64,000 bases of DNA from Frateuria hangzhouensis (GTDB taxonomy: Bacteria > Pseudomonadota > Gammaproteobacteria > Xanthomonadales > Rhodanobacteraceae): the NCBI RefSeq assembly GCF_026410505.1, contig NZ_JAPMIU010000003.1, positions 248,001-312,000 on the forward strand, in the 5' to 3' direction. This document shows, one piece after another, positions 1-64,000 of this stretch. The notes under the pieces are model-generated. The model did not search any database. It saw nothing but the letters and a program-made list of their open reading frames with translations, and had not been told where the DNA came from. The translations under genes were made by a program, and so were the position numbers. Each line of letters starts with the position of its first letter. The stretch's first letter is position 1.

Positions 1-341
1 AACGGAATGATGGTGACCGTCATGACGAAGGTGACCACCGAGCCGGCCGCGCCCAGCACGCCCAGCCGCTTGCTCCAGAAACCGCCCAGCAGCAGCGCGC
101 CAAACAGCCACTCGGCCACGCCCAGGAACCAGCTCGCGCCCCGAATGCCGAAGGCCGGGTACATCCAGGCGATCAGCGGTCCATTGCTGATGAAGGGAAT
201 CAGCGTCTGCGCCTCGTAGTCCCACCACTTCTGGTAGCCGAAGAAAAAGAACATCACCACCATCGAGGCGCGGACCACGTGGTAGTCCAGGTCGTTCTTC
301 AGCAGGCCGGTGCGGGCCAGTGCGTTCACCAGTGCGTTCAT
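1..341 (-). CDS. DUF417 (YkgB/RclC-like) inner-membrane protein, 3' end outside window
   Basis: About 113 codons are visible from an ATG at 341; the gene runs off the left edge. The protein is hydrophobic. A helix near residues 28-40 is rich in Phe (FFFFGYQKW), followed by a loop with SNGPLIAW and a second helix containing WFLGVAEWLFGALLL, the pattern of the DUF417 family. E. coli RclC, a family member, belongs to the reactive-chlorine response. It lies 10 bp downstream of the CMD gene on the same strand, so the two are probably one transcript divergent from the AraC gene. A role in oxidant tolerance is inferred from family and context. Confidence 0.78.
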   Translation of the reverse strand, partial: MNALVNALARTGLLKNDLDYHVVRASMVVMFFFFGYQKWWDYEAQTLIPFISNGPLIAWMYPAFGIRGASWFLGVAEWLFGALLLGGFWSKRLGVLGAAGSVVTFVMTVTIIP

Positions 342-351
342 CGTCGTTTCC

Positions 352-924
352 TCAAGCGATTGTCGAAAAGGGGAGGGCGCCCGCCGCCGAGGCGGGCGAT
401 GGGAGGTCGATCTCGGTGTCGTTGATGCGGTTGAAGGTGTTGGTGAAGGTCGCCACGGCCACCGCCAGGCTGATTTCCACCAGCTGCGCGTCACTGAAGC
501 CGGCGGCGCGGACCGCGGCCACCTCGGCCTCGGCCAGCGTGCCGCGCGAGTGCGCGAGCCGGCGCACGAAACGCACCAGCGCGTCGCGCCGTGCATCGCC
601 GGTGCGCAGGCCGCTGCGGATCCGCCGCAGCGTCGGTGCCTCCAGGCCGGTGAGCGCGCCGAGCAGGCTGTGCGCCGTGATGCAGTAGTCGCAGCCGGCG
701 GCCTCGCTGGCCACCAGCTTCACCGTCTCCTGGTCCTGCCGGCTCAGCGACCCGGCGGCCAGTACGCCGTCGAGCTGCAGCATCGCCTTGAGCGCCGCGG
801 GCCGAAGCTGGCCGATGGCAGCGAAACAGTTGGGCACGCGACCCACGGCCTGCGTGATCCGGGCATACACCGCCGCGGCGGCACCGGCGGCGGATTCGAG
901 CGGGTGGATGGCAATGCGTGACAT
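352..924 (-). CDS. Carboxymuconolactone decarboxylase family protein (AhpD-like), paralog 1
   Basis: 190 residues, all-alpha, with the AhpD-type relay motif E66-x11-C78-x2-C81-x3-H85 (core CDYC). The C-terminal FTNTFNRINDTEIDLP block is typical of peroxidase-related members of this family. Such proteins act as thiol-disulfide or alkylhydroperoxidase partners; the substrate here is unknown. It is divergent from an AraC regulator and followed by a DUF417 membrane protein. A close paralog lies at 24719-25255 with the four motif residues at identical positions, and the upstream DNA is also similar, which points to duplication of gene plus promoter. Confidence 0.88.
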   Translation of the reverse strand: MSRIAIHPLESAAGAAAAVYARITQAVGRVPNCFAAIGQLRPAALKAMLQLDGVLAAGSLSRQDQETVKLVASEAAGCDYCITAHSLLGALTGLEAPTLRRIRSGLRTGDARRDALVRFVRRLAHSRGTLAEAEVAAVRAAGFSDAQLVEISLAVAVATFTNTFNRINDTEIDLPSPASAAGALPFSTIA

Positions 925-1037
925 GGCGGGCTCCTTCGTCGGTTGGACGTGGAGCCACTGTACGGAGCGGATGTGAGCCTGTTAATGTCGCAAGCGCTCG
1001 CATTCATGCTCATTCGTCTCCAAGCGGAGCCCGCAAC

Positions 1038-1997
1038 ATGTCCCCACCGATGGATTGGCTCAGCCGCCTGCTGGAGATGACGCCGGTGCGCGGCCGGCTC
1101 GACCTGCGCTGCTACTACGGCGCACCGTGGCGCATCGACCAGGCGTCGGCCGCGCCCGGCGAGATCCCCTACCACGTCGTACTCGCCGGCTCGGCCGTGC
1201 TCGAAGACCCCACCGGCGGCCCGCCGCAACACCTCGCCCCCGGCGACATCCTGCTCATCGCCCAGGGCGGCGCGCACACCCTGCACGACGGCAGCGGCGC
1301 CAGGCCGGTGCCCGCGCGTGAGCGCGCCGGCCTCAACCTCACCTTCAGCGAGAACGCCGGCAGCGGCGAACGGCTGGACATGCTGTGCGGCCACTTCGTC
1401 CTCGCCGCCCCGCACGAACGCCTGCTGCGCAGCTACCTGCCTTCACGTTTGGTGGCGCGCGCAAGCGCAGGGCAGGGCGCACCCGGCGCCACCGCCGCGC
1501 AGGTCGCCAGCCTGGTCACGCTGATGCGCACCGAATCGGCCGCCGAACACCTCGGCGGCCACGCGATGCTCAACGCCCTCTCCACCGCGCTGTTCGCGCT
1601 CGCGCTGCGCCTTTCCAGCGAATCGGGCGACGCCCCCGCCGGCCTGCTCGCCCTCGCCGGCAACCCGCGCCTCGCCCCGGCCATCACCGCCATGTTCGAA
1701 CGCCCCGCCCATCCCTGGACGCTGCCCGCGCTCGCGCGCCTGTGCAACGTCTCACGCGCCACCCTGGTACGCCTGTTCAACGACAGCCTCGGCCGCTCCG
1801 CCAGCGAACTGCTCACCGACATCCGCATGACGCTCGCCGCCAGCGAGTTGCGCAAGGCGAACCAGTCCACTGGGGCGGTGGCGGAAGCGGTCGGCTATCA
1901 ATCGGAGGCGGCGTTCCAGCGGGCGTTCAAGCAGCACATGGGAGTGACGCCGGCGCGGTGGAGAAGGGCGGCGGTGGGCGGAGGTGTTGAAAACTAA
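1038..1997 (+). CDS. AraC family transcriptional regulator with N-terminal cupin
   Basis: 319 residues from the ATG at 1038. A GGAG Shine-Dalgarno lies 8 nt upstream, and the longer upstream frame overlaps the divergent CMD gene. The N-terminal ~190 residues look like the cupin sensor of AraC regulators (PYHVVLAGSAVLED, then a GDILLIAQGGAHTL block). The C-terminal ~100 residues carry two helix-turn-helix motifs (LARLCNVSRATLVRLFNDSL and the AVAEAVGYQSEAAFQRAFK block). It is divergent from the CMD-DUF417 pair and probably controls it. A degraded copy of its last ~250 bp occurs at 7671-7925. Confidence 0.9.
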   Translation: MSPPMDWLSRLLEMTPVRGRLDLRCYYGAPWRIDQASAAPGEIPYHVVLAGSAVLEDPTGGPPQHLAPGDILLIAQGGAHTLHDGSGARPVPARERAGLNLTFSENAGSGERLDMLCGHFVLAAPHERLLRSYLPSRLVARASAGQGAPGATAAQVASLVTLMRTESAAEHLGGHAMLNALSTALFALALRLSSESGDAPAGLLALAGNPRLAPAITAMFERPAHPWTLPALARLCNVSRATLVRLFNDSLGRSASELLTDIRMTLAASELRKANQSTGAVAEAVGYQSEAAFQRAFKQHMGVTPARWRRAAVGGGVEN

Positions 1998-1999
1998 GC

Positions 2000-2024
2000 G
2001 TCCGCTTTCGGCCAAGAAGCGGAC
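2000..2024. repeat. Inverted repeat GTCCGCT/AGCGGAC, left flank of cassette insert
   Basis: The arms GTCCGCT (2000-2006) and AGCGGAC (2018-2024) form a hairpin 3 bp after the AraC stop codon. A near-identical element lies at 3890-3913, just beyond the other end of the integron-like cassettes. I see no other copy in the window. Function is unknown; it could be a terminator-like stem or a mark of the insertion boundary. Confidence 0.6.
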
Positions 2025-2029
2025 ATCGA

Positions 2030-2088
2030 GTACAGCGTTAAGCCGCGCCGCGAAGCCGCGTCGGCTTGGAAGAATTGCTGGCCCGCAC
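2030..2088 (-). other. Degenerate integron attC-like site at end of second cassette
   Basis: Read on the minus strand, the central part (AAGCCGACGCGGCTTCGCGG, then CGCGGCTTAA) is the classic imperfect stem of attC recombination sites. The outer 7-bp core sites are degraded: neither a clear RYYYAAC nor a clear GTTRRRY is present in place. It follows the stop codon of the SIR2-like gene at the spacing expected for a cassette. Called from resemblance to attC structure only. Confidence 0.5.
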
Positions 2089-2102
2089 CGTTGCATGCTT
2101 GC

Positions 2103-3179
2103 TCACCGTAACGAAAGGCTTCGCCGGTAGTCTTCGAACAGCTTGGAGCATGGCATTTCCAGTGCTATGTGCGTGCTGTTGGGATTCAAACCGGCGAGCT
2201 GAAACAGCTCTTGCCGAACGACCGCCGCGTCCGCTTCAGAAATGCCGACGCCTGTGGCAAACACTGGACAAACGCGCGTTGGAACACCCATAGCCTGCGG
2301 AGGAAACAGAAGTTCCAAGTTGAGGCGATGAAAAGCGAACCCGAGGAAGGCAATCCGCTCGGCACCGTTCAAGACTGCCCTTACTGCGGAGATATCGCTC
2401 TCTGCAATATCAGATCCTTCGGTAAAGGTTCGTATCCGCTCCGCTAATTGTACAAGCTGATTCGCGGATGGCTCTACACCAAAGGCAATTTGCTGTTCTC
2501 CGCCCATCCACGGCAGGCGGCCGACGGTGCCGTAGGGGTGATGTATCTCGAGGTGCGTGAGCGCCTGAGCTGCGGCTTCGGCCGTTACGCCATAGTAGTT
2601 TTGCAGGGCATTGAACAAATAATGCTCAATGCAGCGGTCGTAGTTGAAACAGACAACACCGACGCGAGCAAATCTTTGCGCGAGGCTTTCGAACTGGCAA
2701 TTCTCCGTTAGTAACTGAAAGAATGAATTGAACCAGGTCGCTTGGAGCACCCCAAAGTTTAGGCGGTTGTAGATATTGCCCGAGTCGATGGTAAGACTGC
2801 TTTTTTCCTCCGCTTCGAGAATGCTGCGGACTATGGCCAGCTTTCCTGCTCGCTCTATTAGAGAGTCGCCCCGATGGGCGTCAATGAAGTTATCAATTGA
2901 AATTGCTTGCGGCATGGCGTCGCGAATTCGCCATGACGCGTGCAAATATGGATTGATGTCTCCGGCTCGCCCGTCCGACTGTTGAACGAGGTCGCGAAAT
3001 GCTTGATCAATAAGTGCATCACCACTCTCTCGTTGGAACTTATAGCGGATATCTAGCAGATCGGATATTCGCTTCTTTAGGCCAGAGCCCAATGGAAGCT
3101 TTGCCTCGAAACTTGCGCCGGCACCGATCACAAGGACGAGTGACTTCTGCGTGCCCTGGCTTTCGACTTCGAGGCTCAT
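2103..3179 (-). CDS. SIR2-like NAD-binding protein, probable anti-phage gene in an integron cassette
   Basis: 358 residues from the ATG at 3179. The nucleotide-binding motif GAGAS (19-23) is followed by a SIDNF block (94-98), CFNYDR (177-182) and HPYG (214-217), the pattern of SIR2-like domains found in bacterial NAD-depleting defence proteins. The C-terminal ~140 residues have no recognised domain. Base composition is visibly lower in GC than the flanks. An attC site lies immediately upstream, with a degenerate one downstream. No partner such as a TIR or Argonaute is adjacent; the neighbouring cassette encodes a membrane protein. The defence role is inferred from the fold and cassette setting. 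Confidence 0.75.
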   Translation of the reverse strand: MSLEVESQGTQKSLVLVIGAGASFEAKLPLGSGLKKRISDLLDIRYKFQRESGDALIDQAFRDLVQQSDGRAGDINPYLHASWRIRDAMPQAISIDNFIDAHRGDSLIERAGKLAIVRSILEAEEKSSLTIDSGNIYNRLNFGVLQATWFNSFFQLLTENCQFESLAQRFARVGVVCFNYDRCIEHYLFNALQNYYGVTAEAAAQALTHLEIHHPYGTVGRLPWMGGEQQIAFGVEPSANQLVQLAERIRTFTEGSDIAESDISAVRAVLNGAERIAFLGFAFHRLNLELLFPPQAMGVPTRVCPVFATGVGISEADAAVVRQELFQLAGLNPNSTHIALEMPCSKLFEDYRRSLSLR

Positions 3180-3194
3180 GAGTGTCTCTGTGCG

Positions 3195-3250
3195 GCCCAA
3201 CGTTGAGTTAAACGACGGCGAAGCCGCCCGGGTTGAACGAGATGTTAGGC
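3195..3250 (-). other. Integron attC recombination site between two cassettes
   Basis: On the minus strand the 56-bp element begins with core site GCCTAAC and ends with GTTGGGC, which are complementary apart from one wobble. Inside are TCGTTCAA and TTTAACTCAA boxes flanking an imperfect stem (GGCGGC-TTC-GCCGTC). This is the full layout of a gene-cassette attC. The stop codon of the upstream gene (TAA, 3245-3247) lies inside the first core site, as is usual for cassettes. Confidence 0.82.
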
Positions 3251-3703
3251 GCCTGCGGGGGCGCCAATTAGAGCCATAGCTGCCAGCGAAATTGTAATCA
3301 TGCCCGCGGCGCAGCATAGAAAGGCCGAGAGGCCCACGAGCCAGTTGAACACGCGCAGCGGCTTGGGAGCCACTAGAACCTCCGCGCCGGGACGACCTTG
3401 CTCAAGCTTGTTCTTGGATTTGAGGCCAACGCTGATCATGGCGAACACATGACCTAGCATGAAGACCAGACAAAGGACGATGCAAGCAGATAGCGAAAGC
3501 CAACCGAATCGGAGTAACGCGCTTGCGGGGGCAGGGAACTGAGGTGGCTTGCCGCTGAGAAATGCGCCAATAGTGATGGCTTGAACCCCGCCGCTCAGGA
3601 ATAGCACCTGTTTTACAAGCCCGTCGATCTTTGACCTTATCTCAACCGAGAGGGTGTTGAACATTCCCAGCGACTCACTGAGCGGCATCTTCTCGTCGAT
3701 CAT
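3245..3703 (-). CDS. Small three-helix membrane protein in an integron cassette
   Basis: 152 residues, no recognised family. Three probable membrane segments lie near residues 32-50, 63-93 and 118-147. A short charged loop (KSKNKLEQGRPG) separates the last two, and the N-terminus is hydrophilic. An AAGG sequence lies 8 nt before the ATG at 3703. The stop codon is embedded in the attC site, and a core-like GTTAGGC lies 17 bp upstream of the start, so the gene fills its cassette. It might be a companion of the SIR2-like protein encoded next in the array, but nothing in its sequence proves this. Confidence 0.7.
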   Translation of the reverse strand: MIDEKMPLSESLGMFNTLSVEIRSKIDGLVKQVLFLSGGVQAITIGAFLSGKPPQFPAPASALLRFGWLSLSACIVLCLVFMLGHVFAMISVGLKSKNKLEQGRPGAEVLVAPKPLRVFNWLVGLSAFLCCAAGMITISLAAMALIGAPAGA

Positions 3704-3720
3704 GCAGCCATCCTTGTTGA

Positions 3721-3760
3721 GCCTAACTTGAATGAAAGGAACCGATGGATCCGGTTACAG
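3721..3760 (-). other. Possible attC/attI-like core upstream of first cassette
   Basis: The minus strand has GTTAGGC (3727-3721), a canonical cassette core, 17 bp before the membrane-protein start. Upstream of it is a short AACCG/CGGTT inverted repeat and CTGTAAC (3760-3754) as a possible second core. A 28-codon frame (3755-3841) ends with TAA inside that putative core. No integrase gene is visible on either side, so the group would be a cassette cluster lacking its integrase. Confidence 0.4.
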
Positions 3761-3889
3761 ATGGGCGAACCGACCACGCCAAGGGCGCCGCAACACATGG
3801 ATATCATAACGATGTGCGGTTGGTGCGTCCGGCCAATCCATGTTGGCAACGCCGGGCTCGTCTAATGAGAGGTCGGTAGCGATGGGGAT

Positions 3890-3913
3890 GTCCGCTTTGG
3901 GTCGATAGCGGAC
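3890..3913. repeat. Inverted repeat GTCCGCT/AGCGGAC, right flank of cassette insert
   Basis: The arms GTCCGCT (3890-3896) and AGCGGAC (3907-3913) are the same as in the element at 2000-2024, with a different loop. It lies 10 bp beyond the stop codon of the LysR gene. The two copies bracket the cassette region, and each sits at the 3' end of an intact chromosomal gene. The 177 bp between it and the first core site hold only a 28-codon frame with no recognisable product. Confidence 0.55.
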
Positions 3914-3922
3914 GTCTGAAAA

Positions 3923-4813
3923 TTAGGCGGAATCCGACAGCTGCGCCTCGATGAAGCCGGCAAATGCTCTCGCCTTGGCACTGGCCTGCCGTCCCGTTGG
4001 AAATACGGCCCATAGGTCGACAGGTGGCAAGTTCCAGTCATCGAGCACAGATTGCACGGCGCCCGACGCAAGCTCTGGTGCAAACATCCACTCCGACGCA
4101 ACGGCCAGCCCCAACCCGGCGAACACGGCTTCGCGCACGCCCTCGGCAGCGGTGACGCGCACGCGCCCCTGCATCGCGACCGACGCCGTGGTGCCGTCGC
4201 GGCGGAACGACCACTCGGTGCCGCCGCCGCGCTGCTCGTAGATCACTGCCTGATGTCCGGCGAGATCGGCGGGCACGTGCGGCACGCCCATGCGTTCGAG
4301 GTAGGCGGGGCTGGCGAAGACGCGGCGCGGGCTTTGGCCGATCTTGCGGGCGATCAGGTTGGAGTCGGCGAGTTTGCCCATGCGCAGGGCGATGTCGATG
4401 CCTTCCTCGATCAGGTCGATGTTGCGGTCGTCCAGCACGAAGTCGACGTCGAGCTGGGGGTGCTGTTCCAGGAACAGCGGCAGGCGCGGCAGTACGTGCA
4501 GGCGCGAGAAGGTGACGGCGGCGCAGATGCGCAGGCGGCCGGTGAGGGTGGCGCCGGCGCCGCGGGCGGCGTGTTCGGCTTCGTCGGCTTCCTCGATGGC
4601 ACGCCGGGCGCGTTCGTAGAAGCTGCGGCCGGCTTCGGTGGGGGTGAGGCCGTGGGTGGAGCGCAGCAGCAGCCGCACGCCGAGGCGTTCTTCCAGTTGG
4701 GCGACGGTCTTGGAGACGGCCGGCTGGCCGACGCGCAGCAGCCGGGCGGCGCCGGAGAAGGAGCCGGCGTCGACGACGCGGACGAAGGCTTCCATCGCGG
4801 CCAGGCGGTCCAT
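3923..4813 (-). CDS. LysR family transcriptional regulator
   Basis: 296 residues with the LysR N-terminal winged helix (residues 1-60: MDRLAAMEAFVRVVDAGSFS, then AARLLRVGQPAVSKTVAQLE) and a C-terminal periplasmic-binding-protein-like effector domain (about 90-290). It resembles the large group that divergently controls oxidoreductases. The SDR gene starts 149 bp away on the opposite strand and is the likely target. The stop codon lies just before the GTCCGCT inverted repeat that borders the cassette insert. Confidence 0.9.
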   Translation of the reverse strand: MDRLAAMEAFVRVVDAGSFSGAARLLRVGQPAVSKTVAQLEERLGVRLLLRSTHGLTPTEAGRSFYERARRAIEEADEAEHAARGAGATLTGRLRICAAVTFSRLHVLPRLPLFLEQHPQLDVDFVLDDRNIDLIEEGIDIALRMGKLADSNLIARKIGQSPRRVFASPAYLERMGVPHVPADLAGHQAVIYEQRGGGTEWSFRRDGTTASVAMQGRVRVTAAEGVREAVFAGLGLAVASEWMFAPELASGAVQSVLDDWNLPPVDLWAVFPTGRQASAKARAFAGFIEAQLSDSA

Positions 4814-4962
4814 CGTTATTCCCCCTTGGAATGAAGGCTATGAGCGGGGCAAGGCTACCGCGGATGAGCGGAACGGGCGATACAGGCATGGCCGCTACCA
4901 GCGCGCGCGGCCGTGGCGGCGCGGCGAGGTGGCGTTCCCTCCCCATCACGAGACACGACGAC

Positions 4963-5769
4963 ATGAAACTGGAAGGCAGCAAGGTGCTGGTCACCGGCGG
5001 TTCGAGCGGCATCGGCCTGGCGATCGCGCGGATACTGGCGGCGAAGGGCGCGCACGTGCTGATCAGCGGCCGGCGGCGCGAGGTGGTCGAGACGGCGGCA
5101 CAGCGGTTGCGCGCGGATGGCGGGCGCGTGGATGCGGTGGCGGCCGACGTCACCACCGCCGACGGGCTGGCCGCCACGATGGCGGCGGTCGAGGGCACGC
5201 TTGGCGGCTTGGACGTGCTCGTCAACAATGCCGGCGGCGTGCGCGCCGGCCGGCTGGAGGCGACCAGCGAACGCGAGATCCGCGCGATGATCGAGGTGAA
5301 CCTGGTCGCGCCGATCCTGCTCACGCGCGCGGCGCTGCCGCTGCTGCGCCGCAGTGGCCACGGCATGGTGGTGGACGTGTCCTCGGCGATCGCCCTGGTC
5401 GGCGTGCCGTTCTATGCCACCTACGCGGCGGCGAAGGCCGGCATTGCGCACTTCGGCGAGGCGTTGCGGCGCGAGCTGAAGGGTGAGGGCGTGCACGTGC
5501 TGACCGCCTACCCGGGCGCGACCGAGACGCCGTTGATGGCCTCCAGTCGCGCCGGCGCGGAGCAGGGCTTCGGCCGCGAGTCGGCGGCGGATGTGGCGGC
5601 CGCGATCGTGCAGGGCATCGAGGACGAGGCGTTCGAGGTGGTGCGCGCCAACGAGAAGCGGCTGCAGATGGTGGCGCTCAATCGCACCGACCCGGCCGCG
5701 GTCGATGCGCGGTTTGCCGAGCTGAAGCCGGTGCTGGAGGAGGCCGTGCGGGATCACGCTGCGCTGTGA
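4963..5769 (+). CDS. Short-chain dehydrogenase/reductase (SDR)
   Basis: 268 residues from the ATG at 4963, where homology to SDRs begins (MKLEGSKVLVTGGSSGIG). The cofactor motif TGGSSGIG is at residues 10-17, NNAGG follows near 89, and the catalytic Tyr and Lys are in YATYAAAKAG near 150. The classical SDR fold uses NAD(P)H for carbonyl reduction or alcohol oxidation; the substrate cannot be told. It is divergent from a LysR regulator and followed by a strong intrinsic terminator, so it is monocistronic. Confidence 0.9.
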   Translation: MKLEGSKVLVTGGSSGIGLAIARILAAKGAHVLISGRRREVVETAAQRLRADGGRVDAVAADVTTADGLAATMAAVEGTLGGLDVLVNNAGGVRAGRLEATSEREIRAMIEVNLVAPILLTRAALPLLRRSGHGMVVDVSSAIALVGVPFYATYAAAKAGIAHFGEALRRELKGEGVHVLTAYPGATETPLMASSRAGAEQGFGRESAADVAAAIVQGIEDEAFEVVRANEKRLQMVALNRTDPAAVDARFAELKPVLEEAVRDHAAL

Positions 5770-5803
5770 GTTGTTCGCGTCGCGCACTGCGGTGTGCCAA
5801 AGG

Positions 5804-5833
5804 AAACGCCCGGCTCTCGCCGGGCGTTTTTTT
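5804..5833 (+). terminator. Rho-independent terminator after the SDR gene
   Basis: A GC-rich stem (ACGCCCGG / CCGGGCGT with loop CTCT) is followed by seven T residues, 35 bp after the SDR stop codon. This is the canonical intrinsic terminator form. The A residues before the stem make it possibly bidirectional. Confidence 0.9.
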
Positions 5834-5860
5834 GCTGCGCCAAGGTTCCGCTTTGCCGTT

Positions 5861-5940
5861 GTAGGAGTCCACTTGTGGGCGATGCGGTTTTGGGCGCGCG
5901 TGCGGTGGAGTAAGAGCATCGCCCACAAGTGGGCTCCTAC
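5861..5940. repeat. Extragenic palindrome pair (family A), copy 1
   Basis: GTAGGAGTCCACTTGTGGGC at 5861 is repeated as its reverse complement ending at 5940 (GCCCACAAGTGGGCTCCTAC), separated by about 40 bp. Related pairs occur at 47213-47279 and 56098-56175. The arrangement of two inverted units resembles REP doublets of the kind mobilised by RAYT transposases. The rest of the 5770-6125 gap shows only the terminator and no gene. Confidence 0.85.
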
Positions 5941-6125
5941 AGGGCGGCGGGGAGGGAAGGGTGGCTCCTTATTAGTCGAGATGGGCGCATTCCCGACCGG
6001 AATAGCTCTTAGTCGTCGGTTGCGTCTACTCGGGCCTCGGGTGCGCTCGTAGTTTGTGTGCCACGGGAGTTCGAGGCGGTCGCTTCGCGACTCCTTCGAC
6101 CACACGACACTCAAGGAGTCCAGCC

Positions 6126-6694
6126 ATGACCACGTTCGCCACTTACGCCCCAGCAAACGCCCCCGCCGCTTCCCAAGCCGGCCTCGAAGGCGCCAAGGCC
6201 GCCTTCGGCTTCGTGCCGAACCTGCAGGCGACCATGGCCGAATCGCCGGAGTTGCTGGCCGGCTATTCCACGCTGTGGGACCTGTTCGCCGAGACCTCGC
6301 TGACGCCCCATGAGCAACAGGTGGTGTTCCTGACCTCCAGCTTCGAGAACGAGTGCCACTACTGCATGGCCGGCCATACGGTGCTGGCGAAGATGCAGAA
6401 GATGGACCCGGCGGTGATCGACGCGCTGCGCAGCGGCACGCCGCTGCCCGATGCGCGGCTGGAAGCGCTGCATCGCTACACCGGGCTGGTGGTGCGCCAG
6501 CGTGGCTGGTGTCGGACGCCGACACCGACGCCTTCCTGGCCGCCGGCTTTACCCGCCGCAACGTGTTCGAAGTGATCCTCGGCGTGGCGACCAAGGTGAT
6601 GAGCAACTACACCAACCACATCGCCCATACCCAGCTCGACGCCTTCATGCACGGCAGCGAGTGGACCAAGCCGGCCGCCGAACAGGCTGCCTGA
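6126..6694 (+). pseudogene. Carboxymuconolactone decarboxylase family protein, paralog 2, frameshifted
   Basis: Starts at the ATG at 6126 after AAGGAG. The first ~128 codons encode an AhpD-like domain with C77-x2-C80-x3-H84 (CHYC). Around 6505-6512 the frame breaks. The conserved C-terminal half (DADTDAFLAAGFTRRNVFEV, ending in EQAA at 6694) continues in another frame. Restoring one base in the TGG-TG stretch would give an uninterrupted ~189-residue protein. It is either a recent pseudogene or a sequencing error. The peroxiredoxin-like gene follows 85 bp downstream and may be cotranscribed. Confidence 0.8.
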
Positions 6695-6779
6695 GCCTTT
6701 GCCCGATGCGCTGGCGGCCATGGTGTCGCCGGCGCTAGCCGCGGCCTTCCATTCCTTGTTCTCTCCGAGAGGTTCCCCC

Positions 6780-7457
6780 ATGTCACTGCAAGCCAGGCTC
6801 GATGCCTTCAAGGCCGACTTTGAAGCAGGCAAACCACCGTACAGCGTGCCGCATTCGGTCATCGAGGCGATGCACCGCGCCACCGCCGAACTGATCGCCT
6901 CCGGCGCCGCCGGGCGCGCACTCAAGGCCGGCGACCGCGCGCCGTCGTTCGCGCTCAAAGACCCCGAGGGCCGACTGGTGCAGTCGGTCGAGTTGCTGCG
7001 GCAGGGGCCGTTGATCGTGAGCTTCTACCGCGGCGTGTGGTGCCCGTACTGCAACATGGAGCTGCAGGCGCTCGAGGCGGCCTTGCCGGAGTTCGAGAAG
7101 CTCGGTGCGCGGCTGGTCGCGATCTCGCCGCAGGTTCCGGCGAACAGCCGCAAGTCGATGCGCCAGAACCACTTGTCCTTCCCGATCCTGTCCGACACGA
7201 AGGGCGAGATCGGCGCGGCCTTCGGCCTGCGCTTCAAACTGCCGGACCACCTGGTCGAGGTCTACAAAGGCCTGAAAAATGATCTGTCCGCGTTCAACGA
7301 CGACCCCAGCTGGACGCTGCCGATGCCGGGCCGTTTCGTGATCGGGCAGGACGGCACCATCCTCTACGCCGAGGTCAACCCGGACTACACCCGTCGCCCC
7401 GAGGCCGGGGACATGCTGCCGGTACTGCGCCAGGCGGCGCAGAGCCGCGCGGCCTGA
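6780..7457 (+). CDS. Peroxiredoxin-like AhpC/TSA family protein
   Basis: 225 residues from the ATG at 6780. After a ~55-residue helical extension comes a thioredoxin-fold domain (GDRAPSFALKDPEGRLV). The active-site stretch is FYRGVWCPYCNMEL, a CxxC in the place of the peroxidatic Cys, as in Prx-like proteins. A second conserved block (LSFPILSDTKGEIGAAFGLR) matches AhpC/TSA proteins. It lies downstream of a frameshifted AhpD-like gene; Prx-like and CMD proteins could be redox partners. The enzymatic substrate is unknown. Confidence 0.85.
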   Translation: MSLQARLDAFKADFEAGKPPYSVPHSVIEAMHRATAELIASGAAGRALKAGDRAPSFALKDPEGRLVQSVELLRQGPLIVSFYRGVWCPYCNMELQALEAALPEFEKLGARLVAISPQVPANSRKSMRQNHLSFPILSDTKGEIGAAFGLRFKLPDHLVEVYKGLKNDLSAFNDDPSWTLPMPGRFVIGQDGTILYAEVNPDYTRRPEAGDMLPVLRQAAQSRAA

Positions 7458-7670
7458 TTCGGGGCACGGGAGCCAGGCATGGTCCGCGCATCCACCGGCG
7501 TGCTCACGGCCCTGACGGGCCCGCGGCTGGAGCGTGTGGCATGGTTGTTCCTTGCCGTGGCCGCCCTCGGCGTCTTCTGCGACCACGCGGCGCACCAGAC
7601 TTGTGCGCCGCCCGCCGGCCTGCGTTACGAGGCCAACCGGGTTCGCCGCGAGACGAAGGGCGAGTTCGAG

Positions 7671-7925
7671 CTGCCGCGCTCGCGCGCCTGTGCAACGTCT
7701 CGCGCGCCACCCTGGTGCGTCTGTTCAACGACAGCCTCGGCCGCTCCGCCAGCGACCTGCTCACCGACATCCGCATGACGCTCGCCGCGAACGAGTTGCG
7801 CAAGGCCAACTCTCCGCCGGGACGGTGGCGTCGGTGGGCTATCAATCGGGGGCGGCATTCCAGTCGGCGTTCAAGCAGCACACGAGGGTCGACGCCCGCG
7901 CGATGGAGGAGGCGGGCGGCGGGTG
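7671..7925 (+). pseudogene. Degraded 3' fragment of an AraC regulator gene
   Basis: Nucleotides 7671-7925 align almost end to end with 1727-1980, the HTH-coding 3' end of the AraC gene at 1038-1997. The translation LARLCNVSRATLVRLFNDSL, then GRSASDLLTDIRMTLAANEL, is preserved. About 40 codons later a small deletion shifts the frame and destroys the second HTH. No cupin-domain coding sequence precedes it: 7479-7670 has a short frame starting MVRASTGVLTAL with one hydrophobic stretch and no family. It looks like the leftover of a duplicated AraC-CMD module. Confidence 0.78.
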
Positions 7926-7962
7926 GTGCTGGAACCTGGCTTCGTGGGGGGCGGCTTCCCCA

Positions 7963-8553
7963 TCAATAAGGCGGTGCCTTGCGTTGGCGCTGTGCCTTTG
8001 CTGCCTCGGTCCACCAGGCAAGGTCGTCGGCGAAGCGGGAGAAGGAACGTTCCAGCGCCCTGCCGGCGTCGCCCACGGGCTCGCCGGCGGCGTCGAGTGC
8101 CTGTGCGATCGGGCCGACGGTCACCGTGCTGGAGATGACGACCATGCCCATCTCCGAGAGCGTGTCGTGCCAGTGCAGGTTGGAGCGGGCGCCGCCGATG
8201 CGGCCGGCCGAGTAGCTGACGATGCCGGCCGGGCGCCAGAACCATTCTTCCAGGAAGTGATCAGTCAGGTTTTTCAGGCCCGGCTGTACGCCCCAGTTGT
8301 ATTCGCCGGTGACGAAGACGAAGCCATCCGCCGTGCGGATCTGCCGTGCAAGCGATTCCATGGCCGCAGGCGCCTCGCCCGGCGGGTATTCCTTGTACAT
8401 CCGGTCCAGCATCGGCAGGCCGATGCGCTTGGCATCGACCAGTTCCGCATCCGCGCCGCGCGCGGCCAGGCTGCGGGTGACGTAATTGGCGAGGCGGACG
8501 CCTGCACGGTCCGCACGATAGGAACCATAGAAGACGAGGATGCGATCGGGCAT
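7963..8553 (-). CDS. NAD(P)H-dependent FMN reductase family protein
   Basis: 196 residues from the ATG at 8553, chosen because GGGAG lies 9 nt upstream and the flavodoxin-like fold begins there (ILVFYGSYRADRAGVRLA). The FMN phosphate loop GSYR and the conserved FVTGEYNWGVQPGLKN block (E-Y-N before the PG turn) are typical of NADPH-dependent FMN/azo/chromate reductases. It likely reduces flavin or quinone-type electrophiles in the cytosol. Its 3' end lies against the AraC remnant; 260 bp without genes separate it from egtD. Confidence 0.88.
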   Translation of the reverse strand: MPDRILVFYGSYRADRAGVRLANYVTRSLAARGADAELVDAKRIGLPMLDRMYKEYPPGEAPAAMESLARQIRTADGFVFVTGEYNWGVQPGLKNLTDHFLEEWFWRPAGIVSYSAGRIGGARSNLHWHDTLSEMGMVVISSTVTVGPIAQALDAAGEPVGDAGRALERSFSRFADDLAWWTEAAKAQRQRKAPPY

Positions 8554-8812
8554 GGCGTATGGCTCCCGGCGCCGGCCCGCCCCCGACAGGGAGGCGGGTT
8601 CCCATGACGGGTCCGCCACCTGCACGAAGACGCTCCCGCGAACGATGGGTGATTGGGCGTCAGGCTGCTGATGAAATCTTCAGCAGTCTACGGTGCAAGT
8701 TCGATTGTTGGGGCTCGCCGCCCGGGCCATCCAGCCTGCTTCTGGGTCTGGATGCGCTCGGGAACAAGTCGCCCGCACCCTCGGGCGGGCGCTCGAAACG
8801 CTCGTTCGCCCT

Positions 8813-9799
8813 TCAGGGCCCGGCAGGCCGAATGGTGGCTTCCGCCAACACGACGCTGAAGAGTTGCTGCGCGTCGGTCCACTCCGCGATCGGTGTCCAG
8901 CCGCCGGCACGCAACAGGACGCGAGCATCGCGCGTGCCGTACTTGATGCTGTTCTCGGTGTGGATCGTTTCTCCCGTACTCATGCGGAACATGCGATCCG
9001 CGACCTCGAAGGCCATGTCGCGCGTTGCCAGCAGGTGCATCTCGATGCGCGCTTCGTCGTCATTCCAGATCGCGCGATGGCGAAACGCGCCGACGGGAAT
9101 CGTTCCACCCAGCTCGCGGTTGATCCGGTCGAGCAGGTTCAGGTTGAACTGCGCGGTCACGCCGGCGGCATCGTCGTAGGCGGGAACGAGGACCTGCGGG
9201 TCCTTGATCCGGTCCACGCCGATCAGCAACTGTGCGGCATCTCCAAGCGTCCTGGCCATCGCCCGCAGCAGATCCACCGCCTCGGAAGCCACGAAATTGC
9301 CGATCGTCGAGCCGGGAAAGAATCCCAGCCGTGGCGCGCGCCCCAACCGGGGAAGCTGCATCGGCTTGGTGAAGTCGCCGACGACCGGATGCACCGGCAA
9401 GGCCGGGAACGCGCGCGAAAGTACCTGCACGGATTCATGCAGAAACTCCCCCGAGACGTCGATGGGTACATAGGCTTGCGGTTCGATGGCCGACAGCAGC
9501 AATGGCGTCTTGGTCGAAGAACCCGAACCGAATTCGATCACCACCCGGCCACGGCCCACCCTTTCAGCGATGTCCTTCGCGTGCCGTTCCAGGATGGAAC
9601 GTTCCGTCCGCGTCGGGTAGTACTCCGGCAACGTCGTGATGGCTTCGAATAGCTCGGAACCGCGATGGTCGTACAACCATCTCGCCGGTACGACCTTCTG
9701 TCGGGCGGACAGGCCGGTCAGCACGTCTGCGAGAAAGGCCGGGTCGGCCTTGGCGGCAGTGTTCAATTCCAGGTCGCGTTTGCTGCAAACAAGATTCAT
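8813..9799 (-). CDS. egtD: L-histidine N(alpha)-methyltransferase EgtD (ergothioneine synthesis)
   Basis: 328 residues from the ATG at 9799, close to the usual EgtD length. Family motifs seen are LPEYYPTRTE, the SAM-binding EFGSGSSTKT, FFPGSTIGN and YDDAAGVTAQFNLNLLDRIN. The enzyme trimethylates histidine to hercynine, the first step of ergothioneine synthesis. The partner EgtB is encoded at 22357-23622, about 12.5 kb away on the other strand rather than adjacent. No egtC or egtE is seen in the window. Confidence 0.93.
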   Translation of the reverse strand: MNLVCSKRDLELNTAAKADPAFLADVLTGLSARQKVVPARWLYDHRGSELFEAITTLPEYYPTRTERSILERHAKDIAERVGRGRVVIEFGSGSSTKTPLLLSAIEPQAYVPIDVSGEFLHESVQVLSRAFPALPVHPVVGDFTKPMQLPRLGRAPRLGFFPGSTIGNFVASEAVDLLRAMARTLGDAAQLLIGVDRIKDPQVLVPAYDDAAGVTAQFNLNLLDRINRELGGTIPVGAFRHRAIWNDDEARIEMHLLATRDMAFEVADRMFRMSTGETIHTENSIKYGTRDARVLLRAGGWTPIAEWTDAQQLFSVVLAEATIRPAGP

Positions 9800-9990
9800 G
9801 TCGGTCACGAGACCGGCGCTGGTCGACCGCCGGTATTTAGCGATGGAGGCAGATGTCTTACCTGCCCTGGAGGTGGAGCGCAAGCCGATGCGCAACAGCG
9901 GGCTGTGGCGATTTCCCTGCCGATCCCCTTTCCGTAACCAAAAGGAAAGGGAATCCTGCAGGGACAGCGATGCCCGATGATCGTATGTAG

Positions 9991-11685
9991 CTAGACCCCC
10001 ATGACGGAGAGCAACGCCTCCTTGATCCTGGCGACCGCGTAGTGGTCGATCTGCTCGAAATCCAGGTGGGGCAGATTGGGAATCTCGTCGGCTGCCACGA
10101 CGGCATCCACGATGACTGGCCCCTCGGTAGCGAACGCCTCGCGCAGCGTCGACTCGAGGCGAGCCGGGTCGCGGACGGTGAAACCGACGCCGCCGCAGGC
10201 ACGGGCAAGCATGGCGTAGTCGGGATTGGGGTACTCGATGGCCTGGTGGAACGCGGGGATGCCGATGCTTTCGGCCTCGAGGGAAATCAGGCCCAGCGAT
10301 CCGTTGTTGTATACGACCACCTTGACCGGCAGCCCGTGGTGCACCGCGGTCAGGAACTCGCTCATCAGCATGTTGAAGCCGCCGTCACCGGTCAGCACGA
10401 TCACCTGCCTGGACCGGTCGAGCACCTGGATGCCGTTGCCCTGGCCCAGCGCGGTTCCGACGGCCGCGTTGTTGAACGAGCCGATGATCCGTTGGCGTCC
10501 ATGCTGGCGAATCCAGTTGGCCGACCACAACGTATTGAGTCCGGTATCCAGGACGAAGATCGCGTCGTTGTCGGCCAGGTCGCTGGCGAGGCGGGCAACC
10601 GCCTGGGGATGGATGCGGTCCTTGCTTCGGGCTACGTCTGCCTGCTTGTCGAGCACTTCGTCCCAGCGCACGCGGCCATGCGCGATGCTGTCGAAGAATT
10701 CGGTGTCTTTCTTCTCCGGCACGCGCTCCAGAATCGCCTTCAGGCTCGGCCTGACCGAGCCCAGCAGGCCCAGCGCGGTCGGCGTACGACGGCCGAGTGC
10801 CTCGGAACGATGGTCGATCTGGATGACGCTTCCGTGGGCGGGAAGATAGTCGGCGTAGGGGTAGTCGGTACCGACCATGACCAGAAGGTCGCATTGCTGG
10901 ACGGCGTCGTAGCTGGCTCCGGTCCCGATCATGCCCAGGCCGCCCATCCACCGGTGGTCGTCGAACGGCATGAGCTCCTTGCCGCGCACGGTGTGGATGA
11001 GCGGGGCAGCCAGCCGGTCCGACAAGGCCGCCAGCAGATCGCTGCTGTCGCGGCAGCCCGCGCCGCAAAGGAAAACGATTTTCGACGCCGCCGCGATGCG
11101 GCGCACCGCCTCTTCGACGTCCCAGTCCTGCGGCGATACCTCGAAGCGGGGCTGCAGCGTCGCCAGGCTTGGCGTCGCGTGGCCGGCGGACTCCGACAGC
11201 ACGTCCTGCGGCAAGGTCAGGTGGGCGACCCCTGGACCCGCATACGCTGCCGCAATGGCCTGGTGAATGAGCCCCGGCGCCTGCTCGCCAATCGACACGG
11301 TCTCGGTATAGAGCGCCACGTCGCGAAAGAGCAAGGCAGGCGTCGTCGACTGGATGTAGTCCATGCCTTTCAACTTCCGTGGCATGTCTCCCGACAGCGC
11401 CAGGACGGGGGCGTGGTCGCGAGCCGCCTCGTACAGGCCGGCGACCAGGTGGGTACTGCCCGGGCCGGTGGTACCGCAGCACACGGCCAGCCGGCCGGTC
11501 AGCTTGGCCTGCCCGGCGGCGGCCAGCGCAGCGCCCTCTTCGTGGCGCACGCCGACCCATTCGATCGAGCTATGGCGCACCACATCCGCCAGCGGATTGA
11601 GGGAATCCCCGATCAACCCGAAGATCTGGCGCACGCCCAACTGCTCCAGTGTTTCAACCAGGACGCCCGCAACGGTCTTTCCCAT
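9991..11685 (-). CDS. poxB: Thiamine-diphosphate enzyme, pyruvate dehydrogenase (quinone)/PoxB-like
   Basis: 564 residues from the ATG at 11685, preceded by AGAGGAA. The PYR domain is in the N-terminal third with the catalytic Glu in VRHEEGA (about 49-50) and GTTGPGSTHL. The central FAD/NAD-like domain is about 185-330. The PP domain holds GDGGFNMLMSEFLTAV and, about 30 residues later, VYNN. PoxB proteins oxidise pyruvate to acetate and CO2, passing electrons to ubiquinone at the membrane. The C-terminal membrane-binding tail of E. coli PoxB is not recognisable, so pyruvate oxidase or another TPP enzyme is possible. A 190-bp gap with a 9-bp hairpin stem separates it from egtD. Confidence 0.78.
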   Translation of the reverse strand: MGKTVAGVLVETLEQLGVRQIFGLIGDSLNPLADVVRHSSIEWVGVRHEEGAALAAAGQAKLTGRLAVCCGTTGPGSTHLVAGLYEAARDHAPVLALSGDMPRKLKGMDYIQSTTPALLFRDVALYTETVSIGEQAPGLIHQAIAAAYAGPGVAHLTLPQDVLSESAGHATPSLATLQPRFEVSPQDWDVEEAVRRIAAASKIVFLCGAGCRDSSDLLAALSDRLAAPLIHTVRGKELMPFDDHRWMGGLGMIGTGASYDAVQQCDLLVMVGTDYPYADYLPAHGSVIQIDHRSEALGRRTPTALGLLGSVRPSLKAILERVPEKKDTEFFDSIAHGRVRWDEVLDKQADVARSKDRIHPQAVARLASDLADNDAIFVLDTGLNTLWSANWIRQHGRQRIIGSFNNAAVGTALGQGNGIQVLDRSRQVIVLTGDGGFNMLMSEFLTAVHHGLPVKVVVYNNGSLGLISLEAESIGIPAFHQAIEYPNPDYAMLARACGGVGFTVRDPARLESTLREAFATEGPVIVDAVVAADEIPNLPHLDFEQIDHYAVARIKEALLSVMGV

Positions 11686-11903
11686 CGATACGTTCCTCTT
11701 CTTGTCTGATAGGCCTGGCAGCCATCCGGAGGCGGTGGATGCGGCCGATGGGCGGTGCGCGCAAGGCGCCGGCGCCGGCCCCGTAACACCGACGCCCCAG
11801 GCAAACGTGGAACCGCGCAGGCGATACCGGCATCGCTTCGCGGGCTGCAGCCATTGCGCAACGTCATCCGGCGGATGCCTTCCCTGGCCACTGACCGGAC
11901 GTG

Positions 11904-11978
11904 GTATCTCCATCCGGCAGATCGTGATGACCTGCCGGACGGGTCCGAAAGCCCGATCAGGGTGAACGGGAGATACCA
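11904..11978. repeat. Nested inverted repeat between msrA and poxB
   Basis: The outer arms GGTATCTCC (11904-11912) and GGAGATACC (11970-11978) are perfect complements. Inside, TCCGGCAG (11914-11921) pairs with CTGCCGGA (11933-11940). It sits in the 315-bp stretch between the msrA stop and the poxB start (both minus strand), where I see no gene. It could be an RNA structure ending the msrBA message, a poxB regulatory site, or a small mobile palindrome. Confidence 0.6.
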
Positions 11979-12000
11979 GGCCCCGCGACCGAAGCGCCGG

Positions 12001-12513
12001 CTAGGCCTTCGCCTCGCTACGGCGCGGCAGTACCCAGCCCGGGCGCACGAAATGGCAGGTATAGCCGTGCGGGATCCGTTCGAGGTAGTCCTGGTGCTCG
12101 GGTTCGGCTTTCCAGAAATCGCCGGCCGGCGCGACCTCGGTTACCACTTTTCCCGGCCACAGGCCCGAGGCCTCGACGTCGGCGATCGTGTCCAGGGCCG
12201 TGGCCCTCTGTTCATCGTTCGTGAAAAAGATGGCCGAACGATAGCTGGCGCCACGGTCGTTTCCCTGGCGGTCGAGCGTGGTCGGGTCGTGGATCTGGAA
12301 AAAGAACTCGAGCAGGCGACGGTAGCTGGTCTGGGAAGGATCGAAGTTGATCTCGATGGCCTCCGCGTGGGTGCCGTGATTGCGATAGGTGGCGTGCGGC
12401 ACGTCGCCGCCGGTGTAGCCGACCCGGGTCGAAACGACCCCGGGCAGCTTGCGGATCAGGTCCTGCATGCCCCAGAAGCAGCCACCTGCGAGAACAGCGC
12501 GTTCGGTAGTCAC
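12001..12513 (-). CDS. msrA: Peptide-methionine (S)-S-oxide reductase MsrA
   Basis: 170 residues, starting with GTG at 12513, which overlaps the msrB stop codon by 4 bp (GTGA), so translation is probably coupled. The catalytic motif GGCFWG is at residues 10-15 with Cys12, and [20 protein letters not shown] follows as in all MsrA proteins. It reduces the S epimer of methionine sulfoxide in oxidised proteins using thioredoxin. It forms an operon with msrB, which handles the R epimer. Confidence 0.96.
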
Positions 12514-12959
12514 TGGATGTCCTCCACTTGATCGAGATAGGCACCGTAGCCCTGTGCTTCCATTTCGGCGCGGGGCACGAAACGGAGCGAGGCCGAATTG
12601 ATGCAGTAGCGCAAACCACCCTTGTCCGGCGGACCATCGGGGAACACATGGCCAAGGTGGCTGTCGCCATGCGCCGAGCGCACCTCGGTCCGGATCATGC
12701 CGTAGGAGGTATCGCGCAGTTCGCTCACGTGTGCCGGCTCGATCGGCTTGGTGAAGCTCGGCCAGCCGCAGCCGGACTCGAATTTGTCGGACGACGCGAA
12801 CAACGGTTCACCCGACACGATGTCCACGTAGATGCCCGCTTCCTTGTTGTCGAGGTAAGCGCCGGTCCCCGGACGCTCCGTCGCGCTCTGCTGGGTGACA
12901 CGGAATTGCTCGGGCGACAGCTTCGCGATCGCCTCGGGGTTCTTGTGATAGTTGGCCAT
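12510..12959 (-). CDS. msrB: Peptide-methionine (R)-S-oxide reductase MsrB
   Basis: 149 residues from the ATG at 12959, preceded by an excellent GAAGGAGG; an upstream in-frame ATG is less likely. Signature blocks are [22 protein letters not shown] and [11 protein letters not shown] with the catalytic Cys. The two CxxC zinc motifs of many MsrB proteins are absent, so this is a zinc-free form. It reduces methionine-R-sulfoxide and is the first gene of the msrB-msrA operon. Confidence 0.96.
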
Positions 12960-13101
12960 CGGTCCTCCTTCGATCCGGTCAGGATCGTCATCGAGCTCAT
13001 ATGCCGCCGGACGGGCATCCGGCGTCTCCAAGGTAGTTCGCTCCATCATCGGCGTTCGTTACGTCGCGCCAGCCGCCGGTGGCATGCCCATCGCTCGCGT
13101 A

Positions 13102-14367
13102 TCAGACCCGTTCGAGCAACGTCACCGTGCCTTGTCCGCCGTCGGCGCAGATGCTGACGATGGCGCGCGAACCCACGGGATGCGACCAAAGCTCCTTCAC
13201 CGCCTGGCTCAGGTCGCGTGCGCCGGTCGCCGCGAACGGATGACCGATCGCGACCGATCCGCCATGGGGATTGACCCGCTCCCACGGAAACACGCCGAGG
13301 TCGGCCTGGACACCGGTCTTGGTTCGCACCCAGTCGGGCCGCTCGATGGCAGCGACATTCGCCAGCACCTGCGCCGCGAATGCCTCATGGATCTCCCACA
13401 GGTCGATGTCCGCATAGCCGAGGCCATGGCGCGCAAGCAGCCGCGGGATCGCATAGGAAGGCGCCATGAGCAGGCCTTCCGTATGGTGGTCGACCGCCGC
13501 CACCTCGTAGTCGACCAGGCGCAAGTGCGGCGTGCCGCCCGGCAGCCGGGCAAGTCCTGCTTCATTCGCGATCCAGCAGCCAGCGGCCCCGTCGGTGATC
13601 GGCGAGGAGTTGCCGGCGGTCAGGCTGCCCTGGCCGCTGGTCCGGTCGAACGCGGGCTTGAGCGCCGCCAGTTTTTCGGACGACGTATCGGCGCGCGGAT
13701 TGGCGTCGCGCTCGAGCTCGGGGAGCTTGATGATCAGGTCGTCGAAGAAGCCGCTGTTCCAACCCGCCACCGCGCGCTGGTGGCTCTGCAGCGCCCAGTC
13801 GTCCTGAGCGCGGCGACTGATGTTCCACGCCTTCGCGGTCTCCTCCATGTGGTCGCCCATGGTGCGTCCGGTAATGCGGTTGGCCCAGCCCTTGGTCGGC
13901 AGTACGTAGTCCCGTGGCGTCAGCGCCTGCAGGGCGGCCAGGGCCGCGGAGGGGTCGGCGCCGAACAGGTCGGTCAGCCGCTTCGACGCCTCGGCCGTCA
14001 GTGCGATCGGCGGGCGGCTCATGACTTCGCCACCACCGACCATGGCCAGGTCGATGCCGCCACCGAGCATCCCGGCCGCGGCGAACGCGGCGGTCATGCT
14101 GGTCGAGCAGGCCAATACGACGGAGAAGGCCGGGACGTTCGGGTTGAGCCCCGCGTCGAGCCAGATTTCCCGCGCGATATTGCTCCAGCCGAGGTTCGGG
14201 ATCACCGCCCCCCATACCACCAGGTTCGGTTCGGCCCGCGCAGCCATGGCCTTGACGACCGGGACCGAGAGGCTGATGGCGTCATGGTTGGCGAGCGCAC
14301 CGCCACCACGCCCGAATGGCGTGCGGAGCCCGGCGGCAACGAAAACGGCTTGCGGGAAACGCTGCAT
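13102..14367 (-). CDS. Acetyl-CoA C-acyltransferase (thiolase), FadI-like
   Basis: 421 residues from the ATG at 14367. The thiolase active site is complete: Cys87 in VVLACSTSM, His in WEIHEAFAAQ, GHPFAATGAR and the C-terminal Cys in ICADGGQG, a slight variant of the usual CxGGG. The length fits the FadI/trifunctional-beta branch. It would cleave 3-ketoacyl-CoA or run the reverse condensation. No fadJ partner is adjacent. The 142 bp to msrB hold no gene. An acyl-CoA substrate is inferred from the family. Confidence 0.88.
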   Translation of the reverse strand: MQRFPQAVFVAAGLRTPFGRGGGALANHDAISLSVPVVKAMAARAEPNLVVWGAVIPNLGWSNIAREIWLDAGLNPNVPAFSVVLACSTSMTAAFAAAGMLGGGIDLAMVGGGEVMSRPPIALTAEASKRLTDLFGADPSAALAALQALTPRDYVLPTKGWANRITGRTMGDHMEETAKAWNISRRAQDDWALQSHQRAVAGWNSGFFDDLIIKLPELERDANPRADTSSEKLAALKPAFDRTSGQGSLTAGNSSPITDGAAGCWIANEAGLARLPGGTPHLRLVDYEVAAVDHHTEGLLMAPSYAIPRLLARHGLGYADIDLWEIHEAFAAQVLANVAAIERPDWVRTKTGVQADLGVFPWERVNPHGGSVAIGHPFAATGARDLSQAVKELWSHPVGSRAIVSICADGGQGTVTLLERV

Positions 14368-14434
14368 TGGGAAACCCCGGTAGTGTGATTGTGTCCGTCC
14401 GTTGCATCTCGGGCCGCGCAGTCGAAGCACCCAC

Positions 14435-14986
14435 TCAGACAGCCGTCGCCGGAGCCTCGATCAGGGGAAAATCGACGATGGTTTTGGCTACATTGTTGAG
14501 GAAGTTGGTCATCAGGAACTGTACGGTGGATGCAACGATCTCGACGATATTCGCGTCGCTGTAGCCGGCGGCGCGTACGTTGGCAATGTCCTCGTCGGTG
14601 ACCTGGCCCCGCGTCTCGATCACGCGTTGGGCGAAGGCGGCGGCCGCCGCGCGCCGGGGATCTTCCGAGCGACCGGCGCGGTTGAGCGCGATCTCCGCCG
14701 CCGACATCCTGGCGAAGGTGCCCGCGAGGTAAGCGTGCGCAGCAAGGCAGTAATCGCAGCCGTTGGCCTGCGATGTGGCCAGCGCAATGCTATCGCGCGT
14801 CTTCACGTCGAGCGTCTTGCCCAGGTTGCTCATCAGCCCGAACCATCCGGCCAGGACATGAGGGCTGACCGACATCAGGCGGTGCAGGTTGGGAACGAAG
14901 CCGAGCGTTTTTTGCAGGCCAGCCAGCACGCCCTGGACCGTCGCGGGCGCCTCGTTCGCGGTAGCGGGGAAATCGATGCGGTTCAA
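14435..14986 (-). CDS. Carboxymuconolactone decarboxylase family protein (AhpD-like), paralog 3
   Basis: 183 residues. The redox motif is C77-D-Y-C80-x3-H84, with Asp65 at the position usually held by the relay Glu. The C-terminal FLMTNFLNNVAKTIVDFP is typical of the uncharacterised peroxidase-related group. It lies in a minus-strand run with the cytochrome c gene (10 bp upstream) and the ferritin-like gene further upstream, followed by the thiolase gene 67 bp downstream. It is a more distant paralog than the one at 24719. Possible role: disposal of peroxides or lipid electrophiles. Confidence 0.87.
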   Translation of the reverse strand: MNRIDFPATANEAPATVQGVLAGLQKTLGFVPNLHRLMSVSPHVLAGWFGLMSNLGKTLDVKTRDSIALATSQANGCDYCLAAHAYLAGTFARMSAAEIALNRAGRSEDPRRAAAAAFAQRVIETRGQVTDEDIANVRAAGYSDANIVEIVASTVQFLMTNFLNNVAKTIVDFPLIEAPATAV

Positions 14987-14996
14987 TACGGTTTTC

Positions 14997-15407
14997 TCAG
15001 TGCCTCGGCTGGCTTGCCATGCGCGAATGCTCTGGCATGGCGGACGCAGAAACGGATCGCAGATAGGCGATGATCAACCGGCGCTTGGTGGGATCGTCCA
15101 GTTCGAGATACATCTTGCTGCCGGGCGCCATCTTCTGCGTGCCGCTCAGCCACTGGTCGAGCCTGGCAGGGGTCCAGACACCACCGAGTTTCTTCAGGGC
15201 GGACGAGTAGTCGTATCCCGGGATGCTGGCCACCGCCCTGCCGACGACGTTGCGGTGGCGCGGGCCAATGCGGTTCGTATCCACCGAGTGGCAACCGCCA
15301 CACGTGTTCAGGTACAGCGCCTTTCCCGCGGCAACATCATCGGGCACCGTTCCCGCCCCAGCCGCCGCGGCAAGCAAACCGGCAAACAGCAGGCCGCCCC
15401 ATCGCAT
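14997..15407 (-). CDS. Secreted c-type cytochrome
   Basis: 136 residues from the ATG at 15407, giving a signal peptide (MRWGGLLFAGLLAAAAGAG). The single haem-binding CxxCH is C36-GG-C39-H40. The likely distal ligand Met lies in TQKMAPGSKM, as in class I cytochromes c. It should act in the periplasm as an electron carrier. The ferritin-like gene ends 38 bp upstream, and the AhpD-like gene begins 10 bp downstream, which suggests one transcript. Confidence 0.88.
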   Translation of the reverse strand: MRWGGLLFAGLLAAAAGAGTVPDDVAAGKALYLNTCGGCHSVDTNRIGPRHRNVVGRAVASIPGYDYSSALKKLGGVWTPARLDQWLSGTQKMAPGSKMYLELDDPTKRRLIIAYLRSVSASAMPEHSRMASQPRH

Positions 15408-15445
15408 CGAGGTGCGGAAGGGCGACGACCTCACGCCCCGCCTGC

Positions 15446-16009
15446 TCAGCCGAATACGTAAGCCGCAGTGGGAATGGGCGTGCCTGCTGCATTGTTGAGC
15501 GTGGTCCAATGGATGGCCTCGTCGGCTGAAATCGATGCGAACAACTTCGCCAGCCCCGGATCCTTGAGTGCCGTGATCTGGCCGAAGTAGGCACTGGCCG
15601 CACCGCGCTCGAGCATGGTTGCCAGCGCAACGACGTCGGCCTCGGACTTGAGGGAGCCAAGCTTGAGCTCGGCGATGTACTGGGAATCCGTCTTGGGCTC
15701 GGCGGGCTTGCCACCGGCCGTTGCGACAAGTTTCGCCAACGAATCGCGGTGTGCCTGGTGGTGGCCCATGAAGACGAGCGCAAGCTTGAGCGTCCCGGGC
15801 GAAAGCAGTCCGCTCTTGCCCGCGATGCGGTAGGCGGCGATGCCTTCGTGTTCGAGGGCAAGCGCGGTCTGGATAACGCCGACGTCGCTCGGACGAACCG
15901 TGGTGGCCGACATCGCTGTGCCGGCGAACAGGCTCGCCGTACCGACACCGAGTGTTGCAATGCCCGCCCTGGCGAGGAACTTCCGCCGATCGCCCTTTGG
16001 CTCATTCAT
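15446..16009 (-). CDS. Tat-exported ferritin-like domain protein
   Basis: 187 residues from the ATG at 16009, with AGGAGA 7 nt upstream. The N-terminus carries a twin-arginine signal (DRRKFLARAG, residues 7-16) and a hydrophobic stretch ending in AMSA. The rest is a helical ferritin-like domain with LALEHEGIAAYR, FMGHHQAHRD and SADEAIHW, which supply the usual Glu/His metal ligands. Such proteins are often periplasmic and of unknown substrate. Export folded through Tat fits a metal-bound protein. It heads the run ferritin-like, cytochrome c, CMD. Confidence 0.83.
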   Translation of the reverse strand: MNEPKGDRRKFLARAGIATLGVGTASLFAGTAMSATTVRPSDVGVIQTALALEHEGIAAYRIAGKSGLLSPGTLKLALVFMGHHQAHRDSLAKLVATAGGKPAEPKTDSQYIAELKLGSLKSEADVVALATMLERGAASAYFGQITALKDPGLAKLFASISADEAIHWTTLNNAAGTPIPTAAYVFG

Positions 16010-16653
16010 GGACGTCTCCTCATGGCGTCTTTGACATTGAACATGCACGCGTGGCGCTCATCGAAGCGCTTGCTTGCTCATGAAGTACATCGACAGTGTG
16101 GTCGGCCCGATGGCCGGTTACCAGCGGCATTCGGTGCCGTGCGCGCAATTCTGGACGATGACGCACGGCGACTGGACGAAGCCGCACGCGCATGCGATCA
16201 AGTCGGATTGCCTGGCGGCCGGCGCCACGAGAGACTACCCCTGTCGAATAGCTGCGCGGCCTGCTCGATGACTTCAGACGTGCGCCAAACAGGCTGCACT
16301 CCGCGTCGAGCGCGTAACCTTCCGTTCGTGCGTCGCGAATACCACGGTTGCCCTTTGATGCTCTTTGCCGAGGGTGGCGGAAGGCAGATCGGCCAGCCTC
16401 ATGTGTACCGATCTGTTCTGTTTCGACCATCCATCGCGTCAGCCTGTCGAATGGCCTCGACCGGGGTGCGAGCGAGGCTTGGTCACCCTTGTCGCACGGT
16501 GCTTTCCCTGCACCGGACGGTTCGGGAAGCGAGGTCGCGTCGACACTGGCGAGCCTTCACTTCCGCAAGCTAACCGTCGGCCCTGGCATTGGATGTTCGA
16601 AGGGCTTTTCAGCAACACACACCCAAGAAAGACAGGGTCGAGGAGGCATTCTC
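16010..16653. other. Gene-poor interval with one weak short ORF
   Basis: No convincing gene in 640 bp. The best candidate is a plus-strand frame from the ATG at 16080 to 16271 (63 codons, starting MKYIDSVVGPMAGYQRHSVP) with no recognisable family and no clear ribosome binding site. The right third contains a block duplicated at 17660 and the Shine-Dalgarno of the next gene (AGGAGG, 16641-16646). The interval presumably holds divergent promoters for the ferritin-like and oxidoreductase genes. Confidence 0.5.
16390..16500 (+). repeat. Diverged direct repeat upstream of the oxidoreductase gene, copy 1
   Basis: About 110 bp beginning GGCCAGCCTCATGTGTACCG align with 17660-17775 at roughly 70-75% identity, judged by eye, including AGCCTGTC and TGGCCT-GAC blocks. 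Each copy lies upstream of a plus-strand gene (about 150 and 60 bp before the start codon). This fits a duplicated promoter or regulator-binding region. Confidence 0.6.
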
Positions 16654-17571
16654 ATGAAGGCGATCGTGGTGACGGACCCGACGGCGGGAACGGTCGGGAT
16701 GAAGCTCGCAGAGCGGCCCGAGCCCCAGGCAGCGATAAACGACGTCATCGTCGAGGTTCATGCGTCGGGATTCGTTCCGACCGAGCTGGCGTGGCCCTCG
16801 ACCTGGACCGATCGCTGCGACCGTGACCGAACACCGTCGATCCCCGGGCACGAGCTGGCCGGTGTGGTCACCGCCCTCGGCTACGGCACGACGGGCCTGT
16901 CGGTGGGACAGCGGGTGTTCGGCCTGGCGGACTGGCATCGCGACGGCACCCTGGCGGAGTATGTCGCCATGGAGGCACGCAACCTCGCGCCGCTGCCGGG
17001 CGACGTCGACTTCACTGTCGGGGCAAGCCTGCCGATCTCGGGCCTGACGGCCTGGCAGGGCCTGTTCGAGCACGGCCGCCTTCGGCCGGGGCAGAGCGTC
17101 ATCGCGCACGGCGCGGCCGGTGCAGTCGGATCGATGGTGACGCAGCTCGCACGCGAGGCGGGCGCCTACGTCATCGGCACCGGACGCGCGGCCGACCGTC
17201 AGAAGGCGCTCGACTTCGGCGCGCAGGAGTTCGTCGACCTGGAGAACGACGCCCTGGAAGACGTCGGCGGCGTCGATCTGGTGTTCGATCTCATCGGCGG
17301 CGACATCGGCAAGCGGTCCGCGCGCCTGGTTCGAGCCGGCGGAACGCTGGTGTCCATCGTCGGGCCGGCCGAGGCGCGCCCCACCGACGGCCTGGCGGTC
17401 GACTTCGTCGTCGAGTCCGATCGTGCCCAACTGGGTGAGATCGTCCGGCGGGTGCGGGACGGACGGCTGCGGACGAACATCGGCACCGTCGCCACCCTCG
17501 ACAACGCCGTCGCCGCCTTCAACGCGACCGAGCGGACCCAGGGGAAGAAGGTCATCCGTGTTCGCGCGTGA
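16654..17571 (+). CDS. NADP-dependent oxidoreductase, zinc-less alcohol dehydrogenase/quinone reductase type
   Basis: 305 residues from the ATG at 16654, with a perfect AGGAGG 7 nt upstream. It has the medium-chain dehydrogenase layout: a GroES-like N-terminal domain with PGHELAGVV, and a Rossmann domain with AHGAAGAVGSMVTQLA. The structural zinc cysteines are missing, as in zeta-crystallin/quinone reductases. It likely reduces quinones or unsaturated carbonyls with NADPH, in keeping with the electrophile-stress context. An AraC regulator follows 262 bp downstream, and both are preceded by related DNA. Confidence 0.88.
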   Translation: MKAIVVTDPTAGTVGMKLAERPEPQAAINDVIVEVHASGFVPTELAWPSTWTDRCDRDRTPSIPGHELAGVVTALGYGTTGLSVGQRVFGLADWHRDGTLAEYVAMEARNLAPLPGDVDFTVGASLPISGLTAWQGLFEHGRLRPGQSVIAHGAAGAVGSMVTQLAREAGAYVIGTGRAADRQKALDFGAQEFVDLENDALEDVGGVDLVFDLIGGDIGKRSARLVRAGGTLVSIVGPAEARPTDGLAVDFVVESDRAQLGEIVRRVRDGRLRTNIGTVATLDNAVAAFNATERTQGKKVIRVRA

Positions 17572-17659
17572 GAATCCCGGCGCCATGCCAGGGGAAACGT
17601 CCGCGTTGATGTGATTGTTCGCTTGGGAGCATTCTCTTTCCCAGCGGCGTGAGGCTGCC

Positions 17660-17775
17660 CGGCCAACCTCATGTGTTCCGACTTGTTCGATTTTCAGCCA
17701 TCAAAGGCGCCAAGCCTGTCAAAACATGGCCTGGACGGCAGTGCGATCCGCGGTCTGGTTCGCCCTTCTCGCGCC
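17660..17775 (+). repeat. Diverged direct repeat upstream of the AraC gene, copy 2
   Basis: Aligns with 16390-16500 (GGCCAACCTCATGTGTTCCG start). It lies in the 262-bp gap between the oxidoreductase and the second AraC gene, ending about 60 bp before the AraC start codon. If it is a regulator-binding region, the AraC protein could control both itself and the oxidoreductase. Confidence 0.6.
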
Positions 17776-17833
17776 ATGCCCAGGTTGGCCGCCCCATGAA
17801 CCTCGATGAATCCCACGGCACGATTGCGCTCTC

Positions 17834-18874
17834 ATGAGAAGCACTGATTTCGACAAATTGTTCAGGCGGAATCCGGCCGCGTCGGCTTCTCCCTACCCGC
17901 CCATATCGCTGGCAGAACGGCTCCTCGATTCCATGGATGTCCGTGTCGAGGCCTTCGGAATATGTCGGATCGCCCGGGATGCGGCCCTTGTTGTCCCGTC
18001 GATCTCCGACTTGAAGATCATGTATGTGCTCAAGGGCACGTTGCATCTGTGCGTTGACGGCAACGAACCGCTGGTGTCGCCGGCGGGCAGTATCGTCCTG
18101 CTACCGAAGAATCTCGCGCGCACGCTGGCGGGCCAGGGACCTGTCAACCGGACGTACACTGCCCAGGACGTCATCCACATGGGGATCCACAACCTCATGT
18201 ATATCGATGCCTTCACCGGGGACGATTACGAAGTCCGCGTGCTGTGTGGCCGGATCCAGATCGGCTTTGCCAACGATTTCGACGCGTTCGATGGACTGGT
18301 CCGCCCCATAAGCGCCAGGCCGGACAACGACCTGTTTGTCCGGAGCGCGTTTGAAACCATGCTCGACGAGAGCAGGTTCCGCACGGCCGGCTCCCAGACC
18401 CTGGCAAACACGTTGATGAAGGCGTGTCTGGTCGAATTGCTGCGCGATGATCTCGACCAGTTGCATCAACCAGGCAGTTCGCCGTCGATCCTCCTGAAGC
18501 CCGGCGTGGGCCGGTCGGTGATCGCCATCCTTTCGCAGCCGTCGGCCGTGCACACGGTGGCCTCGTTGGCGAGGGCCGCCTGTATGAGCCGTTCCGCTTT
18601 CGCGAAGGCATTCGTGGAAACCACCGGCACGACACCGATCGAATTCGTGACACGCGCGCGCCTTGCCAAGGCGCGCGACCTGATTGCGGCGACCGGGCGC
18701 TCTATCGCATCGATCGCGATGGCCGTGGGCTTCGCCAGCCGCAGCCATTTCAGTCTGCGGTTCCGCCAGCGCTACGGCGAAGATCCCTCGGCGTATCGCA
18801 AGCGAACCCGGCAGGAGGCGGGTCCTGCCTCCTGCGGCGATCCGGCAGCGCTCGCTGTCGACTGTCCATCATGA
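17834..18874 (+). CDS. AraC family transcriptional regulator
   Basis: 346 residues. The N-terminal ~210 residues form an AraC cupin-type ligand domain (LKIMYVLKGTLHLCVDGNEP, PAGSIVLLPKNLARTL). The C-terminal domain (about 235-330) has both HTH motifs (VASLARAACMSRSAFAKAF and IASIAMAVGFASRSHFSLRF), ending with a YGEDPSAYR block. The ATG at 17834 has only a weak ribosome binding site; no better start is seen. It is close in type to regulators of nearby oxidoreductases. It is unrelated at sequence level to the AraC at 1038 beyond family features. Confidence 0.9.
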   Translation: MRSTDFDKLFRRNPAASASPYPPISLAERLLDSMDVRVEAFGICRIARDAALVVPSISDLKIMYVLKGTLHLCVDGNEPLVSPAGSIVLLPKNLARTLAGQGPVNRTYTAQDVIHMGIHNLMYIDAFTGDDYEVRVLCGRIQIGFANDFDAFDGLVRPISARPDNDLFVRSAFETMLDESRFRTAGSQTLANTLMKACLVELLRDDLDQLHQPGSSPSILLKPGVGRSVIAILSQPSAVHTVASLARAACMSRSAFAKAFVETTGTTPIEFVTRARLAKARDLIAATGRSIASIAMAVGFASRSHFSLRFRQRYGEDPSAYRKRTRQEAGPASCGDPAALAVDCPS

Positions 18875-19033
18875 CTCGCCCGGCCGTGTGATCCGGCAAG
18901 TCGCGAGGGCTCGGGAGAGCAGGGGCGAAAGCCATGCACAAGGTCTTCGCGGCGCGCAGCAAGCCACCCACGGCCAACTCCGCTCCCGCTGGCTTCAGCG
19001 GGTCAATTCTGATCGCACAACGAGGTCGTCCGC

Positions 19034-19522
19034 ATGACTAAACATCCAGTGATCATCGAAGACACGGGGCTCGGGCTGTTCCAGGTGGAAGTGCGTGCGC
19101 AGGGTGCGTCGTTTCTTTCCGACGAACCGATCTCTTCGGGCGGTCTGGCCTCCGGTCCGGGGCCATTCGACCTGCTCGGCGCCGCACTCGGCGCATGCAC
19201 GGTCATGACGGTGAAGCTCTACGCCCAGCGTAAATCGATCGCCGTGTCGCACGTGCAGGTCATGGTCACGCACCAGCGCGATCCCGAATCGCGTCGCGAT
19301 GTGTTCGAACGATCGATTTTCATCGACGCCACGGTCACCGGGGAGGAAATGAAACTGCTGCTCGCCGCGGCGGATCGCTGTCCGGTGAGCCGGACGTTGA
19401 GCGCAGGCTCGGACATCGTGACGACTCGCAGCGAGACTGCGATCGCCACTGCTCGACGCGTCGAGGACAAAACCCACATCCGCGCCATGGATAGGGTCTG
19501 CGACGAACTCGCTGACGGCTGA
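19034..19522 (+). CDS. OsmC/Ohr family thiol peroxidase-like protein
   Basis: 162 residues. The peroxidatic Cys55 lies in LGAALGACTVMT and the resolving Cys116 in AADRCPVSRTL, the two-cysteine signature of OsmC/Ohr proteins that reduce organic hydroperoxides via lipoyl or thiol donors. It starts 159 bp after the AraC gene. A GST gene follows 3 bp after the stop codon, so the two form an operon. An alpha/beta hydrolase at 23827 belongs to a family often fused to OsmC domains. Confidence 0.9.
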   Translation: MTKHPVIIEDTGLGLFQVEVRAQGASFLSDEPISSGGLASGPGPFDLLGAALGACTVMTVKLYAQRKSIAVSHVQVMVTHQRDPESRRDVFERSIFIDATVTGEEMKLLLAAADRCPVSRTLSAGSDIVTTRSETAIATARRVEDKTHIRAMDRVCDELADG

Positions 19523-19525
19523 CAC

Positions 19526-20152
19526 ATGCTCGTTGTCCATCATCTGAGCCATTCACGATCCCAGCGCATCCTCTGGCTGCTGGAAGAACTGGATGTGCCC
19601 TACGAGATCAGCTTCTACGAGCGCGAAGCCGGAAGCCATCTGGCGCCGGAGGCACTGAAGTCGGTCCATCCGCTGGGGAAGTCCCCGGTCATCACCGACG
19701 ACGGCCGCGCCGTGGCCGAATCTGGCGCGATCGTCGATTACATCATTCGTCGCCACGGCGCAGGCCGGCTCGCGCCGCTGCCGGACAGCTGGCTGTATGA
19801 CCAGTACATGCAGTGGCTCCACTACGCCGAAGGATCGGCAGCACTGCCCTTGATCATGAAGGGGCTGGCCTCGTACCTGGGCGAGGAGTGGCGTCCGCTC
19901 AAACAGCGCATCGACATCGAGCTGGACACCCATTTGAGCTACATCGAACGGAGCCTGGGGGAACGCGATTATCTCGTGGGCAACACGTTCTCCGCCGCGG
20001 ACGTGCAGATGAGCTTCATCGGCGAACTGGCGGCGCTTCGGACCGACAGGAGCCGGTACCCGAACCTCGAAGCATGGGTCGGCCGGTTCCAGTGCCGGCC
20101 GGGGTACCAGGCCGCGATCCGGCGAGGAGGTCCCTATGCCCTCGGCGGATGA
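19526..20152 (+). CDS. Glutathione S-transferase family protein
   Basis: 208 residues. The N-terminal thioredoxin-like domain has SHSRSQRILWLLEELDVPYE and the GSH-binding block SPVITDDGRAVAESGAIVDY (Ser of the ESGAI motif). The C-terminal all-helical domain includes YLVGNTFSAADVQMSF, the N-capping box of GSTs. It conjugates or reduces electrophiles with glutathione. It is separated from osmC by 3 bp, and 99 bp without genes follow before the next gene. Confidence 0.92.
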   Translation: MLVVHHLSHSRSQRILWLLEELDVPYEISFYEREAGSHLAPEALKSVHPLGKSPVITDDGRAVAESGAIVDYIIRRHGAGRLAPLPDSWLYDQYMQWLHYAEGSAALPLIMKGLASYLGEEWRPLKQRIDIELDTHLSYIERSLGERDYLVGNTFSAADVQMSFIGELAALRTDRSRYPNLEAWVGRFQCRPGYQAAIRRGGPYALGG

Positions 20153-20251
20153 TCGAAAGATCCGGCGCCGCCGTTCCTTCTCTTCTGGACGGCACTTTCA
20201 TACCCTTGGCCGGCAACCGAGCATGCTGGCCACCCAACCGGGAGCCTTCTG

Positions 20252-21307
20252 ATGCCCGCCCACATGTACGACTACACCGTTCCCGCATTGTTGCGAGGGC
20301 TTGGCGTCCTTCAGTCGTATCTGGACAGGATGCAGGCAGCGGTGCACGCCGGCCAATCCACCGGCGCAGAACTGCTTCGGGCACGCCTGGCAGACGATAT
20401 GTTGCCCCTTGGCCGCCAGTTCCAGATCGCCAGCGACAACGCCAAGAATGGCGTGGCCCGGTTGACTGGCCAGGAAGCGCCGTGGTTCGCCGACGACGAA
20501 CGGACGATAGGGGACTACCGCGATCGGATCGAGAAGACGAGCGCTTTTTTGCGGACGTTGACGCCCGAGGCGTTCGAAGGCAGCCAGGCGCGGATGATCG
20601 ATCAATCGTATCGGCGCGTGGGCTCGGCCATGTCCGGGGAAGACTATTTGCGCGCCTTGCTGCTGCCCAACTTCTACTTTCACATTGCGGTCGCACATGC
20701 CATCTTGCGCCACAAGGGCATCCGGCTGGGCAAGAGCGACTATCTCGGCACACTGCCCGTGTTGGCGTCCATGGGCATGGGTTCGTCCAGCGATGGTATT
20801 CCGGTCCGGTTCCTGACCCAGGCGGAAAGCATCGAATGGCTCGCGGGACGCGGCCTGCAGGAAGTGCCGGCGACCGACGAGCCTGGCAGCAGCCATTTCC
20901 AGTTCGATCTGCAGCCGATTCCTGTAAGGCTGTCCGACCTGGTCGGCTCGCTGATGGAGGACCTCGGCGGATTCGAGGGTGGGCTATTGCTGTTGAGCGA
21001 CTGGATCTGGGACGACGAATACGAGGGTGATCCGACGGCGCCGTATCGCGAGGCGCAGAAGGAAGCCCGCCCACTGAACCAGGCGCCTGGGCTGCTGCTG
21101 GAGAAGTCGGCCCGTGACGACGCGGTGGCGCTCCTGACCCTGCTTGTGGAGCGCAAGTGGACGGGGCAATTTTATTTTGCGTCCGGCGCAACGACTCTGC
21201 GGATCGTCGAAGGCGACCGCGTACACGTCCACACCGTGAATCCGGAAGCGGAGCGTCTTGTGCGATATCGGCTCGTCGTTTCGGGTAGCGACGTGCTGCC
21301 TATCTGA
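20252..21307 (+). CDS. DUF1993 protein with an extra uncharacterised C-terminal domain
   Basis: 351 residues. Residues 1-170 match DUF1993, a helical DinB-like family (YDYTVPALLRGLGVLQSYLD; NFYFHIAVAHAILRHKGIRL; GKSDYLG), which normally ends at about this point. The next ~180 residues (from about 175) are of no family I recognise. They include a DLVGSLMEDLGGFEGGLLLL helix, acidic WDDEYEGD, and a beta-rich end (WTGQFYFASGATTLRIVEGD). No frame change is visible at the join, so it appears to be a real fusion. It is read in the same direction as the GST and DksA-like genes. Confidence 0.72.
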   Translation: MPAHMYDYTVPALLRGLGVLQSYLDRMQAAVHAGQSTGAELLRARLADDMLPLGRQFQIASDNAKNGVARLTGQEAPWFADDERTIGDYRDRIEKTSAFLRTLTPEAFEGSQARMIDQSYRRVGSAMSGEDYLRALLLPNFYFHIAVAHAILRHKGIRLGKSDYLGTLPVLASMGMGSSSDGIPVRFLTQAESIEWLAGRGLQEVPATDEPGSSHFQFDLQPIPVRLSDLVGSLMEDLGGFEGGLLLLSDWIWDDEYEGDPTAPYREAQKEARPLNQAPGLLLEKSARDDAVALLTLLVERKWTGQFYFASGATTLRIVEGDRVHVHTVNPEAERLVRYRLVVSGSDVLPI

Positions 21308-21437
21308 AGGCTTCCTATTTTCTCGCCGCCATCGCCAATCTTGCGAGAAGTTGCGGAACACCCGCCAGCTTGTCCGCCCCACCTGCAACGGAAGAGGCAA
21401 GTTGGGGCTCCCACCACCAGACCCATCGGAAGCGACC

Positions 21438-21821
21438 ATGAATCAGCCCAATCACGAAAACCTGGATCAAACCTTCATCGCACGCCAGCGCGAGCGGTTG
21501 CTCGAGTTGCGAGCTCAGCTCATTGCCGATGGAGACGCAGCCGGCGCGGACGAAGACACATTGCAGATGGCCGCCGGGGATGAGCCGCGGGATGCTGTCG
21601 ATGACAGCAATCGCCTCGAGCAGCAGGGCAACGACGAGGCGCGACTGACGCATGACCTGAACCGGATCGCGGCCATCGACCGCGCCCTGGAAAAAATACG
21701 GCAGCACACGTACGGCCTGTCCGACGGCAATGGAGAAGCCATCGGTCGTGCGCACCTGGAAGCCGTCCCCGAGGCGATCTTCACCGTGGACGAGCTCAAT
21801 GCGAAAGCGCGCCAGAGGTGA
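21438..21821 (+). CDS. TraR/DksA-like protein lacking zinc-finger cysteines
   Basis: 127 residues from the ATG at 21438, in a purine-rich setting. A coiled-coil-like N-terminal half (QRERLLELRAQLIADGDAAG ... RIAAIDRALEKI) precedes TYGLSDGNGEAIGRAHLEAV, the DksA zinc-finger region with every cysteine replaced. This layout matches cysteine-less DksA-type proteins that insert into the RNA polymerase secondary channel. The acidic loop tip needed for DksA activity may be AGADEDTLQ. Its stop codon overlaps the start of the next gene by 4 bp, so the two are translationally coupled. Confidence 0.75.
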   Translation: MNQPNHENLDQTFIARQRERLLELRAQLIADGDAAGADEDTLQMAAGDEPRDAVDDSNRLEQQGNDEARLTHDLNRIAAIDRALEKIRQHTYGLSDGNGEAIGRAHLEAVPEAIFTVDELNAKARQR

Positions 21822-22189
21822 ACAGCCGACATGAACATTCCGGCGTGACCCAGGCTGCCGTTGCCGAGGCGGCAGACACGCTGCTCGTCGCTGGCGAACG
21901 CCCGAGCCCCGACCGTGTACGAGCGTTGATCGGCACGGGCTCGCACGAGGTCATCGCCGGATTTCTGGACGTCTGGTGGGAAGGCCTGGGACGACGCATC
22001 ATCGCGCCGTCGTCCGACCCCTGGACCCCGCCGCCGGAGATCCAGCAGATTGCCGCGGCCCTCTGGATACGGGCCACCGCGCACGCGCGCGCCATGCTGG
22101 CCACTTTCCATGAGGAAGAACGCGAACGTCTGCTCGGAGCGATCGCCCGGCTGGAAGCAAGGTTGCGGGATGCGTCTGCCGGCAACTAG
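21818..22189 (+). CDS. KfrA N-terminal-like DNA-binding protein
   Basis: 123 residues starting with GTG at 21818 (GTGA overlap with the preceding stop). Residues 9-60 (VTQAAVAEAADTLLVAGERP, SPDRVRALIGTGSHEV) resemble the KfrA_N helix-turn-helix domain of plasmid KfrA proteins. The rest is a short helical tail, far shorter than the long coiled coil of true KfrA. It is likely a DNA-binding regulator. The coupling to a DksA-like protein suggests a joint role in transcription control. The target is unknown. Confidence 0.65.
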   Translation: MNSRHEHSGVTQAAVAEAADTLLVAGERPSPDRVRALIGTGSHEVIAGFLDVWWEGLGRRIIAPSSDPWTPPPEIQQIAAALWIRATAHARAMLATFHEEERERLLGAIARLEARLRDASAGN

Positions 22190-22356
22190 CGCCGACATGC
22201 GCAGCCAGCGGCAGAGCCACGAGTCCGGCCAACGGCAACAGGTCGGTCTCCGGAGTGCTCGCCAGCCTGGAGAATCCGCCATCAGTCAGGGGGATGGCGG
22301 CGATTTCAAGGCGAGCCTTCGGTGGCTTGGCCCTCGACCTGAGAGAGGTTTCGTTC

Positions 22357-23622
22357 GTGGTTGATTTGGATACGGGGAAGTTGCTGCTTGCGCGGTTCGT
22401 CAGCGTGCGTGCGCGAACGGAGCAGCTCGCCGAAGGCCTGTCTGATGCCGATGCCAGCGTACAGGCGATGCCGGACGCCTCGCCAACCAAGTGGCATCTT
22501 GCGCATACGACCTGGTTCTTCGAGGCGTTTGTGCTACGCGAGGGCGCGGCCGGGTATGCGCCGTTCGACAGCCGGTATCACTACCTCTTCAACAGCTATT
22601 ACGAAGCGGAAGGGCCCCGTCTGGCGCGGCACCTGCGCGGGCTGCTGACGCGGCCTTCGCTGGAAAAGGTCATGGAATACCGATCCTGCGTGACCGAGGC
22701 GATCAGGACCCACTTCACCGGGTTGCCGTCACATCTGCTCGAGCTGATCGAGCTGGGTTGCCACCACGAGGAGCAGCATCAGGAATTGCTGCAAACGGAC
22801 ATCGTCAACCTTTTTGGCAGCAACCCGCTGCTTCCGGCCTGGCATCCCGAGGAGCCGGGGGCGTCGGTCAGCAGCGAGCCCAGCGAGCTGCGATGGGTAG
22901 CCGGGCGATGTGGCGCGGTGGAGATCGGGCATGACGGCGCGGGTTTCGCCTTCGATTGCGAAACCCCCAGGCACACGACCTGGCTGGCGCCGCATGCACT
23001 GGCCAGCCGGTTGGTGACCAACGCCGAATGGCGTGCCTTCATCGACGCAGGCGGCTACCAGAATGCGGACCTGTGGTTATCCGATGGCTGGGCGTGGGCG
23101 AAGGAGAACCTCATCGAAGCCCCGTTGTATTGGCGACGTGGTGTCGACGGGGACTGGAGCGGGCAGTTCGGGCCGCGGGGCACTTCGGCGCTCGTGGGAC
23201 ACGCGCCTGTACGGCACGTCAGCTATTACGAAGCGGATGCATTTGCGCGCTGGGCCGGAGCACGGTTGCCGACCGAAGCGGAATGGGAGACCGCCGGTTC
23301 GCACCTTCATCCGTTGACAGGAGGTTTCCCCGGCCCTTCGGAACCGGGCATCCCGGAAGCCAATGCCCCGTATGCATTCCTTCAACAGATGTATGGCGAG
23401 CTGTGGCAGTGGACCGCCTCGGCTTACTTGCCATACCCGGGCTTTCGCCCGGCTGCAGGCGCCGTTGGCGAGTACAACGGCAAGTTCATGTCGGGACAGT
23501 TCGTACTTCGTGGTGGAAGTTGCGCTACGCCTCGCGGTCACGTCAGGGCAAGCTACAGGAACTTCTTCTACCCCCATCAACGGTGGCAATTCACGGGGGT
23601 CCGCCTCGCCAAGGATCTGTGA
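22357..23622 (+). CDS. egtB: Ergothioneine biosynthesis protein EgtB
   Basis: 421 residues from a GTG at 22357 with AGAGAGG 8 nt upstream; an ATG-like start further upstream (22255) cannot be excluded. The N-terminal DinB-like domain contains HLAH near residue 47 and H136-HEEQH-141, the three-histidine iron site. The C-terminal formylglycine-generating-enzyme-like domain includes RLPTEAEWETA and the terminal GQFVLRGGSCATPRGHVRAS and FTGVRLAK. It joins hercynine to a thiol using oxygen. Whether it uses cysteine or gamma-glutamylcysteine cannot be decided here. Partner EgtD is at 8813-9799. Confidence 0.9.
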   Translation: MVDLDTGKLLLARFVSVRARTEQLAEGLSDADASVQAMPDASPTKWHLAHTTWFFEAFVLREGAAGYAPFDSRYHYLFNSYYEAEGPRLARHLRGLLTRPSLEKVMEYRSCVTEAIRTHFTGLPSHLLELIELGCHHEEQHQELLQTDIVNLFGSNPLLPAWHPEEPGASVSSEPSELRWVAGRCGAVEIGHDGAGFAFDCETPRHTTWLAPHALASRLVTNAEWRAFIDAGGYQNADLWLSDGWAWAKENLIEAPLYWRRGVDGDWSGQFGPRGTSALVGHAPVRHVSYYEADAFARWAGARLPTEAEWETAGSHLHPLTGGFPGPSEPGIPEANAPYAFLQQMYGELWQWTASAYLPYPGFRPAAGAVGEYNGKFMSGQFVLRGGSCATPRGHVRASYRNFFYPHQRWQFTGVRLAKDL

Positions 23623-23826
23623 CTTCGCCTCTTGAAAAGAGCTGTCGGGGCGAACGTGGCCGGTGTCTCCGCTGGCCTGCCAGGGCGGCGCGAGGTCGAG
23701 CCTCGGAACATTCCTGGCCGATGCCTCGTTCGCGACATCCCCACGGCACAGGCAGCTACGGCCGGCTTCGGGAGGCGGGGGCGGTGTGAGCGCAGCAGCA
23801 GTCGCAACAGGCAGAGGATGGGGTTG

Positions 23827-24603
23827 ATGGGGTCACAGCCGTTCGATTTCGAAGGCCCGCGGGGCTATCGCCTCGCCGGCCGCATGGAACAGCCGGAGGG
23901 CCCTGTGCGCGGCTGGGCGATCCTTGCGCACTGCTTCACCTGCGGCAAGGACAACCTCGCCGCCGCGCGCATGGCGCGCACGTTGGGCGTACAGGGCGTC
24001 GGCGTGCTGCGATTCGACTTCGCGGGACTGGGCGCCAGCGGCGGAAGCTTCGCCGACGCGACGTTCGCCGCCGATGTGGAGGACCTGGTGGCAGCCGGCC
24101 AGGCCATGCAGGCCATCGATAAATCGCCGTCGCTGCTGGTCGGGCACAGCCTGGGCGGCGCCGCGGTACTCGCGGCGGCGGGCGCGATGCCGGACGTTTG
24201 CGCGATGGTCACCATCGGTGCGCCCTTCGACGTGGCGCACGTGCTGCGTCAGATCGACCCTGCCGCGCTGGAACGCATCCAGACGCAGGGCGAGGCCGAG
24301 GTCATGCTCGCCGGGCGGCCGTTCCGGGTGCGCAGGAGTTTCGTCGACGACCTGGGCCGGCACGACCAGGGCGCATGCATCGCTAGCCTGCACCGCCCGC
24401 TGCTGGTGATGCATGCGCCGGGCGACACCACCGTCGGTATCGACAACGCCAACCGCATCTTCATGGCGGCGAAGCACCCGAAAAGCTTCCTCTCGCTGGA
24501 CGATGCCGATCACCTGCTGACGCGCCGTGCCGATGCCGACTACGCGGCCACCCTGATTTCCGCCTGGGCCAGTCGCTACCTGCCGGAAGCGCCGCTGGCC
24601 TGA
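23827..24603 (+). CDS. Alpha/beta hydrolase
   Basis: 258 residues from the ATG at 23827 (GAGG 9 nt upstream; an in-frame ATG at 23818 is an alternative). The catalytic triad is visible as Ser in VGHSLGGAA, Asp in MHAPGDTTV and His in DDADHLL. The N-terminal block AILAHCFTCGKDNLAAARMA belongs to the group often fused to OsmC in bifunctional proteins, though OsmC is encoded separately here at 19034. It is an esterase or hydrolase of unknown substrate. The 204 bp upstream show no gene. Confidence 0.85.
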   Translation: MGSQPFDFEGPRGYRLAGRMEQPEGPVRGWAILAHCFTCGKDNLAAARMARTLGVQGVGVLRFDFAGLGASGGSFADATFAADVEDLVAAGQAMQAIDKSPSLLVGHSLGGAAVLAAAGAMPDVCAMVTIGAPFDVAHVLRQIDPAALERIQTQGEAEVMLAGRPFRVRRSFVDDLGRHDQGACIASLHRPLLVMHAPGDTTVGIDNANRIFMAAKHPKSFLSLDDADHLLTRRADADYAATLISAWASRYLPEAPLA

Positions 24604-24718
24604 CCTGTCCGGTAGGCTGTGCGCGGGCGCCCGCTTGAGTGCGCCGTGATCGCGACCCTTCGGAAAAAGGGCGAGGCTCGCCAGGCGCGCATGTGCCTGG
24701 CGACTCGCCCTTCGTGCT

Positions 24719-25255
24719 TCACGCCACCGCCGGGAAATCCAGTTCGGTATCGTTGATGCGGTTGAACGTGTTGGTGAAGATGACCAGCGCGATCGCCAGG
24801 CTGATGTCCACCAGCTGCGCATCGCTATAGCCGGCGGCCTTGATCGAGGCGAACTCCGATTCGGCGATGGTGCCGCGGGTTTCGACCAGGGTGCGTACGA
24901 AGCGGGCAAGCGCGTCGCGCTTGGCATCGCCGGTGGACTGGCCGGTGCGGACCTGCTTCAGCGCTTCGGGCTTCAGGCCGGCCATCTTGCCCAACATGCT
25001 GTGTGCGGCCACGCAGTAATCACAACCGGTCACTTCGCTGACGAGCAGTTTGATGGTCTCCTGGTCCTGGCGGGTCAGGCCGCCGGACGCCAGTACGGCT
25101 TCGGCCTGCAGCACCGCCTTGAGCGCAGCCGGGCCGTGTGCGCCGATCGCGGCGAAGGTGTTGGGCACGCTGCCGGCGGCCTTGCGGATCTGGGCATAGA
25201 CCTCGGCGGTGGCACCGGTGGCCGACTGGACGGACGGGGTGGCGATACGTGACAT
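24719..25255 (-). CDS. Carboxymuconolactone decarboxylase family protein (AhpD-like), paralog 4
   Basis: 178 residues, clearly the sister of the protein at 352-924. E66, C78, C81 and H85 fall at the same positions, and both share FTNTFNRINDTE at the C-terminus. The upstream DNA also matches (GGCGGACTCCTT near 25256, GTTAATGCTC near 25316), so a whole promoter-gene unit was duplicated. Unlike copy 1, no AraC regulator is divergent from it; an rtcR remnant lies there instead. Function as for paralog 1. Confidence 0.88.
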   Translation of the reverse strand: MSRIATPSVQSATGATAEVYAQIRKAAGSVPNTFAAIGAHGPAALKAVLQAEAVLASGGLTRQDQETIKLLVSEVTGCDYCVAAHSMLGKMAGLKPEALKQVRTGQSTGDAKRDALARFVRTLVETRGTIAESEFASIKAAGYSDAQLVDISLAIALVIFTNTFNRINDTELDFPAVA

Positions 25256-25399
25256 GGCGGACTCCTTGTGGGTGGTTGGAACGTGGGAGTCACTTTAGGC
25301 GCGCAGGAAGAGACAGTTAATGCTCAATTTTCTCCAAAACATGCCTGATCGTATCTTTCTATTCGGAGGTGGGCTCGTCACATCCGGCCCGCATGTCCT

Positions 25400-25744
25400 C
25401 CGCAGTTCGGAAGTCGTTGAGGATGAGCCCAATCGAGTCCGAAGCGCGCCAGGTATGTGGAAATCGCTTTCCACTTCGCGATCGCCGCCTGCAGGGAAGA
25501 AGCGCTTCCCTTCCAGGGCACGCAGCAGCGTGGTCTGCTCGCCCAGGCCCAGTTCGCCGATCTCGTCGAGGAACAGTAGCCCCTGGTGTGCCGAACGCAG
25601 CAATCCCGCGCGGTCGCTGGTTGCGCCGGTGGAGGCACCCTGGACGTGGCTGAAGAGGGTGCTCATCGCGCTGTCCCCGCGCAGCGTCGCACAGCTCACT
25701 TCGACAAACCGCCCCGGCAACTGGTGCTTCGGCTTCTTCAATTC
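25400..25744 (-). pseudogene. rtcR: Internally deleted remnant of rtcR (sigma-54 activator of RNA repair)
   Basis: The minus-strand translation ELKKPKHQLPG, then FVEVSCATLRGDSAMSTLF, HVQGASTGAT and GLLFLDEIGELGLGEQTTLL, ending VESDFH, matches the centre of the RtcR AAA+ domain. It includes a GAFTGA-loop equivalent mutated to GASTGA and the Walker B LFLDEIGELG. After ESDFH it jumps, in another frame, to YLARFGLDWA, the extreme C-terminus of RtcR. Walker A, the sensor domain and the HTH are gone. No rtcA or rtcB lies nearby. It abuts the 3' end of the MFS gene. The opposite-strand reading is not a gene. Confidence 0.78.
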
Positions 25745-25800
25745 GCGAGGCGGGCCACGCCCACGCTCGATCCCGAAAGCGAAAGCGGAGACGACGGCAC

Positions 25801-27252
25801 CTAATGCACCGGCGAGGCTTCCGCTCCGGCCATCGACTGTCGCGGACGCAGCAGCAAGCCACCTAGCAGCGCCGCCACTACCGCGAAACCGGTCCCGGCC
25901 AGGAACGCGGCGCGATAGCCCGCGTTGAGCGCGGCCGCCTGCGCGATGCCGGTTTCCAGCGCTGCACCGGTGCGCGCCGCCGCGAGGCTGGCCAGCACCG
26001 CAAGGCCGAGCGCGCCGCCCATCATGAAGGCGGTGTTGACGATGCCCGAGGCCAGGCCCGAATCGCGCGGCTCGACATCGTTCATCGCCGCCAGCAACAC
26101 CGGGTTGAAGGCGATGCCCGCACCCAGGCCGAGCAGCACCATGCCGGGCAGCACGTCGACGAGGAAATGCCCGTCGGCCGGCGCGCGCGCGAACAATGCC
26201 AGTCCGATTGCCGCCACCAGCAGGCCGCCCGCCAGCGGCCGGCGGATGCCGAAGCGCATCACGATGCGCGCGGAAAGACCGAGCGAGCAGGCGGCCATCA
26301 CCAGGTTGCCGGGCAGGAAGGCCAGGCCCACTTCCATCGGCCCGTAGCCCAGCACCAGCTGCAGGTATAGCGCGGACAGGAAGAACCACGCGAACATCGC
26401 GCCGGCCCACAGCACCCCGACCACGTTGGCGATCGCCAGGTTGCGCAGGCGGAACAGTTTCAGCGGCACCAGCGGCGCGCGTACACGCGTCTCGATGAAA
26501 AGAAACAGCACGAACAGCGCCACCGCCATAGCGAGCATGCCCAGCGTGCGCGCCGACAGCCAGCCGGCCTGGTTGCCGTCGACGATCGCGTAGACCGCCA
26601 GGATCAGCGCCGCGGTGACGGCGAGCGCACCACCGACGTCCAGATGGCGCACGTCGCTACTGCCGTGCACCGCCGGCAGCAGCCTGAGCGAAGCGGCGAA
26701 CACCGCCAGGCCGATGGGCAGGTTGACCAGGAACACCCAGTGCCAGCTCAGCGTGCTCACCAGCAAGCCACCGAGAAGCACGCCCACGCTGCCGCCGCCG
26801 GCGCAGACGAAGCCGTACACGCCCATCGCCTTCGCCCGCTCCGCCGGTTCGGTGAACAGGTCCATGATCAGCGACAGCGCCACCGCGGTGACCACCGCGC
26901 CGCCCAAGCCCTGGATGCCGCGCGCGATCACCAGCCATTCGCGCGAGCCGGCCATGCCGCAAGCGAGCGAGGCGGCGGTGAACAGCACCAGCCCGAGCAG
27001 GAACAACTTGCGGTGCCCGAACAGGTCGCCCAGCCGCCCGCCCAGCAGCAGGAAGCCGCCGTAGGTCAGCACGTAGGCGTTCACCACCCAGGCCAGCGTG
27101 GCTTCGGAGAAGCCCAGGTCGGCACGGATCGAGGGCAGCGCCACGTTCACGATGGTGGTGTCCAGCACGATCATCAGCACGCCCAGGCACAGCACGGTGA
27201 GGGCGAGCCAGCGGCCGTCGCGGGCAGAGGCGGTCGGGGTCGGCATGTTCAA
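25801..27252 (-). CDS. MFS multidrug transporter, DHA2 (EmrB/QacA) family
   Basis: 483 residues, about 14 predicted membrane helices. DHA2 motifs include LDTTIVNVALPSI in helix 1, GGRLGDLFGHRK between helices 2 and 3 (motif A) and GGSVGVLLGGLLV (motif C, drug-proton antiport). The TTG at 27252 is preceded by AAGGAG at 7 nt; an ATG two codons later lies 13 nt away, so the TTG start is preferred. It likely exports toxic compounds. No membrane-fusion or outer-membrane partner gene is adjacent. Confidence 0.92.
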   Translation of the reverse strand: MNMPTPTASARDGRWLALTVLCLGVLMIVLDTTIVNVALPSIRADLGFSEATLAWVVNAYVLTYGGFLLLGGRLGDLFGHRKLFLLGLVLFTAASLACGMAGSREWLVIARGIQGLGGAVVTAVALSLIMDLFTEPAERAKAMGVYGFVCAGGGSVGVLLGGLLVSTLSWHWVFLVNLPIGLAVFAASLRLLPAVHGSSDVRHLDVGGALAVTAALILAVYAIVDGNQAGWLSARTLGMLAMAVALFVLFLFIETRVRAPLVPLKLFRLRNLAIANVVGVLWAGAMFAWFFLSALYLQLVLGYGPMEVGLAFLPGNLVMAACSLGLSARIVMRFGIRRPLAGGLLVAAIGLALFARAPADGHFLVDVLPGMVLLGLGAGIAFNPVLLAAMNDVEPRDSGLASGIVNTAFMMGGALGLAVLASLAAARTGAALETGIAQAAALNAGYRAAFLAGTGFAVVAALLGGLLLRPRQSMAGAEASPVH

Positions 27253-27377
27253 GCGGGAGCTCCTTGGCGGGCGTGCAGCATGGCAGGGATGCGGAGGATC
27301 GATCAGCTGCCATGACGACGATCCGGCCGGACGCGGATCGACATCCCCCGCCGGCGGGGGCGTGCGAGAATTCCCGC

Positions 27378-28073
27378 ATGAACCTGCTCGCCATCGAAAC
27401 CAGTACCGAAGCCTGCTCCGTCGCCCTGGTGCACGGACAGGAAGTCATCGCCCGCAGCGAACTGGCACCGCGCCGGCACGCCGAGCTGGCGCTGCCGATG
27501 GCCGATGCGTTGCTCGCCGAGGCCGGGCTCGGAAGGCACGCGCTGGACGCGATCGCGGTCGGTCGCGGGCCCGGTGCGTTCACCGGTGTGCGGCTGGGTG
27601 TGGCGCTCGCTCAGGGCATGGCGCTGGCGCTGGACCGACCGGTGGTGCCGGTGTCCTCGCTGGCCGCGCTGGCGCTGGAGGCGCCCGAAGACGAGGCGGC
27701 CATCCTGGCCGTGATCGACGCGCGCATGGGCGAGATCTATGCCGCCTGTTATCGGCGCGATGGCGACGGTGGCCTGGTGGCGCTGGACGAGGAACGCGTC
27801 TGCGCACCCGATGCGCTCGTGGTGCCGCAGGCCCAGACATGGAGCGTCGTCGGCAGCGGATGGGCGACCTACTCGGACGTGCTGCGCAGCCATCTGACGG
27901 GCGAGCTGCGACAGGCCGAAGGCGATCGTTACCCGCAGGCCCGCCATGTGGCGGAACTCGCCGTGCGCGAATACCAGGCGGGTCGGGCCGTTTCGCCGGA
28001 ACAGGCCTTGCCGGTGTACCTCAGAGACAAGGTGGCGTTGACGCTGGCGGAGCAGGGGCGCGCCACGCCCTAG
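27378..28073 (+). CDS. tsaB: tRNA threonylcarbamoyladenosine biosynthesis protein TsaB
   Basis: 231 residues from the ATG at 27378. The ASKHA-type N-terminus LLAIETSTEACSVAL and the GRGPGAFTGVRLGVALAQGM block identify TsaB (YeaZ), the non-catalytic scaffold for TsaD in making t6A37 on ANN-decoding tRNAs. A YLRDKVA motif near the C-terminus is also typical. The next gene lies beyond a 176-bp repeat-containing gap on the other strand, so it is probably monocistronic. Confidence 0.95.
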   Translation: MNLLAIETSTEACSVALVHGQEVIARSELAPRRHAELALPMADALLAEAGLGRHALDAIAVGRGPGAFTGVRLGVALAQGMALALDRPVVPVSSLAALALEAPEDEAAILAVIDARMGEIYAACYRRDGDGGLVALDEERVCAPDALVVPQAQTWSVVGSGWATYSDVLRSHLTGELRQAEGDRYPQARHVAELAVREYQAGRAVSPEQALPVYLRDKVALTLAEQGRATP

Positions 28074-28082
28074 CTCCCCGGA

Positions 28083-28227
28083 CTCTTCGACTTCGGTCCC
28101 GCGGGCCTACGCTCAGCGCGAACGGTTAGGAGAGGTGCGGGGCTTTCAGTTTTGCCTGCACGCCGCTTTAGGACGAAACGGAATCTTTGACCGTTCGCCC
28201 TGAGCGTAGCGCAGCGAAGTCGAAGGG
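28083..28227. repeat. Extragenic inverted repeat (family B, TTCGACTTCGG type), copy 1
   Basis: CTTCGACTTCGGTCCCGCGG through GCGCGAACGG (28084-28125) is answered in reverse by CCGTTCGCCCTGAGCGTAGC through AAGTCGAAGGG (28191-28227). This fills the gap between tsaB and the yeiH-like gene. Related units are at 42031-42132 and within 51402-51720. It is convergent between two gene ends, so transcription termination is a possible use. Confidence 0.75.
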
Positions 28228-28249
28228 CCGCCATCCCCAAGGGCTGCCT

Positions 28250-29263
28250 TCAAAGCTGCCCGATCGCCAACTGCACCAACAGGCTGCTCACTGCCACCGC
28301 CACCCAAACGCCAAACCCGAGCAGGATCGGCCGCGGACCACTGGAGATCATCCTGCGCAGGTTGGCCGACAGGCCGATTGCGGTCAGCGCCACGATGATC
28401 AGGAATTCGGCCGCGCCGTGGATCAGCGGCTGCATTGCGCCGGGTACCAGCCCCGCCGTGCGCACCGCCGAGGCGACCAGGAACCACAGGATGAACCATG
28501 GAAAGATGCGCCTGAGGCTGAAATCGGCCGCGCCTTTCTTTTTCTCGCGCATCGCCACCATCACCGCCAGCGTGATGCACACCGGGATGATCAGCGTGGC
28601 GCGGGTGAGCTTGACGATGGTGGCGTAATCACCCGCCGCCTGGCTGTAGCTGTACCCGGCGGCGACCACCGAGGAGGTGTCGTTGATCGCGGTGCCTGCC
28701 CACAGGCCGAAACCCATGTCCGATAGCTGCATCAGGTGGCCCAGCAGCGGGAACAGCAGCACGGCCACTACGTTGAACAGGAAAATGGTGGAGATCGCGA
28801 ACGCCGTGTCGTGCTCGTCCGGCTTGATGATCGGCGTCACCGCGGCGATCGCCGAGCCGCCGCAGATCGCCGTGCCCACGCCGATCAGTACCTTCAATTG
28901 ATCGTGCACGCCCAGTAGCCGTCCCAGTCCCCACGCGGCGATGAATGCCGCGCTCATGGTGATCAGCGTGACCGACAGCGACTCCAGCCCGGTCTTCGCC
29001 ACCTGGTCGAGGCTGAGCCCGAAACCCAGCGCGATGATCGACCACTGCAGCACCTGCTTGCCGGCGAACTGGATGCCGGGGCTGAAGCGCACGCCCGGCG
29101 AGACCGTGTTGCGCACGACGATGCCGAGCACGATGCCGATCACCGGCCCTCCGATCAGCGGTGCCATCCGCCCCAGCCACAGCGCGACCAGCGCGATGCC
29201 CAACGCCAGGCCCAGGCCGGGCAAGCGGGTGGACAGGGTGGGCGTGGCGGTGGTGGCAGTCAT
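28250..29263 (-). CDS. yeiH: YeiH family putative sulfate/sulfite exporter
   Basis: 337 residues from the ATG at 29263, about ten membrane helices. Family blocks are GIVLGIVVRNTV, SPGIQFAGKQVLQWSIIALG, GVGTAICGGSAIAAVTPIIK and GTAINDTSSVVAAGY, all typical of the UPF0324/YeiH family. The E. coli member is controlled by the LysR regulator YeiE and linked to sulfite handling. A LysR gene is divergent here with a 92-bp shared promoter region, the same layout. Confidence 0.88.
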   Translation of the reverse strand: MTATTATPTLSTRLPGLGLALGIALVALWLGRMAPLIGGPVIGIVLGIVVRNTVSPGVRFSPGIQFAGKQVLQWSIIALGFGLSLDQVAKTGLESLSVTLITMSAAFIAAWGLGRLLGVHDQLKVLIGVGTAICGGSAIAAVTPIIKPDEHDTAFAISTIFLFNVVAVLLFPLLGHLMQLSDMGFGLWAGTAINDTSSVVAAGYSYSQAAGDYATIVKLTRATLIIPVCITLAVMVAMREKKKGAADFSLRRIFPWFILWFLVASAVRTAGLVPGAMQPLIHGAAEFLIIVALTAIGLSANLRRMISSGPRPILLGFGVWVAVAVSSLLVQLAIGQL

Positions 29264-29355
29264 CGGGAAGCCGGGTGGTGGAGTGCCGCCATTGTGGGCG
29301 GGGCCTGTCATCAGCAAAACTTTGCATGTCTGATGGGTGCCATAAGGACAATTGA

Positions 29356-30234
29356 ATGTTGAACATCACGCCCCGCCAACTCGACGTGTTCGTGCAAACC
29401 GCGCTGCACGGCAGCCTGCGCGCCGCCGCCGAGCGCGTGCACCTGACCCAGCCGGCCGCCAGCATGGCGTTGGCCGAACTGGAGCGGCAGCTCGGCGCGC
29501 CGCTGTTCGACCGCGAACGCGGGCGGCTGCACCTCAACGCGCGCGGGCGCGAGATGCTGCCGCGCGCGCAGGAGCTGCTCGAACGTCACGCCGAACTGGC
29601 CCGCTTCGGCCACGGCGACGCGCAGGCGCTGGCGGGCGAGTTGCGGGTCGGCGCCAGCAATACCGTCGGCAACTACCTGGTCGGCGAGCTGCTGGGCGGC
29701 TTCGTGCGCGCGCAGCCGCAGGTGGCGATCCGCCTGCGCGTAGCCAATACCGACACCATCGCTTCGCAGTTGCTCGATCACGCGCTGGACGTCGGCTGCG
29801 TGGAGGGCCCGGTGGCCCATCCCCAACTGGAGCTCAAGCCCTGGCGCGCGGACCGGTTGCGCGTGTGCGCGGCGCCGGAGCATCCGCTGGCGCGCAAGCG
29901 CGCGCTCAAGCCGGCGCACTTCGCCGGCGCCCGCTGGGTGCTGCGCGAACCGGGCTCGGCCACCCGCGCGACCACCGAGCGCGTGCTGGCGCAGTTGCCC
30001 CCGGGCGAGACGGTGCTGGAACTGGATCAGATCGAGGCGATCAAACAGGCCGTCGCCGCCGGCCTCGGCATCGCCTGCCTGCCGGAGGTGGCGTTGGTCG
30101 ACGCGCTGGGGACCGGGCGGCTGGTGGCGCTGAAAACACCGTTCCTGGACCTCAGGCGGATGCTCTCGCTGCTGCTCCATAGACAGAAATATCGGGGCGC
30201 GCTGCTGGAGGCCTTCCTGCAAACCGTCACGTAG
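29356..30234 (+). CDS. LysR family regulator, YeiE-like
   Basis: 292 residues. The N-terminal HTH (PRQLDVFVQTALHGSLRAAA ... HLTQPAASMALAELERQL) with ALAELE after the recognition helix resembles CysB/Cbl/YeiE-type regulators. The effector domain spans about 90-290 with RVGASNTVGNYLVGELLGGF, a typical YeiE block. It is divergent from the yeiH-like gene and very likely activates it. Its stop codon (30232-30234) is part of the palindromic repeat that follows. Confidence 0.88.
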   Translation: MLNITPRQLDVFVQTALHGSLRAAAERVHLTQPAASMALAELERQLGAPLFDRERGRLHLNARGREMLPRAQELLERHAELARFGHGDAQALAGELRVGASNTVGNYLVGELLGGFVRAQPQVAIRLRVANTDTIASQLLDHALDVGCVEGPVAHPQLELKPWRADRLRVCAAPEHPLARKRALKPAHFAGARWVLREPGSATRATTERVLAQLPPGETVLELDQIEAIKQAVAAGLGIACLPEVALVDALGTGRLVALKTPFLDLRRMLSLLLHRQKYRGALLEAFLQTVT

Positions 30235-30297
30235 GGTGGGCTTCAGCCCACCGTGCCTTTTCGCACCAGAGGTGCGGTGGGCTGAAGCCCACCCTAC
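30231..30297. repeat. Extragenic palindrome (family C, GTAGGGTGGGCTTCAGCCCACC), copy 1
   Basis: GTAGGGTGGGCTTCAGCCCA and its reverse complement flank a short spacer, giving a long hairpin that starts on the LysR stop codon. A diverged version lies at 36401-36454. As a strong stem at a gene end it may stop transcription toward the next gene. Confidence 0.8.
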
Positions 30298-30353
30298 GAA
30301 CACGCGATGCCTTGGCGGCAGGTTCACCCAGCCGACGCTAGCGTCCGCCGGTC

Positions 30354-31010
30354 ATGCCTCCGCGCCCCGTCAACAACCCTTTCGGCGTCCCGCTGGCCAA
30401 GCCGGTCGACGAAGTGCCTGCCGGAGCGCTCGCCACGCTGCGGCGCAAGGCGCGCGACTGCCGGGCCTGCCCGCTGTGGCGTTACGGCACGCAGACGGTG
30501 TTCGGGCAAGGGCCGGTCAGCGCGCAGGTGATGCTGATCGGCGAGCAGCCGGGCTTGAACGAGGATCGCGAGGGCGTGCCGTTTGTCGGTCCCGCCGGAC
30601 AGCTGCTCGACCGCGCGCTGGGGGAGGCGGGGCTGGACCGCTCGACCTTGTACCTGACCAACACCGTCAAGCATTTCAAGTACGAGACGCGCGGCACCGC
30701 CAAGTTGCACAAGCGCGCCAACGCGGCCGAACAGGCCGCCTGCCGCATGTGGCTGGCGGCGGAGCTGCTGCGGGTGAAGCCGAAGCTGGTGGTGGGGCTG
30801 GGGGCGATGGCGGCGCAGACGATGTTCGGCAACGCCTTTCGCATCACCCGCGAGCGTGGGGTGTGGCGACCGCTCGGCGAGGGCACGCAGGGGCTGGCGA
30901 CGTGGCATCCGTCGGCGGTGTTGCGCATGCCGGAGGAGGCGCGGCGCCACCAGGCATTCGAGGAACTGGTGGCGGATCTGCGGGCGGTCGTCGGGGCGCT
31001 GGAAGGGTAA
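30354..31010 (+). CDS. UdgX-like uracil-DNA glycosylase family protein
   Basis: 218 residues. Family-4-type features are cysteines in CRACPLW for an iron-sulfur cluster, the water-activating motif as GEQPGLNEDREGVPFVGPAG (GEQPG rather than GEPG), and the DNA-contact GLATWHPSAVLR. An insertion KHFKYETRGTAKLHKRANAA corresponds to the UdgX loop normally reading KRRIH. The histidine that becomes covalently linked to DNA is kept, but the preceding arginines are changed. UdgX enzymes bind uracil-DNA irreversibly. It is convergent with the dnaE2 operon 20 bp away, and the shared DNA-damage theme is notable. Confidence 0.85.
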   Translation: MPPRPVNNPFGVPLAKPVDEVPAGALATLRRKARDCRACPLWRYGTQTVFGQGPVSAQVMLIGEQPGLNEDREGVPFVGPAGQLLDRALGEAGLDRSTLYLTNTVKHFKYETRGTAKLHKRANAAEQAACRMWLAAELLRVKPKLVVGLGAMAAQTMFGNAFRITRERGVWRPLGEGTQGLATWHPSAVLRMPEEARRHQAFEELVADLRAVVGALEG

Positions 31011-31030
31011 GGGGAGGCCCTTACTTCGCC

Positions 31031-34000
31031 CTAGTGAAAATCCCGCGACCGCACATCCAATTCCCCCAGCATCGGCGTCAGATCCTCCAGCGAATGCGCG
31101 ATCAGATGCTGCACGCCATGCTGGCTTTCCACATGCCCTTCCACCGCCAGCAGCCTTGATGCAAGCAGCACGCGGCGCTGGCGCAGCACCACCCGTCGCC
31201 AGATCACCACGTTGGTCAGTCCGTGCTCGTCCTCGATCGTCAGGAACACCACGCCGCTGGAGGTCTGCGGTTGCTGGCGCAGGGTGACGATGCCGGCCAC
31301 GCGCACGGGGCGGCCGCTGGGCAGGCCAGCCAGTTCGTTGGAGGCGCGGAAGTGCCGGGCGCGCAATCGCGCTCGCAGCATCCGTAGCGGGTGCGGTCCC
31401 AGCGTGGTGCCGGTGAGCGCGTAGTCGGCGCACAGGTCCTCGCCGCGAGTGGGCAGGGGCAACGCGATCGTCTCGGTTTCGGGCGTGGAACCGGGGAACA
31501 GCGGCAGTTGCGGCTCCACGCCGGCGATCGCCCAGCGCGCACGGTGGCGATGGCCGGCCCGCGCGCGCAGGGCGTTGGCGTCGGCGAGCAAGGCCTGGGC
31601 GCGGCGGTCGAGTTGCCCGCGCGCGCAAAGATCGGCCACGTCGACGAACGGGCGCTGTTCGCGGGCGGCCATGATGGTCTTGGCGGCGGCTTCGGAAAAC
31701 CCGCGGATCAGCCGCAGTCCCATGCGGATCGCCGGCTGCAACCGCGCGTCGCGCTCGGGCTCCAGCGTGCAGTCCCAATCGCTGTGGCGCACGTCGACGG
31801 GCAGCGTGCGGATACCGTGGCGGCGCGCATCCTGCAACAACTGGTCGGGCGAATAGAAGCCCATCGGCGCGGAGTTGATCAGCGCGCAGGCGAATGCCGC
31901 CGGCTCGTGGCATTTGAGCCAGCTGCTGACGTAGGCGAGCAGGGCGAAGCTGGCCGCGTGCGATTCGGGGAAGCCGTAGCTGCCGAAGCCCTTGATCTGT
32001 TCGAACAGGTGTTCGCCAAACTCGCGGGTGTAGCCGTTCTTCAACATGCCGGCGAGCAGTTTCTCGCGGTGTGGTTCCAGGCCGCCGTGGCGCTTCCAGG
32101 CCGCCATCGAGCGACGCAACGCATCGGCCTGGCTGCCGTTGAAGTCGGCCGCGACCATGGCGATCTGCATTACCTGCTCCTGGAACAGCGGCACGCCGAG
32201 CGTGCGTTTCAAAACGGCTTTCAGTGCTTCGGAGGGATAGTCGACGGGCTCTTCCCCGTTTCGCCGGCGCAGGTAGGGATGCACCATGTCGCCCTGGATC
32301 GGGCCGGGACGCACGATCGCCACCTCGATCACCAGGTCGTAGAACTCCCTCGGCTTCAGGCGCGGCAGCATGGCCATCTGCGCGCGCGATTCGATCTGGA
32401 ACACGCCGATGGTGTCGGCGCGGCTGATCATGTCGTAGGTGGGCTTGTCGTCCTTGTGCTGCTTGTTGATGGCGTCGATGGTGTACTCGCCGCGGTCGTT
32501 GTCGCGCAGCAGATCGAAGGTCTTGCGCAGCGCCGTGAGCATGCCCAGCGCCAGGCAGTCGACCTTGAGCATGCCCAGCGTGTCCAGGTCGTCCTTGTTC
32601 CACTGGATCACCGTGCGGCCGTCCATGGCGGTGTTCTCCACCGGCACCAGGGTGGAGAGCGGATGTTCGGAAATGACGAAGCCGCCGGGGTGCTGGGAGA
32701 GGTGGCGGGGGAAGCCGATCAGCTGCACGGTGAGGGCGAGCACCTGTTGCAGCAGCGGTGTGTCCGGGTCGAAGCCGCGCTCGCGCAGGCGGTCGGACGG
32801 TGGCACCTCGCCGCTCCAGCGGTCGAGCGTGGCGGACAGCTCGCTGGCGAGTTCCGGCGACATGCCCAGCGCCCGTGCCACGTCGCGGATCGCACCGCGA
32901 CCGCGGTATTCGGTCGCCACCGCGGTGAGTGCGGCGCGGTCGCGGCCGTAGCGGTCGAACACATATTGCAGCACTTCTTCGCGGCGCTCGTGTTCGAAGT
33001 CGACGTCGATGTCCGGCGGCTCGTCGCGGTCGGCCGAGATGAAGCGTTCGAAGAGCAGGTTGCTCGTTGCAGGATCGGCCTCGGTGATGCCGAGCGCGTA
33101 GCAGACCAGCGAGTTGGCCGCCGAGCCGCGGCCCTGGCAGAGGATGCCCTTCGAGCGCGCGAAGCGCACGATGTCGTGCACGGTGAGGAAGTAGGACTCG
33201 TAATCCTTGTCCCGGATCAACGCCAGTTCGCCCTCGATCTGCTTGCGCTCCTTCGCTGGTATGCCGTCCGGCCAGCGCCAGAGCACGCCATCCTCGACCA
33301 ACTGGCGCAGCCAGGTGGCGGGGCTGTGACCTTCCGGCACCAGCTCGTGCGGATAGGTGTAGGCGAGTTCTTCCAGCCTGAAAGTGCAGCGCTGTGCGAT
33401 GGCCACGCTCTCGGCCAGCAGTTCGGGCGTATATATGGCCGAAAGCGCGCGGCGGGTGCGCAGGTGGCGCTCGCCATTGGGAAACAGCCGATGGCCGGCT
33501 TGCGCCACGGTGGTGTGGTGACGGATCGCGCTCATCACGTCCTGCAGCGCACGGCGGGCGCGTACGTGCATGTGCGCATCGCCGGCGGCGACCAGCGGCA
33601 GGGCCAGTCGTTCGCCCAGGGTGCGCAGGGCGGCCAGGCGGGCATCGTCGTCGGGACCGCGGTGCAACTCGACCGCGAGCCAGCAGCGCTCGGGGAAGCG
33701 CTCTTTCAGCCAGGCGGCTTCGGCCTCGTCGGGTTCCGCGCCGGGCAGCCACAGCGCGAGCAGGCCTTCGGTGTCGCCCAAGTCTCCGCGCCGCGCGTCG
33801 TAGCTGCCTTTGGAGGCGCGGCGGCGCGCGGTGGTGATGAGCTGGCACAGGCGTGCGTAGCCCTGGCTGTTCTCCACCAGAAGCACGCATTTGGGGCCAT
33901 CGGTGAACTGGAACTCGCTGCCCACGATCAGCTTGATGCCGGTTTCGCGCGAAGCTTCCAGCGCGCGCACGATGCCGGCGAGCGTGCACTCGTCGGTGAT

Positions 34001-34120
34001 GGCGAGTGCGCTGTAGCCCTGTTGTTTCGCACGCTCGAACAGCTCGATCGCCAGCGAGGCGCCGCGCTGGAAACTGAAGGCGGAAAGGCAGTGGAGCTCG
34101 GCGTAGGGTGGAAGACTCAT
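31031..34120 (-). CDS. dnaE2: Error-prone DNA polymerase III alpha subunit DnaE2 (ImuC)
   Basis: 1029 residues from the ATG at 34120 ([20 protein letters not shown]). The PHP domain is residues 1-~210. The polymerase palm contains [20 protein letters not shown], with catalytic Asp residues, and [12 protein letters not shown]-type [18 protein letters not shown]-terminal OB-fold (about 940-1000) starts at [13 protein letters not shown]. The replicative beta-binding tail of DnaE1 is absent. DnaE2 carries out damage-induced mutagenic synthesis with ImuA and ImuB. It is the last gene of the lexA-imuA-imuB operon, separated from imuB by 175 bp filled with repeats. Confidence 0.95.
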
Positions 34121-34295
34121 GCGACGAACCCCTCGCGTAACAGAAGCCCGATCAGCGCGTGCTGCCGCTCCCTTCCCTGCGTGCAGGGGAGGGCCGGGGA
34201 GGGGTTCCGCACGCTGCGGCAGGACCGGCCGACCCCCTCCCAGCCTCCCCCTGCAAGCAGGGGGAGGAGCCATCCTGCGGACTCTGCGGCGCGGC
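34121..34295. repeat. Repeat-filled spacer between imuB and dnaE2
   Basis: Two units of the family CCCTGC(G/A)(T/A)GCAGGG with G-rich flanks (CTTCCCTGCGTGCAGGGGAG near 34184; CCCCCTGCAAGCAGGGGGAG near 34241) face each other. Similar units occur at 57187-57290 and near 51670. No gene is present. The unit contains GGAGG-like tracts on both strands. Confidence 0.65.
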
Positions 34296-35699
34296 TCATG
34301 CGAACCACCCATGCAGCATGAAACCACCGCGCTCGCCAGCCGGACAGAACGCCCAGGCGCGCTGGCCGGCGGCGGTTTCGACCACGTAGTAGTCGCGGCG
34401 CACGTCGCCGTCCCACCAGCCGCTCTCGATGCGCTCGGGGCCGGCCAGGATGCGCATCTCGCGATCGCGTAGCGGCACCGGTTGGGCCAGCAGCCAGCCG
34501 GGACGGGACAGCGGCGGTGCCGCGACGCTGTCGCCGTGGTCGCGCCAGGCGCGCTCGGGACGGTGGTCGGCGTGTACCGCCAGGCCGTGCACGGCGTCGT
34601 CGCCCAGCCGCGCGCGCAGGCGTTCGCGCAATTGTTCCCACGGCACGGCCTGTTGCGGTCGCACGTCGAACAGGTCGCGGCCGGCGGGCACGAACGGCGG
34701 CAGCTCGCGGGCGATCAGTTGCAGTGCGCGCACCGGGGCGGCCAGCTGCACCAGGTCCAGCCGGCCGCGGGCCAGCTCGAACAGCATGGCCGCATCGCGC
34801 TCGGGCGCGAGCAGGCCGATCGGTATGTCGGTGGCGGCGCCGCGGTCGTGTTCGAGCCGGAGCACGAAGCGCTGCACGCCGCCGTCGCGGCCGGCGAGGT
34901 ACGCGGCCAGGTCGCCGGTCATGCGGCGCAGCGGGAACAGCAGTTGGCCGGTAGCGCCGACCTCGTAGTTGAACTCGATGCGCGATTCGAAGTGGTCCGG
35001 CGGCTGGTAGAGCGTGAGCGGCGTGGCCAGCGTGCCGTCGAGGCGGTCGAGCTGGTCGAGGGTGTCGGTGCCCACGCGCCGGCCCAGCGCCGCACGCGGC
35101 AGCGCGTAAACCTGCGCGAGCCGGCGCAGGCCCATCCGGCGCAGGCTGCCGGCCGCCTCCGACGGCAGGCCCGCGCGTTCCACTGGCAACTGGCCCAGTG
35201 CCTGCTTCAATGGTGCCTCGTGGGTGATCGCCAGACCGTCGTGCACGCCGGCCAGCGCGCGCGCGGCCCACGGGTTGGGCGCCAGCGCGATGCGGTGGCG
35301 GAAGCCGAGCGCGGCCAGGTCTTCGCGCAGCATGGCTTCCATGCGCGGCCACGGGCCGAACAGGCGGAAACTCGCCTCCACTTCAATCAACAGCGCTGCA
35401 GGCATCTGTCGGCTGACCTGCGCGCCGTAGCGATAGGCCCATGCGGCGAGGAAGTCGTGCCAGCGCGTGGTTTCGGCCGGGTCGTGCTCGACCGCGGCAA
35501 AGCGCGCACAGATCGCCTGCGCGGTGGCCAGCGGCATGCCGGCACGCAGGCCGGCCGTTTTTGCCGCAGTGTTGACCGCGCGCAGCACGCGCCGCTGTAC
35601 CGGCCCGTCGACCAGCACCAATGGCTCGTCCGGCGTGGCATGGCGGCGCAGGACGCCGTCGAGTGCCAATTGCGGCAACAGAATGCAGGCCCACAACAT
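34296..35699 (-). CDS. imuB: ImuB, inactive Y-family polymerase subunit of the mutasome
   Basis: 467 residues from the ATG at 35699 ([17 protein letters not shown]); the longer upstream frame overlaps imuA. It has the Y-family fold ([31 protein letters not shown]), but the catalytic acidic residues of true Y polymerases are replaced, as usual for ImuB. The C-terminal region would bind the sliding clamp and ImuA/DnaE2. It sits 11 bp downstream of imuA in the SOS operon. Confidence 0.93.
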
Positions 35700-35710
35700 C
35701 GGCGTGGACC

Positions 35711-36385
35711 TCAGGCGCGATCCGGGACAGCTGCGAAGAGACTGCCGGGACTCGATGTGGTGGACATGCCTGCCGGCAGCGGCCAGGGCAACGGCCGCGC
35801 CGGGGGATTGCCGCCGCGGCACTTGAGCACGCGCAGGCGCGCGGGGTTCGTTTCCAGTGCCAGCCGCAACGCCGCCGGCGAAGCGTGGGCGGCGGCCGAT
35901 GCCGGGCGCATCGCCAGTCCCAGACATTGACCGGTTTCCGCCGCCAGCTGCAGCCGGCGCAGCGTGCGGTCGTCGGGCTGCTGCGGCCAGCACAGCACGG
36001 CGGCGCAGGCGGCCGAGCGCAGGCATTGCTCGGTGGCCCAGGGCACGTCGCGCGGTTCGGCGCGCACCACCTGCAGGCGGTCCAGTTGCACACCGGCATG
36101 GGCCCAGGCGGCGGGAAAGGGCAGGTAGGGCGGGGCGACCAGCGCGACCAGGCCGCCGGCCCGGGTCAGGCGCGCCAGCGTCGGCCACAGCAGGGTCAGT
36201 TCGCCGATGCCGTCCAGCGGCAGCAGCACTTCGCTCAGCGCGCCTTCGGGCCAGCCGCCGCCGGGCAGTGCGGCGTCCAGCAGCGCAAAGCCGGTCGGCT
36301 GGCGCGAAGGCGCGCGTGCCTGCGGCTGGCCGCGCCAGAGGCGGCGCGCGTCGAACAGATGATCGAGGGCGACCACGTTGCTCAT
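35711..36385 (-). CDS. imuA: ImuA, SulA/RecA-like mutasome accessory protein
   Basis: 224 residues. TGFALLDAALPGGGWPEGAL is the ImuA signature resembling the RecA N-terminal core, with a degenerate Walker A. AQxCLRSAA-like helices and the Pro-rich end follow. ImuA binds RecA and ImuB to bring DnaE2 to stalled forks. The start ATG at 36385 is 208 bp from the lexA stop; that gap contains palindromes but no gene. First structural gene of imuAB-dnaE2. Confidence 0.9.
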   Translation of the reverse strand: MSNVVALDHLFDARRLWRGQPQARAPSRQPTGFALLDAALPGGGWPEGALSEVLLPLDGIGELTLLWPTLARLTRAGGLVALVAPPYLPFPAAWAHAGVQLDRLQVVRAEPRDVPWATEQCLRSAACAAVLCWPQQPDDRTLRRLQLAAETGQCLGLAMRPASAAAHASPAALRLALETNPARLRVLKCRGGNPPARPLPWPLPAGMSTTSSPGSLFAAVPDRA

Positions 36386-36400
36386 GCGCGCGCGCTCGTG

Positions 36401-36454
36401 GGGCGGGCTTCAGCCCACCATGGCGGCGCGGGAAGATGGGCCGAAGCCCGCCCT
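36401..36454. repeat. Extragenic palindrome (family C), copy 2
   Basis: GGGCGGGCTTCAGCCCACC and a diverged reverse copy (GGGCCGAAGCCCGCCCT) between imuA and lexA. Related to 30231-30297. A second element of the CCCTCTCCCCGGAGGGGAGA type follows at about 36540-36569. Together they fill the lexA-imuA spacer. Confidence 0.7.
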
Positions 36455-36593
36455 GTGAAACTGTCGATGGCAATGATGGTGTTCATGTGGATTGCGAGTC
36501 GCTTCGAGCCGGGCGCGAGGCCAGCCTTGGCCCTTCACCCCAGCCCTCTCCCCGGAGGGGAGAGGGGGCAGATCCGGCCTGCGTGGGCGTTCA

Positions 36594-37202
36594 TCAGCCG
36601 GGCCTCACCAGCCCCGCGAACAGGCCTTCGATGGCGAAGTCGGTGGCGCGCGGGTCCACCTCGATCGGTGTGTAGGCCGGGTTGCGTGGCAGCAGGCGGA
36701 TGTGGCCGTTCTCGCGCTCGAACCGCTTGACGGTGAACTCGCCCTCCAGCCGCGCCACCACGGTCTGGCCGTGGCGCGCCTCGGGCGTGCGGTGCACGCC
36801 GATCAGGTCGCCGGGGAGGATGCCGTCCAGCAGCATCGACTCGCCCACCACTTCGAGCAGGTAATCGGGCTTGAGTCGGAACAGCGAAACATCCAGCGCG
36901 ACCTCGCGGCGTACTTCGGCATCCGACCCGATCGGCCGGCCCGCCGCCACGCGGCCGAGCAACGGCACCTGCAGGGTTCCGGTGGCCGGCGCGACGTCGC
37001 GCAGGCGAATGCCGCGCGCCTTGCCGGGCACCAGTTCGATATGGCCTTCACGTGCCAGTACCTCCAGGTGCAGGCGCGCCGAACGGTTCTGTTTCAGCCC
37101 CAGCGCGGCGGCGATCTGCAGCTGCGATGGCGGGTAGCCGTGGGCCGCGATGTGCGCTCGCAGGTAGTCGAGCAGTGCCTGGCGGGTGGGGGTAAGGGTC
37201 AT
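36594..37202 (-). CDS. lexA: LexA repressor (mutasome-linked LexA)
   Basis: 202 residues. The N-terminal winged helix recognises DNA (PPSQLQIAAALGLKQNRSAR). The cleavage site Ala-Gly is in RVAAGRPI, the catalytic Ser in VVGESMLLDG and Lys in EFTVKRFE. It represses SOS genes and self-cleaves with RecA. It is upstream of imuA-imuB-dnaE2 on the same strand, the layout of Xanthomonad lexA-linked mutasome cassettes. The start ATG at 37202 has no evident Shine-Dalgarno; a palindrome occupies that place. Confidence 0.95.
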   Translation of the reverse strand: MTLTPTRQALLDYLRAHIAAHGYPPSQLQIAAALGLKQNRSARLHLEVLAREGHIELVPGKARGIRLRDVAPATGTLQVPLLGRVAAGRPIGSDAEVRREVALDVSLFRLKPDYLLEVVGESMLLDGILPGDLIGVHRTPEARHGQTVVARLEGEFTVKRFERENGHIRLLPRNPAYTPIEVDPRATDFAIEGLFAGLVRPG

Positions 37203-37205
37203 GGT

Positions 37206-37219
37206 TACTAATATTAGTA
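37206..37219 (-). promoter_or_regulatory. Probable LexA operator upstream of lexA
   Basis: A perfect 14-bp palindrome, TACTAATATTAGTA, lies 3 bp before the lexA start codon. It is AT-rich in a GC-rich setting and resembles the TTAG/TACTA half-sites described for Xanthomonad lexA promoters. It is placed where the ribosome binding site should be, so autorepression by LexA and control of the whole cassette is likely. Confidence 0.75.
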
Positions 37220-37354
37220 CATCGGGAAAGGTCGCGGCAGAGGGAGGCTTTTGGCATCATTTCGTTAAGGGGAATCCGGCGGTTTGCCGAAAGCGTGAAG
37301 GCCCAGCGGACTTCGACCTGTCCGCGAAGGGTTTCAGTGCGTGTGGGGGAAAAC

Positions 37355-40300
37355 ATGGTGTCCGCTTTGCTGCTGGGCGTTGGCTTGCTGCTGGGTGTGC
37401 CCGCGGCAACCGCCGGCGTGCCGGCCTCCGCTCCCGCCGGGGCGGCCTCGAAAGGCGCGTTGCCGACGCCGCAGTTCCGTCGCTACGGCAGCGTCGACGG
37501 GTTGCCCAGCAGCCTGGTCTACACCGCCGTGCAGGCGCCGGACGGCACCATGTGGTTCGGCACCAAGAACGGCATCGCCCGCTTCGACGGAGTCGAGTTC
37601 CGCAATTACCGCCACCTCTCCGGTGACCCGGGGTCGCTCTACAGCAATGGCATTTCCTCGCTGCTGATCGATCGGCAGGGCCGGCTGTGGGCCGGCGGCC
37701 TGGACGCGGGCCTGAACCGCCTGGATGCCGCCAACGGCACGTTCCGGCACTGGGGCCATGACCCGGCCGATGCCGGCAGCCTGGTCAGCGAGAAGGTCTG
37801 GGCGCTGGCGCAGGCCGCCGACGGCAGCCTGTGGGTGGGTACCCGCTACGGGCTGGACCGGATGCGCGCGGATGGCCGCTTCGAGCACGTCGTCAACCCG
37901 CTCGCCGGGCCGAAACCGGCCGATTTCGGCGAGGTGTCCGCGCTCTACGTCGATTCCCGGCAGCAGTTGTGGACCGGCGGCGCCAACGGCGTGTTCCGGC
38001 GCGACACCGATGGCCGCTGGCACCACGTGCTGCCGGCCGAGCCGGACCAGCCGATGGACGCCTGGCGCATCGACGGCAACGGCGATGAAGTGCGCATCGC
38101 CACCGCGCGGGGTCTGCTGGTGATCGGCGCCGATGGCCATGCCCACCGCTTCGCCCGCGACCAGTTGCCCGACACCAACGTGATGGTCAGTACCCGCGAC
38201 CACGCCGGGCGGCTGTGGATCGGCACCCAGCGCGGCCTGTTCCTGCAGGTGCGCGCGGGCGACCCGGTGATCCCGGTGATGGACAAGCCGGTGCTGTACG
38301 GCAACCTGCCCGGTACCTGGGTGTGGCAGCTCTACGTCGACCGTGAAGGCGGCCTGTGGGTGACCATGCTCGACGGCGGCGTGGCCTACCTCGCGCCCGG
38401 CTGGTACAGCTTCAGCCGCTACACGCACGTCCCCGACGACCCCGCCAGCCTGCGCGATCCGGTGGCCACCACCATGGCGCGCGGGCGCGATCGCCGGCAT
38501 GTCTGGGTGGGCGAACGCGACGGCCGGGTCGATCGGCTCGACCCCTACACCGGCGTGGTGGAGCACGTGCTGTCGGGTTTGCGCGGCGACGTCGTCGGCA
38601 TGACCGAGGGCGACGGCGGTCGCCTGTGGGTGGCGGTGCAGGGCGGGCTCTACCGGACGCACGGCGCCCGGGCCGATCGCGTCGATCCGGACGGCGGCAT
38701 GATCCGGCATCCGCTGGAGGTCGAGCCCGGCCCCGACGATCGCCTGTACGTGCGCACCTTCGGCGAAGGCCTGTTCCGGGTCGACCCGGACACGCTGGAG
38801 GTGACGCCGGTGCCGATGCACCACGCCGACGACAAGATGCTGTGGGGCGCGCAGATGACGCTCAACGATCGCGGCACGTTCTACTACGCCAGCGAAGGGG
38901 GGCTGATGCAGCTGGACCCCACGCACACCTTCTTCGAACCGGTGCCCGGCGGTCCCACCGGCGCCTCGGTGGAGGCTTTCAGCTTCTCGCCCGACGGCAT
39001 GTGGCTGGCCACCCCCGACGGGCTCGAGCAGTACCGGTACCACGACGACGGACTGGCGCTGGTGCGCCACGTGGACATGGCGCACGGCTGGCCGTCGGTG
39101 GGCGTGGTGGACATGCGCGTGGACGCGCGCGGGCGGGTGTGGATCTTCGGCACCGACGGCCTGTGGCGCTTCGATCCGGATTCGGGCCGCTTCCGCTCGT
39201 TCGGCCTGCAGGACGGCCTGAGCAACACCGAATTCTCCCGCGGCTACGCGCTGATGCCCGACGGCAATCTCTACGCGCCGACCCTGGGCGGCGTGGTCGC
39301 CTTCAACCCCGACCGCGTCTGCGAGCAGGCCACCGTGCCGCAACTGGCGCTGACCCGCGTGCGCGTGCGCCGCCACGGCCAATTGGTGGATCTGCCGCTG
39401 GGCCCGGGCCCGGTCGAGGTGGACTGGCGCGACCGCGAGCTGGGCGTGGAGGCGCGGTTGTTCTCCTACGTCGACCCGGCGGCCAACCGCTACCGTTTCC
39501 GGCTTGCCGGCCTGGACAGCACCTGGGTCGACGTCGACAGCCGCGGCGAGCGCGAGTTCGCCGGCCTGGGCGTCGGCGACTACACGCTGAGGGCGATGGG
39601 CGTGGGCGCCGGCGGCGCCTGGGCGGAACTGCCCAAGCCGCTGCACATCCACGTCGAGGCGCCGCCGTGGGCGCGCTGGTGGGCCTGGTTGACCTACGCC
39701 ATCACGCTGGGCCTGAGCGTGTGGCTGGCGCTGTGGGTGTGGCGCCGGCGCATTGCGCAACACCATCGCATCGCGCTGGCCGAACAGCAGCGTTGCCTGG
39801 CCGAGGAGGCCAGCGCCGCCAAGACGCAGTTCCTGGCTACCCTGAGCCATGAAATCCGCACGCCGATGACCGGCGTGATGGGCATGGCCGAACTGCTGCT
39901 CACCACGACCCTGCGGCCCGAACAGCGCGATTACACGCTGGCCATGCAACGCTCCGGCGGCATGTTGCTCAAGCTGCTCAACGATGCGCTGGACCTGGCC
40001 CGCATCGAGGCCGGCCGACTGGAGCTGGAGCTCGCGCCGTTCGACCCGCGCCAACTGGCCAGGGACGTCGCGCAACTGCAGATCGGCCACGCCCAGGCCA
40101 AGCGGCTGGGCTTCACGGTGGAACTGGCCGACGACCTGCCGCCCAAGGTCATCGGCGACGCGGTGCGCATCAAGCAGGTGCTGCTCAACCTGACCCACAA
40201 CGCACTCAAGTTCACCGAGTACGGCAGCGTGAAGCTGCGCGCGGAGTACGGCAGCGAAGGCCTGCTCTTCAGCATCGCCGACACCGGTCCGGGCATTGCC

Positions 40301-40936
40301 GAAGCCGCGCAGGCGCGGCTGTTCCAGCGCTTCGAGCAGATCGACGGTCCGCAACGGCGCGCCGGCAGCGGCCTGGGGCTGGCGATCTGCCGCGAACTGG
40401 TCGGCATGATGGGCGGCAGCATCGAACTGAAGTCGCGACTGGCCCATGGCAGCACCTTCCACGTGCGCCTGCCGTTGCAAGTGGCCGAAGGCGCCGCCGC
40501 CGGCGCGATCACGCAGCTGCCCATCGGCCGCATCCTGCACGTGCTGCTGGTGGAGGACGACGCGATCGTCGCCGCCGTGATCCGCGGCCAGCTCGAACGC
40601 CAGCGCCACCGCGTCTGCTATGTCGCCAACGGCCTGGGAGCGCTCGCCGAACTGGAGCACTCGTCATTCGACGTCGTGCTGCTGGACCTGGACCTGCCCG
40701 GGGTCGACGGCTTCCAGATCGCCCGCCTGATCCGCCAGCGCGAAGAGCCTGGCCATCGCGTGCCAATCATCGCCATCACCGCGCGCGCCGGCGGCGACGA
40801 GGAGGCGCGTGCCCACGAAGCCGGCATGGATGCGTTCCTGCGTAAGCCCTTCAGCGGGGAGAACCTGGCGGAGTTGTTCGTGCAACTGGTGCCCGAACCC
40901 GAGGCACCCGCCACCGAGGCCGGCGAGCCGGCCTGA
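37355..40936 (+). CDS. Hybrid sensor histidine kinase/response regulator with two-component propeller
   Basis: 1193 residues from the ATG at 37355 after GGGGGA. Layout: signal peptide (1-22); two seven-bladed-type propellers of Reg_prop repeats (about 35-680; many DGTMWFGT/DRQGRLWAGG units); Y_Y_Y domain (about 690-770); one membrane helix (about 785-808, WWAWLTYAITLGLSVWLALW); HisKA with phospho-His in ATLSHEIRTPM (about 830-895); HATPase (about 940-1055, DTGPGIAEAA, GSGLGLAICREL); receiver (about 1070-1185, phospho-Asp in VVLLDLDLPGVDG). Periplasmic sensing of a ligand, often a sugar polymer, is typical. No output regulator gene lies next to it. Confidence 0.93.
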   Translation: MVSALLLGVGLLLGVPAATAGVPASAPAGAASKGALPTPQFRRYGSVDGLPSSLVYTAVQAPDGTMWFGTKNGIARFDGVEFRNYRHLSGDPGSLYSNGISSLLIDRQGRLWAGGLDAGLNRLDAANGTFRHWGHDPADAGSLVSEKVWALAQAADGSLWVGTRYGLDRMRADGRFEHVVNPLAGPKPADFGEVSALYVDSRQQLWTGGANGVFRRDTDGRWHHVLPAEPDQPMDAWRIDGNGDEVRIATARGLLVIGADGHAHRFARDQLPDTNVMVSTRDHAGRLWIGTQRGLFLQVRAGDPVIPVMDKPVLYGNLPGTWVWQLYVDREGGLWVTMLDGGVAYLAPGWYSFSRYTHVPDDPASLRDPVATTMARGRDRRHVWVGERDGRVDRLDPYTGVVEHVLSGLRGDVVGMTEGDGGRLWVAVQGGLYRTHGARADRVDPDGGMIRHPLEVEPGPDDRLYVRTFGEGLFRVDPDTLEVTPVPMHHADDKMLWGAQMTLNDRGTFYYASEGGLMQLDPTHTFFEPVPGGPTGASVEAFSFSPDGMWLATPDGLEQYRYHDDGLALVRHVDMAHGWPSVGVVDMRVDARGRVWIFGTDGLWRFDPDSGRFRSFGLQDGLSNTEFSRGYALMPDGNLYAPTLGGVVAFNPDRVCEQATVPQLALTRVRVRRHGQLVDLPLGPGPVEVDWRDRELGVEARLFSYVDPAANRYRFRLAGLDSTWVDVDSRGEREFAGLGVGDYTLRAMGVGAGGAWAELPKPLHIHVEAPPWARWWAWLTYAITLGLSVWLALWVWRRRIAQHHRIALAEQQRCLAEEASAAKTQFLATLSHEIRTPMTGVMGMAELLLTTTLRPEQRDYTLAMQRSGGMLLKLLNDALDLARIEAGRLELELAPFDPRQLARDVAQLQIGHAQAKRLGFTVELADDLPPKVIGDAVRIKQVLLNLTHNALKFTEYGSVKLRAEYGSEGLLFSIADTGPGIAEAAQARLFQRFEQIDGPQRRAGSGLGLAICRELVGMMGGSIELKSRLAHGSTFHVRLPLQVAEGAAAGAITQLPIGRILHVLLVEDDAIVAAVIRGQLERQRHRVCYVANGLGALAELEHSSFDVVLLDLDLPGVDGFQIARLIRQREEPGHRVPIIAITARAGGDEEARAHEAGMDAFLRKPFSGENLAELFVQLVPEPEAPATEAGEPA

Positions 40937-41014
40937 GCGGAACCGGTGCCCGTTCTCGCGCCGGCCACACGGAATGCGCGACGCTCGCAGCGTGTAACCG
41001 GAGGAGCCATACCC

Positions 41015-41263
41015 GTGAACAAACACCCGCAAGCAAAGCCCGGCCCGCGCGACGCTACCGGCAGCCAGGGCAGACACGACCGGCTCGATGCCATCGAGCA
41101 AGCGGACAACCGCACGGAGCATCTCAACCCCGGCCGCGGCAGCGTGTCGACCGATCCGGTCGAAGACATGCTGGAGGCGGCCGAAAGCAACGCGGACTAC
41201 AAGGACGAAGCCAACCGCGTGACGCCTGTGCAGGGCCCGCCCGACCAGTCCGGCAACGTCTGA
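41015..41263 (+). CDS. Small hydrophilic protein of unknown function
   Basis: 82 residues from a GTG at 41015, with GGAGGAG 7 nt upstream; an earlier ATG (40946) in frame has no ribosome binding site. The sequence is rich in Asp, Asn, Gln and Pro (VSTDPVEDMLEAAESNADYK) with no membrane segment or known domain, and is likely disordered. It begins 78 bp after the hybrid kinase stop and could be cotranscribed. The strong Shine-Dalgarno is the main support. Confidence 0.6.
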   Translation: MNKHPQAKPGPRDATGSQGRHDRLDAIEQADNRTEHLNPGRGSVSTDPVEDMLEAAESNADYKDEANRVTPVQGPPDQSGNV

Positions 41264-41406
41264 GCCCCAAAGTGAAGAGGCTGGATCGCGGAGGCATCCG
41301 GTCGCCGGAGTCGGGGTCGGCGATGCAGGGGACGATGACGGGAAAGCGCGTCAGTCCGCCAGCGTCATGACTGCACCCGGATCTGCAGCGCGAGGCCACC
41401 GGGGCA

Positions 41407-41545
41407 TCAATCGTAGTGGAGCGTGCCGCCAAGCTGATGGGCCACGGTGTTGATCACCAGCGTGGTGCCGAACCCGGCGCCCCGGTTCGGCTTCGACCAG
41501 CGGGCCGCCACTTTCCGCCCAATGCAAGGCCAGCTCATCGGCTTC
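41407..41545 (-). pseudogene. C-terminal remnant of an HWE/HisKA_2-type histidine kinase
   Basis: Two minus-strand frames together read ELALHWAESGGPLVEAEP and then GFGTTLVINTVAHQLGGTLH, ending YD-stop at 41407. This is the end of an HWE-family ATPase domain (W-x-E-x-GGP-V then GFGT-LI). A frameshift lies between the halves near 41480, and the rest of the kinase is absent. It begins next to the tRNA-Phe terminator, so it may be debris from an insertion or deletion at the tRNA gene. The rest of 41264-41594 shows no gene. Confidence 0.6.
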
Positions 41546-41557
41546 CCTGCTTCGCGC

Positions 41558-41586
41558 AAACAAAAGCCCACCACATGGGTGGGCTT
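41558..41586 (-). terminator. Intrinsic terminator of tRNA-Phe
   Basis: On the minus strand the stem AGCCCACC/GGTGGGCT is followed by TTTTGTTT, 9 bp after the tRNA 3' end. Canonical form. Confidence 0.85.
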
Positions 41587-41594
41587 CGTCTGGA

Positions 41595-41670
41595 TGGTGG
41601 CCGGGGACGGAATCGAACCGCCGACACGGGGATTTTCAATCCCCTGCTCTACCAACTGAGCTACCCGGCC
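41595..41670 (-). tRNA. tRNA-Phe (GAA)
   Basis: The minus strand gives a 76-nt cloverleaf. The acceptor stem is GGCCGGG/CCCGGCC with encoded CCA. The D arm is TAGCTCAGTTGGTAGAGCA, and the anticodon arm GGGGATTGAAAATCCCC has anticodon GAA. The T arm is GGCGGTTCGATTCCGTC. All stems pair well. Followed by a terminator at 41558-41586. Confidence 0.98.
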
Positions 41671-41737
41671 GGGATCTGGGCAGGACGCGTGGCGCGTGCT
41701 GCGGAGCCGCGCATTTAAGCGGATGCGGGCGCGGGCG

Positions 41738-42013
41738 TCAAGGCTGCTCGGGTGCGACGTAGCCGGCCGGTTGCTCGACGTCGCCGCCGAAGAAGTACTT
41801 CTCCATCTGCTCGCCGAGGAACTGCCGGGTCTTCGCTTCCAGCGGGTTCAGTCGGTATTCGTTGATCAGCATGGTCTGGTGGGCGAGCCACTGCTGCCAG
41901 GCCTGTTTCGATACGTGTTCGTAGACGCGCTGGCCGAGCGGGCCGGGCCAGGGGGCGAAGTCGAGGCCTTCGGCATCGATGTCGAGTTTGGCGCAGTGGA
42001 CGGTGCGGGACAT
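41738..42013 (-). CDS. yggX: Oxidative damage protection protein YggX (Fe-trafficking)
   Basis: 91 residues, exactly the family length, starting [20 protein letters not shown]. Conserved FGRxC-like H-C at residues 6-7, [20 protein letters not shown] and NEYRLNPLE identify YggX. It protects iron-sulfur clusters and contributes to iron trafficking in the cytosol. It lies downstream of mutY, itself a 4Fe-4S protein, as in many gammaproteobacteria; a repeat pair occupies the gap. Confidence 0.95.
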
Positions 42014-42030
42014 GCGGAGATTCCTCGATA

Positions 42031-42132
42031 CCGTTCGCACCGAGCGTAGGCCGCAGGCCGGAGTCGAAGGACCGCGCTGCGGCGGCGCTTCGACTTCGCC
42101 CGCTTGTCGCGGGCTACGCTCAGCGCGAACGG
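42031..42132. repeat. Extragenic inverted repeat (family B), copy 2, overlapping the mutY stop
   Basis: CCGTTCGCACCGAGCGTAGG and the opposing CTACGCTCAGCGCGAACGG form an inverted pair separated by the CGAAGG/CTTCGA arms. The mutY stop codon (42120-42122) and its last codons are inside the right arm. Same family as 28083-28227. Confidence 0.75.
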
Positions 42133-43205
42133 CTGGTGTGTGGCGCGAGCGATGGATGCAACGTTTCGAGCAGGGTACGTACCGGGGCGGGCAGGCCGAG
42201 GTCCGGCCATTCGTCGCGGGCGTACCAGCGCAGCGCCGCATTATCGGCGATCGCGGGGTGGGCTGTCGCGCCGTCGAACAGCAGCGGTTCGATGTTGAGC
42301 CGGTAGTGACTGAAGACGTGGACGAACGGCGTGAGCGCTTGCGCGTCGTCGAGTTGCGCGTGGGTTTGCGCCAGGCGCCAGGCGGCTTCGTGGCCGGGCG
42401 CTTCGGGCAGGCTCCACAGGCCGGACCAGACGCCGCTCGGACCGCGCCGCTCAAGCAGCACGCGGCCGTGCGCATCGCGCAGCACCAGCATGGTGGTGGC
42501 GCGGGTGGGCACGGTCTTGCCCGGCTTGCGGGTGGGCAGTTGCGCGGTGCGGCCTTCGCGGCGCGCGATGCAGGCGTCGGTGAGCGGGCAGGCCAGGCAC
42601 AGCGGGCGCGAGCGCACACAGACGGTGGCGCCCAGGTCCATGATCGCCTGGGTGTAGTCGGCCACGCGCTGGTGCGGCGTGTGCGCCTCGGCGTGTTGCC
42701 ACAGCAGTTTCTCGACGGCGCTTTGGCCGGGATGGCCCTCGATGCCGTGGTAGCGGGTGAGCACGCGCTTGACGTTGCCGTCGAGGATCGGCAAGCGCAG
42801 GCCGTGCGCCTGGGCCAGGATCGCGCCGGCGGTCGAGCGGCCGATGCCGGGCAGCGCGGCCAGCGATTCGAAGTCGCGCGGCAGCTCGCCGCCGTGGCGC
42901 TCGACGCAGAGCTGCGCCGCGCGGTGCAGGAAGCGCGCGCGGCGGTAGTAGCCCAGCCCGGACCACAGCGCGAGCACGCGGTCTTCCTCCGCCGCGGCGA
43001 GCGCGGGCAGGGTGGGCAACGCCTCGGTGAAACGCAGGAAATAGGGAACGACCGTGGCGACCTGCGTCTGTTGCAGCATCACCTCCGACAGCCATACGCG
43101 GTAGGCGTCGCGAAGGCCGTCCGGCGCGGCAGCTTGCCAGGGAAGGTCGTGGCGCCCGTGGCGATCGAACCACGGCAGCAGTCGGGTGGCGAGGGTGGAA
43201 CTCAT
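42120..43205 (-). CDS. mutY: A/G-specific adenine glycosylase MutY
   Basis: 361 residues. The HhH-GPD domain contains [17 protein letters not shown] and [14 protein letters not shown] with the catalytic Asp in [10 protein letters not shown]. The 4Fe-4S cluster loop is C-x6-C-x2-C-x5-C ([17 protein letters not shown]). The C-terminal NUDIX-like domain (about 225-350) recognises 8-oxoG. It removes adenine opposite 8-oxoguanine. Its start overlaps the AsmA-like gene by 4 bp. The final residues (TSRSR) are encoded by an extragenic repeat that has reached the stop codon. Confidence 0.96.
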
Positions 43206-44257
43206 CGCGCGTCGCTGGTGGCCGGCGTGGCGGGTGCGCTGGTGCTGGCCGCGGGCGCCGGGACGAATTGCAGTTGCAGGCCTTCGACGTGCACGCCGGC
43301 CATGTCCAGCGTGGCCGCCTCCACGTGGCCGCTGCCCGGCGGCACGTTCAACTGCGGCCCTTCCTCATTGCCGACGTGCGACCACCAGCGCGCCACGCCC
43401 AGCGGCGGCAGGCGCAGGTCGACGTGGTTGCCGGGACCGTCGAGTTTCAGTGCCAGCAGCAGTGGATCGCTCTGGTTGGCGGGGGTCAGGTGCAGGGAAA
43501 TGTCGTAGCGGCCGGCATCGGCCTGGTCGATGGAGCCGGCCAGCGTGGCCGCGGCGTCGGCGGCACCGTGCCAGTGCGCCTCGCCGGTCAGCCGCATCGA
43601 GGTGGAGGCGTCGCGGGTGAAGTTGAGGTCGATGTTGTTCAACTGCAGCGCGTTGCCCTGGATGCGCGGCGTGGCGGTAAGGCTCAGCTGCATCGGCGTG
43701 CCACCGGCGTCCTTGGCCGAGATCACTAGCGGGAACGGCTCGCCGGTGAGCAGGCTGCCGGCGTCCAGCGCGAAGTCGCGCAGCAGCAGCTGGTTGCTGC
43801 GCACCAGGGTGCCGCGGGCGATGCGCACGCCGGTGTCGATGCGCGGGATGTTCGGCGCCCCGGCGGCGCCCGAAGGCAGCCGGGACAGCCATGCCTGCAG
43901 TGCGTCCAGGTCCACCCGCGGCGCATCGATCTCCAGTCGCGAGATCACGGTAGGGCCGCCGAACAACGTGCTCCAGGGCAGTGCCAGCCGGCCATTGGCG
44001 GCCAGCAGGATCGGCATGCTGGCGCCCTGCGCGGTCAGCGTCAGCCCCTGCAGCTCGAGCGCCGGACGCGGGAACAGGGTGGGACTGGCCGGGCTGGCCA
44101 GGCTGAGCTCCAGTCCGACCTGGCGCGCCTGGTCCTGCAGCATGGCGGTGAAGCGCGCCGGCTGCAGCAGCAGGTAAACGGTCACCAGCAGCGCGATCAG
44201 GCCGGCGACCAGGACCCCGGTCAGGCCCAGCAGCGCGATGCGCAGCCGCCGCGTCAT
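43202..44257 (-). CDS. AsmA-like membrane-anchored protein
   Basis: 351 residues. One N-terminal membrane helix (residues 7-31), then a periplasmic region with the AsmA_2-like pattern: ALELQGLTLTAQG, LFGGPTVISRLEIDAPRVDL, and the beta-rich repeats to the C-terminus, which ends in an Ala/Pro/Thr-rich tail. AsmA proteins take part in lipid transport and outer-membrane biogenesis. Its stop overlaps the mutY start (ATGA), and ftsY ends 6 bp upstream, so ftsY, this gene and mutY form an operon. Confidence 0.8.
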   Translation of the reverse strand: MTRRLRIALLGLTGVLVAGLIALLVTVYLLLQPARFTAMLQDQARQVGLELSLASPASPTLFPRPALELQGLTLTAQGASMPILLAANGRLALPWSTLFGGPTVISRLEIDAPRVDLDALQAWLSRLPSGAAGAPNIPRIDTGVRIARGTLVRSNQLLLRDFALDAGSLLTGEPFPLVISAKDAGGTPMQLSLTATPRIQGNALQLNNIDLNFTRDASTSMRLTGEAHWHGAADAAATLAGSIDQADAGRYDISLHLTPANQSDPLLLALKLDGPGNHVDLRLPPLGVARWWSHVGNEEGPQLNVPPGSGHVEAATLDMAGVHVEGLQLQFVPAPAASTSAPATPATSDAR

Positions 44258-44263
44258 CGCAAC

Positions 44264-45397
44264 TCAGCCCCGGGCCAGCGTGGCCGGCAGCAGGCCGTCG
44301 ACGAACGCGCGCGCGTCGAAGATGCGCAGGTCGGTGGCGCCCTCGCCCAGTCCGACGAAGCGGATCGGCAGGCCGAACTCGCGGGCCAGCGCGAACACGA
44401 CGCCGCCCTTGGCCGTGCCATCGAGCTTGGTTACCACCAGGCCGGTGACGCCGACGATCTGCTGGAACTGGCGCAGCTGGCTGATCGCGTTCTGGCCGGT
44501 GGTGCCGTCGATCACCATCAGCACCTCGTGCGGGGCCGCGGGGTCGAGCTTCTTCATGACGCGGGCGATCTTGGACAGCTCGTCCATCAACCCGCCCTGG
44601 GTGTGCAGGCGGCCGGCGGTGTCGGCGACCAGAATTTCGGCGCCGCGGGAACGGGCCGCCTGCAGCGCGTCGAAGATGACGCTGGCCGAGTCGGCGTCCT
44701 GCCCCTGCGCGATGACCGGCACGTCGTTGCGCTCACCCCAGGTCTTCAGCTGCGCCACCGCGGCGGCGCGGAAGGTGTCGCCGGCGGCCAGAATCACCTG
44801 GCGGCCTTCGTCGCGCCACCGGCGGGCGAGTTTTCCAATGGTGGTGGTCTTGCCGACGCCGTTGATGCCCACGGTGAGCACGACGAAAGGCATATGGCCG
44901 CCGATTTCCAGCGGTTGCTGCACCGGCAGCAGCATCGCCACCAGCGACTCGCGCAACGCCGCCAGCAGCGCATCGGCATCGGTGAATTCACGCTTGTGCA
45001 TGCGCTTGCGCAGGCCTTCGACCAGCGTGGTGCTGGCTTCGACGCCCACGTCGGCGGTGATCAGCAGGGTTTCGAGTTCGTCGAGCAGGTCGTCGTCGAG
45101 CCTGGGATGGCGTACGAACAGCGAGTTGAGGCTTTTGGCGAAACCGCTGCCGGACAAGCGCTCGCGCCAGCTGCGCCTGGCCGGCGCCGGTTCGGGTGCA
45201 GCGGCGGGCGGCGGCGGCTCGTCGACCACGGCCGGCTCGGCGGGCGCCAGCTCGGCGCGGGCCTCGTCCAGCACCGGGCTGGCGGTGTCGAGCGCGGCGG
45301 CGTCGGCGGCAAGGCCGTCGGCGGGCGGCGTCTGGCCTTGCTCGGCCGGCTGCTCCGAAGTCGTTTCGGCGGGCTTTTTCTTCCAGAACTTGAGCAT
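44264..45397 (-). CDS. ftsY: Signal recognition particle receptor FtsY
   Basis: 377 residues from the ATG at 45397 (MLKFWKKKPAETTSEQPAEQ). It has an acidic, Ala/Pro-rich A domain of about 85 residues for membrane contact, then the four-helix N domain and the GTPase G domain with GINGVGKTTTIGKLA (P-loop), DTFRAAAVAQL, DTAGR and TKLDGTAKGG. With Ffh and 4.5S RNA it targets ribosomes to the translocon. Divergent from rsmD across about 100 bp. Confidence 0.97.
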   Translation of the reverse strand: MLKFWKKKPAETTSEQPAEQGQTPPADGLAADAAALDTASPVLDEARAELAPAEPAVVDEPPPPAAAPEPAPARRSWRERLSGSGFAKSLNSLFVRHPRLDDDLLDELETLLITADVGVEASTTLVEGLRKRMHKREFTDADALLAALRESLVAMLLPVQQPLEIGGHMPFVVLTVGINGVGKTTTIGKLARRWRDEGRQVILAAGDTFRAAAVAQLKTWGERNDVPVIAQGQDADSASVIFDALQAARSRGAEILVADTAGRLHTQGGLMDELSKIARVMKKLDPAAPHEVLMVIDGTTGQNAISQLRQFQQIVGVTGLVVTKLDGTAKGGVVFALAREFGLPIRFVGLGEGATDLRIFDARAFVDGLLPATLARG

Positions 45398-45500
45398 TGC
45401 GGCAGCGTTTCCAAGACAATGCGCGGATGCTATCACCCGCTACCAGACTGGCCGCTGAGGGGCGCTTGCGCCTGCGATCTCCCTGCATGGGCTGCCTGCG

Positions 45501-47119
<1,619 letters not shown>

Positions 47120-47143
47120 GCCTCGCGCGATCGCGCTGATGGC

Positions 47144-47176
47144 GCCCGCGATGCCCCACGGCATTGCGGGCGTTTT
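47144..47176 (+). terminator. Intrinsic terminator after the lipoprotein gene
   Basis: Stem GCCCGCGATGCC/GGCATTGCGGGC with a 4-5 nt loop, followed by GTTTTCG, 24 bp beyond the stop codon. The T-run is short but the stem is strong. Confidence 0.75.
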
Positions 47177-47212
47177 CGTCTGGCCGGGTGAAAACAAACG
47201 AGCGCGCGCTAT

Positions 47213-47279
47213 GTAGAAGCCCACTCGTGGGCGATGCTCCTGGCACCCGAACACCGATCGCCCACAAGTGCGCTCGTGA
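47213..47279. repeat. Extragenic palindrome pair (family A), copy 2
   Basis: GTAGAAGCCCACTCGTGGGC and the opposing GCCCACAAGTGCGCTCGTGA, separated by about 27 bp. It is more diverged than the copies at 5861-5940 and 56098-56175. Lies between the lipoprotein terminator and the ferredoxin gene. Confidence 0.75.
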
Positions 47280-47323
47280 AGGTTCTTCGCAGGCGCCTGC
47301 TGCTCCGCGGTACCATTGAGGCC

Positions 47324-47584
47324 ATGTCCCTGAAGATCCTCGATACCTGCGTCAACTGCGACGTCTGCGAGCCCGCGTGCCCGAACAAGGCCATTTCGAT
47401 GGGCGAGGACTACTACGTCATCGACCCGGCCCTGTGCACCGAGTGCGTGGGCCATCACGACGAGCCGCAATGCATGGTGGTGTGCCCGGTCGAGTGCATC
47501 CTCGTCGACGACACGCTGGCCGAGGGCCGCGAGCAGCTCGAACTCAAATACCGCCAGTTGATGGCGAAGGAAACCACGGCATGA
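47324..47584 (+). CDS. YfhL-type 2[4Fe-4S] ferredoxin
   Basis: 86 residues from the ATG at 47324. The two clusters are held by C9-x2-C12-x2-C15-x3-C19-P and C38-x2-C41-x8-C50-x3-C54-P, the spacing of Alvin-type ferredoxins (YfhL/FdxA-like) with the longer second loop. It is a cytosolic low-potential electron carrier. The location after coaD is conserved in many gammaproteobacteria. Its stop codon overlaps the ggt start (ATGA). Confidence 0.94.
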   Translation: MSLKILDTCVNCDVCEPACPNKAISMGEDYYVIDPALCTECVGHHDEPQCMVVCPVECILVDDTLAEGREQLELKYRQLMAKETTA

Positions 47585-49296
47585 GTCTGTCCCCGCGTTG
47601 GCGCGTTGTCCTGCTGAGCCTGTTGCTGACCGCGGGTCCGGCCTTCGCCGCCGACCGGCCCGCACAGGCCCCCGCCGTCGCCTCGAAGGTACAGAAGCCC
47701 GGCCACGCGGCCATCGCCAGCGCCAATTTCCTGGCGACCAACGCAGGACTGGAAGTGCTGGCCAAGGGCGGCAACGCGTTCGACGCGGCGGTCGCGGTGG
47801 CCTCCACGCTTTCGGTGGTCGAGCCGGAGAGCTCGGGCCTCGGCGGTGGCTTCATGGCGGTGCTGCGGCGCGCCTCGGACGGGCGCGAGGTGTTCATCGA
47901 CGCGCGCGAGGTGGCTCCGGCCGCGGTGGACCCGAAGGATTACCTCAACCCCGACGGTTCGCCCAACCGCGACGCCGCGCTGGTGGGCCCGCTCTCGGCC
48001 GGCATTCCCGGCGAGCCGGCGGGGCTGGCGTGGCTGTCGGAGCACTACGGCAAGCTGCCGCTGGCGACCTCGCTGGCGCCGGCGATCCGCACCGCGCGCG
48101 ACGGCTTCGAGCCGGACAGCCGCCTGCGCCATGCCATCGCCGAGCGCGCCGACGATCTCAGGCGCTGGCCCGCCTCGGCGGCCAAATACCTGGTCGGCGG
48201 CAAGGCGCCGGCGGAGGGCACGCTGTGGCGCGATCCGGACCAGGCGCGCACGCTCCAGATCCTGGCGCGGCAGGGCCACGAGGGTTTCTACCAGGGCGAG
48301 GTGGCGAAGAAGCTGGTGTCCGCCGTGCGCGCGGCCGGCGGCAACTGGACCGAAGCCGACCTGGCCGGCTACCGGGTCAAGGAACGCGCGCCGATCAGCA
48401 TCGACTACCGTGGCTACCGCGTCGTCACCGCGCCGCCGCCGTCCTCCGGCGGCGTGGCGATCGCCGAGATCCTCAACATCCTGCGCGGCGTGGAGATGGA
48501 CAAGCTCGACCACGCCCAACGCGTGCATTACGTCATCGAGGCGATGCGGCGCGCCTTCCGCGACCACAACGATTACCTCGGCGACCCGGACTTCGTGAAG
48601 ATGCCGCTGGACATGCTGCTGTCGCCGTTCTACGCCGACGGCCTGCGACAGAGCATCCTGCCGGACCAGGCCACGCCGTCCTCGATGCTGCCCACCAGCG
48701 GTGCGCACGACCCGGGCCCGCATACCACGCATTTTTCGATCATCGACAAGGACGGCAACATGATCGCCGTCACCTCGACGGTGAACTACACGCTCGGTTC
48801 CACTTTCGTCGCGGCTGGCACCGGCGTGCTGCTCAACGACGAGATGGACGACTTCGCACTGGTGCCGGGCAAGCCCAACGTGTACGGCCTGCTCGGCAGC
48901 AAGGCCAATGCGCCGGTGGGCGGCAAGCGCATGCTTTCCTCGATGTCGCCCAGCCTGGTACTGGGCCGGGACCGCACCGCGGTGATCGGCTCGCCGGGCG
49001 GCTCGACCATCATCACCCAGGTGCTCGAAGGCATCCTCGCCTTCATCGACGGCAAGGACGCCAGCGCCATCGTGGCGCAGAAGCGTTTCCATCATCAGTT
49101 CCTGCCCGACCGCGTGGACGTGGAAGAGGGCGTGTTCGATGCTGCCACCACGCGCGAGCTCGAGCGCATGGGCTATTCGCTGCACCCGCGCTCGCCGTGG
49201 GGGTTCATGAACGTGGTCACCTGGGACCACCGCAGCAACGCGCTGGATGCGGCCAGCGACCCGCGCCGGCCGTCGGGACTGGGCAAAGTGCAATAG
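47581..49296 (+). CDS. ggt: Gamma-glutamyltransferase (gamma-glutamyltranspeptidase)
   Basis: 571 residues with a signal peptide (MSLSPRWRVVLLSLLLTAGP ... AFAA). The autocleavage/catalytic Thr is in HTTHFSIIDKDGN (about residue 380), giving large and small subunits. The substrate loop SSMSPSLVLG and GSPGGSTIITQV are conserved. In the periplasm it cleaves the gamma-glutamyl bond of glutathione and transfers or hydrolyses it. Translationally coupled to the ferredoxin by ATGA. Confidence 0.95.
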   Translation: MSLSPRWRVVLLSLLLTAGPAFAADRPAQAPAVASKVQKPGHAAIASANFLATNAGLEVLAKGGNAFDAAVAVASTLSVVEPESSGLGGGFMAVLRRASDGREVFIDAREVAPAAVDPKDYLNPDGSPNRDAALVGPLSAGIPGEPAGLAWLSEHYGKLPLATSLAPAIRTARDGFEPDSRLRHAIAERADDLRRWPASAAKYLVGGKAPAEGTLWRDPDQARTLQILARQGHEGFYQGEVAKKLVSAVRAAGGNWTEADLAGYRVKERAPISIDYRGYRVVTAPPPSSGGVAIAEILNILRGVEMDKLDHAQRVHYVIEAMRRAFRDHNDYLGDPDFVKMPLDMLLSPFYADGLRQSILPDQATPSSMLPTSGAHDPGPHTTHFSIIDKDGNMIAVTSTVNYTLGSTFVAAGTGVLLNDEMDDFALVPGKPNVYGLLGSKANAPVGGKRMLSSMSPSLVLGRDRTAVIGSPGGSTIITQVLEGILAFIDGKDASAIVAQKRFHHQFLPDRVDVEEGVFDAATTRELERMGYSLHPRSPWGFMNVVTWDHRSNALDAASDPRRPSGLGKVQ

Positions 49297-49411
49297 GCGA
49301 GCCTTCAGCGCAACTGACCCTGCGTCTCAAAAGGGCGACGCGGGGCCGGCAGACAGGGGCGGCCCCGCTGCGTAGAATCTGCCAAGGTTCCTTGGACAGG
49401 GGCGACATGTC

Positions 49412-50281
49412 ATGCAGCTGTGGTCCCTTGAGGGCAACACCCAGAAACTCGACGGTGGCGCGATGTTCGGCAACGCGCCGCGCGCCATGTGGTCCCGCTG
49501 GATCGAGCCGGACGCGCAGAACCGCATCCCGCTGGCCTGCCGCTGCCTGCTGGTGAAGGACCTGGACGGCCGCAACGTGCTGTTCGAAACCGGCATCGGC
49601 GCCTTCTTCGAACCCAAGCTGCGCGAACGCTACGGCGTGGTGGAGGACCGCCACGTGCTGCTGGAATCGCTGGCCGAGGCCGGCCTCTCGCACGAGGACG
49701 TCGATGTGGTGGTGCTCTCGCACCTGCACTTCGACCACGCCGGCGGCCTGCTGGCGTCGTGGGCCGAAGGCGAGCCGCCACGGCTGCTGTTTCCCAACGC
49801 CACCTTCCTGGTCGGCGCCGAGCACTGGCACCGCGCACAGTCGCCGCATCAGCGCGACCGCGCCTCGTTCATTCCGGAACTGGCCGGGCTGCTGGAGGCC
49901 AGCGGCCGGCTGGAGCTGGTCGAGGGGCCGTATTCGAAAACGCTGGGCCAGTCGGTGCGCTTCCATTTCTCCAGCGGCCATACGCCCGGCCTGATGCTGG
50001 CCGAGGTGGGCGGGGTGGTGTTCTGCGCCGACCTGATCCCCGGCCGCTCATGGGTGCACCTGCCGATCACGATGGGCTACGACCGCGCGCCGGAGACGCT
50101 GATCGACGAGAAGCGCGAATTCCTCGAGGACAAGCTCGCCCGCGACGTGCGGCTGTTTTTCACCCACGATCACGCCTGCGCGCTGGCCCGGGTGACGCGC
50201 GACGAGCGTGGCCGCTTCGGCACCAGCGCCGAACAGGCCGGCCTGCGCGGCGAGACGGTCCAGGCCGGGGCGGCTGGGTGA
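49412..50281 (+). CDS. MBL-fold metallohydrolase
   Basis: 289 residues. The metal-binding motif is [10 protein letters not shown] (H-x-H-x-D-H), with a further His in SSGHTPG, Asp in CADLIPG and His in FTHDHACA. It resembles AHL lactonase/quorum-quenching-like MBL proteins, but the substrate is unknown. No signal peptide, so cytosolic. The next gene starts inside its stop codon (GTGA overlap). The 115 bp after ggt contain no gene. Confidence 0.88.
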
Positions 50282-51315
50282 CGCGGCGCTGGCGGACTGG
50301 CACGCGGGCCCTGCTGCTGCGCGGCGGCGGCGCGGTGCTGCTGCTCGCCGGACTCGGCCTGTCGGCGATCACCGAGCGCGGCCTGCTGTTGCATCACCTG
50401 GCCGCCGTGCGCCATGGCGGCGACGTGGTCCAGGCAGGGTCGCGCGGGCCGCAGCCGGGCCAGCACGGAAGCATGGTGCTGGTGTCGGGCACGCCCGAGG
50501 TGATCCAGGCACCGCGCGACGGCGATTTCAACCTGAGCGTCGACACGCCGGTGCTGGATCGCCGCGTGGAGATGTTCCAGTGGCGCGAGGTGCATGTCGG
50601 CAACGACGTGCACTACGAGCTGGACTGGGTGGACGGGCTGCAGGACAGTACCCGCTTCGAGCAGCCGCGCGGCCATGCCAACCCGAAGGCGTTTCCGCTG
50701 CACAGCGAGCGCTTCGTCGCGGGCAGCGTTCGGGTGGGCGGTTTCTCGCTGGGGCCGGTGCTGATCCACGCGCTGCCCGGCGCCGAGCCGGTGGCGCCCG
50801 ATCCGTCGCGCTTGCCGGCCAACCTGGCGGCCAGCTTCAGCCTGTATCACGACTACCTGACCACCAGCGTCGATCCGGGCTCGCCGCGGCTGGGCGACGT
50901 GCGGGTGAGCTGGCAGGCGGTGACGCTGCAACCGGTGACGATCTTCGCCCGGCTCGATGGTGATCGCCTGGTGCGGGCCAGCAAGGTCGACGGCCAGGGC
51001 TACCAGGTGCAGGTGGGCGAGCGCTCGCTCAGCGACGTACTGCCGGACGTGCCGGAGCCGCCGGAATCGACCACGGTCCGGCGCGCGGGGGCGATCCTGC
51101 TGTCGGCCCTGGGCGCCTTCCTGCTGTTGTGGGAGCGTCGGCGCCGCGTGGGCGATGTGGCGTTGGCGCTGGCGGTGGGCGTCACCGCGATCGGCGCGGT
51201 GTCGTGCGCCTCGTGGCTGGGCGGCGAATGGGCGCCGGCGCGCAACTGGATGGCGGTAACCGCCGTGGGCGTGCTGGCCGTGGCGGTGCTGCACCGGCGG
51301 ATGGCGCGGGCCTGA
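50278..51315 (+). CDS. TMEM43-like (DUF1625) membrane protein
   Basis: 345 residues from a GTG at 50278 that overlaps the preceding stop (GTGA). One N-terminal helix (about 12-32) and three near the C-terminus (about 263-340) enclose a large periplasmic domain with [38 protein letters not shown] and [14 protein letters not shown], as in the TMEM43 family. Biological role in bacteria is unknown. Translationally coupled to the MBL hydrolase. Confidence 0.85.
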
Positions 51316-51401
51316 TCGGGCCTTTGCGTTGTTGATGGCGAGAGCTTGAGGCATCTCCGCCGGGAGAGGGCGTCGGTGACGCCGATGCGCTGCGCTCCGC
51401 C

Positions 51402-51720
51402 CGAACCCTCACCCGCCTGTCGGCACCCTCTCCCGGAGGGAGAGGGCTCGGTTGGATGGTTCGAGGCGGGCGCTTCGACTTCGGCGCGATGCGCCTAGGC
51501 TCAGCGCGAACGGTTCCGGGTACCGCGGCCTGAAGCCTCTCTCCCCCGGGAGAGGAATACGGTTTCCGGGGCAGCGGGAGAGGGTTCGGTCGGGTGGTTC
51601 GGGGCGGGCGCTTCGGCTTTGGCGCGATGTGCCCGCCACGAGCACGCGTGAGCGGCGCGCTCGCGGGCTTCCCCCCGCAAGCAGGGGAGGCACAGATCGC
51701 TCAGCGCGAGCGGCTCGGAG
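51402..51720. repeat. Cluster of extragenic repeats (families B and D)
   Basis: The 456 bp between the TMEM43-like and HDOD genes (both reading toward it) contain no gene. They hold CCCTCTCCCGGAGGGAGAGG (51426-51445), a CTTCGACTTCGGCGCGATGC unit ending GCGCGAACGG, CTCTCTCCCCCGGGAGAGG (51536-51554), a second diverged CTTCGGCTTTGGCGCGATGT unit and a CCCCGCAAGCAGGGGAGG unit. The two CTTCG units look like a local duplication of about 135 bp. Confidence 0.7.
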
Positions 51721-51771
51721 ATGGCGAGAGCTTGCGCCGGCTCCGAGGACGCCTCAGCCCTTTCCCTGGTG

Positions 51772-53034
51772 TTACGCCGCGACCGCGGGCGCCTTGTGGT
51801 CGGCGAAGGCGTACACCTGGTCGGCCCACTGGGTGGCTTCCAGATAGATGCCGGCCATGCGCTGGATGTGTTGCGGCTGGGCCTGGCCACTCAGCTGGCC
51901 GGCTTCCCACGCGTGGATCTGTTCCAGCAGAGGGCCGAACGGGCCGCGGTTGCCGACCAGCGCCTCGCGGATCTCGGGCACCAGCGGCAGTTGCGCCAGC
52001 ACGAACTCCATCGGCGCGCTCATCAGCGTGTCCAGCAGCGAGAACAGGCCGACGGTGAAGGCCATTTCCTTCTGCGCGCGTGCCATGTTGCCGGCCAGCT
52101 GCTCGCACATGTGCGCGCGGATCAACGCGGTGCGCAGCAGCTCCGGCGGGCGGTCGTCCATGCCGCCCAGCGACATGGTGAAGATCCAGTTGCGCATGCG
52201 GGTGACGCCGAAGAAGATCGCCGCCTGCTGCACCGACTTGAGCTGCTTGGGCAGGCCGAAGTAGGCCGAGTTCACGCAGCTCAACAGCTTGTACGAAAGG
52301 ATCGCGTCGTTGCGGATGATGTCGCCCAGCTCGACGGGACCCGGGCTGTTTTCCTGCAGTTCGCGCATCAGGCGCAGGATCGACAGGCGGTTGGCCGAGA
52401 GCACCGGCACGTCCACCTGGTCGGGAATCAGCAGGTAGCGGCCCTGGATCGCCTGCAGCGGCAGCTCCAGGCAGCGCTGGTAGGTGCTGTGGTCGTCGAC
52501 GTGGCCGGCCACGACCCAGATGCCGCGCTCATGCAGTTGTCCGGCACGCTCGCGCAGTTGTTCGGGACTCAGCGCGCTGGCGTCCAGCCGCACGAACTGC
52601 ACGATCTGGAGCAGTGCCTCGACCGCCGCCGAACCGGCGAGGTCCGCCGCGCCGGCGTCGAGCATCAGCAGGCAGCCGCGCTGGGCCATCGTCTGCAGGC
52701 GCGCCATCAGCTCAGCGTCCCCGGCCATCTCCGGCTGCAGCAGCAGGCCGAAGCGCGGCTGGTGCTGCAGCACGTCGGTCGGCTGCAGAAGCAGTTCGCG
52801 CGGAAGGGTGAGGAAGGTGCGGTTGCCGCGCACCAGGCGGGTCAGCGCGCCGTCGGCCAGGGTCGAGAGCACGCGCTGCATCAGCGTCTGCTCGTCGCCG
52901 GCGTGGCGGTGGAAGATGACCTCGTAGGCGAACAGCTCGCGCTTCTGGTCCAGCATCGGTATCCGCACCACCGGCAGCGGGGTATCGCGGTTGCCGGCGA
53001 GGCGGGACTGGGTCGAAACGGCGGTATCGCTCAT
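51772..53034 (-). CDS. HDOD domain signal-transduction protein with degenerate EAL domain
   Basis: 420 residues. Residues 20-210 resemble an EAL domain that has lost the catalytic EAL and metal ligands (VRIPMLDQKRELFAYEVIFH; VRLDASALSPEQL). Residues 215-400 are an HDOD domain (LGDIIRNDAILSYKLLSCVN; MRNWIFTMSLGG). Such YuxH-type proteins lack phosphodiesterase activity and serve as regulatory scaffolds, often in motility. It lies 86 bp downstream of flgN on the same strand, at the edge of the flagellar locus. Confidence 0.87.
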   Translation of the reverse strand: MSDTAVSTQSRLAGNRDTPLPVVRIPMLDQKRELFAYEVIFHRHAGDEQTLMQRVLSTLADGALTRLVRGNRTFLTLPRELLLQPTDVLQHQPRFGLLLQPEMAGDAELMARLQTMAQRGCLLMLDAGAADLAGSAAVEALLQIVQFVRLDASALSPEQLRERAGQLHERGIWVVAGHVDDHSTYQRCLELPLQAIQGRYLLIPDQVDVPVLSANRLSILRLMRELQENSPGPVELGDIIRNDAILSYKLLSCVNSAYFGLPKQLKSVQQAAIFFGVTRMRNWIFTMSLGGMDDRPPELLRTALIRAHMCEQLAGNMARAQKEMAFTVGLFSLLDTLMSAPMEFVLAQLPLVPEIREALVGNRGPFGPLLEQIHAWEAGQLSGQAQPQHIQRMAGIYLEATQWADQVYAFADHKAPAVAA

Positions 53035-53120
53035 GGTCTTGATCTACTCGCGGTCTGTCGCGCTGGGGATGGATCGCCACCGGCCTTGCAGCACGGCGTC
53101 CGTAAGGTTCCGGGCGCCGC

Positions 53121-53570
53121 TCAAGCGGACGCCAGGTGGTGCGAGCGCAGCGCGGTGCGCACTTCGCCGCCCGGTCCGTAGACGCCGCGGGCGTCGCCGC
53201 CCTGGCCGGTCAGCACGGCCAGCGCCTCGCGCACCTGGGTCAACCGCTGGCCGACCAGGTGGCCGTTGCGCTGGTTCATTTCATGGCAGCCACGGAGCAG
53301 CTCGAGTACTTCGCGCCAGCGCGGTTCGACCTGCGCGGCGGCGGCCGGCTCGAGCTTGAGCATCTGCACGCGTTCGGCGTCCAGTTGTTCCATCTGCTGC
53401 ATCAGCGCCTGCTTGCGCGCGCCTTCGCGATCCAGCGCGACGGCGTCGGCGCCGACCAGCGCTTCGCGTTCGGCGGCCAGGGTCGCGGCAAGCTCGGTAA
53501 CGGACCGGTGCAGGTCCTCCACCACCGCGGCCAGCGCGGTTTCGAGCTCGTGATGCAGCAGCTTGCTCAT
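53121..53570 (-). CDS. flgN: Flagellar export chaperone FlgN
   Basis: 149 residues, mostly helical (HHELETALAAVVEDLHRSVT, long coiled coil to residue ~90), with the FlgN NQRNGHLVGQRLTQVREAL block. It escorts the hook-filament junction proteins FlgK and FlgL to the export gate. It begins 10 bp after flgM, an invariant flgM-flgN pair, and would share the sigma-28 promoter. Confidence 0.9.
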   Translation of the reverse strand: MSKLLHHELETALAAVVEDLHRSVTELAATLAAEREALVGADAVALDREGARKQALMQQMEQLDAERVQMLKLEPAAAAQVEPRWREVLELLRGCHEMNQRNGHLVGQRLTQVREALAVLTGQGGDARGVYGPGGEVRTALRSHHLASA

Positions 53571-53580
53571 GGCTGGGCCG

Positions 53581-53907
53581 TTACGGCTTGGAGGTGCCGG
53601 CGATCTGCGCGTCGAGCGCGATCATCTTGTCGGCGATGGCGGCCGGGTTGACCTGATAGCTGCCATCGGCGATCGCCTGGCGGATCTTTTCCACCCGCTT
53701 GGCGTCGATCGCGCTCTGGCCGTCGACCTTGGCCGCATCCTGCAGCGCGCGGGCCGAATCGGTCAGGCGGACGCTGTCGTCCTTGCCGGTCACGCTGGCG
53801 GGGGCATCGCTGGCGGCGTTGCCGGTGCCGGCGGCGTGGCCGTTGGCCTGGTTGCCGGGAGCCTGGGGCAGAAGCGGCATGCCGTTGTTGGAAATGGTCG
53901 TATTCAT
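53581..53907 (-). CDS. flgM: Anti-sigma-28 factor FlgM
   Basis: 108 residues. The N-terminal half is low-complexity and probably disordered; the C-terminal half (KDDSVRLTDSARALQDAAKV, AKRVEKIRQAIADGSYQVNP) is the FliA-binding part. It holds FliA inactive until exported through the finished hook. A sigma-28 promoter lies 38 bp upstream, giving the usual feedback. Followed by flgN. Confidence 0.93.
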   Translation of the reverse strand: MNTTISNNGMPLLPQAPGNQANGHAAGTGNAASDAPASVTGKDDSVRLTDSARALQDAAKVDGQSAIDAKRVEKIRQAIADGSYQVNPAAIADKMIALDAQIAGTSKP

Positions 53908-53944
53908 CGGTCCTTCTCGAGTCGGTTGGGCCCTGTCCCTTGGG

Positions 53945-53971
53945 GAATCGGCCCGGTCGGAGAAAACTTTA
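53945..53971 (-). promoter_or_regulatory. Sigma-28 (FliA) promoter of flgM-flgN
   Basis: On the minus strand TAAAGTTT (53971-53964) is followed after exactly 11 nt by GCCGATTC (53952-53945). This differs from the consensus TAAAGTTT-N11-GCCGATAA in the last two bases. The transcript would start about 30 bp before the flgM ATG. Confidence 0.85.
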
Positions 53972-54003
53972 ATCGGTCGTGGGGGTTCGTTTTTGCCGTT
54001 CGT

Positions 54004-54699
54004 TCAGGGAAGCGCCACCACCACGCCAGGGGCGCGCACGATGGCGTCCACCACGCGGCCGGAGCTGCCGTTGCGCACGCGCAGGCGGGAACCCGCGTCG
54101 CCGCTGCCCAGGGCGACGCCGTCGGCGCGCACGGCGATGCCGCCCAGTTCGGCCAGCAGTTGCACGTGGTCGCCGGCGCGGATCATCTGCCGCCCGCCCA
54201 GCGCGCCAGGCGTGAGCACGCTGCCGGTGGCGACCGGGCGTGCCAGGCTGCGCTCGGCGACCTGGTCCATGCGGCCGATGTAGCCGTAGGGCAGGTGGGT
54301 GACGTCGCGTTCTTCGGCGTGCACGTCGGCCGCCACGATGCCGTCGCCGCGGATCAGCGGCCGGCTGGCCACCAGCACCTGGCGCCAGACGTGCAGCGTG
54401 ACCGGCACGCGCAGCGTCCAGCCGTCGGCGGCGGGGCAGCGCACCAGCACGCTCAGCCGCGGCGTCATGCGCAGGCGGCCGGGCAGGCTGGCGCTCAGCG
54501 GCACCGGGCAGTCAGCGATGCGCAGGCGCGGATCGAGCGGTTCGGACTTCACCTCGACGCGGCTGCCCGGCGCGGCATATTGCTGTTGCACGTAGCGTTC
54601 GGCCTGGGCGCGCAGGTCCGCCTCCGACAGCGGCGCGGCCAGGGTCGGCAGGGCCGTCCCCAGCAGCGCCAGCAGCAGGCAGCGGCGCACCCAACCCAT
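54004..54699 (-). CDS. flgA: Flagellar basal body P-ring assembly chaperone FlgA
   Basis: 231 residues with a Sec signal peptide ([20 protein letters not shown]). The SAF/ChapFlgA C-terminal domain contains VASRPLIRGDGIVAADVHAE, SLARPVATGSVLTPGAL and the terminal RVRNGSSGRVVDAIV. In the periplasm it assists FlgI polymerisation into the P ring. Its start codon overlaps the chemoreceptor stop by one base (TGATG), so it belongs to that sigma-54 transcript. flgM follows after a 96-bp promoter region. Confidence 0.94.
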   Translation of the reverse strand: MGWVRRCLLLALLGTALPTLAAPLSEADLRAQAERYVQQQYAAPGSRVEVKSEPLDPRLRIADCPVPLSASLPGRLRMTPRLSVLVRCPAADGWTLRVPVTLHVWRQVLVASRPLIRGDGIVAADVHAEERDVTHLPYGYIGRMDQVAERSLARPVATGSVLTPGALGGRQMIRAGDHVQLLAELGGIAVRADGVALGSGDAGSRLRVRNGSSGRVVDAIVRAPGVVVALP

Positions 54700-56003
54700 C
54701 AGGCGTCCGCCAGCAACGCGGCGAGCTGGGTGACCAGCGCTTCGCGCTCCGATTCCAGTTGCTGGCTGAGCTGCCTGGCCTGTTCGAGCTGGCCGTCGCA
54801 GAGCAGGCCGACGAAAGCGTTGCCATGTTCGGACAAGCGCGCGCCGGCCTGGCTGAGCGCGCCGGTGGCCGGGTGATCGGGATGTTGCGCGGCCAGCCGG
54901 CGCACGGTGCGGTCCAGCGCGTCGGTGTCGAACCAGCGCCGGTCCAGCGCGCTGGGCTCGAGCAGTGCCAGTTCGGTCGCCTGGCGGATGCCCTGGGCCG
55001 CTTCGCGCACGGTCAGGCTGAGGCTGGCAGGGTCGTTGCCGGCCTCGTGTTCCAGCCAGCCCAGCGCCAGCCGGTGCGCCAGCAACGCGGCGCGGCTGAG
55101 CGCCTCGCTCTGCCGGCGCGCCTCGGTGCCGCGGCGCTGCAGGGCGCCGAGCGCAGCCTGCGCCGCGGCGGCGCGCGCCTGCTGCACGTCCTGACCCTGC
55201 CGCAACTGGGCGATCTTTGCGCTGGCATCGGCCAGCACTTCGCCGCTGCGGGCCAGGGCGTCGTTGGTCTGGCTGACGCCGGACTGGGCCTGTTCCAGCC
55301 GCTGCATGCCCTGCTGCACGTCGCCGTCCAGCTGTTGCGAAAACTCGCCGATGGAGCCGGTCACCGTTTCGATCTCGGTGGTGGCCTGGGTGGTCTTCTC
55401 GGCCAGTTGCTTGACCTCGTCGGCGACTACGGCGAAACCACGCCCGGCCTCGCCCGCGCGCGCCGCCTCGATCGCTGCGTTCAATGCGACCAGGTTGGTC
55501 TGGTGGGCGATCTCCTGCACCACGCCGGTAAGCTTGCGGATCTGTCCGACCTGTTCGGCCAGCCGCGACTGGTTGCGGTTCATCGCCGACAGCGCACTGC
55601 GCAACAGGCGCAACTGCCCGTCCAGCTCGCTCGCGCCGGCGCCGCCGGTCTGGCGGGCCTGTTCGGCCTGCGTCAAGGCAGTGGCGACCTGTTGCAGCGC
55701 CGTCGAGATTCCGGCGCTGGCGTCCGTCAAGCGGCCGACGCCGTCGCGGCTCTCCTCGGTGGCCTTGTCCAGCGCGGACTGCTCCCGCCCCAGCATCTGC
55801 GCGGCCGAGAGCACCAGCCCCTGTTGCTCCAGGGTCTGCAGGGCCAGCGCCGAGGGCTGGCCGCCGTCGAGGCGCGCCAGCAAAGGCGCCAGTGCGCGGG
55901 CGGCCGCGGGATGCTGGCGCGACAGCTGTTCGAGGCGGGCCTCGTCGCCAGCGGCGGCCGCTTGGACCAGCGCGGCCAGGGACTGGCTACGGATCAGGCT
56001 CAT
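54699..56003 (-). CDS. Cytoplasmic methyl-accepting chemotaxis-like protein
   Basis: 434 residues from the ATG at 56003, without a membrane helix or periplasmic domain. The MCP signalling tip is [52 protein letters not shown] (about residues 155-205). It is flanked by short heptad arms and a C-terminal helical region (about 300-430) of unknown type. Fused in gene order to flgA (stop/start overlap) and driven by a sigma-54 promoter, so it is expressed with the flagellar cascade. Ligand unknown; an intracellular signal is likely. Confidence 0.85.
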
Positions 56004-56066
56004 GAAAGTGCGGTTCCTGCGGATGGAATGTTCAGGACATCGTCTGGATGCGTCGAAACTTGAACA

Positions 56067-56082
56067 AGCAATGCATGTGCCA
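56067..56082 (-). promoter_or_regulatory. Sigma-54 promoter of the chemoreceptor-flgA operon
   Basis: The minus strand reads TGGCACATGCATTGCT, matching TGGCAC-N5-TTGC(A/T) exactly, about 64 bp before the chemoreceptor ATG. The same form is found before flgB. It points to RpoN/FleQ-type class II control. Confidence 0.85.
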
Positions 56083-56097
56083 GCCACGCGCGATCCT

Positions 56098-56175
56098 GTA
56101 TGAGCCCACTTGTGGGCGATGCTTTCGGCTTCGATGCACTTAGAGCAGGAGCATCGCCCACAAGTGGGCTCCTAC
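56098..56175. repeat. Extragenic palindrome pair (family A), copy 3
   Basis: GTATGAGCCCACTTGTGGGC at 56098 and the opposing GCCCACAAGTGGGCTCCTAC ending at 56175, spacing about 38 bp. The closest match is to copy 1 at 5861-5940. Lies in the divergent region between the chemoreceptor gene and cheV. Confidence 0.85.
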
Positions 56176-56247
56176 AAGGGCGTCGGGCGCTCAAGTGGTG
56201 CTGCGGGCGGCCGATAGAACCGGACGCTCTTTCTGCTGGAGACCCGC

Positions 56248-57183
56248 ATGGCCGGCGCGCTGCTGGAAAACGTCGAACGCCAGACCCGCCTTGCCGGGCA
56301 CAACCGCGTGGCGATGCTGTTGTTCCGTCTGGGCGACGCGCAGTTGTTCGGCATCAACGTATTCAAGGTGCGCGAGGTGCTGCGCCGGCCGCCGCTGGAG
56401 CGCATGCCCGGCGCGCACGCGCTGATCGCCGGCAGCTGCGATTACCGCGGGCAGACCATCCCGGTGATCGACCTGGCCGCGGCGCTGGGCTATCCGCCGT
56501 TGATCGACGAGCCCTTGGCACACCTGATGGTCACCGAGTTCAGCCGCTCGGTGCAGGGCTTCCTGGTGTCGGATCTTTCGCACATGGTGCATTGCGAGGG
56601 CGAATCGATGGTGGCGCCCAGCGCAGCGCTGGGTTTCGGCTCGTGGATCAACGCGGTGACGCGCATCAATGGCGCACTGGTGGCGGTGGTCGACGTGGAG
56701 CAGGTGCTGGCCAGCATCGATGTCGCGCCGGGCGAGCTTTCCGTCCAGATGCAGCGCGCCGCCGGGGCTCATCCCATGCGCCCGCGCCGCGTGCTGGTGG
56801 CGGACGACTCGGTGGTCGCACGGCGCCGGCTGGTCAACCTGTTCCAGCAGATGAACATCGAGTGCGTAGTGGCGCAGGATGGCCGCGAAGCGCTCGATCG
56901 CCTGCACGAGCTGGCCGCACTGCCGCCGGAGGAGCGCATCAACCTGGTGGTGTCCGACATCGAGATGCCGCAACTGGACGGCTACGCGCTCACCCGCGCG
57001 ATCCGCGAGACGCCGTCGCTGCGGCGGCTCAAGGTGGTGCTGCACAGTTCGCTGTCCGGACTGTTCAACGAGGCGATGGTGCGCGAGGTCAACGCCGACC
57101 GTTTCATCGCCAAGTTCCAGCCGGACCTGCTGGCACAGGCCGTGATCGAGCTGCTGCCGGACGAAGAGCCGGGCACGCCGTAA
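56248..57183 (+). CDS. cheV: Chemotaxis coupling protein CheV (CheW-receiver)
   Basis: 311 residues. The CheW domain (about 15-160) includes INVFKVREVLRRPPLERMPG and RGQTIPVIDLAAALG. The receiver domain (about 178-305) has VADDSVVARRRL and the phospho-Asp in VVSDIEMPQLDGYAL. It couples receptors to CheA and is tuned by phosphorylation. It lies between the chemoreceptor (divergent) and flgB (same strand). A 250-bp repeat and promoter region separates it from flgB. Confidence 0.93.
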   Translation: MAGALLENVERQTRLAGHNRVAMLLFRLGDAQLFGINVFKVREVLRRPPLERMPGAHALIAGSCDYRGQTIPVIDLAAALGYPPLIDEPLAHLMVTEFSRSVQGFLVSDLSHMVHCEGESMVAPSAALGFGSWINAVTRINGALVAVVDVEQVLASIDVAPGELSVQMQRAAGAHPMRPRRVLVADDSVVARRRLVNLFQQMNIECVVAQDGREALDRLHELAALPPEERINLVVSDIEMPQLDGYALTRAIRETPSLRRLKVVLHSSLSGLFNEAMVREVNADRFIAKFQPDLLAQAVIELLPDEEPGTP

Positions 57184-57300
57184 CCGCTCCTCCCCCTGCG
57201 TGCAGGGGGAGGCTGGGAGGGGGTAGCCCGCCCGGAGCGGAAGAGCACCCCACCCCAACCCACCCCAGCAAGCAGGGGAGGGGGCTGGAACGCGCCGTCA
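57184..57300. repeat. Repeat units of the CTGC-GCAG type between cheV and flgB
   Basis: CTCCCCCTGCGTGCAGGGGG (near 57190) and an opposing CCCAGCAAGCAGGGGAGGGG unit (near 57266), with C/G-rich flanks. Same family as the imuB-dnaE2 spacer. The rest of the gap to flgB carries the sigma-54 promoter. Confidence 0.65.
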
Positions 57301-57375
57301 GAAAACCGACTCCGCGGCCGGAGGGAAATCCTGCTTCCCGCGCAAAGCCAGCTACAGCAAGGCTTCGCGTCCCCG

Positions 57376-57391
57376 TGGCACACAACTTGCC
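57376..57391 (+). promoter_or_regulatory. Sigma-54 promoter of the flgB operon
   Basis: TGGCACACAACTTGCC matches TGGCAC-N5-TTGC exactly, 42 bp before the flgB ATG. It would drive flgB-flgJ as a class II/III operon under RpoN and a FleQ-like activator. Confidence 0.9.
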
Positions 57392-57433
57392 TCAAGCCCC
57401 GTGCGGATACATCGACCCGCGCGGAGGCAAGCG

Positions 57434-57838
57434 ATGAACCAACCCATCGACAACCTGTTCGGCATGCACACCGGCGCCATGGCGCTGTGGCAGCGCCGTA
57501 CCGAAGTGCTGGCCAGCAACCTGGCCAACGCCGATACGCCCGGCTACCTCGCCCGCGACGTCGACTTCCGCAAGGCACTGGCCGCCGCCGGCGGCAGCGG
57601 CGACGGTCACCTGTCGCTGGCCGCGCCCACGCCCGGCCAGATCGACCCGGTCGCGCAGGCGCGCGACACGCTGGCCTACCGCGTGCCGACCCAGCCGAGC
57701 ATGGACGGCAATACCGTCGACGCCCAGCAGGAGCAGGCCGCCTTTGCCGCCAACGGCGTGCATTACCAGGCGAGCCTGGCCTTCATCACCGCGCAGATCC
57801 GCATGCTGCGCACGGCCATCACCGGAGGCCAGGGCTGA
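57434..57838 (+). CDS. flgB: Flagellar basal body rod protein FlgB
   Basis: 134 residues from the ATG at 57434 with GGAGG 8 nt upstream. The rod-protein motif VLASNLANADTPGYLARDVD is near residue 25-45, and the C-terminal ALAFITAQIRMLRTAI helix is present. It forms the proximal rod next to FliE. First gene of the sigma-54 flg operon; its stop overlaps flgC by one base. Confidence 0.96.
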   Translation: MNQPIDNLFGMHTGAMALWQRRTEVLASNLANADTPGYLARDVDFRKALAAAGGSGDGHLSLAAPTPGQIDPVAQARDTLAYRVPTQPSMDGNTVDAQQEQAAFAANGVHYQASLAFITAQIRMLRTAITGGQG

Positions 57839-58260
57839 TGTCGCTGTTCAACATCTTCAACGTCGCCGGCTCCGGCATGGCGGCGCAGTCCACCCGGCTC
57901 AACACCGTGGCCAGCAACCTGGCCAACGCCGACAGCGTGGCGAGCACGCCCGAGGCCGCCTATCGCGCCAAGGAGCCGCTGTTCGCCGCGATCCGGGCCG
58001 GTATCGACGGCAAGCCGGCGGCCGCCGGCAGCGAGGGCGTCAAGGTACTCGGCGTCACCGAAAGCCAGGCCGCGGTCACCAGCCGCTACGAGCCGGGCAA
58101 CCCGCTAGCCGACGCCGAGGGCTACGTCTACCAGAGCAACGTCAACCCGGTGGACGAGCTGGTCAACATGATCTCCGCCTCGCGCTCCTACCAGAACAAC
58201 GTCGAAGTGATGAACACCGCGCGCCAGCTGATGCAGAAGACGCTGGACCTGGGCAAGTAA
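57838..58260 (+). CDS. flgC: Flagellar basal body rod protein FlgC
   Basis: 140 residues. LNTVASNLANADSVASTPEA near the N-terminus and NPVDELVNMISASRSYQNNV near the C-terminus are the rod signatures. It is a rod subunit stacked on FlgB. Starts on the last base of the flgB stop codon; flgD follows after 9 bp. Confidence 0.96.
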   Translation: MSLFNIFNVAGSGMAAQSTRLNTVASNLANADSVASTPEAAYRAKEPLFAAIRAGIDGKPAAAGSEGVKVLGVTESQAAVTSRYEPGNPLADAEGYVYQSNVNPVDELVNMISASRSYQNNVEVMNTARQLMQKTLDLGK

Positions 58261-58269
58261 AGGACGGCC

Positions 58270-58917
58270 ATGAGCGATATCGCAGTCAACTCGAACACCG
58301 CCGCCAGCGGCGCCGCCAGCGCGCTGGGGCAGACCAAGACGCTGAGCCAGGCCGATTTCCTGAGCCTGCTGATCCAGCAGATGCGCAACCAGGACCCGAC
58401 CCAGCCGATGGATTCGTCGCAGATGGTCAGCCAGTTGGCGCAGATCAACCAGGTCTCGGCCACGCAGGAGCTGCAGTCATCTTTCGATGCGCTGGCCCAG
58501 TCGATGCAGGGCAACCAGTTGCTGCAGGCCTCCAGCATGGTCGGCCGCGACGTGACGGTGCCATCAGCGGTCGGCAAGTTGCAGGGGGGCGCGCTCGATG
58601 GCGCGGTCAACGTGCCCGACGGCGGCGGTCGCACTTTCGTGCAGATCGCCGATACCGCCGGCAATGTGGTGCGCACGATCGACCTGGGCACGCAGGTCGC
58701 CGGCCTGGCCGACTTCCACTGGGACGGCATGGGCGACAACGGCGAGCCGCTGCCGCCGGGTAGCTACGGCCTGGCCGCCCAGGTGGGTACCACCGCGGTG
58801 GCCACCTATGTCACCGGCAAGGTCGCCGGCGTGGGCATGACCGGCGCCGACGGCGCCTATCTCGACGTGGACGGTTTCGGCGGCGTGCTGCTGAGCCAGG
58901 TCGCGCGCGTCAACTAA
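58270..58917 (+). CDS. flgD: Hook assembly scaffold FlgD
   Basis: 215 residues. The N-terminal LSQADFLSLLIQQMRNQDPT, followed by QPMDSSQMVSQLAQI, is diagnostic of FlgD. The C-terminal Tudor/Ig-like part has FHWDGMGDNGEPLPPGSY. It caps the growing hook and is discarded later. Lies between flgC and flgE with short spacings. Confidence 0.95.
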   Translation: MSDIAVNSNTAASGAASALGQTKTLSQADFLSLLIQQMRNQDPTQPMDSSQMVSQLAQINQVSATQELQSSFDALAQSMQGNQLLQASSMVGRDVTVPSAVGKLQGGALDGAVNVPDGGGRTFVQIADTAGNVVRTIDLGTQVAGLADFHWDGMGDNGEPLPPGSYGLAAQVGTTAVATYVTGKVAGVGMTGADGAYLDVDGFGGVLLSQVARVN

Positions 58918-58936
58918 TTCATCAGGGGAAACACCG

Positions 58937-60157
58937 ATGGCTTTCAATATCGCGCTGAGCGGCCTGAACGCGGCGTCCAAGGACCTCGAAGTCACCGCCA
59001 ACAACATCGCCAACACCGGTACCACCGGCTTCAAGGGCTCGCGCACCGAGTTCGCCGAGCTGTTCAGCTCCGTCGGAGGCAACCTCGCGGCGAACGCCAT
59101 CGGCTCCGGTGTCAGGCTGGCCGACGTGTCGCAGCAGTTCGGTGCCGGTAACCCGGAGACCACCGGCAACAGCTTCGACTTCGCGATCAACGGCACCGGC
59201 TTTTTCACCATGCGCGACGGCAAGGGCTACTCCTACACCCGCGCCGGCGCCTTCCATCCGGACTCCGACGGTTACGTGACCAACTCCAGCGGCCAACATC
59301 TGCAGGTATTCGCACCGGCGGGCAATGGCTTCGATACCAGCAAGCTGAGCGACCTGCGGGTAACCGACGCGCAGAGTGCCGCCAAGGCCACCACGAACGT
59401 GGCACTGACGATGAACCTGGCGTCGGATGCGACACCCCCGACCACGACGCCGTTCGATCCCACCGATCCGCTCAGCTACAACCAGGTCGCGCCGTTCACC
59501 GCCTACGACTCGCTCGGCGCCACCCACAACGGCACCGTCTACTTCGTCAAGGACGCGGCCGCCAATACCTGGAACGCGCACCTGTATGTCGACGGCGTGT
59601 CGGCGGGCGCGCCACAGGCAGTCACCTTCACCAGCAGCGGTGCGCTGGCGACGCCGGCGGGCGGCAAGCTGAATTTCGGCGCGCTCTCGGTGAACCCGGG
59701 CGCCGACCCGATGGCGTTGTCGATCGACCTGGCCAAATCCACCCAGTTCGGCAACAGCTACAGCCTCAACGCGGTCTATCCCGACGGCTATCCCAGCGGC
59801 ACGCTGTCGAGTATCGACGTATCCGACGAGGGCGTCGTACAGGCCAAGTACTCCAACGGCGAGGCGGTGTCGCTTGGCCAGATCGCGCTGGCCGATTTCA
59901 GCAACCTGCAGGGCCTGCGGCAGTTGGACAACACCAGTTGGGCGTCCTCGTTCGACTCGGGCGCCGCGATCATGGGCGGGGCCGGGCAGGGCACCTTCGG
60001 TTCGGTTCAGTCCGGGGCGCTGGAGTCCTCCAACACCGCCGACCTCACCGCGCAGCTGGTGAACATGATCAAGGCGCAGCGCAACTACCAGGCGAACGCG
60101 CAGGTGATCTCCACCGACGACAAGCTGACCCAGACCATCATCAACATCCGCAACTGA
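58937..60157 (+). CDS. flgE: Flagellar hook protein FlgE
   Basis: 406 residues after AGGGGAA. N-terminal SGLNAASKDLEVTANNIANT and GTTGFKGSRTEFAELF, a central variable D2 region, and C-terminal GALESSNTADLTAQLVNMIK and AQRNYQANAQVIS are hook-protein features. About 120 copies build the universal joint. Typical length. Confidence 0.97.
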   Translation: MAFNIALSGLNAASKDLEVTANNIANTGTTGFKGSRTEFAELFSSVGGNLAANAIGSGVRLADVSQQFGAGNPETTGNSFDFAINGTGFFTMRDGKGYSYTRAGAFHPDSDGYVTNSSGQHLQVFAPAGNGFDTSKLSDLRVTDAQSAAKATTNVALTMNLASDATPPTTTPFDPTDPLSYNQVAPFTAYDSLGATHNGTVYFVKDAAANTWNAHLYVDGVSAGAPQAVTFTSSGALATPAGGKLNFGALSVNPGADPMALSIDLAKSTQFGNSYSLNAVYPDGYPSGTLSSIDVSDEGVVQAKYSNGEAVSLGQIALADFSNLQGLRQLDNTSWASSFDSGAAIMGGAGQGTFGSVQSGALESSNTADLTAQLVNMIKAQRNYQANAQVISTDDKLTQTIINIRN

Positions 60158-60178
60158 CGCTGACGCCCGGGGCATCGC

Positions 60179-60919
60179 ATGGATCGTTCGCTTTACGTCG
60201 CCATGACCGGCGCCACGCAGATGATGCGGGCGCAGACGGAAGTGGCGCACAACCTGGCCAACGCCGACACGGTCGGCTTCAAGGCGCAGATGTCCGCGTT
60301 CCAGGCGCTGCCGGTGCAGGGCCCTGGCCTGCCCACGCGGATCAACGGCGTGGCGCAGGGGCAGGGCGTGGATCTGAGCGCCGGCGCCGAGATCCAGACC
60401 GGCCGCGAGCTGGACGTCGCGGTGCAGGGCGACGGCTGGATCGCGGTGCAGGCGGCCGACGGCAGCGAGGCTTATACCCGCGCCGGCAATCTGCAACTGA
60501 CCGCCGATGGCCTGCTCACCGACGCGCGCGGCAACCTGGTGCTGGGCGACGGTGGCCCGATCAGCCTGCCGCCCGCCTCCCAGGTCGCGATCGGCAACGA
60601 CGGCACCATTTCGGTGGTACCCACCGGCCAGGGGCCGCAGACCATCGCCACGGTCGGGCGCATCAAGCTGGTCAACCCGCCCGCCAATGACCTGGCGCTG
60701 GGCAGCGACGGCCTGATGCACCTGGCCGGCGGCGGCGTGGCGCAGGGCGATCCGGCGGTGGGCCTCAAATCCGGCGTGCTGGAGTCCAGCAACGTCAACC
60801 CGTCGCAGACGCTGGTGCAGATGATCGAGCTGTCGCGCCAGTACGAACTCCAGGTCAAGGCGATCAAGAACGCCGACGACAACGCGCAGTCGGCGACCCG
60901 CCTGCTGTCACTCACTTAA
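60179..60919 (+). CDS. flgF: Flagellar basal body rod protein FlgF
   Basis: 246 residues. [20 protein letters not shown] and [20 protein letters not shown] at the N-terminus, and [20 protein letters not shown] at the C-terminus, match FlgF. It links proximal and distal rod. Located 21 bp after flgE and 19 bp before flgG. Confidence 0.96.
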
Positions 60920-60938
60920 GCATTCCAAGGAGACATCC

Positions 60939-61724
60939 ATGTTCTCTTCCCTGTGGGTCGCCAAGACCGGCCTCGATGCGCAGCAGACGCGCATGGACGT
61001 GGTCTCGCACAACCTGGCCAACGCCAACACCACCGGCTTCAAGACCTCGCGCGCCTCGTTCCAGGACCTGATCTACCAGAACCTGCGCCAGCCGGGCGGG
61101 CAGACCACCGAGCAGACCATCGCCCCGTCCGGCCTGATGCTGGGCACCGGCGTGCGCGTGGTCGGCAACGAGAAGCTGTTCACGCAGGGCAACATCGAGC
61201 AGACCGGCAATTCGCTGGACGTGGCCATCCAGGGCCGCGGCTTCCTGCAGGTGACCCAGCCGGACGGCACCATCGCCTATACACGCGACGGCTCGCTGCA
61301 CATGGACCAGAACGGCCAGGTGGTCACCGCCAACGGTTATGCAGTTGACCCGGCGATCACCATCCCGGCCAACGCGCAGTCGATCACGATCGGCAGCGAC
61401 GGCACCGTCAGCATCACGCTGCCCGGCCAGGCCGCGCCGCAGCAGATCGGCACCGTGCAGTTGGCCGACTTCATCAACCCGGCCGGCCTGCAGCCCAACG
61501 GCGACAACCTGTACCTGGAAACCGCTTCCTCCGGCACGCCGCAGATCGGCCAGCCAGGCCTGAACGGCCTGGGCACGCTGGCGCAGGGCGCGCTGGAGAG
61601 CTCCAACGTCAACGTGGTCGAGCAGATGGTCAACATGATCGAGACCCAGCGCACCTACGAGATGAACTCCAAGGCCATCTCCGCGGCCGACCAGATGCTG
61701 CAGTTCCTCACCAACAAGACCTGA
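60939..61724 (+). CDS. flgG: Flagellar distal rod protein FlgG
   Basis: 261 residues, the standard FlgG length, with AAGGAGA before the ATG. The N-terminal [20 protein letters not shown] and [20 protein letters not shown], and [20 protein letters not shown] near the end, identify it. It forms the distal rod that crosses the P and L rings. Confidence 0.97.
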
Positions 61725-61735
61725 GCGCCTTCAAG

Positions 61736-62413
61736 ATGTCCCTGTTCCGCCTTTCCACCGCCGCGCTGGCACTGGCGCTGCTCGCCGGCTGCATGGCCAT
61801 GCCGGCGCGCGACGACGCCGAGTGGGCGCCTACGCCGCCGATGCAGCCGGCCATCGCCGCCGCGCCCGCCGATGGCTCGATCTACCACGACAACCAGAAC
61901 ATGGAGCTGTTCGTCGATGCGCGTGCGCACCGCGTGGGCGACATCCTCACCGTGCTGCTGGTGGAGAGCACCCAGGCGAGCAAGAAGGCCAGCACCAGCA
62001 CCAGCAAGAAAGACAACGCCGACATCGGCGCGCCGACCGTCATGGGCCACGGCCTGTCGGTCAACGGCAACCCGCTCAGCGTCGGCATAAACAGCGAGCG
62101 CAGCTTCGACGGCAATGGCGCGTCCAGCCAGTCCAACCAGCTCACCGGCCAGATCACCGTCACCGTTGCCCAGCGCCTGTCCAACGGCAACCTGATCGTG
62201 CGTGGCGAAAAGTGGCTGACCATCAACCAGGGCCAGGAACTGGTGCGCATCGCCGGCATCGTGCGTCCGCAGGACATCAGCCCCGACAACACCGTGCCGT
62301 CGACCCGCGTGGCCGACGCGCGCATCAGCTACACCGGCCGCGGCACGCTGGCCGATGCGAACACGCGCGGGTGGTTGTCGCGGTTCTTCAATTCCAAGTG
62401 GATGCCGTTCTGA
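61736..62413 (+). CDS. flgH: Flagellar L-ring lipoprotein FlgH
   Basis: 225 residues. Signal peptide with lipobox LLAGC, Cys19 being the lipid site. [38 protein letters not shown] and [20 protein letters not shown] are FlgH signatures. Assembles the outer-membrane bushing. Its stop codon overlaps an in-frame ATG (62413) that opens the extended flgI reading frame. Confidence 0.96.
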
Positions 62414-62439
62414 TGAACGCGAATCACAACCTCGCGCGA

Positions 62440-62620
62440 TCCGCTCCCTCTCCCCCTTTCCCGATCAAGGATGGGGGAGAGGGTTGGGGTGAGGGGTCGA
62501 TTGTCGCGAGCGGCGCCCGTCTGGCGCGCTCTGCTTTTGGCTCTTTCACGCACCGCCTGTCCAACCTTTTCCACAAGAGTGGCCCCTCACCCCAGCCCTC
62601 GCCCCGGAGGGGAGAGGGAG
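62440..62620. repeat. Pair of extragenic repeats inserted at the flgH/flgI junction
   Basis: A CCCTCTCCC-type unit (CTCCCTCTCCCCCTTTCCCG at 62446, then GGGGGAGAGGGTTGGGGTGA at 62473-62492) faces CCCCTCACCCCAGCCCTCGC (62583-62602) with GGAGGGGAGAGGGAG (62606-62620). The open reading frame continues through both units, adding about 70 residues ahead of the FlgI signal peptide. The right unit ends with GGAGG and GGAG 8 nt before a GTG. Confidence 0.8.
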
Positions 62621-62622
62621 CT

Positions 62623-63720
62623 GTGCCGAGGCTTGTTCTGGGGCTCATGCTCTGCCTGTTCATCGATCCGGTGCACGCCGACAAGATTCGCGACCTCGCC
62701 TCCGTCGGCGGCGTGCGCTCCAATCAGCTGATCGGCTACGGCCTGGTGGTCGGCCTCGACGGCTCCGGCGACCAGACCACCCAGGCCCCGTTCACCACCC
62801 AGAGCCTGGAGAACATGCTCCAGCAGTTCGGCATCACCGTGCCGCCGAACGCGCGCCCGCAGCTGAAGAACGCCGCGGCGGTGACCATCACCGCCGACTT
62901 GCCGCCGTTCGCCAAGCCCGGGCAGACCATCGACGTCACCGTCGCCTCGATCGGCAACGCCAAGAGCCTGCGCGGCGGCCAGCTGCTGATGTCGCCGTTG
63001 CGCGGCGCCGACGGCAACGTCTATGCGATCGCCCAGGGCAGCGTGGTGGTCGGCGGCGTCAGCGCCCAAGGCAAGAGCGGCTCCAGCGTGCAGGTCAACA
63101 TCTCCGCCAGCGGACGCATCCCCAACGGCGCCTCGGTCGAACGCAGCGTGCCGTCTTCGTTCGGCAGCAGCGGCGAGCTGATGCTCAACCTCAACACCCC
63201 CGACTTCACCACCGCCGCGCGCATCGCGCAGGCCATCAACGCCGCCTACGGCCAGGGCACAGCGCAGCCGGTCGACGGTGGCACGGTGTCCGTGCGCGGC
63301 CCGCAGGACCCGGGCCAGAAGGTCGCCTGGCTGGGCATGATCCAGAACCTGGACGTGACCCCGGGCGAGGCGCCGGCCCGCGTGGTGATCAACTCGCGCA
63401 CCGGCACCGTGGTGATCGGTTCGGACGTGCGCGTGACCGCCGCCGCCGTGGCGCACGGCGCCATCCAGGTGACCATCAGCGAACAGCCGCAGGTCAGCCA
63501 GCCGGCGCCGTTCTCGCGCGGGCAGACCGCGGTGGTGCCCAGCTCCGACGTGCAGGTCAGCGAGGAGGGCGCGCACATGTTCAAGTTCGGCCCCGGCGTG
63601 AGCCTGGACACCATCGTGCGCGCGGTGAACCAGGTCGGCGCCGCGCCGAGCGACTTGATCTCGATCCTGCAGGCGCTCAAGCAGGCTGGCGCGCTTCATG
63701 CAGAGCTCGTCGTGATCTGA
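62623..63720 (+). CDS. flgI: Flagellar P-ring protein FlgI
   Basis: 365 residues from the GTG at 62623, the usual FlgI length, giving a Sec signal peptide ([18 protein letters not shown]) before mature [24 protein letters not shown] lies 8 nt upstream, supplied by an extragenic repeat. The frame is open back to an ATG at 62413 (435 residues), but that would put repeat-encoded residues in front of the signal peptide. Other signatures: [40 protein letters not shown] and the C-terminal [14 protein letters not shown]. It forms the periplasmic ring with FlgA's help. Confidence 0.95.
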
Positions 63721-63736
63721 GTACCGCGACGGAAAC

Positions 63737-64000
63737 ATGACGCCTGCCAACGCTTCCCTGCCTGCGCTCGACACCTGGACCGACCTGTCCGGGTTCGCCC
63801 AGTTGCGCGCGCAGGCCAAGGACAACGGCAAGGCCGCGCTGCCAAAGGTCGCCAAACAGTTCGAGGCGATCTTCACCCAGATGATGCTCAAGTCCATGCG
63901 CGACGCGAACGCCAGCTTCGGCGACAACGCGATGGGCGACAGCCAGCAGGGCAAGGCCTACCGCGACCTGTTCGACCAGCAGCTGTCGCTGTCGCTCTCG
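63737..64000 (+). CDS. flgJ: Flagellar rod cap FlgJ, N-terminal part (runs off window)
   Basis: 88 codons are visible from the ATG at 63737. KVAKQFEAIFTQMMLKSMRD and AYRDLFDQQLSLSLS are the rod-binding domain of FlgJ. Whether the C-terminal muramidase domain is present cannot be seen. It lies 16 bp after flgI as the next gene of the operon. Confidence 0.93.
   Translation, partial: MTPANASLPALDTWTDLSGFAQLRAQAKDNGKAALPKVAKQFEAIFTQMMLKSMRDANASFGDNAMGDSQQGKAYRDLFDQQLSLSLS

Follow-up and report, generated by a model that had tools for sequence, protein, structure and literature searches.

Dispersed palindromic repeats lie in frame between flgH and flgI in Frateuria and its relatives, and are probably translated ahead of the FlgI signal peptide

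Rhodanobacteraceae are a family of soil bacteria. In the window analyzed here, a stretch of 64,000 nt from Frateuria hangzhouensis, the flagellar gene flgI follows directly upon an open reading frame (61736-62413) which we take, from its motif and the gene order, to be flgH. The following features are found at this junction.

61736..62413, + strand: flgH (L-ring lipoprotein), the upstream partner; 225-aa ORF, C-terminus NSKWMPF common to relatives
62411..62415, + strand: TGATG, in which the stop of flgH shares a base with ATG 62413, the proposed start of flgI; same overlap in 104 of 128 family junctions
62413..62622, + strand: pre-signal leader of 70 codons bearing the repeats, open in the FlgI frame; frame kept in relatives
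62443..62496, strand not assigned: palindromic repeat unit 1, family A, from its inverted arms, genome copies and core motif
62583..62621, strand not assigned: palindromic repeat unit 2, family A, in the opposite orientation to unit 1; translated, it would be part of the charged n-region
62610..62625, + strand: Shine-Dalgarno (62610-62614) and GTG (62623-62625) put forward by an earlier, sequence-only reading; judged not to be the main start, and paired in the predicted stem
62632..62679, + strand: putative FlgI signal peptide, hydrophobic core and cleavage region, placed by hydropathy
62680..63720, + strand: mature FlgI (P-ring protein) from DKIRDL, with its stop, Pfam PF02119; predicted cleavage site

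The flgH stop TGA (62411-62413) shares one base with the ATG at 62413-62415, and the frame that begins there is open for 435 codons down to the FlgI stop. PF02119 is matched on this 435-codon frame with an E value of 4.6e-146 by residues 91-434, over the full model (1-343 of 343), and the intact FlgI domain indicates that flgI is presumably functional. The sequence-only reading had placed two facing repeat units between the flgH stop and the signal peptide, with the reading frame open through them, and we confirm both points. The units are inverted, with three pairs of arms: 62474-62496/62583-62605 (23 nt, 91% complementary), 62443-62455/62609-62621 (13 nt, 100%) and 62446-62456/62473-62483 (11 nt, 100%). 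The geometry of the GTG start that it favored was also given correctly: GGGAG (62610-62614) lies 8 nt upstream of GTG 62623, and the product would have 365 residues.

In its own genome the stretch 62400-62660 is matched 95 times, itself included, and the family A core motif, when 3 mismatches at most are allowed, is matched 4 times in the window where 0.14 matches are expected. These counts rule out an artefact or a chance palindrome at 62443-62621. A further copy of the core, with 1 mismatch, lies at 36531-36548 of the window. Around the repeats of this genome (36 stretches), open frames overlap many of the copies. Other genes of the genome with a repeat placed as at flgI were sought by scanning 9 such long open frames against Pfam, and no match was returned.

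Three other families of repeats were found in the relatives. Family B (GTAGGAGCCC...), the unit of which starts with GTAG, has 16-207 copies in each of six relatives' genomes; for family C, seven genomes show 18-64 strand hits, many sites being matched on both strands; and family D (CATTCCGGCGAAAGCCGG...) has 25 copies in the genome matching Frateuria sp. Soil773, three of them within the flgI leader. Backward control patterns for families B, C and D gave 0 matches in the same genomes. Copies of families B and C also fall within the flgI leaders of genomes G003, G158, G148, G149 and G150. In G003, GTAGGAGCCC repeats form regular tandem arrays at C1:15208-16051 and 528983-529156, recurring every 153 bp or so and every 50 bp.

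Families A, B, C and D are all short palindromes with a high genome-wide copy number, as REPs are. REPs mobilized by a RAYT (REPINs) flank a REP-associated tyrosine transposase gene, an arrangement that we did not find for families A and B in the window's own genome. Y1_Tnp has 6 matches there, and the motifs of families A and B are absent from all 6 loci (∼3.2-3.3 kb each); a link between family A and these Y1 transposases was therefore dropped. Y1 (REP-type) transposase genes are clustered in this genome at G000:C5:6300-9180 and C3:360832-363412 (loci L131-L134 and L136). The earlier description of a "mobile palindrome" taken up by flgI thus stands as regards uptake and dispersal but not as regards mobility, no mover having been found at the Y1 loci.

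We then turn to the family as a whole, sampled as 233 genomes of which 140 have a FlgI match. There were 137 flgI places with E < 1e-100 among those listed, and 130 were used; of the seven left out, five lie at the end of a contig or close to it (G089, G196, G113, G184, G178:C16) and two are divergent (G177, G085). The flgH end is unreadable in L019 and L039, which leaves 128 readable junctions. A second FlgI, with 42-44% identity, occurs in G050, G058, G060, G069, G074, G078, G086, G127, G174 and G184 and perhaps belongs to a second flagellar system. This type is the only FlgI match in G171 and G232.

The one-base overlap between the flgH stop and the first in-frame start recurs in the 104 junctions mentioned above, and 116 of the 128 have a start at most 6 nt from the flgH stop from which FlgI is reached in frame with no intervening stop. 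Repeats, assigned to classes by the short motifs of the four families, are present in 39 of the 128. These junctions span 158-539 nt between flgH and the first codon of mature FlgI, and 33 of the 39 have an open junction start. Among those 33, frame +1 is stopped in 32 and frame +2 in 20, and leader and signal peptide together amount to 51-178 residues. The palindromes are therefore in frame in an apparently functional gene with the frame kept, as in protein-coding palindromes of the RPE type. The sequence-only reading had proposed a comparison of this junction in relatives as a check, and the outcome is a frame that stays open through many different dispersed-repeat inserts across the family.

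Twelve of the 128 junctions do not fit: L008, which holds Ns, and L025, L094, L097, L106, L107, L113, L117, L122, L123, L126 and L130, which start later or have lost the ATG. Six of these carry repeats (L025, L094, L107, L113, L122, L123). L025 has an in-frame stop, so that a late ATG (MRSR...) must serve; late ATGs are also present in two other members of its group (g10), L042 and L066. The earliest available start in L107 and L113 precedes the second unit, which would still be translated. The apparent start of flgI is thus later in some lineages.

Sequence comparison also shows the inserts to be recurrent. On a flgH tree of 127 rows with motif labels, in which L020 and L106 were entered as lacking repeats, repeat presence needs at least 22 changes, be they gains or losses, with well supported branches forcing 19; repeat classes need 31 changes. 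Among the fitting junctions, different repeats or none are found in species with flgH ends 97-98% alike (L017/L024, L011/L015, L013/L015).

Among neighboring segments, the repeats are specific to this site. When segments of an equal 250 nt are compared, the motifs occur at the flgH-flgI junction in 38 of 128 cases, before the FlgH cysteine in 1 of 117 (the sole match is L061; the stretch is unreadable in 11), inside flgH in none of 127, and after flgI in none of 80 distinct genes, repeated flgI sequences being counted once. From the other families of the order, 23 genomes matched, 20 were taken and 18 junctions could be parsed, and these 18 have neither the TGATG overlap nor any of these motifs. 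Their pre-sequences are mostly short. Long FlgI pre-sequences are not confined to Rhodanobacteraceae, since four in these other families (L276, L277, L279, L286) reach 45-60 residues. L277 and L279 carry a doubled peptide in the FlgI pre-sequence (PRKSPH.../PRKNPHIHVRGFN), perhaps a case of leader growth by duplication.

Is the open frame more than what composition would give? GC-rich repeats are often open by composition (a null made of 36 family B pairs from other places has 114 open frames out of 216), and single loci are for this reason weak evidence. The 41 repeat-bearing leaders fall into 25 likeness clusters, with an arbitrary cut-off and with possible shared ancestry between clusters of the same family; in 21 of them the FlgI frame is open and has a junction start, against 8.5 expected from open frames in dinucleotide shuffles (P = 2.6e-8). 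Adding a factor of 1/3 for the frame, which is an assumed value, brings P to 4.9e-18. L033 probably does not belong here, since its leader resembles the non-repeat leader of L037, and without it 20 of 24 clusters are open against 7.8 expected (P = 4e-8). Two leaders were added by eye: L020, which the motifs missed, to the cluster and charge counts, and L106 to the cluster count.

Alignment gaps between near pairs are a multiple of three in length in 14 of 20 cases. The six that are not belong to L001/L003 (1, 16), L010/L020 (1, 2) and L026/L028 (56, 10). Within the Frateuria trio the gaps are 3, 3 and 12 for L001/L002, 3 for L002/L003, and 3, 1, 3 and 16 for L001/L003. The pairs were drawn from fitting junctions only, which is why their net lengths are in frame. 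At the first, second and third codon positions the repeat leaders of L001/L002 show 14, 16 and 22 changes, a weak bias, and nine leaders compared across genera show 512, 500 and 566, where the bias is nearly absent. Selection on the amino acids of the leader was thus set aside, its trace being weak within Frateuria and almost nil across genera. What is kept appears to be the frame and not the peptide.

These comparisons bear on where flgI is started. The sequence-only reading preferred GTG 62623, on a ribosome site supplied by unit 2 and with the upstream frame open by chance. Besides the well placed GGGAG, such a start would leave a signal peptide of 19 residues; a late start with an SD-like stretch behind the repeats is seen in 11 of the 33 repeat leaders, window included, and the in-frame stop of L025 forces a late start in that lineage. 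The excess of open frames over shuffles nevertheless speaks against it, and so does the predicted RNA structure. The stretch 62400-62660 is predicted to fold at -135.7 kcal/mol with the two units pairing with each other, and in the fold of 62300-62760 bases 62609-62621, which include the putative SD, have an unpaired probability of at most 0.01, which argues against the repeat supplying the flgI ribosome site. ATG 62413 is partly paired too (unpaired 0.75, 0.75 and 0.00). This pair of units is also present in the sister species F. flava (L002) and F. terrea (L003), both of which have GGT as the codon aligned to GTG 62623. No ATG, GTG or TTG was found 16-40 residues before the cleavage site in F. 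flava, while F. terrea has a TTG there. More broadly, 12 of the 33 repeat leaders have no start codon in this interval, and L009 has no ATG, GTG or TTG anywhere from after its first codon to 16 residues before the cleavage site. With its SD buried in a predicted repeat-repeat hairpin and no start at the same place in the sister species, GTG 62623 loses its support as the best start, and we regard it as quite improbable. The other option of that reading, ATG 62413 with a repeat-encoded leader of 70 residues, is the one better supported by the relatives, in which the upstream frame is kept open family-wide.

Both starts might also be used, the coupled ATG giving a long form and GTG 62623 a short one, in a ratio set by the hairpin. 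Both are present in the window, and the mature protein would be the same after cleavage either way. Sister species with the same insert lack the GTG, however, and its SD is paired in the fold, although passing ribosomes could open it; we find this dual use unlikely. A further possibility is that the repeats act mainly as an RNA hairpin, tuning the FlgH:FlgI ratio or protecting the mRNA, with translation as a by-product. The two units do fold into one long predicted stem, and post-transcriptional roles have been proposed for REPs at gene starts (PMC3733652). Yet near relatives do without these repeats (L005, L013, Luteibacter) or have other families, and the preservation of the frame would be left unexplained. 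A main role in RNA hence seems to us rather implausible, and translation from ATG 62413 remains the preferred reading.

In many of the repeat leaders the repeat ends near the hydrophobic core, and its codons would make up the charged n-region. The 14 residues before the core are net positive, by +1 or more, in 33 of 34 repeat leaders, against 82 of 82 leaders without motifs, and an A-x-A site is found at the end in 30 of 34 against 60 of 82. Long leaders without repeats also exist, as in the Dyella group (L031/L032/L034/L040). Over the 82-codon stretch of this group, L031 and L034 differ 15, 16 and 38 times at the first, second and third codon positions, which suggests that a long FlgI leader is really translated in Rhodanobacteraceae.

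A long non-repeat leader is found in several genera (L005, L027, L029, L031, L032, L035, L038, L040, L045, L072), and, by eye, a motif like RRxAxRxAxxRWxxFG before the core is common to such leaders. It may be the ancestral leader, later replaced by repeats. Separately, (A/T)NPHGTFAPSP or a similar stretch stands just before unit 1 in L006, L007, L021, L026, L028, L036, L043 and L078, from several genera, as if one old insertion had been shared or exchanged.

We consider it very probable that translation of the window's flgI begins at ATG 62413, is coupled to the flgH stop and runs through both repeats, that the leader is cleaved with the signal, and that the site is a recurrent landing pad. 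The ribosome that finishes flgH would restart at the overlapping ATG (TGATG) by termination-reinitiation and read both units, giving a precursor 70 residues longer than the short form starting at GTG 62623. Unit 2, which adjoins the hydrophobic core, would provide part of the positive n-region (SPRRGEGA). Signal peptidase would then take off leader and signal together, so that mature FlgI is unchanged; export and cleavage with so long an n-region are here conjectured from the sequence. Because initiation would be anchored at the flgH stop, inserts would pass through a frame filter: only those in frame and stop-free would survive, and their amino acids would hardly matter. The stretch from start to core would be a permissive landing pad, used again and again by different dispersed repeats in Rhodanobacteraceae. 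With less assurance, we lean toward a family-wide generalization in which at least four families of non-coding repeats repeatedly become coding at this site, as the n-region of the FlgI signal peptide, with a stop-coupled start filtering the frame.

Replicate insertions at one site throughout a family make the rule that only in-frame, stop-free inserts survive countable and testable. Where a pre-signal region is cleaved off and the start is coupled to a stop, repeats could turn into protein with little effect on the mature product. If true, new coding sequence would have arisen naturally, time after time, at a single address, and FlgI starts may be wrongly annotated. We found no earlier report of repeat insertion at the flgI start in the open-licence literature.

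Several known systems resemble this one in part. Long signal sequences have reportedly been described for autotransporters and two-partner secretion proteins (PMC2805444), and there too an extra stretch precedes the signal peptide. It is a trait of those proteins, whereas at flgI it consists of variable repeat sequence on a P-ring protein.

Intragenic GTAG/CGTC REPs are short palindromes, often in facing pairs, some of which lie inside reading frames (PMC3733652). The facing short palindromes seen here are alike, and the family B unit begins with GTAG. That source holds that REPs located at the NH2-terminus of genes may for the most part be extragenic, owing to misannotation; at flgI, by contrast, the comparison argues for translated repeats. 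The main text of PMC3733652 does not contain 'Frateuria', 'Rhodanobacter', 'Dyella', 'flagell' or 'signal peptide'. The enterobacterial repeat units RU-1, RU-2 and RU-3 have been found fused to genes, including a predicted signal peptide, but, in the sections of PMC2759123 consulted, at individual gene loci and with no recurrent site across a family.

Finally, Rickettsia and Wolbachia have palindromes that lie in frame within genes (PMC10969869; PMC3767692). The RPEs and Wolbachia palindromic elements described there are likewise dispersed palindromes, in frame, that leave genes unbroken, and one site may carry different groups. RPEs occur in many unrelated genes and are kept in the protein at exposed places. 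Compared by description, the flgI case instead concerns a single site in a single gene that different families have hit again and again, and the part affected should be cleaved away. The case thus differs from the known in-frame palindromes in its fixed site, in the several families that share it, and in its position before a cleaved signal.
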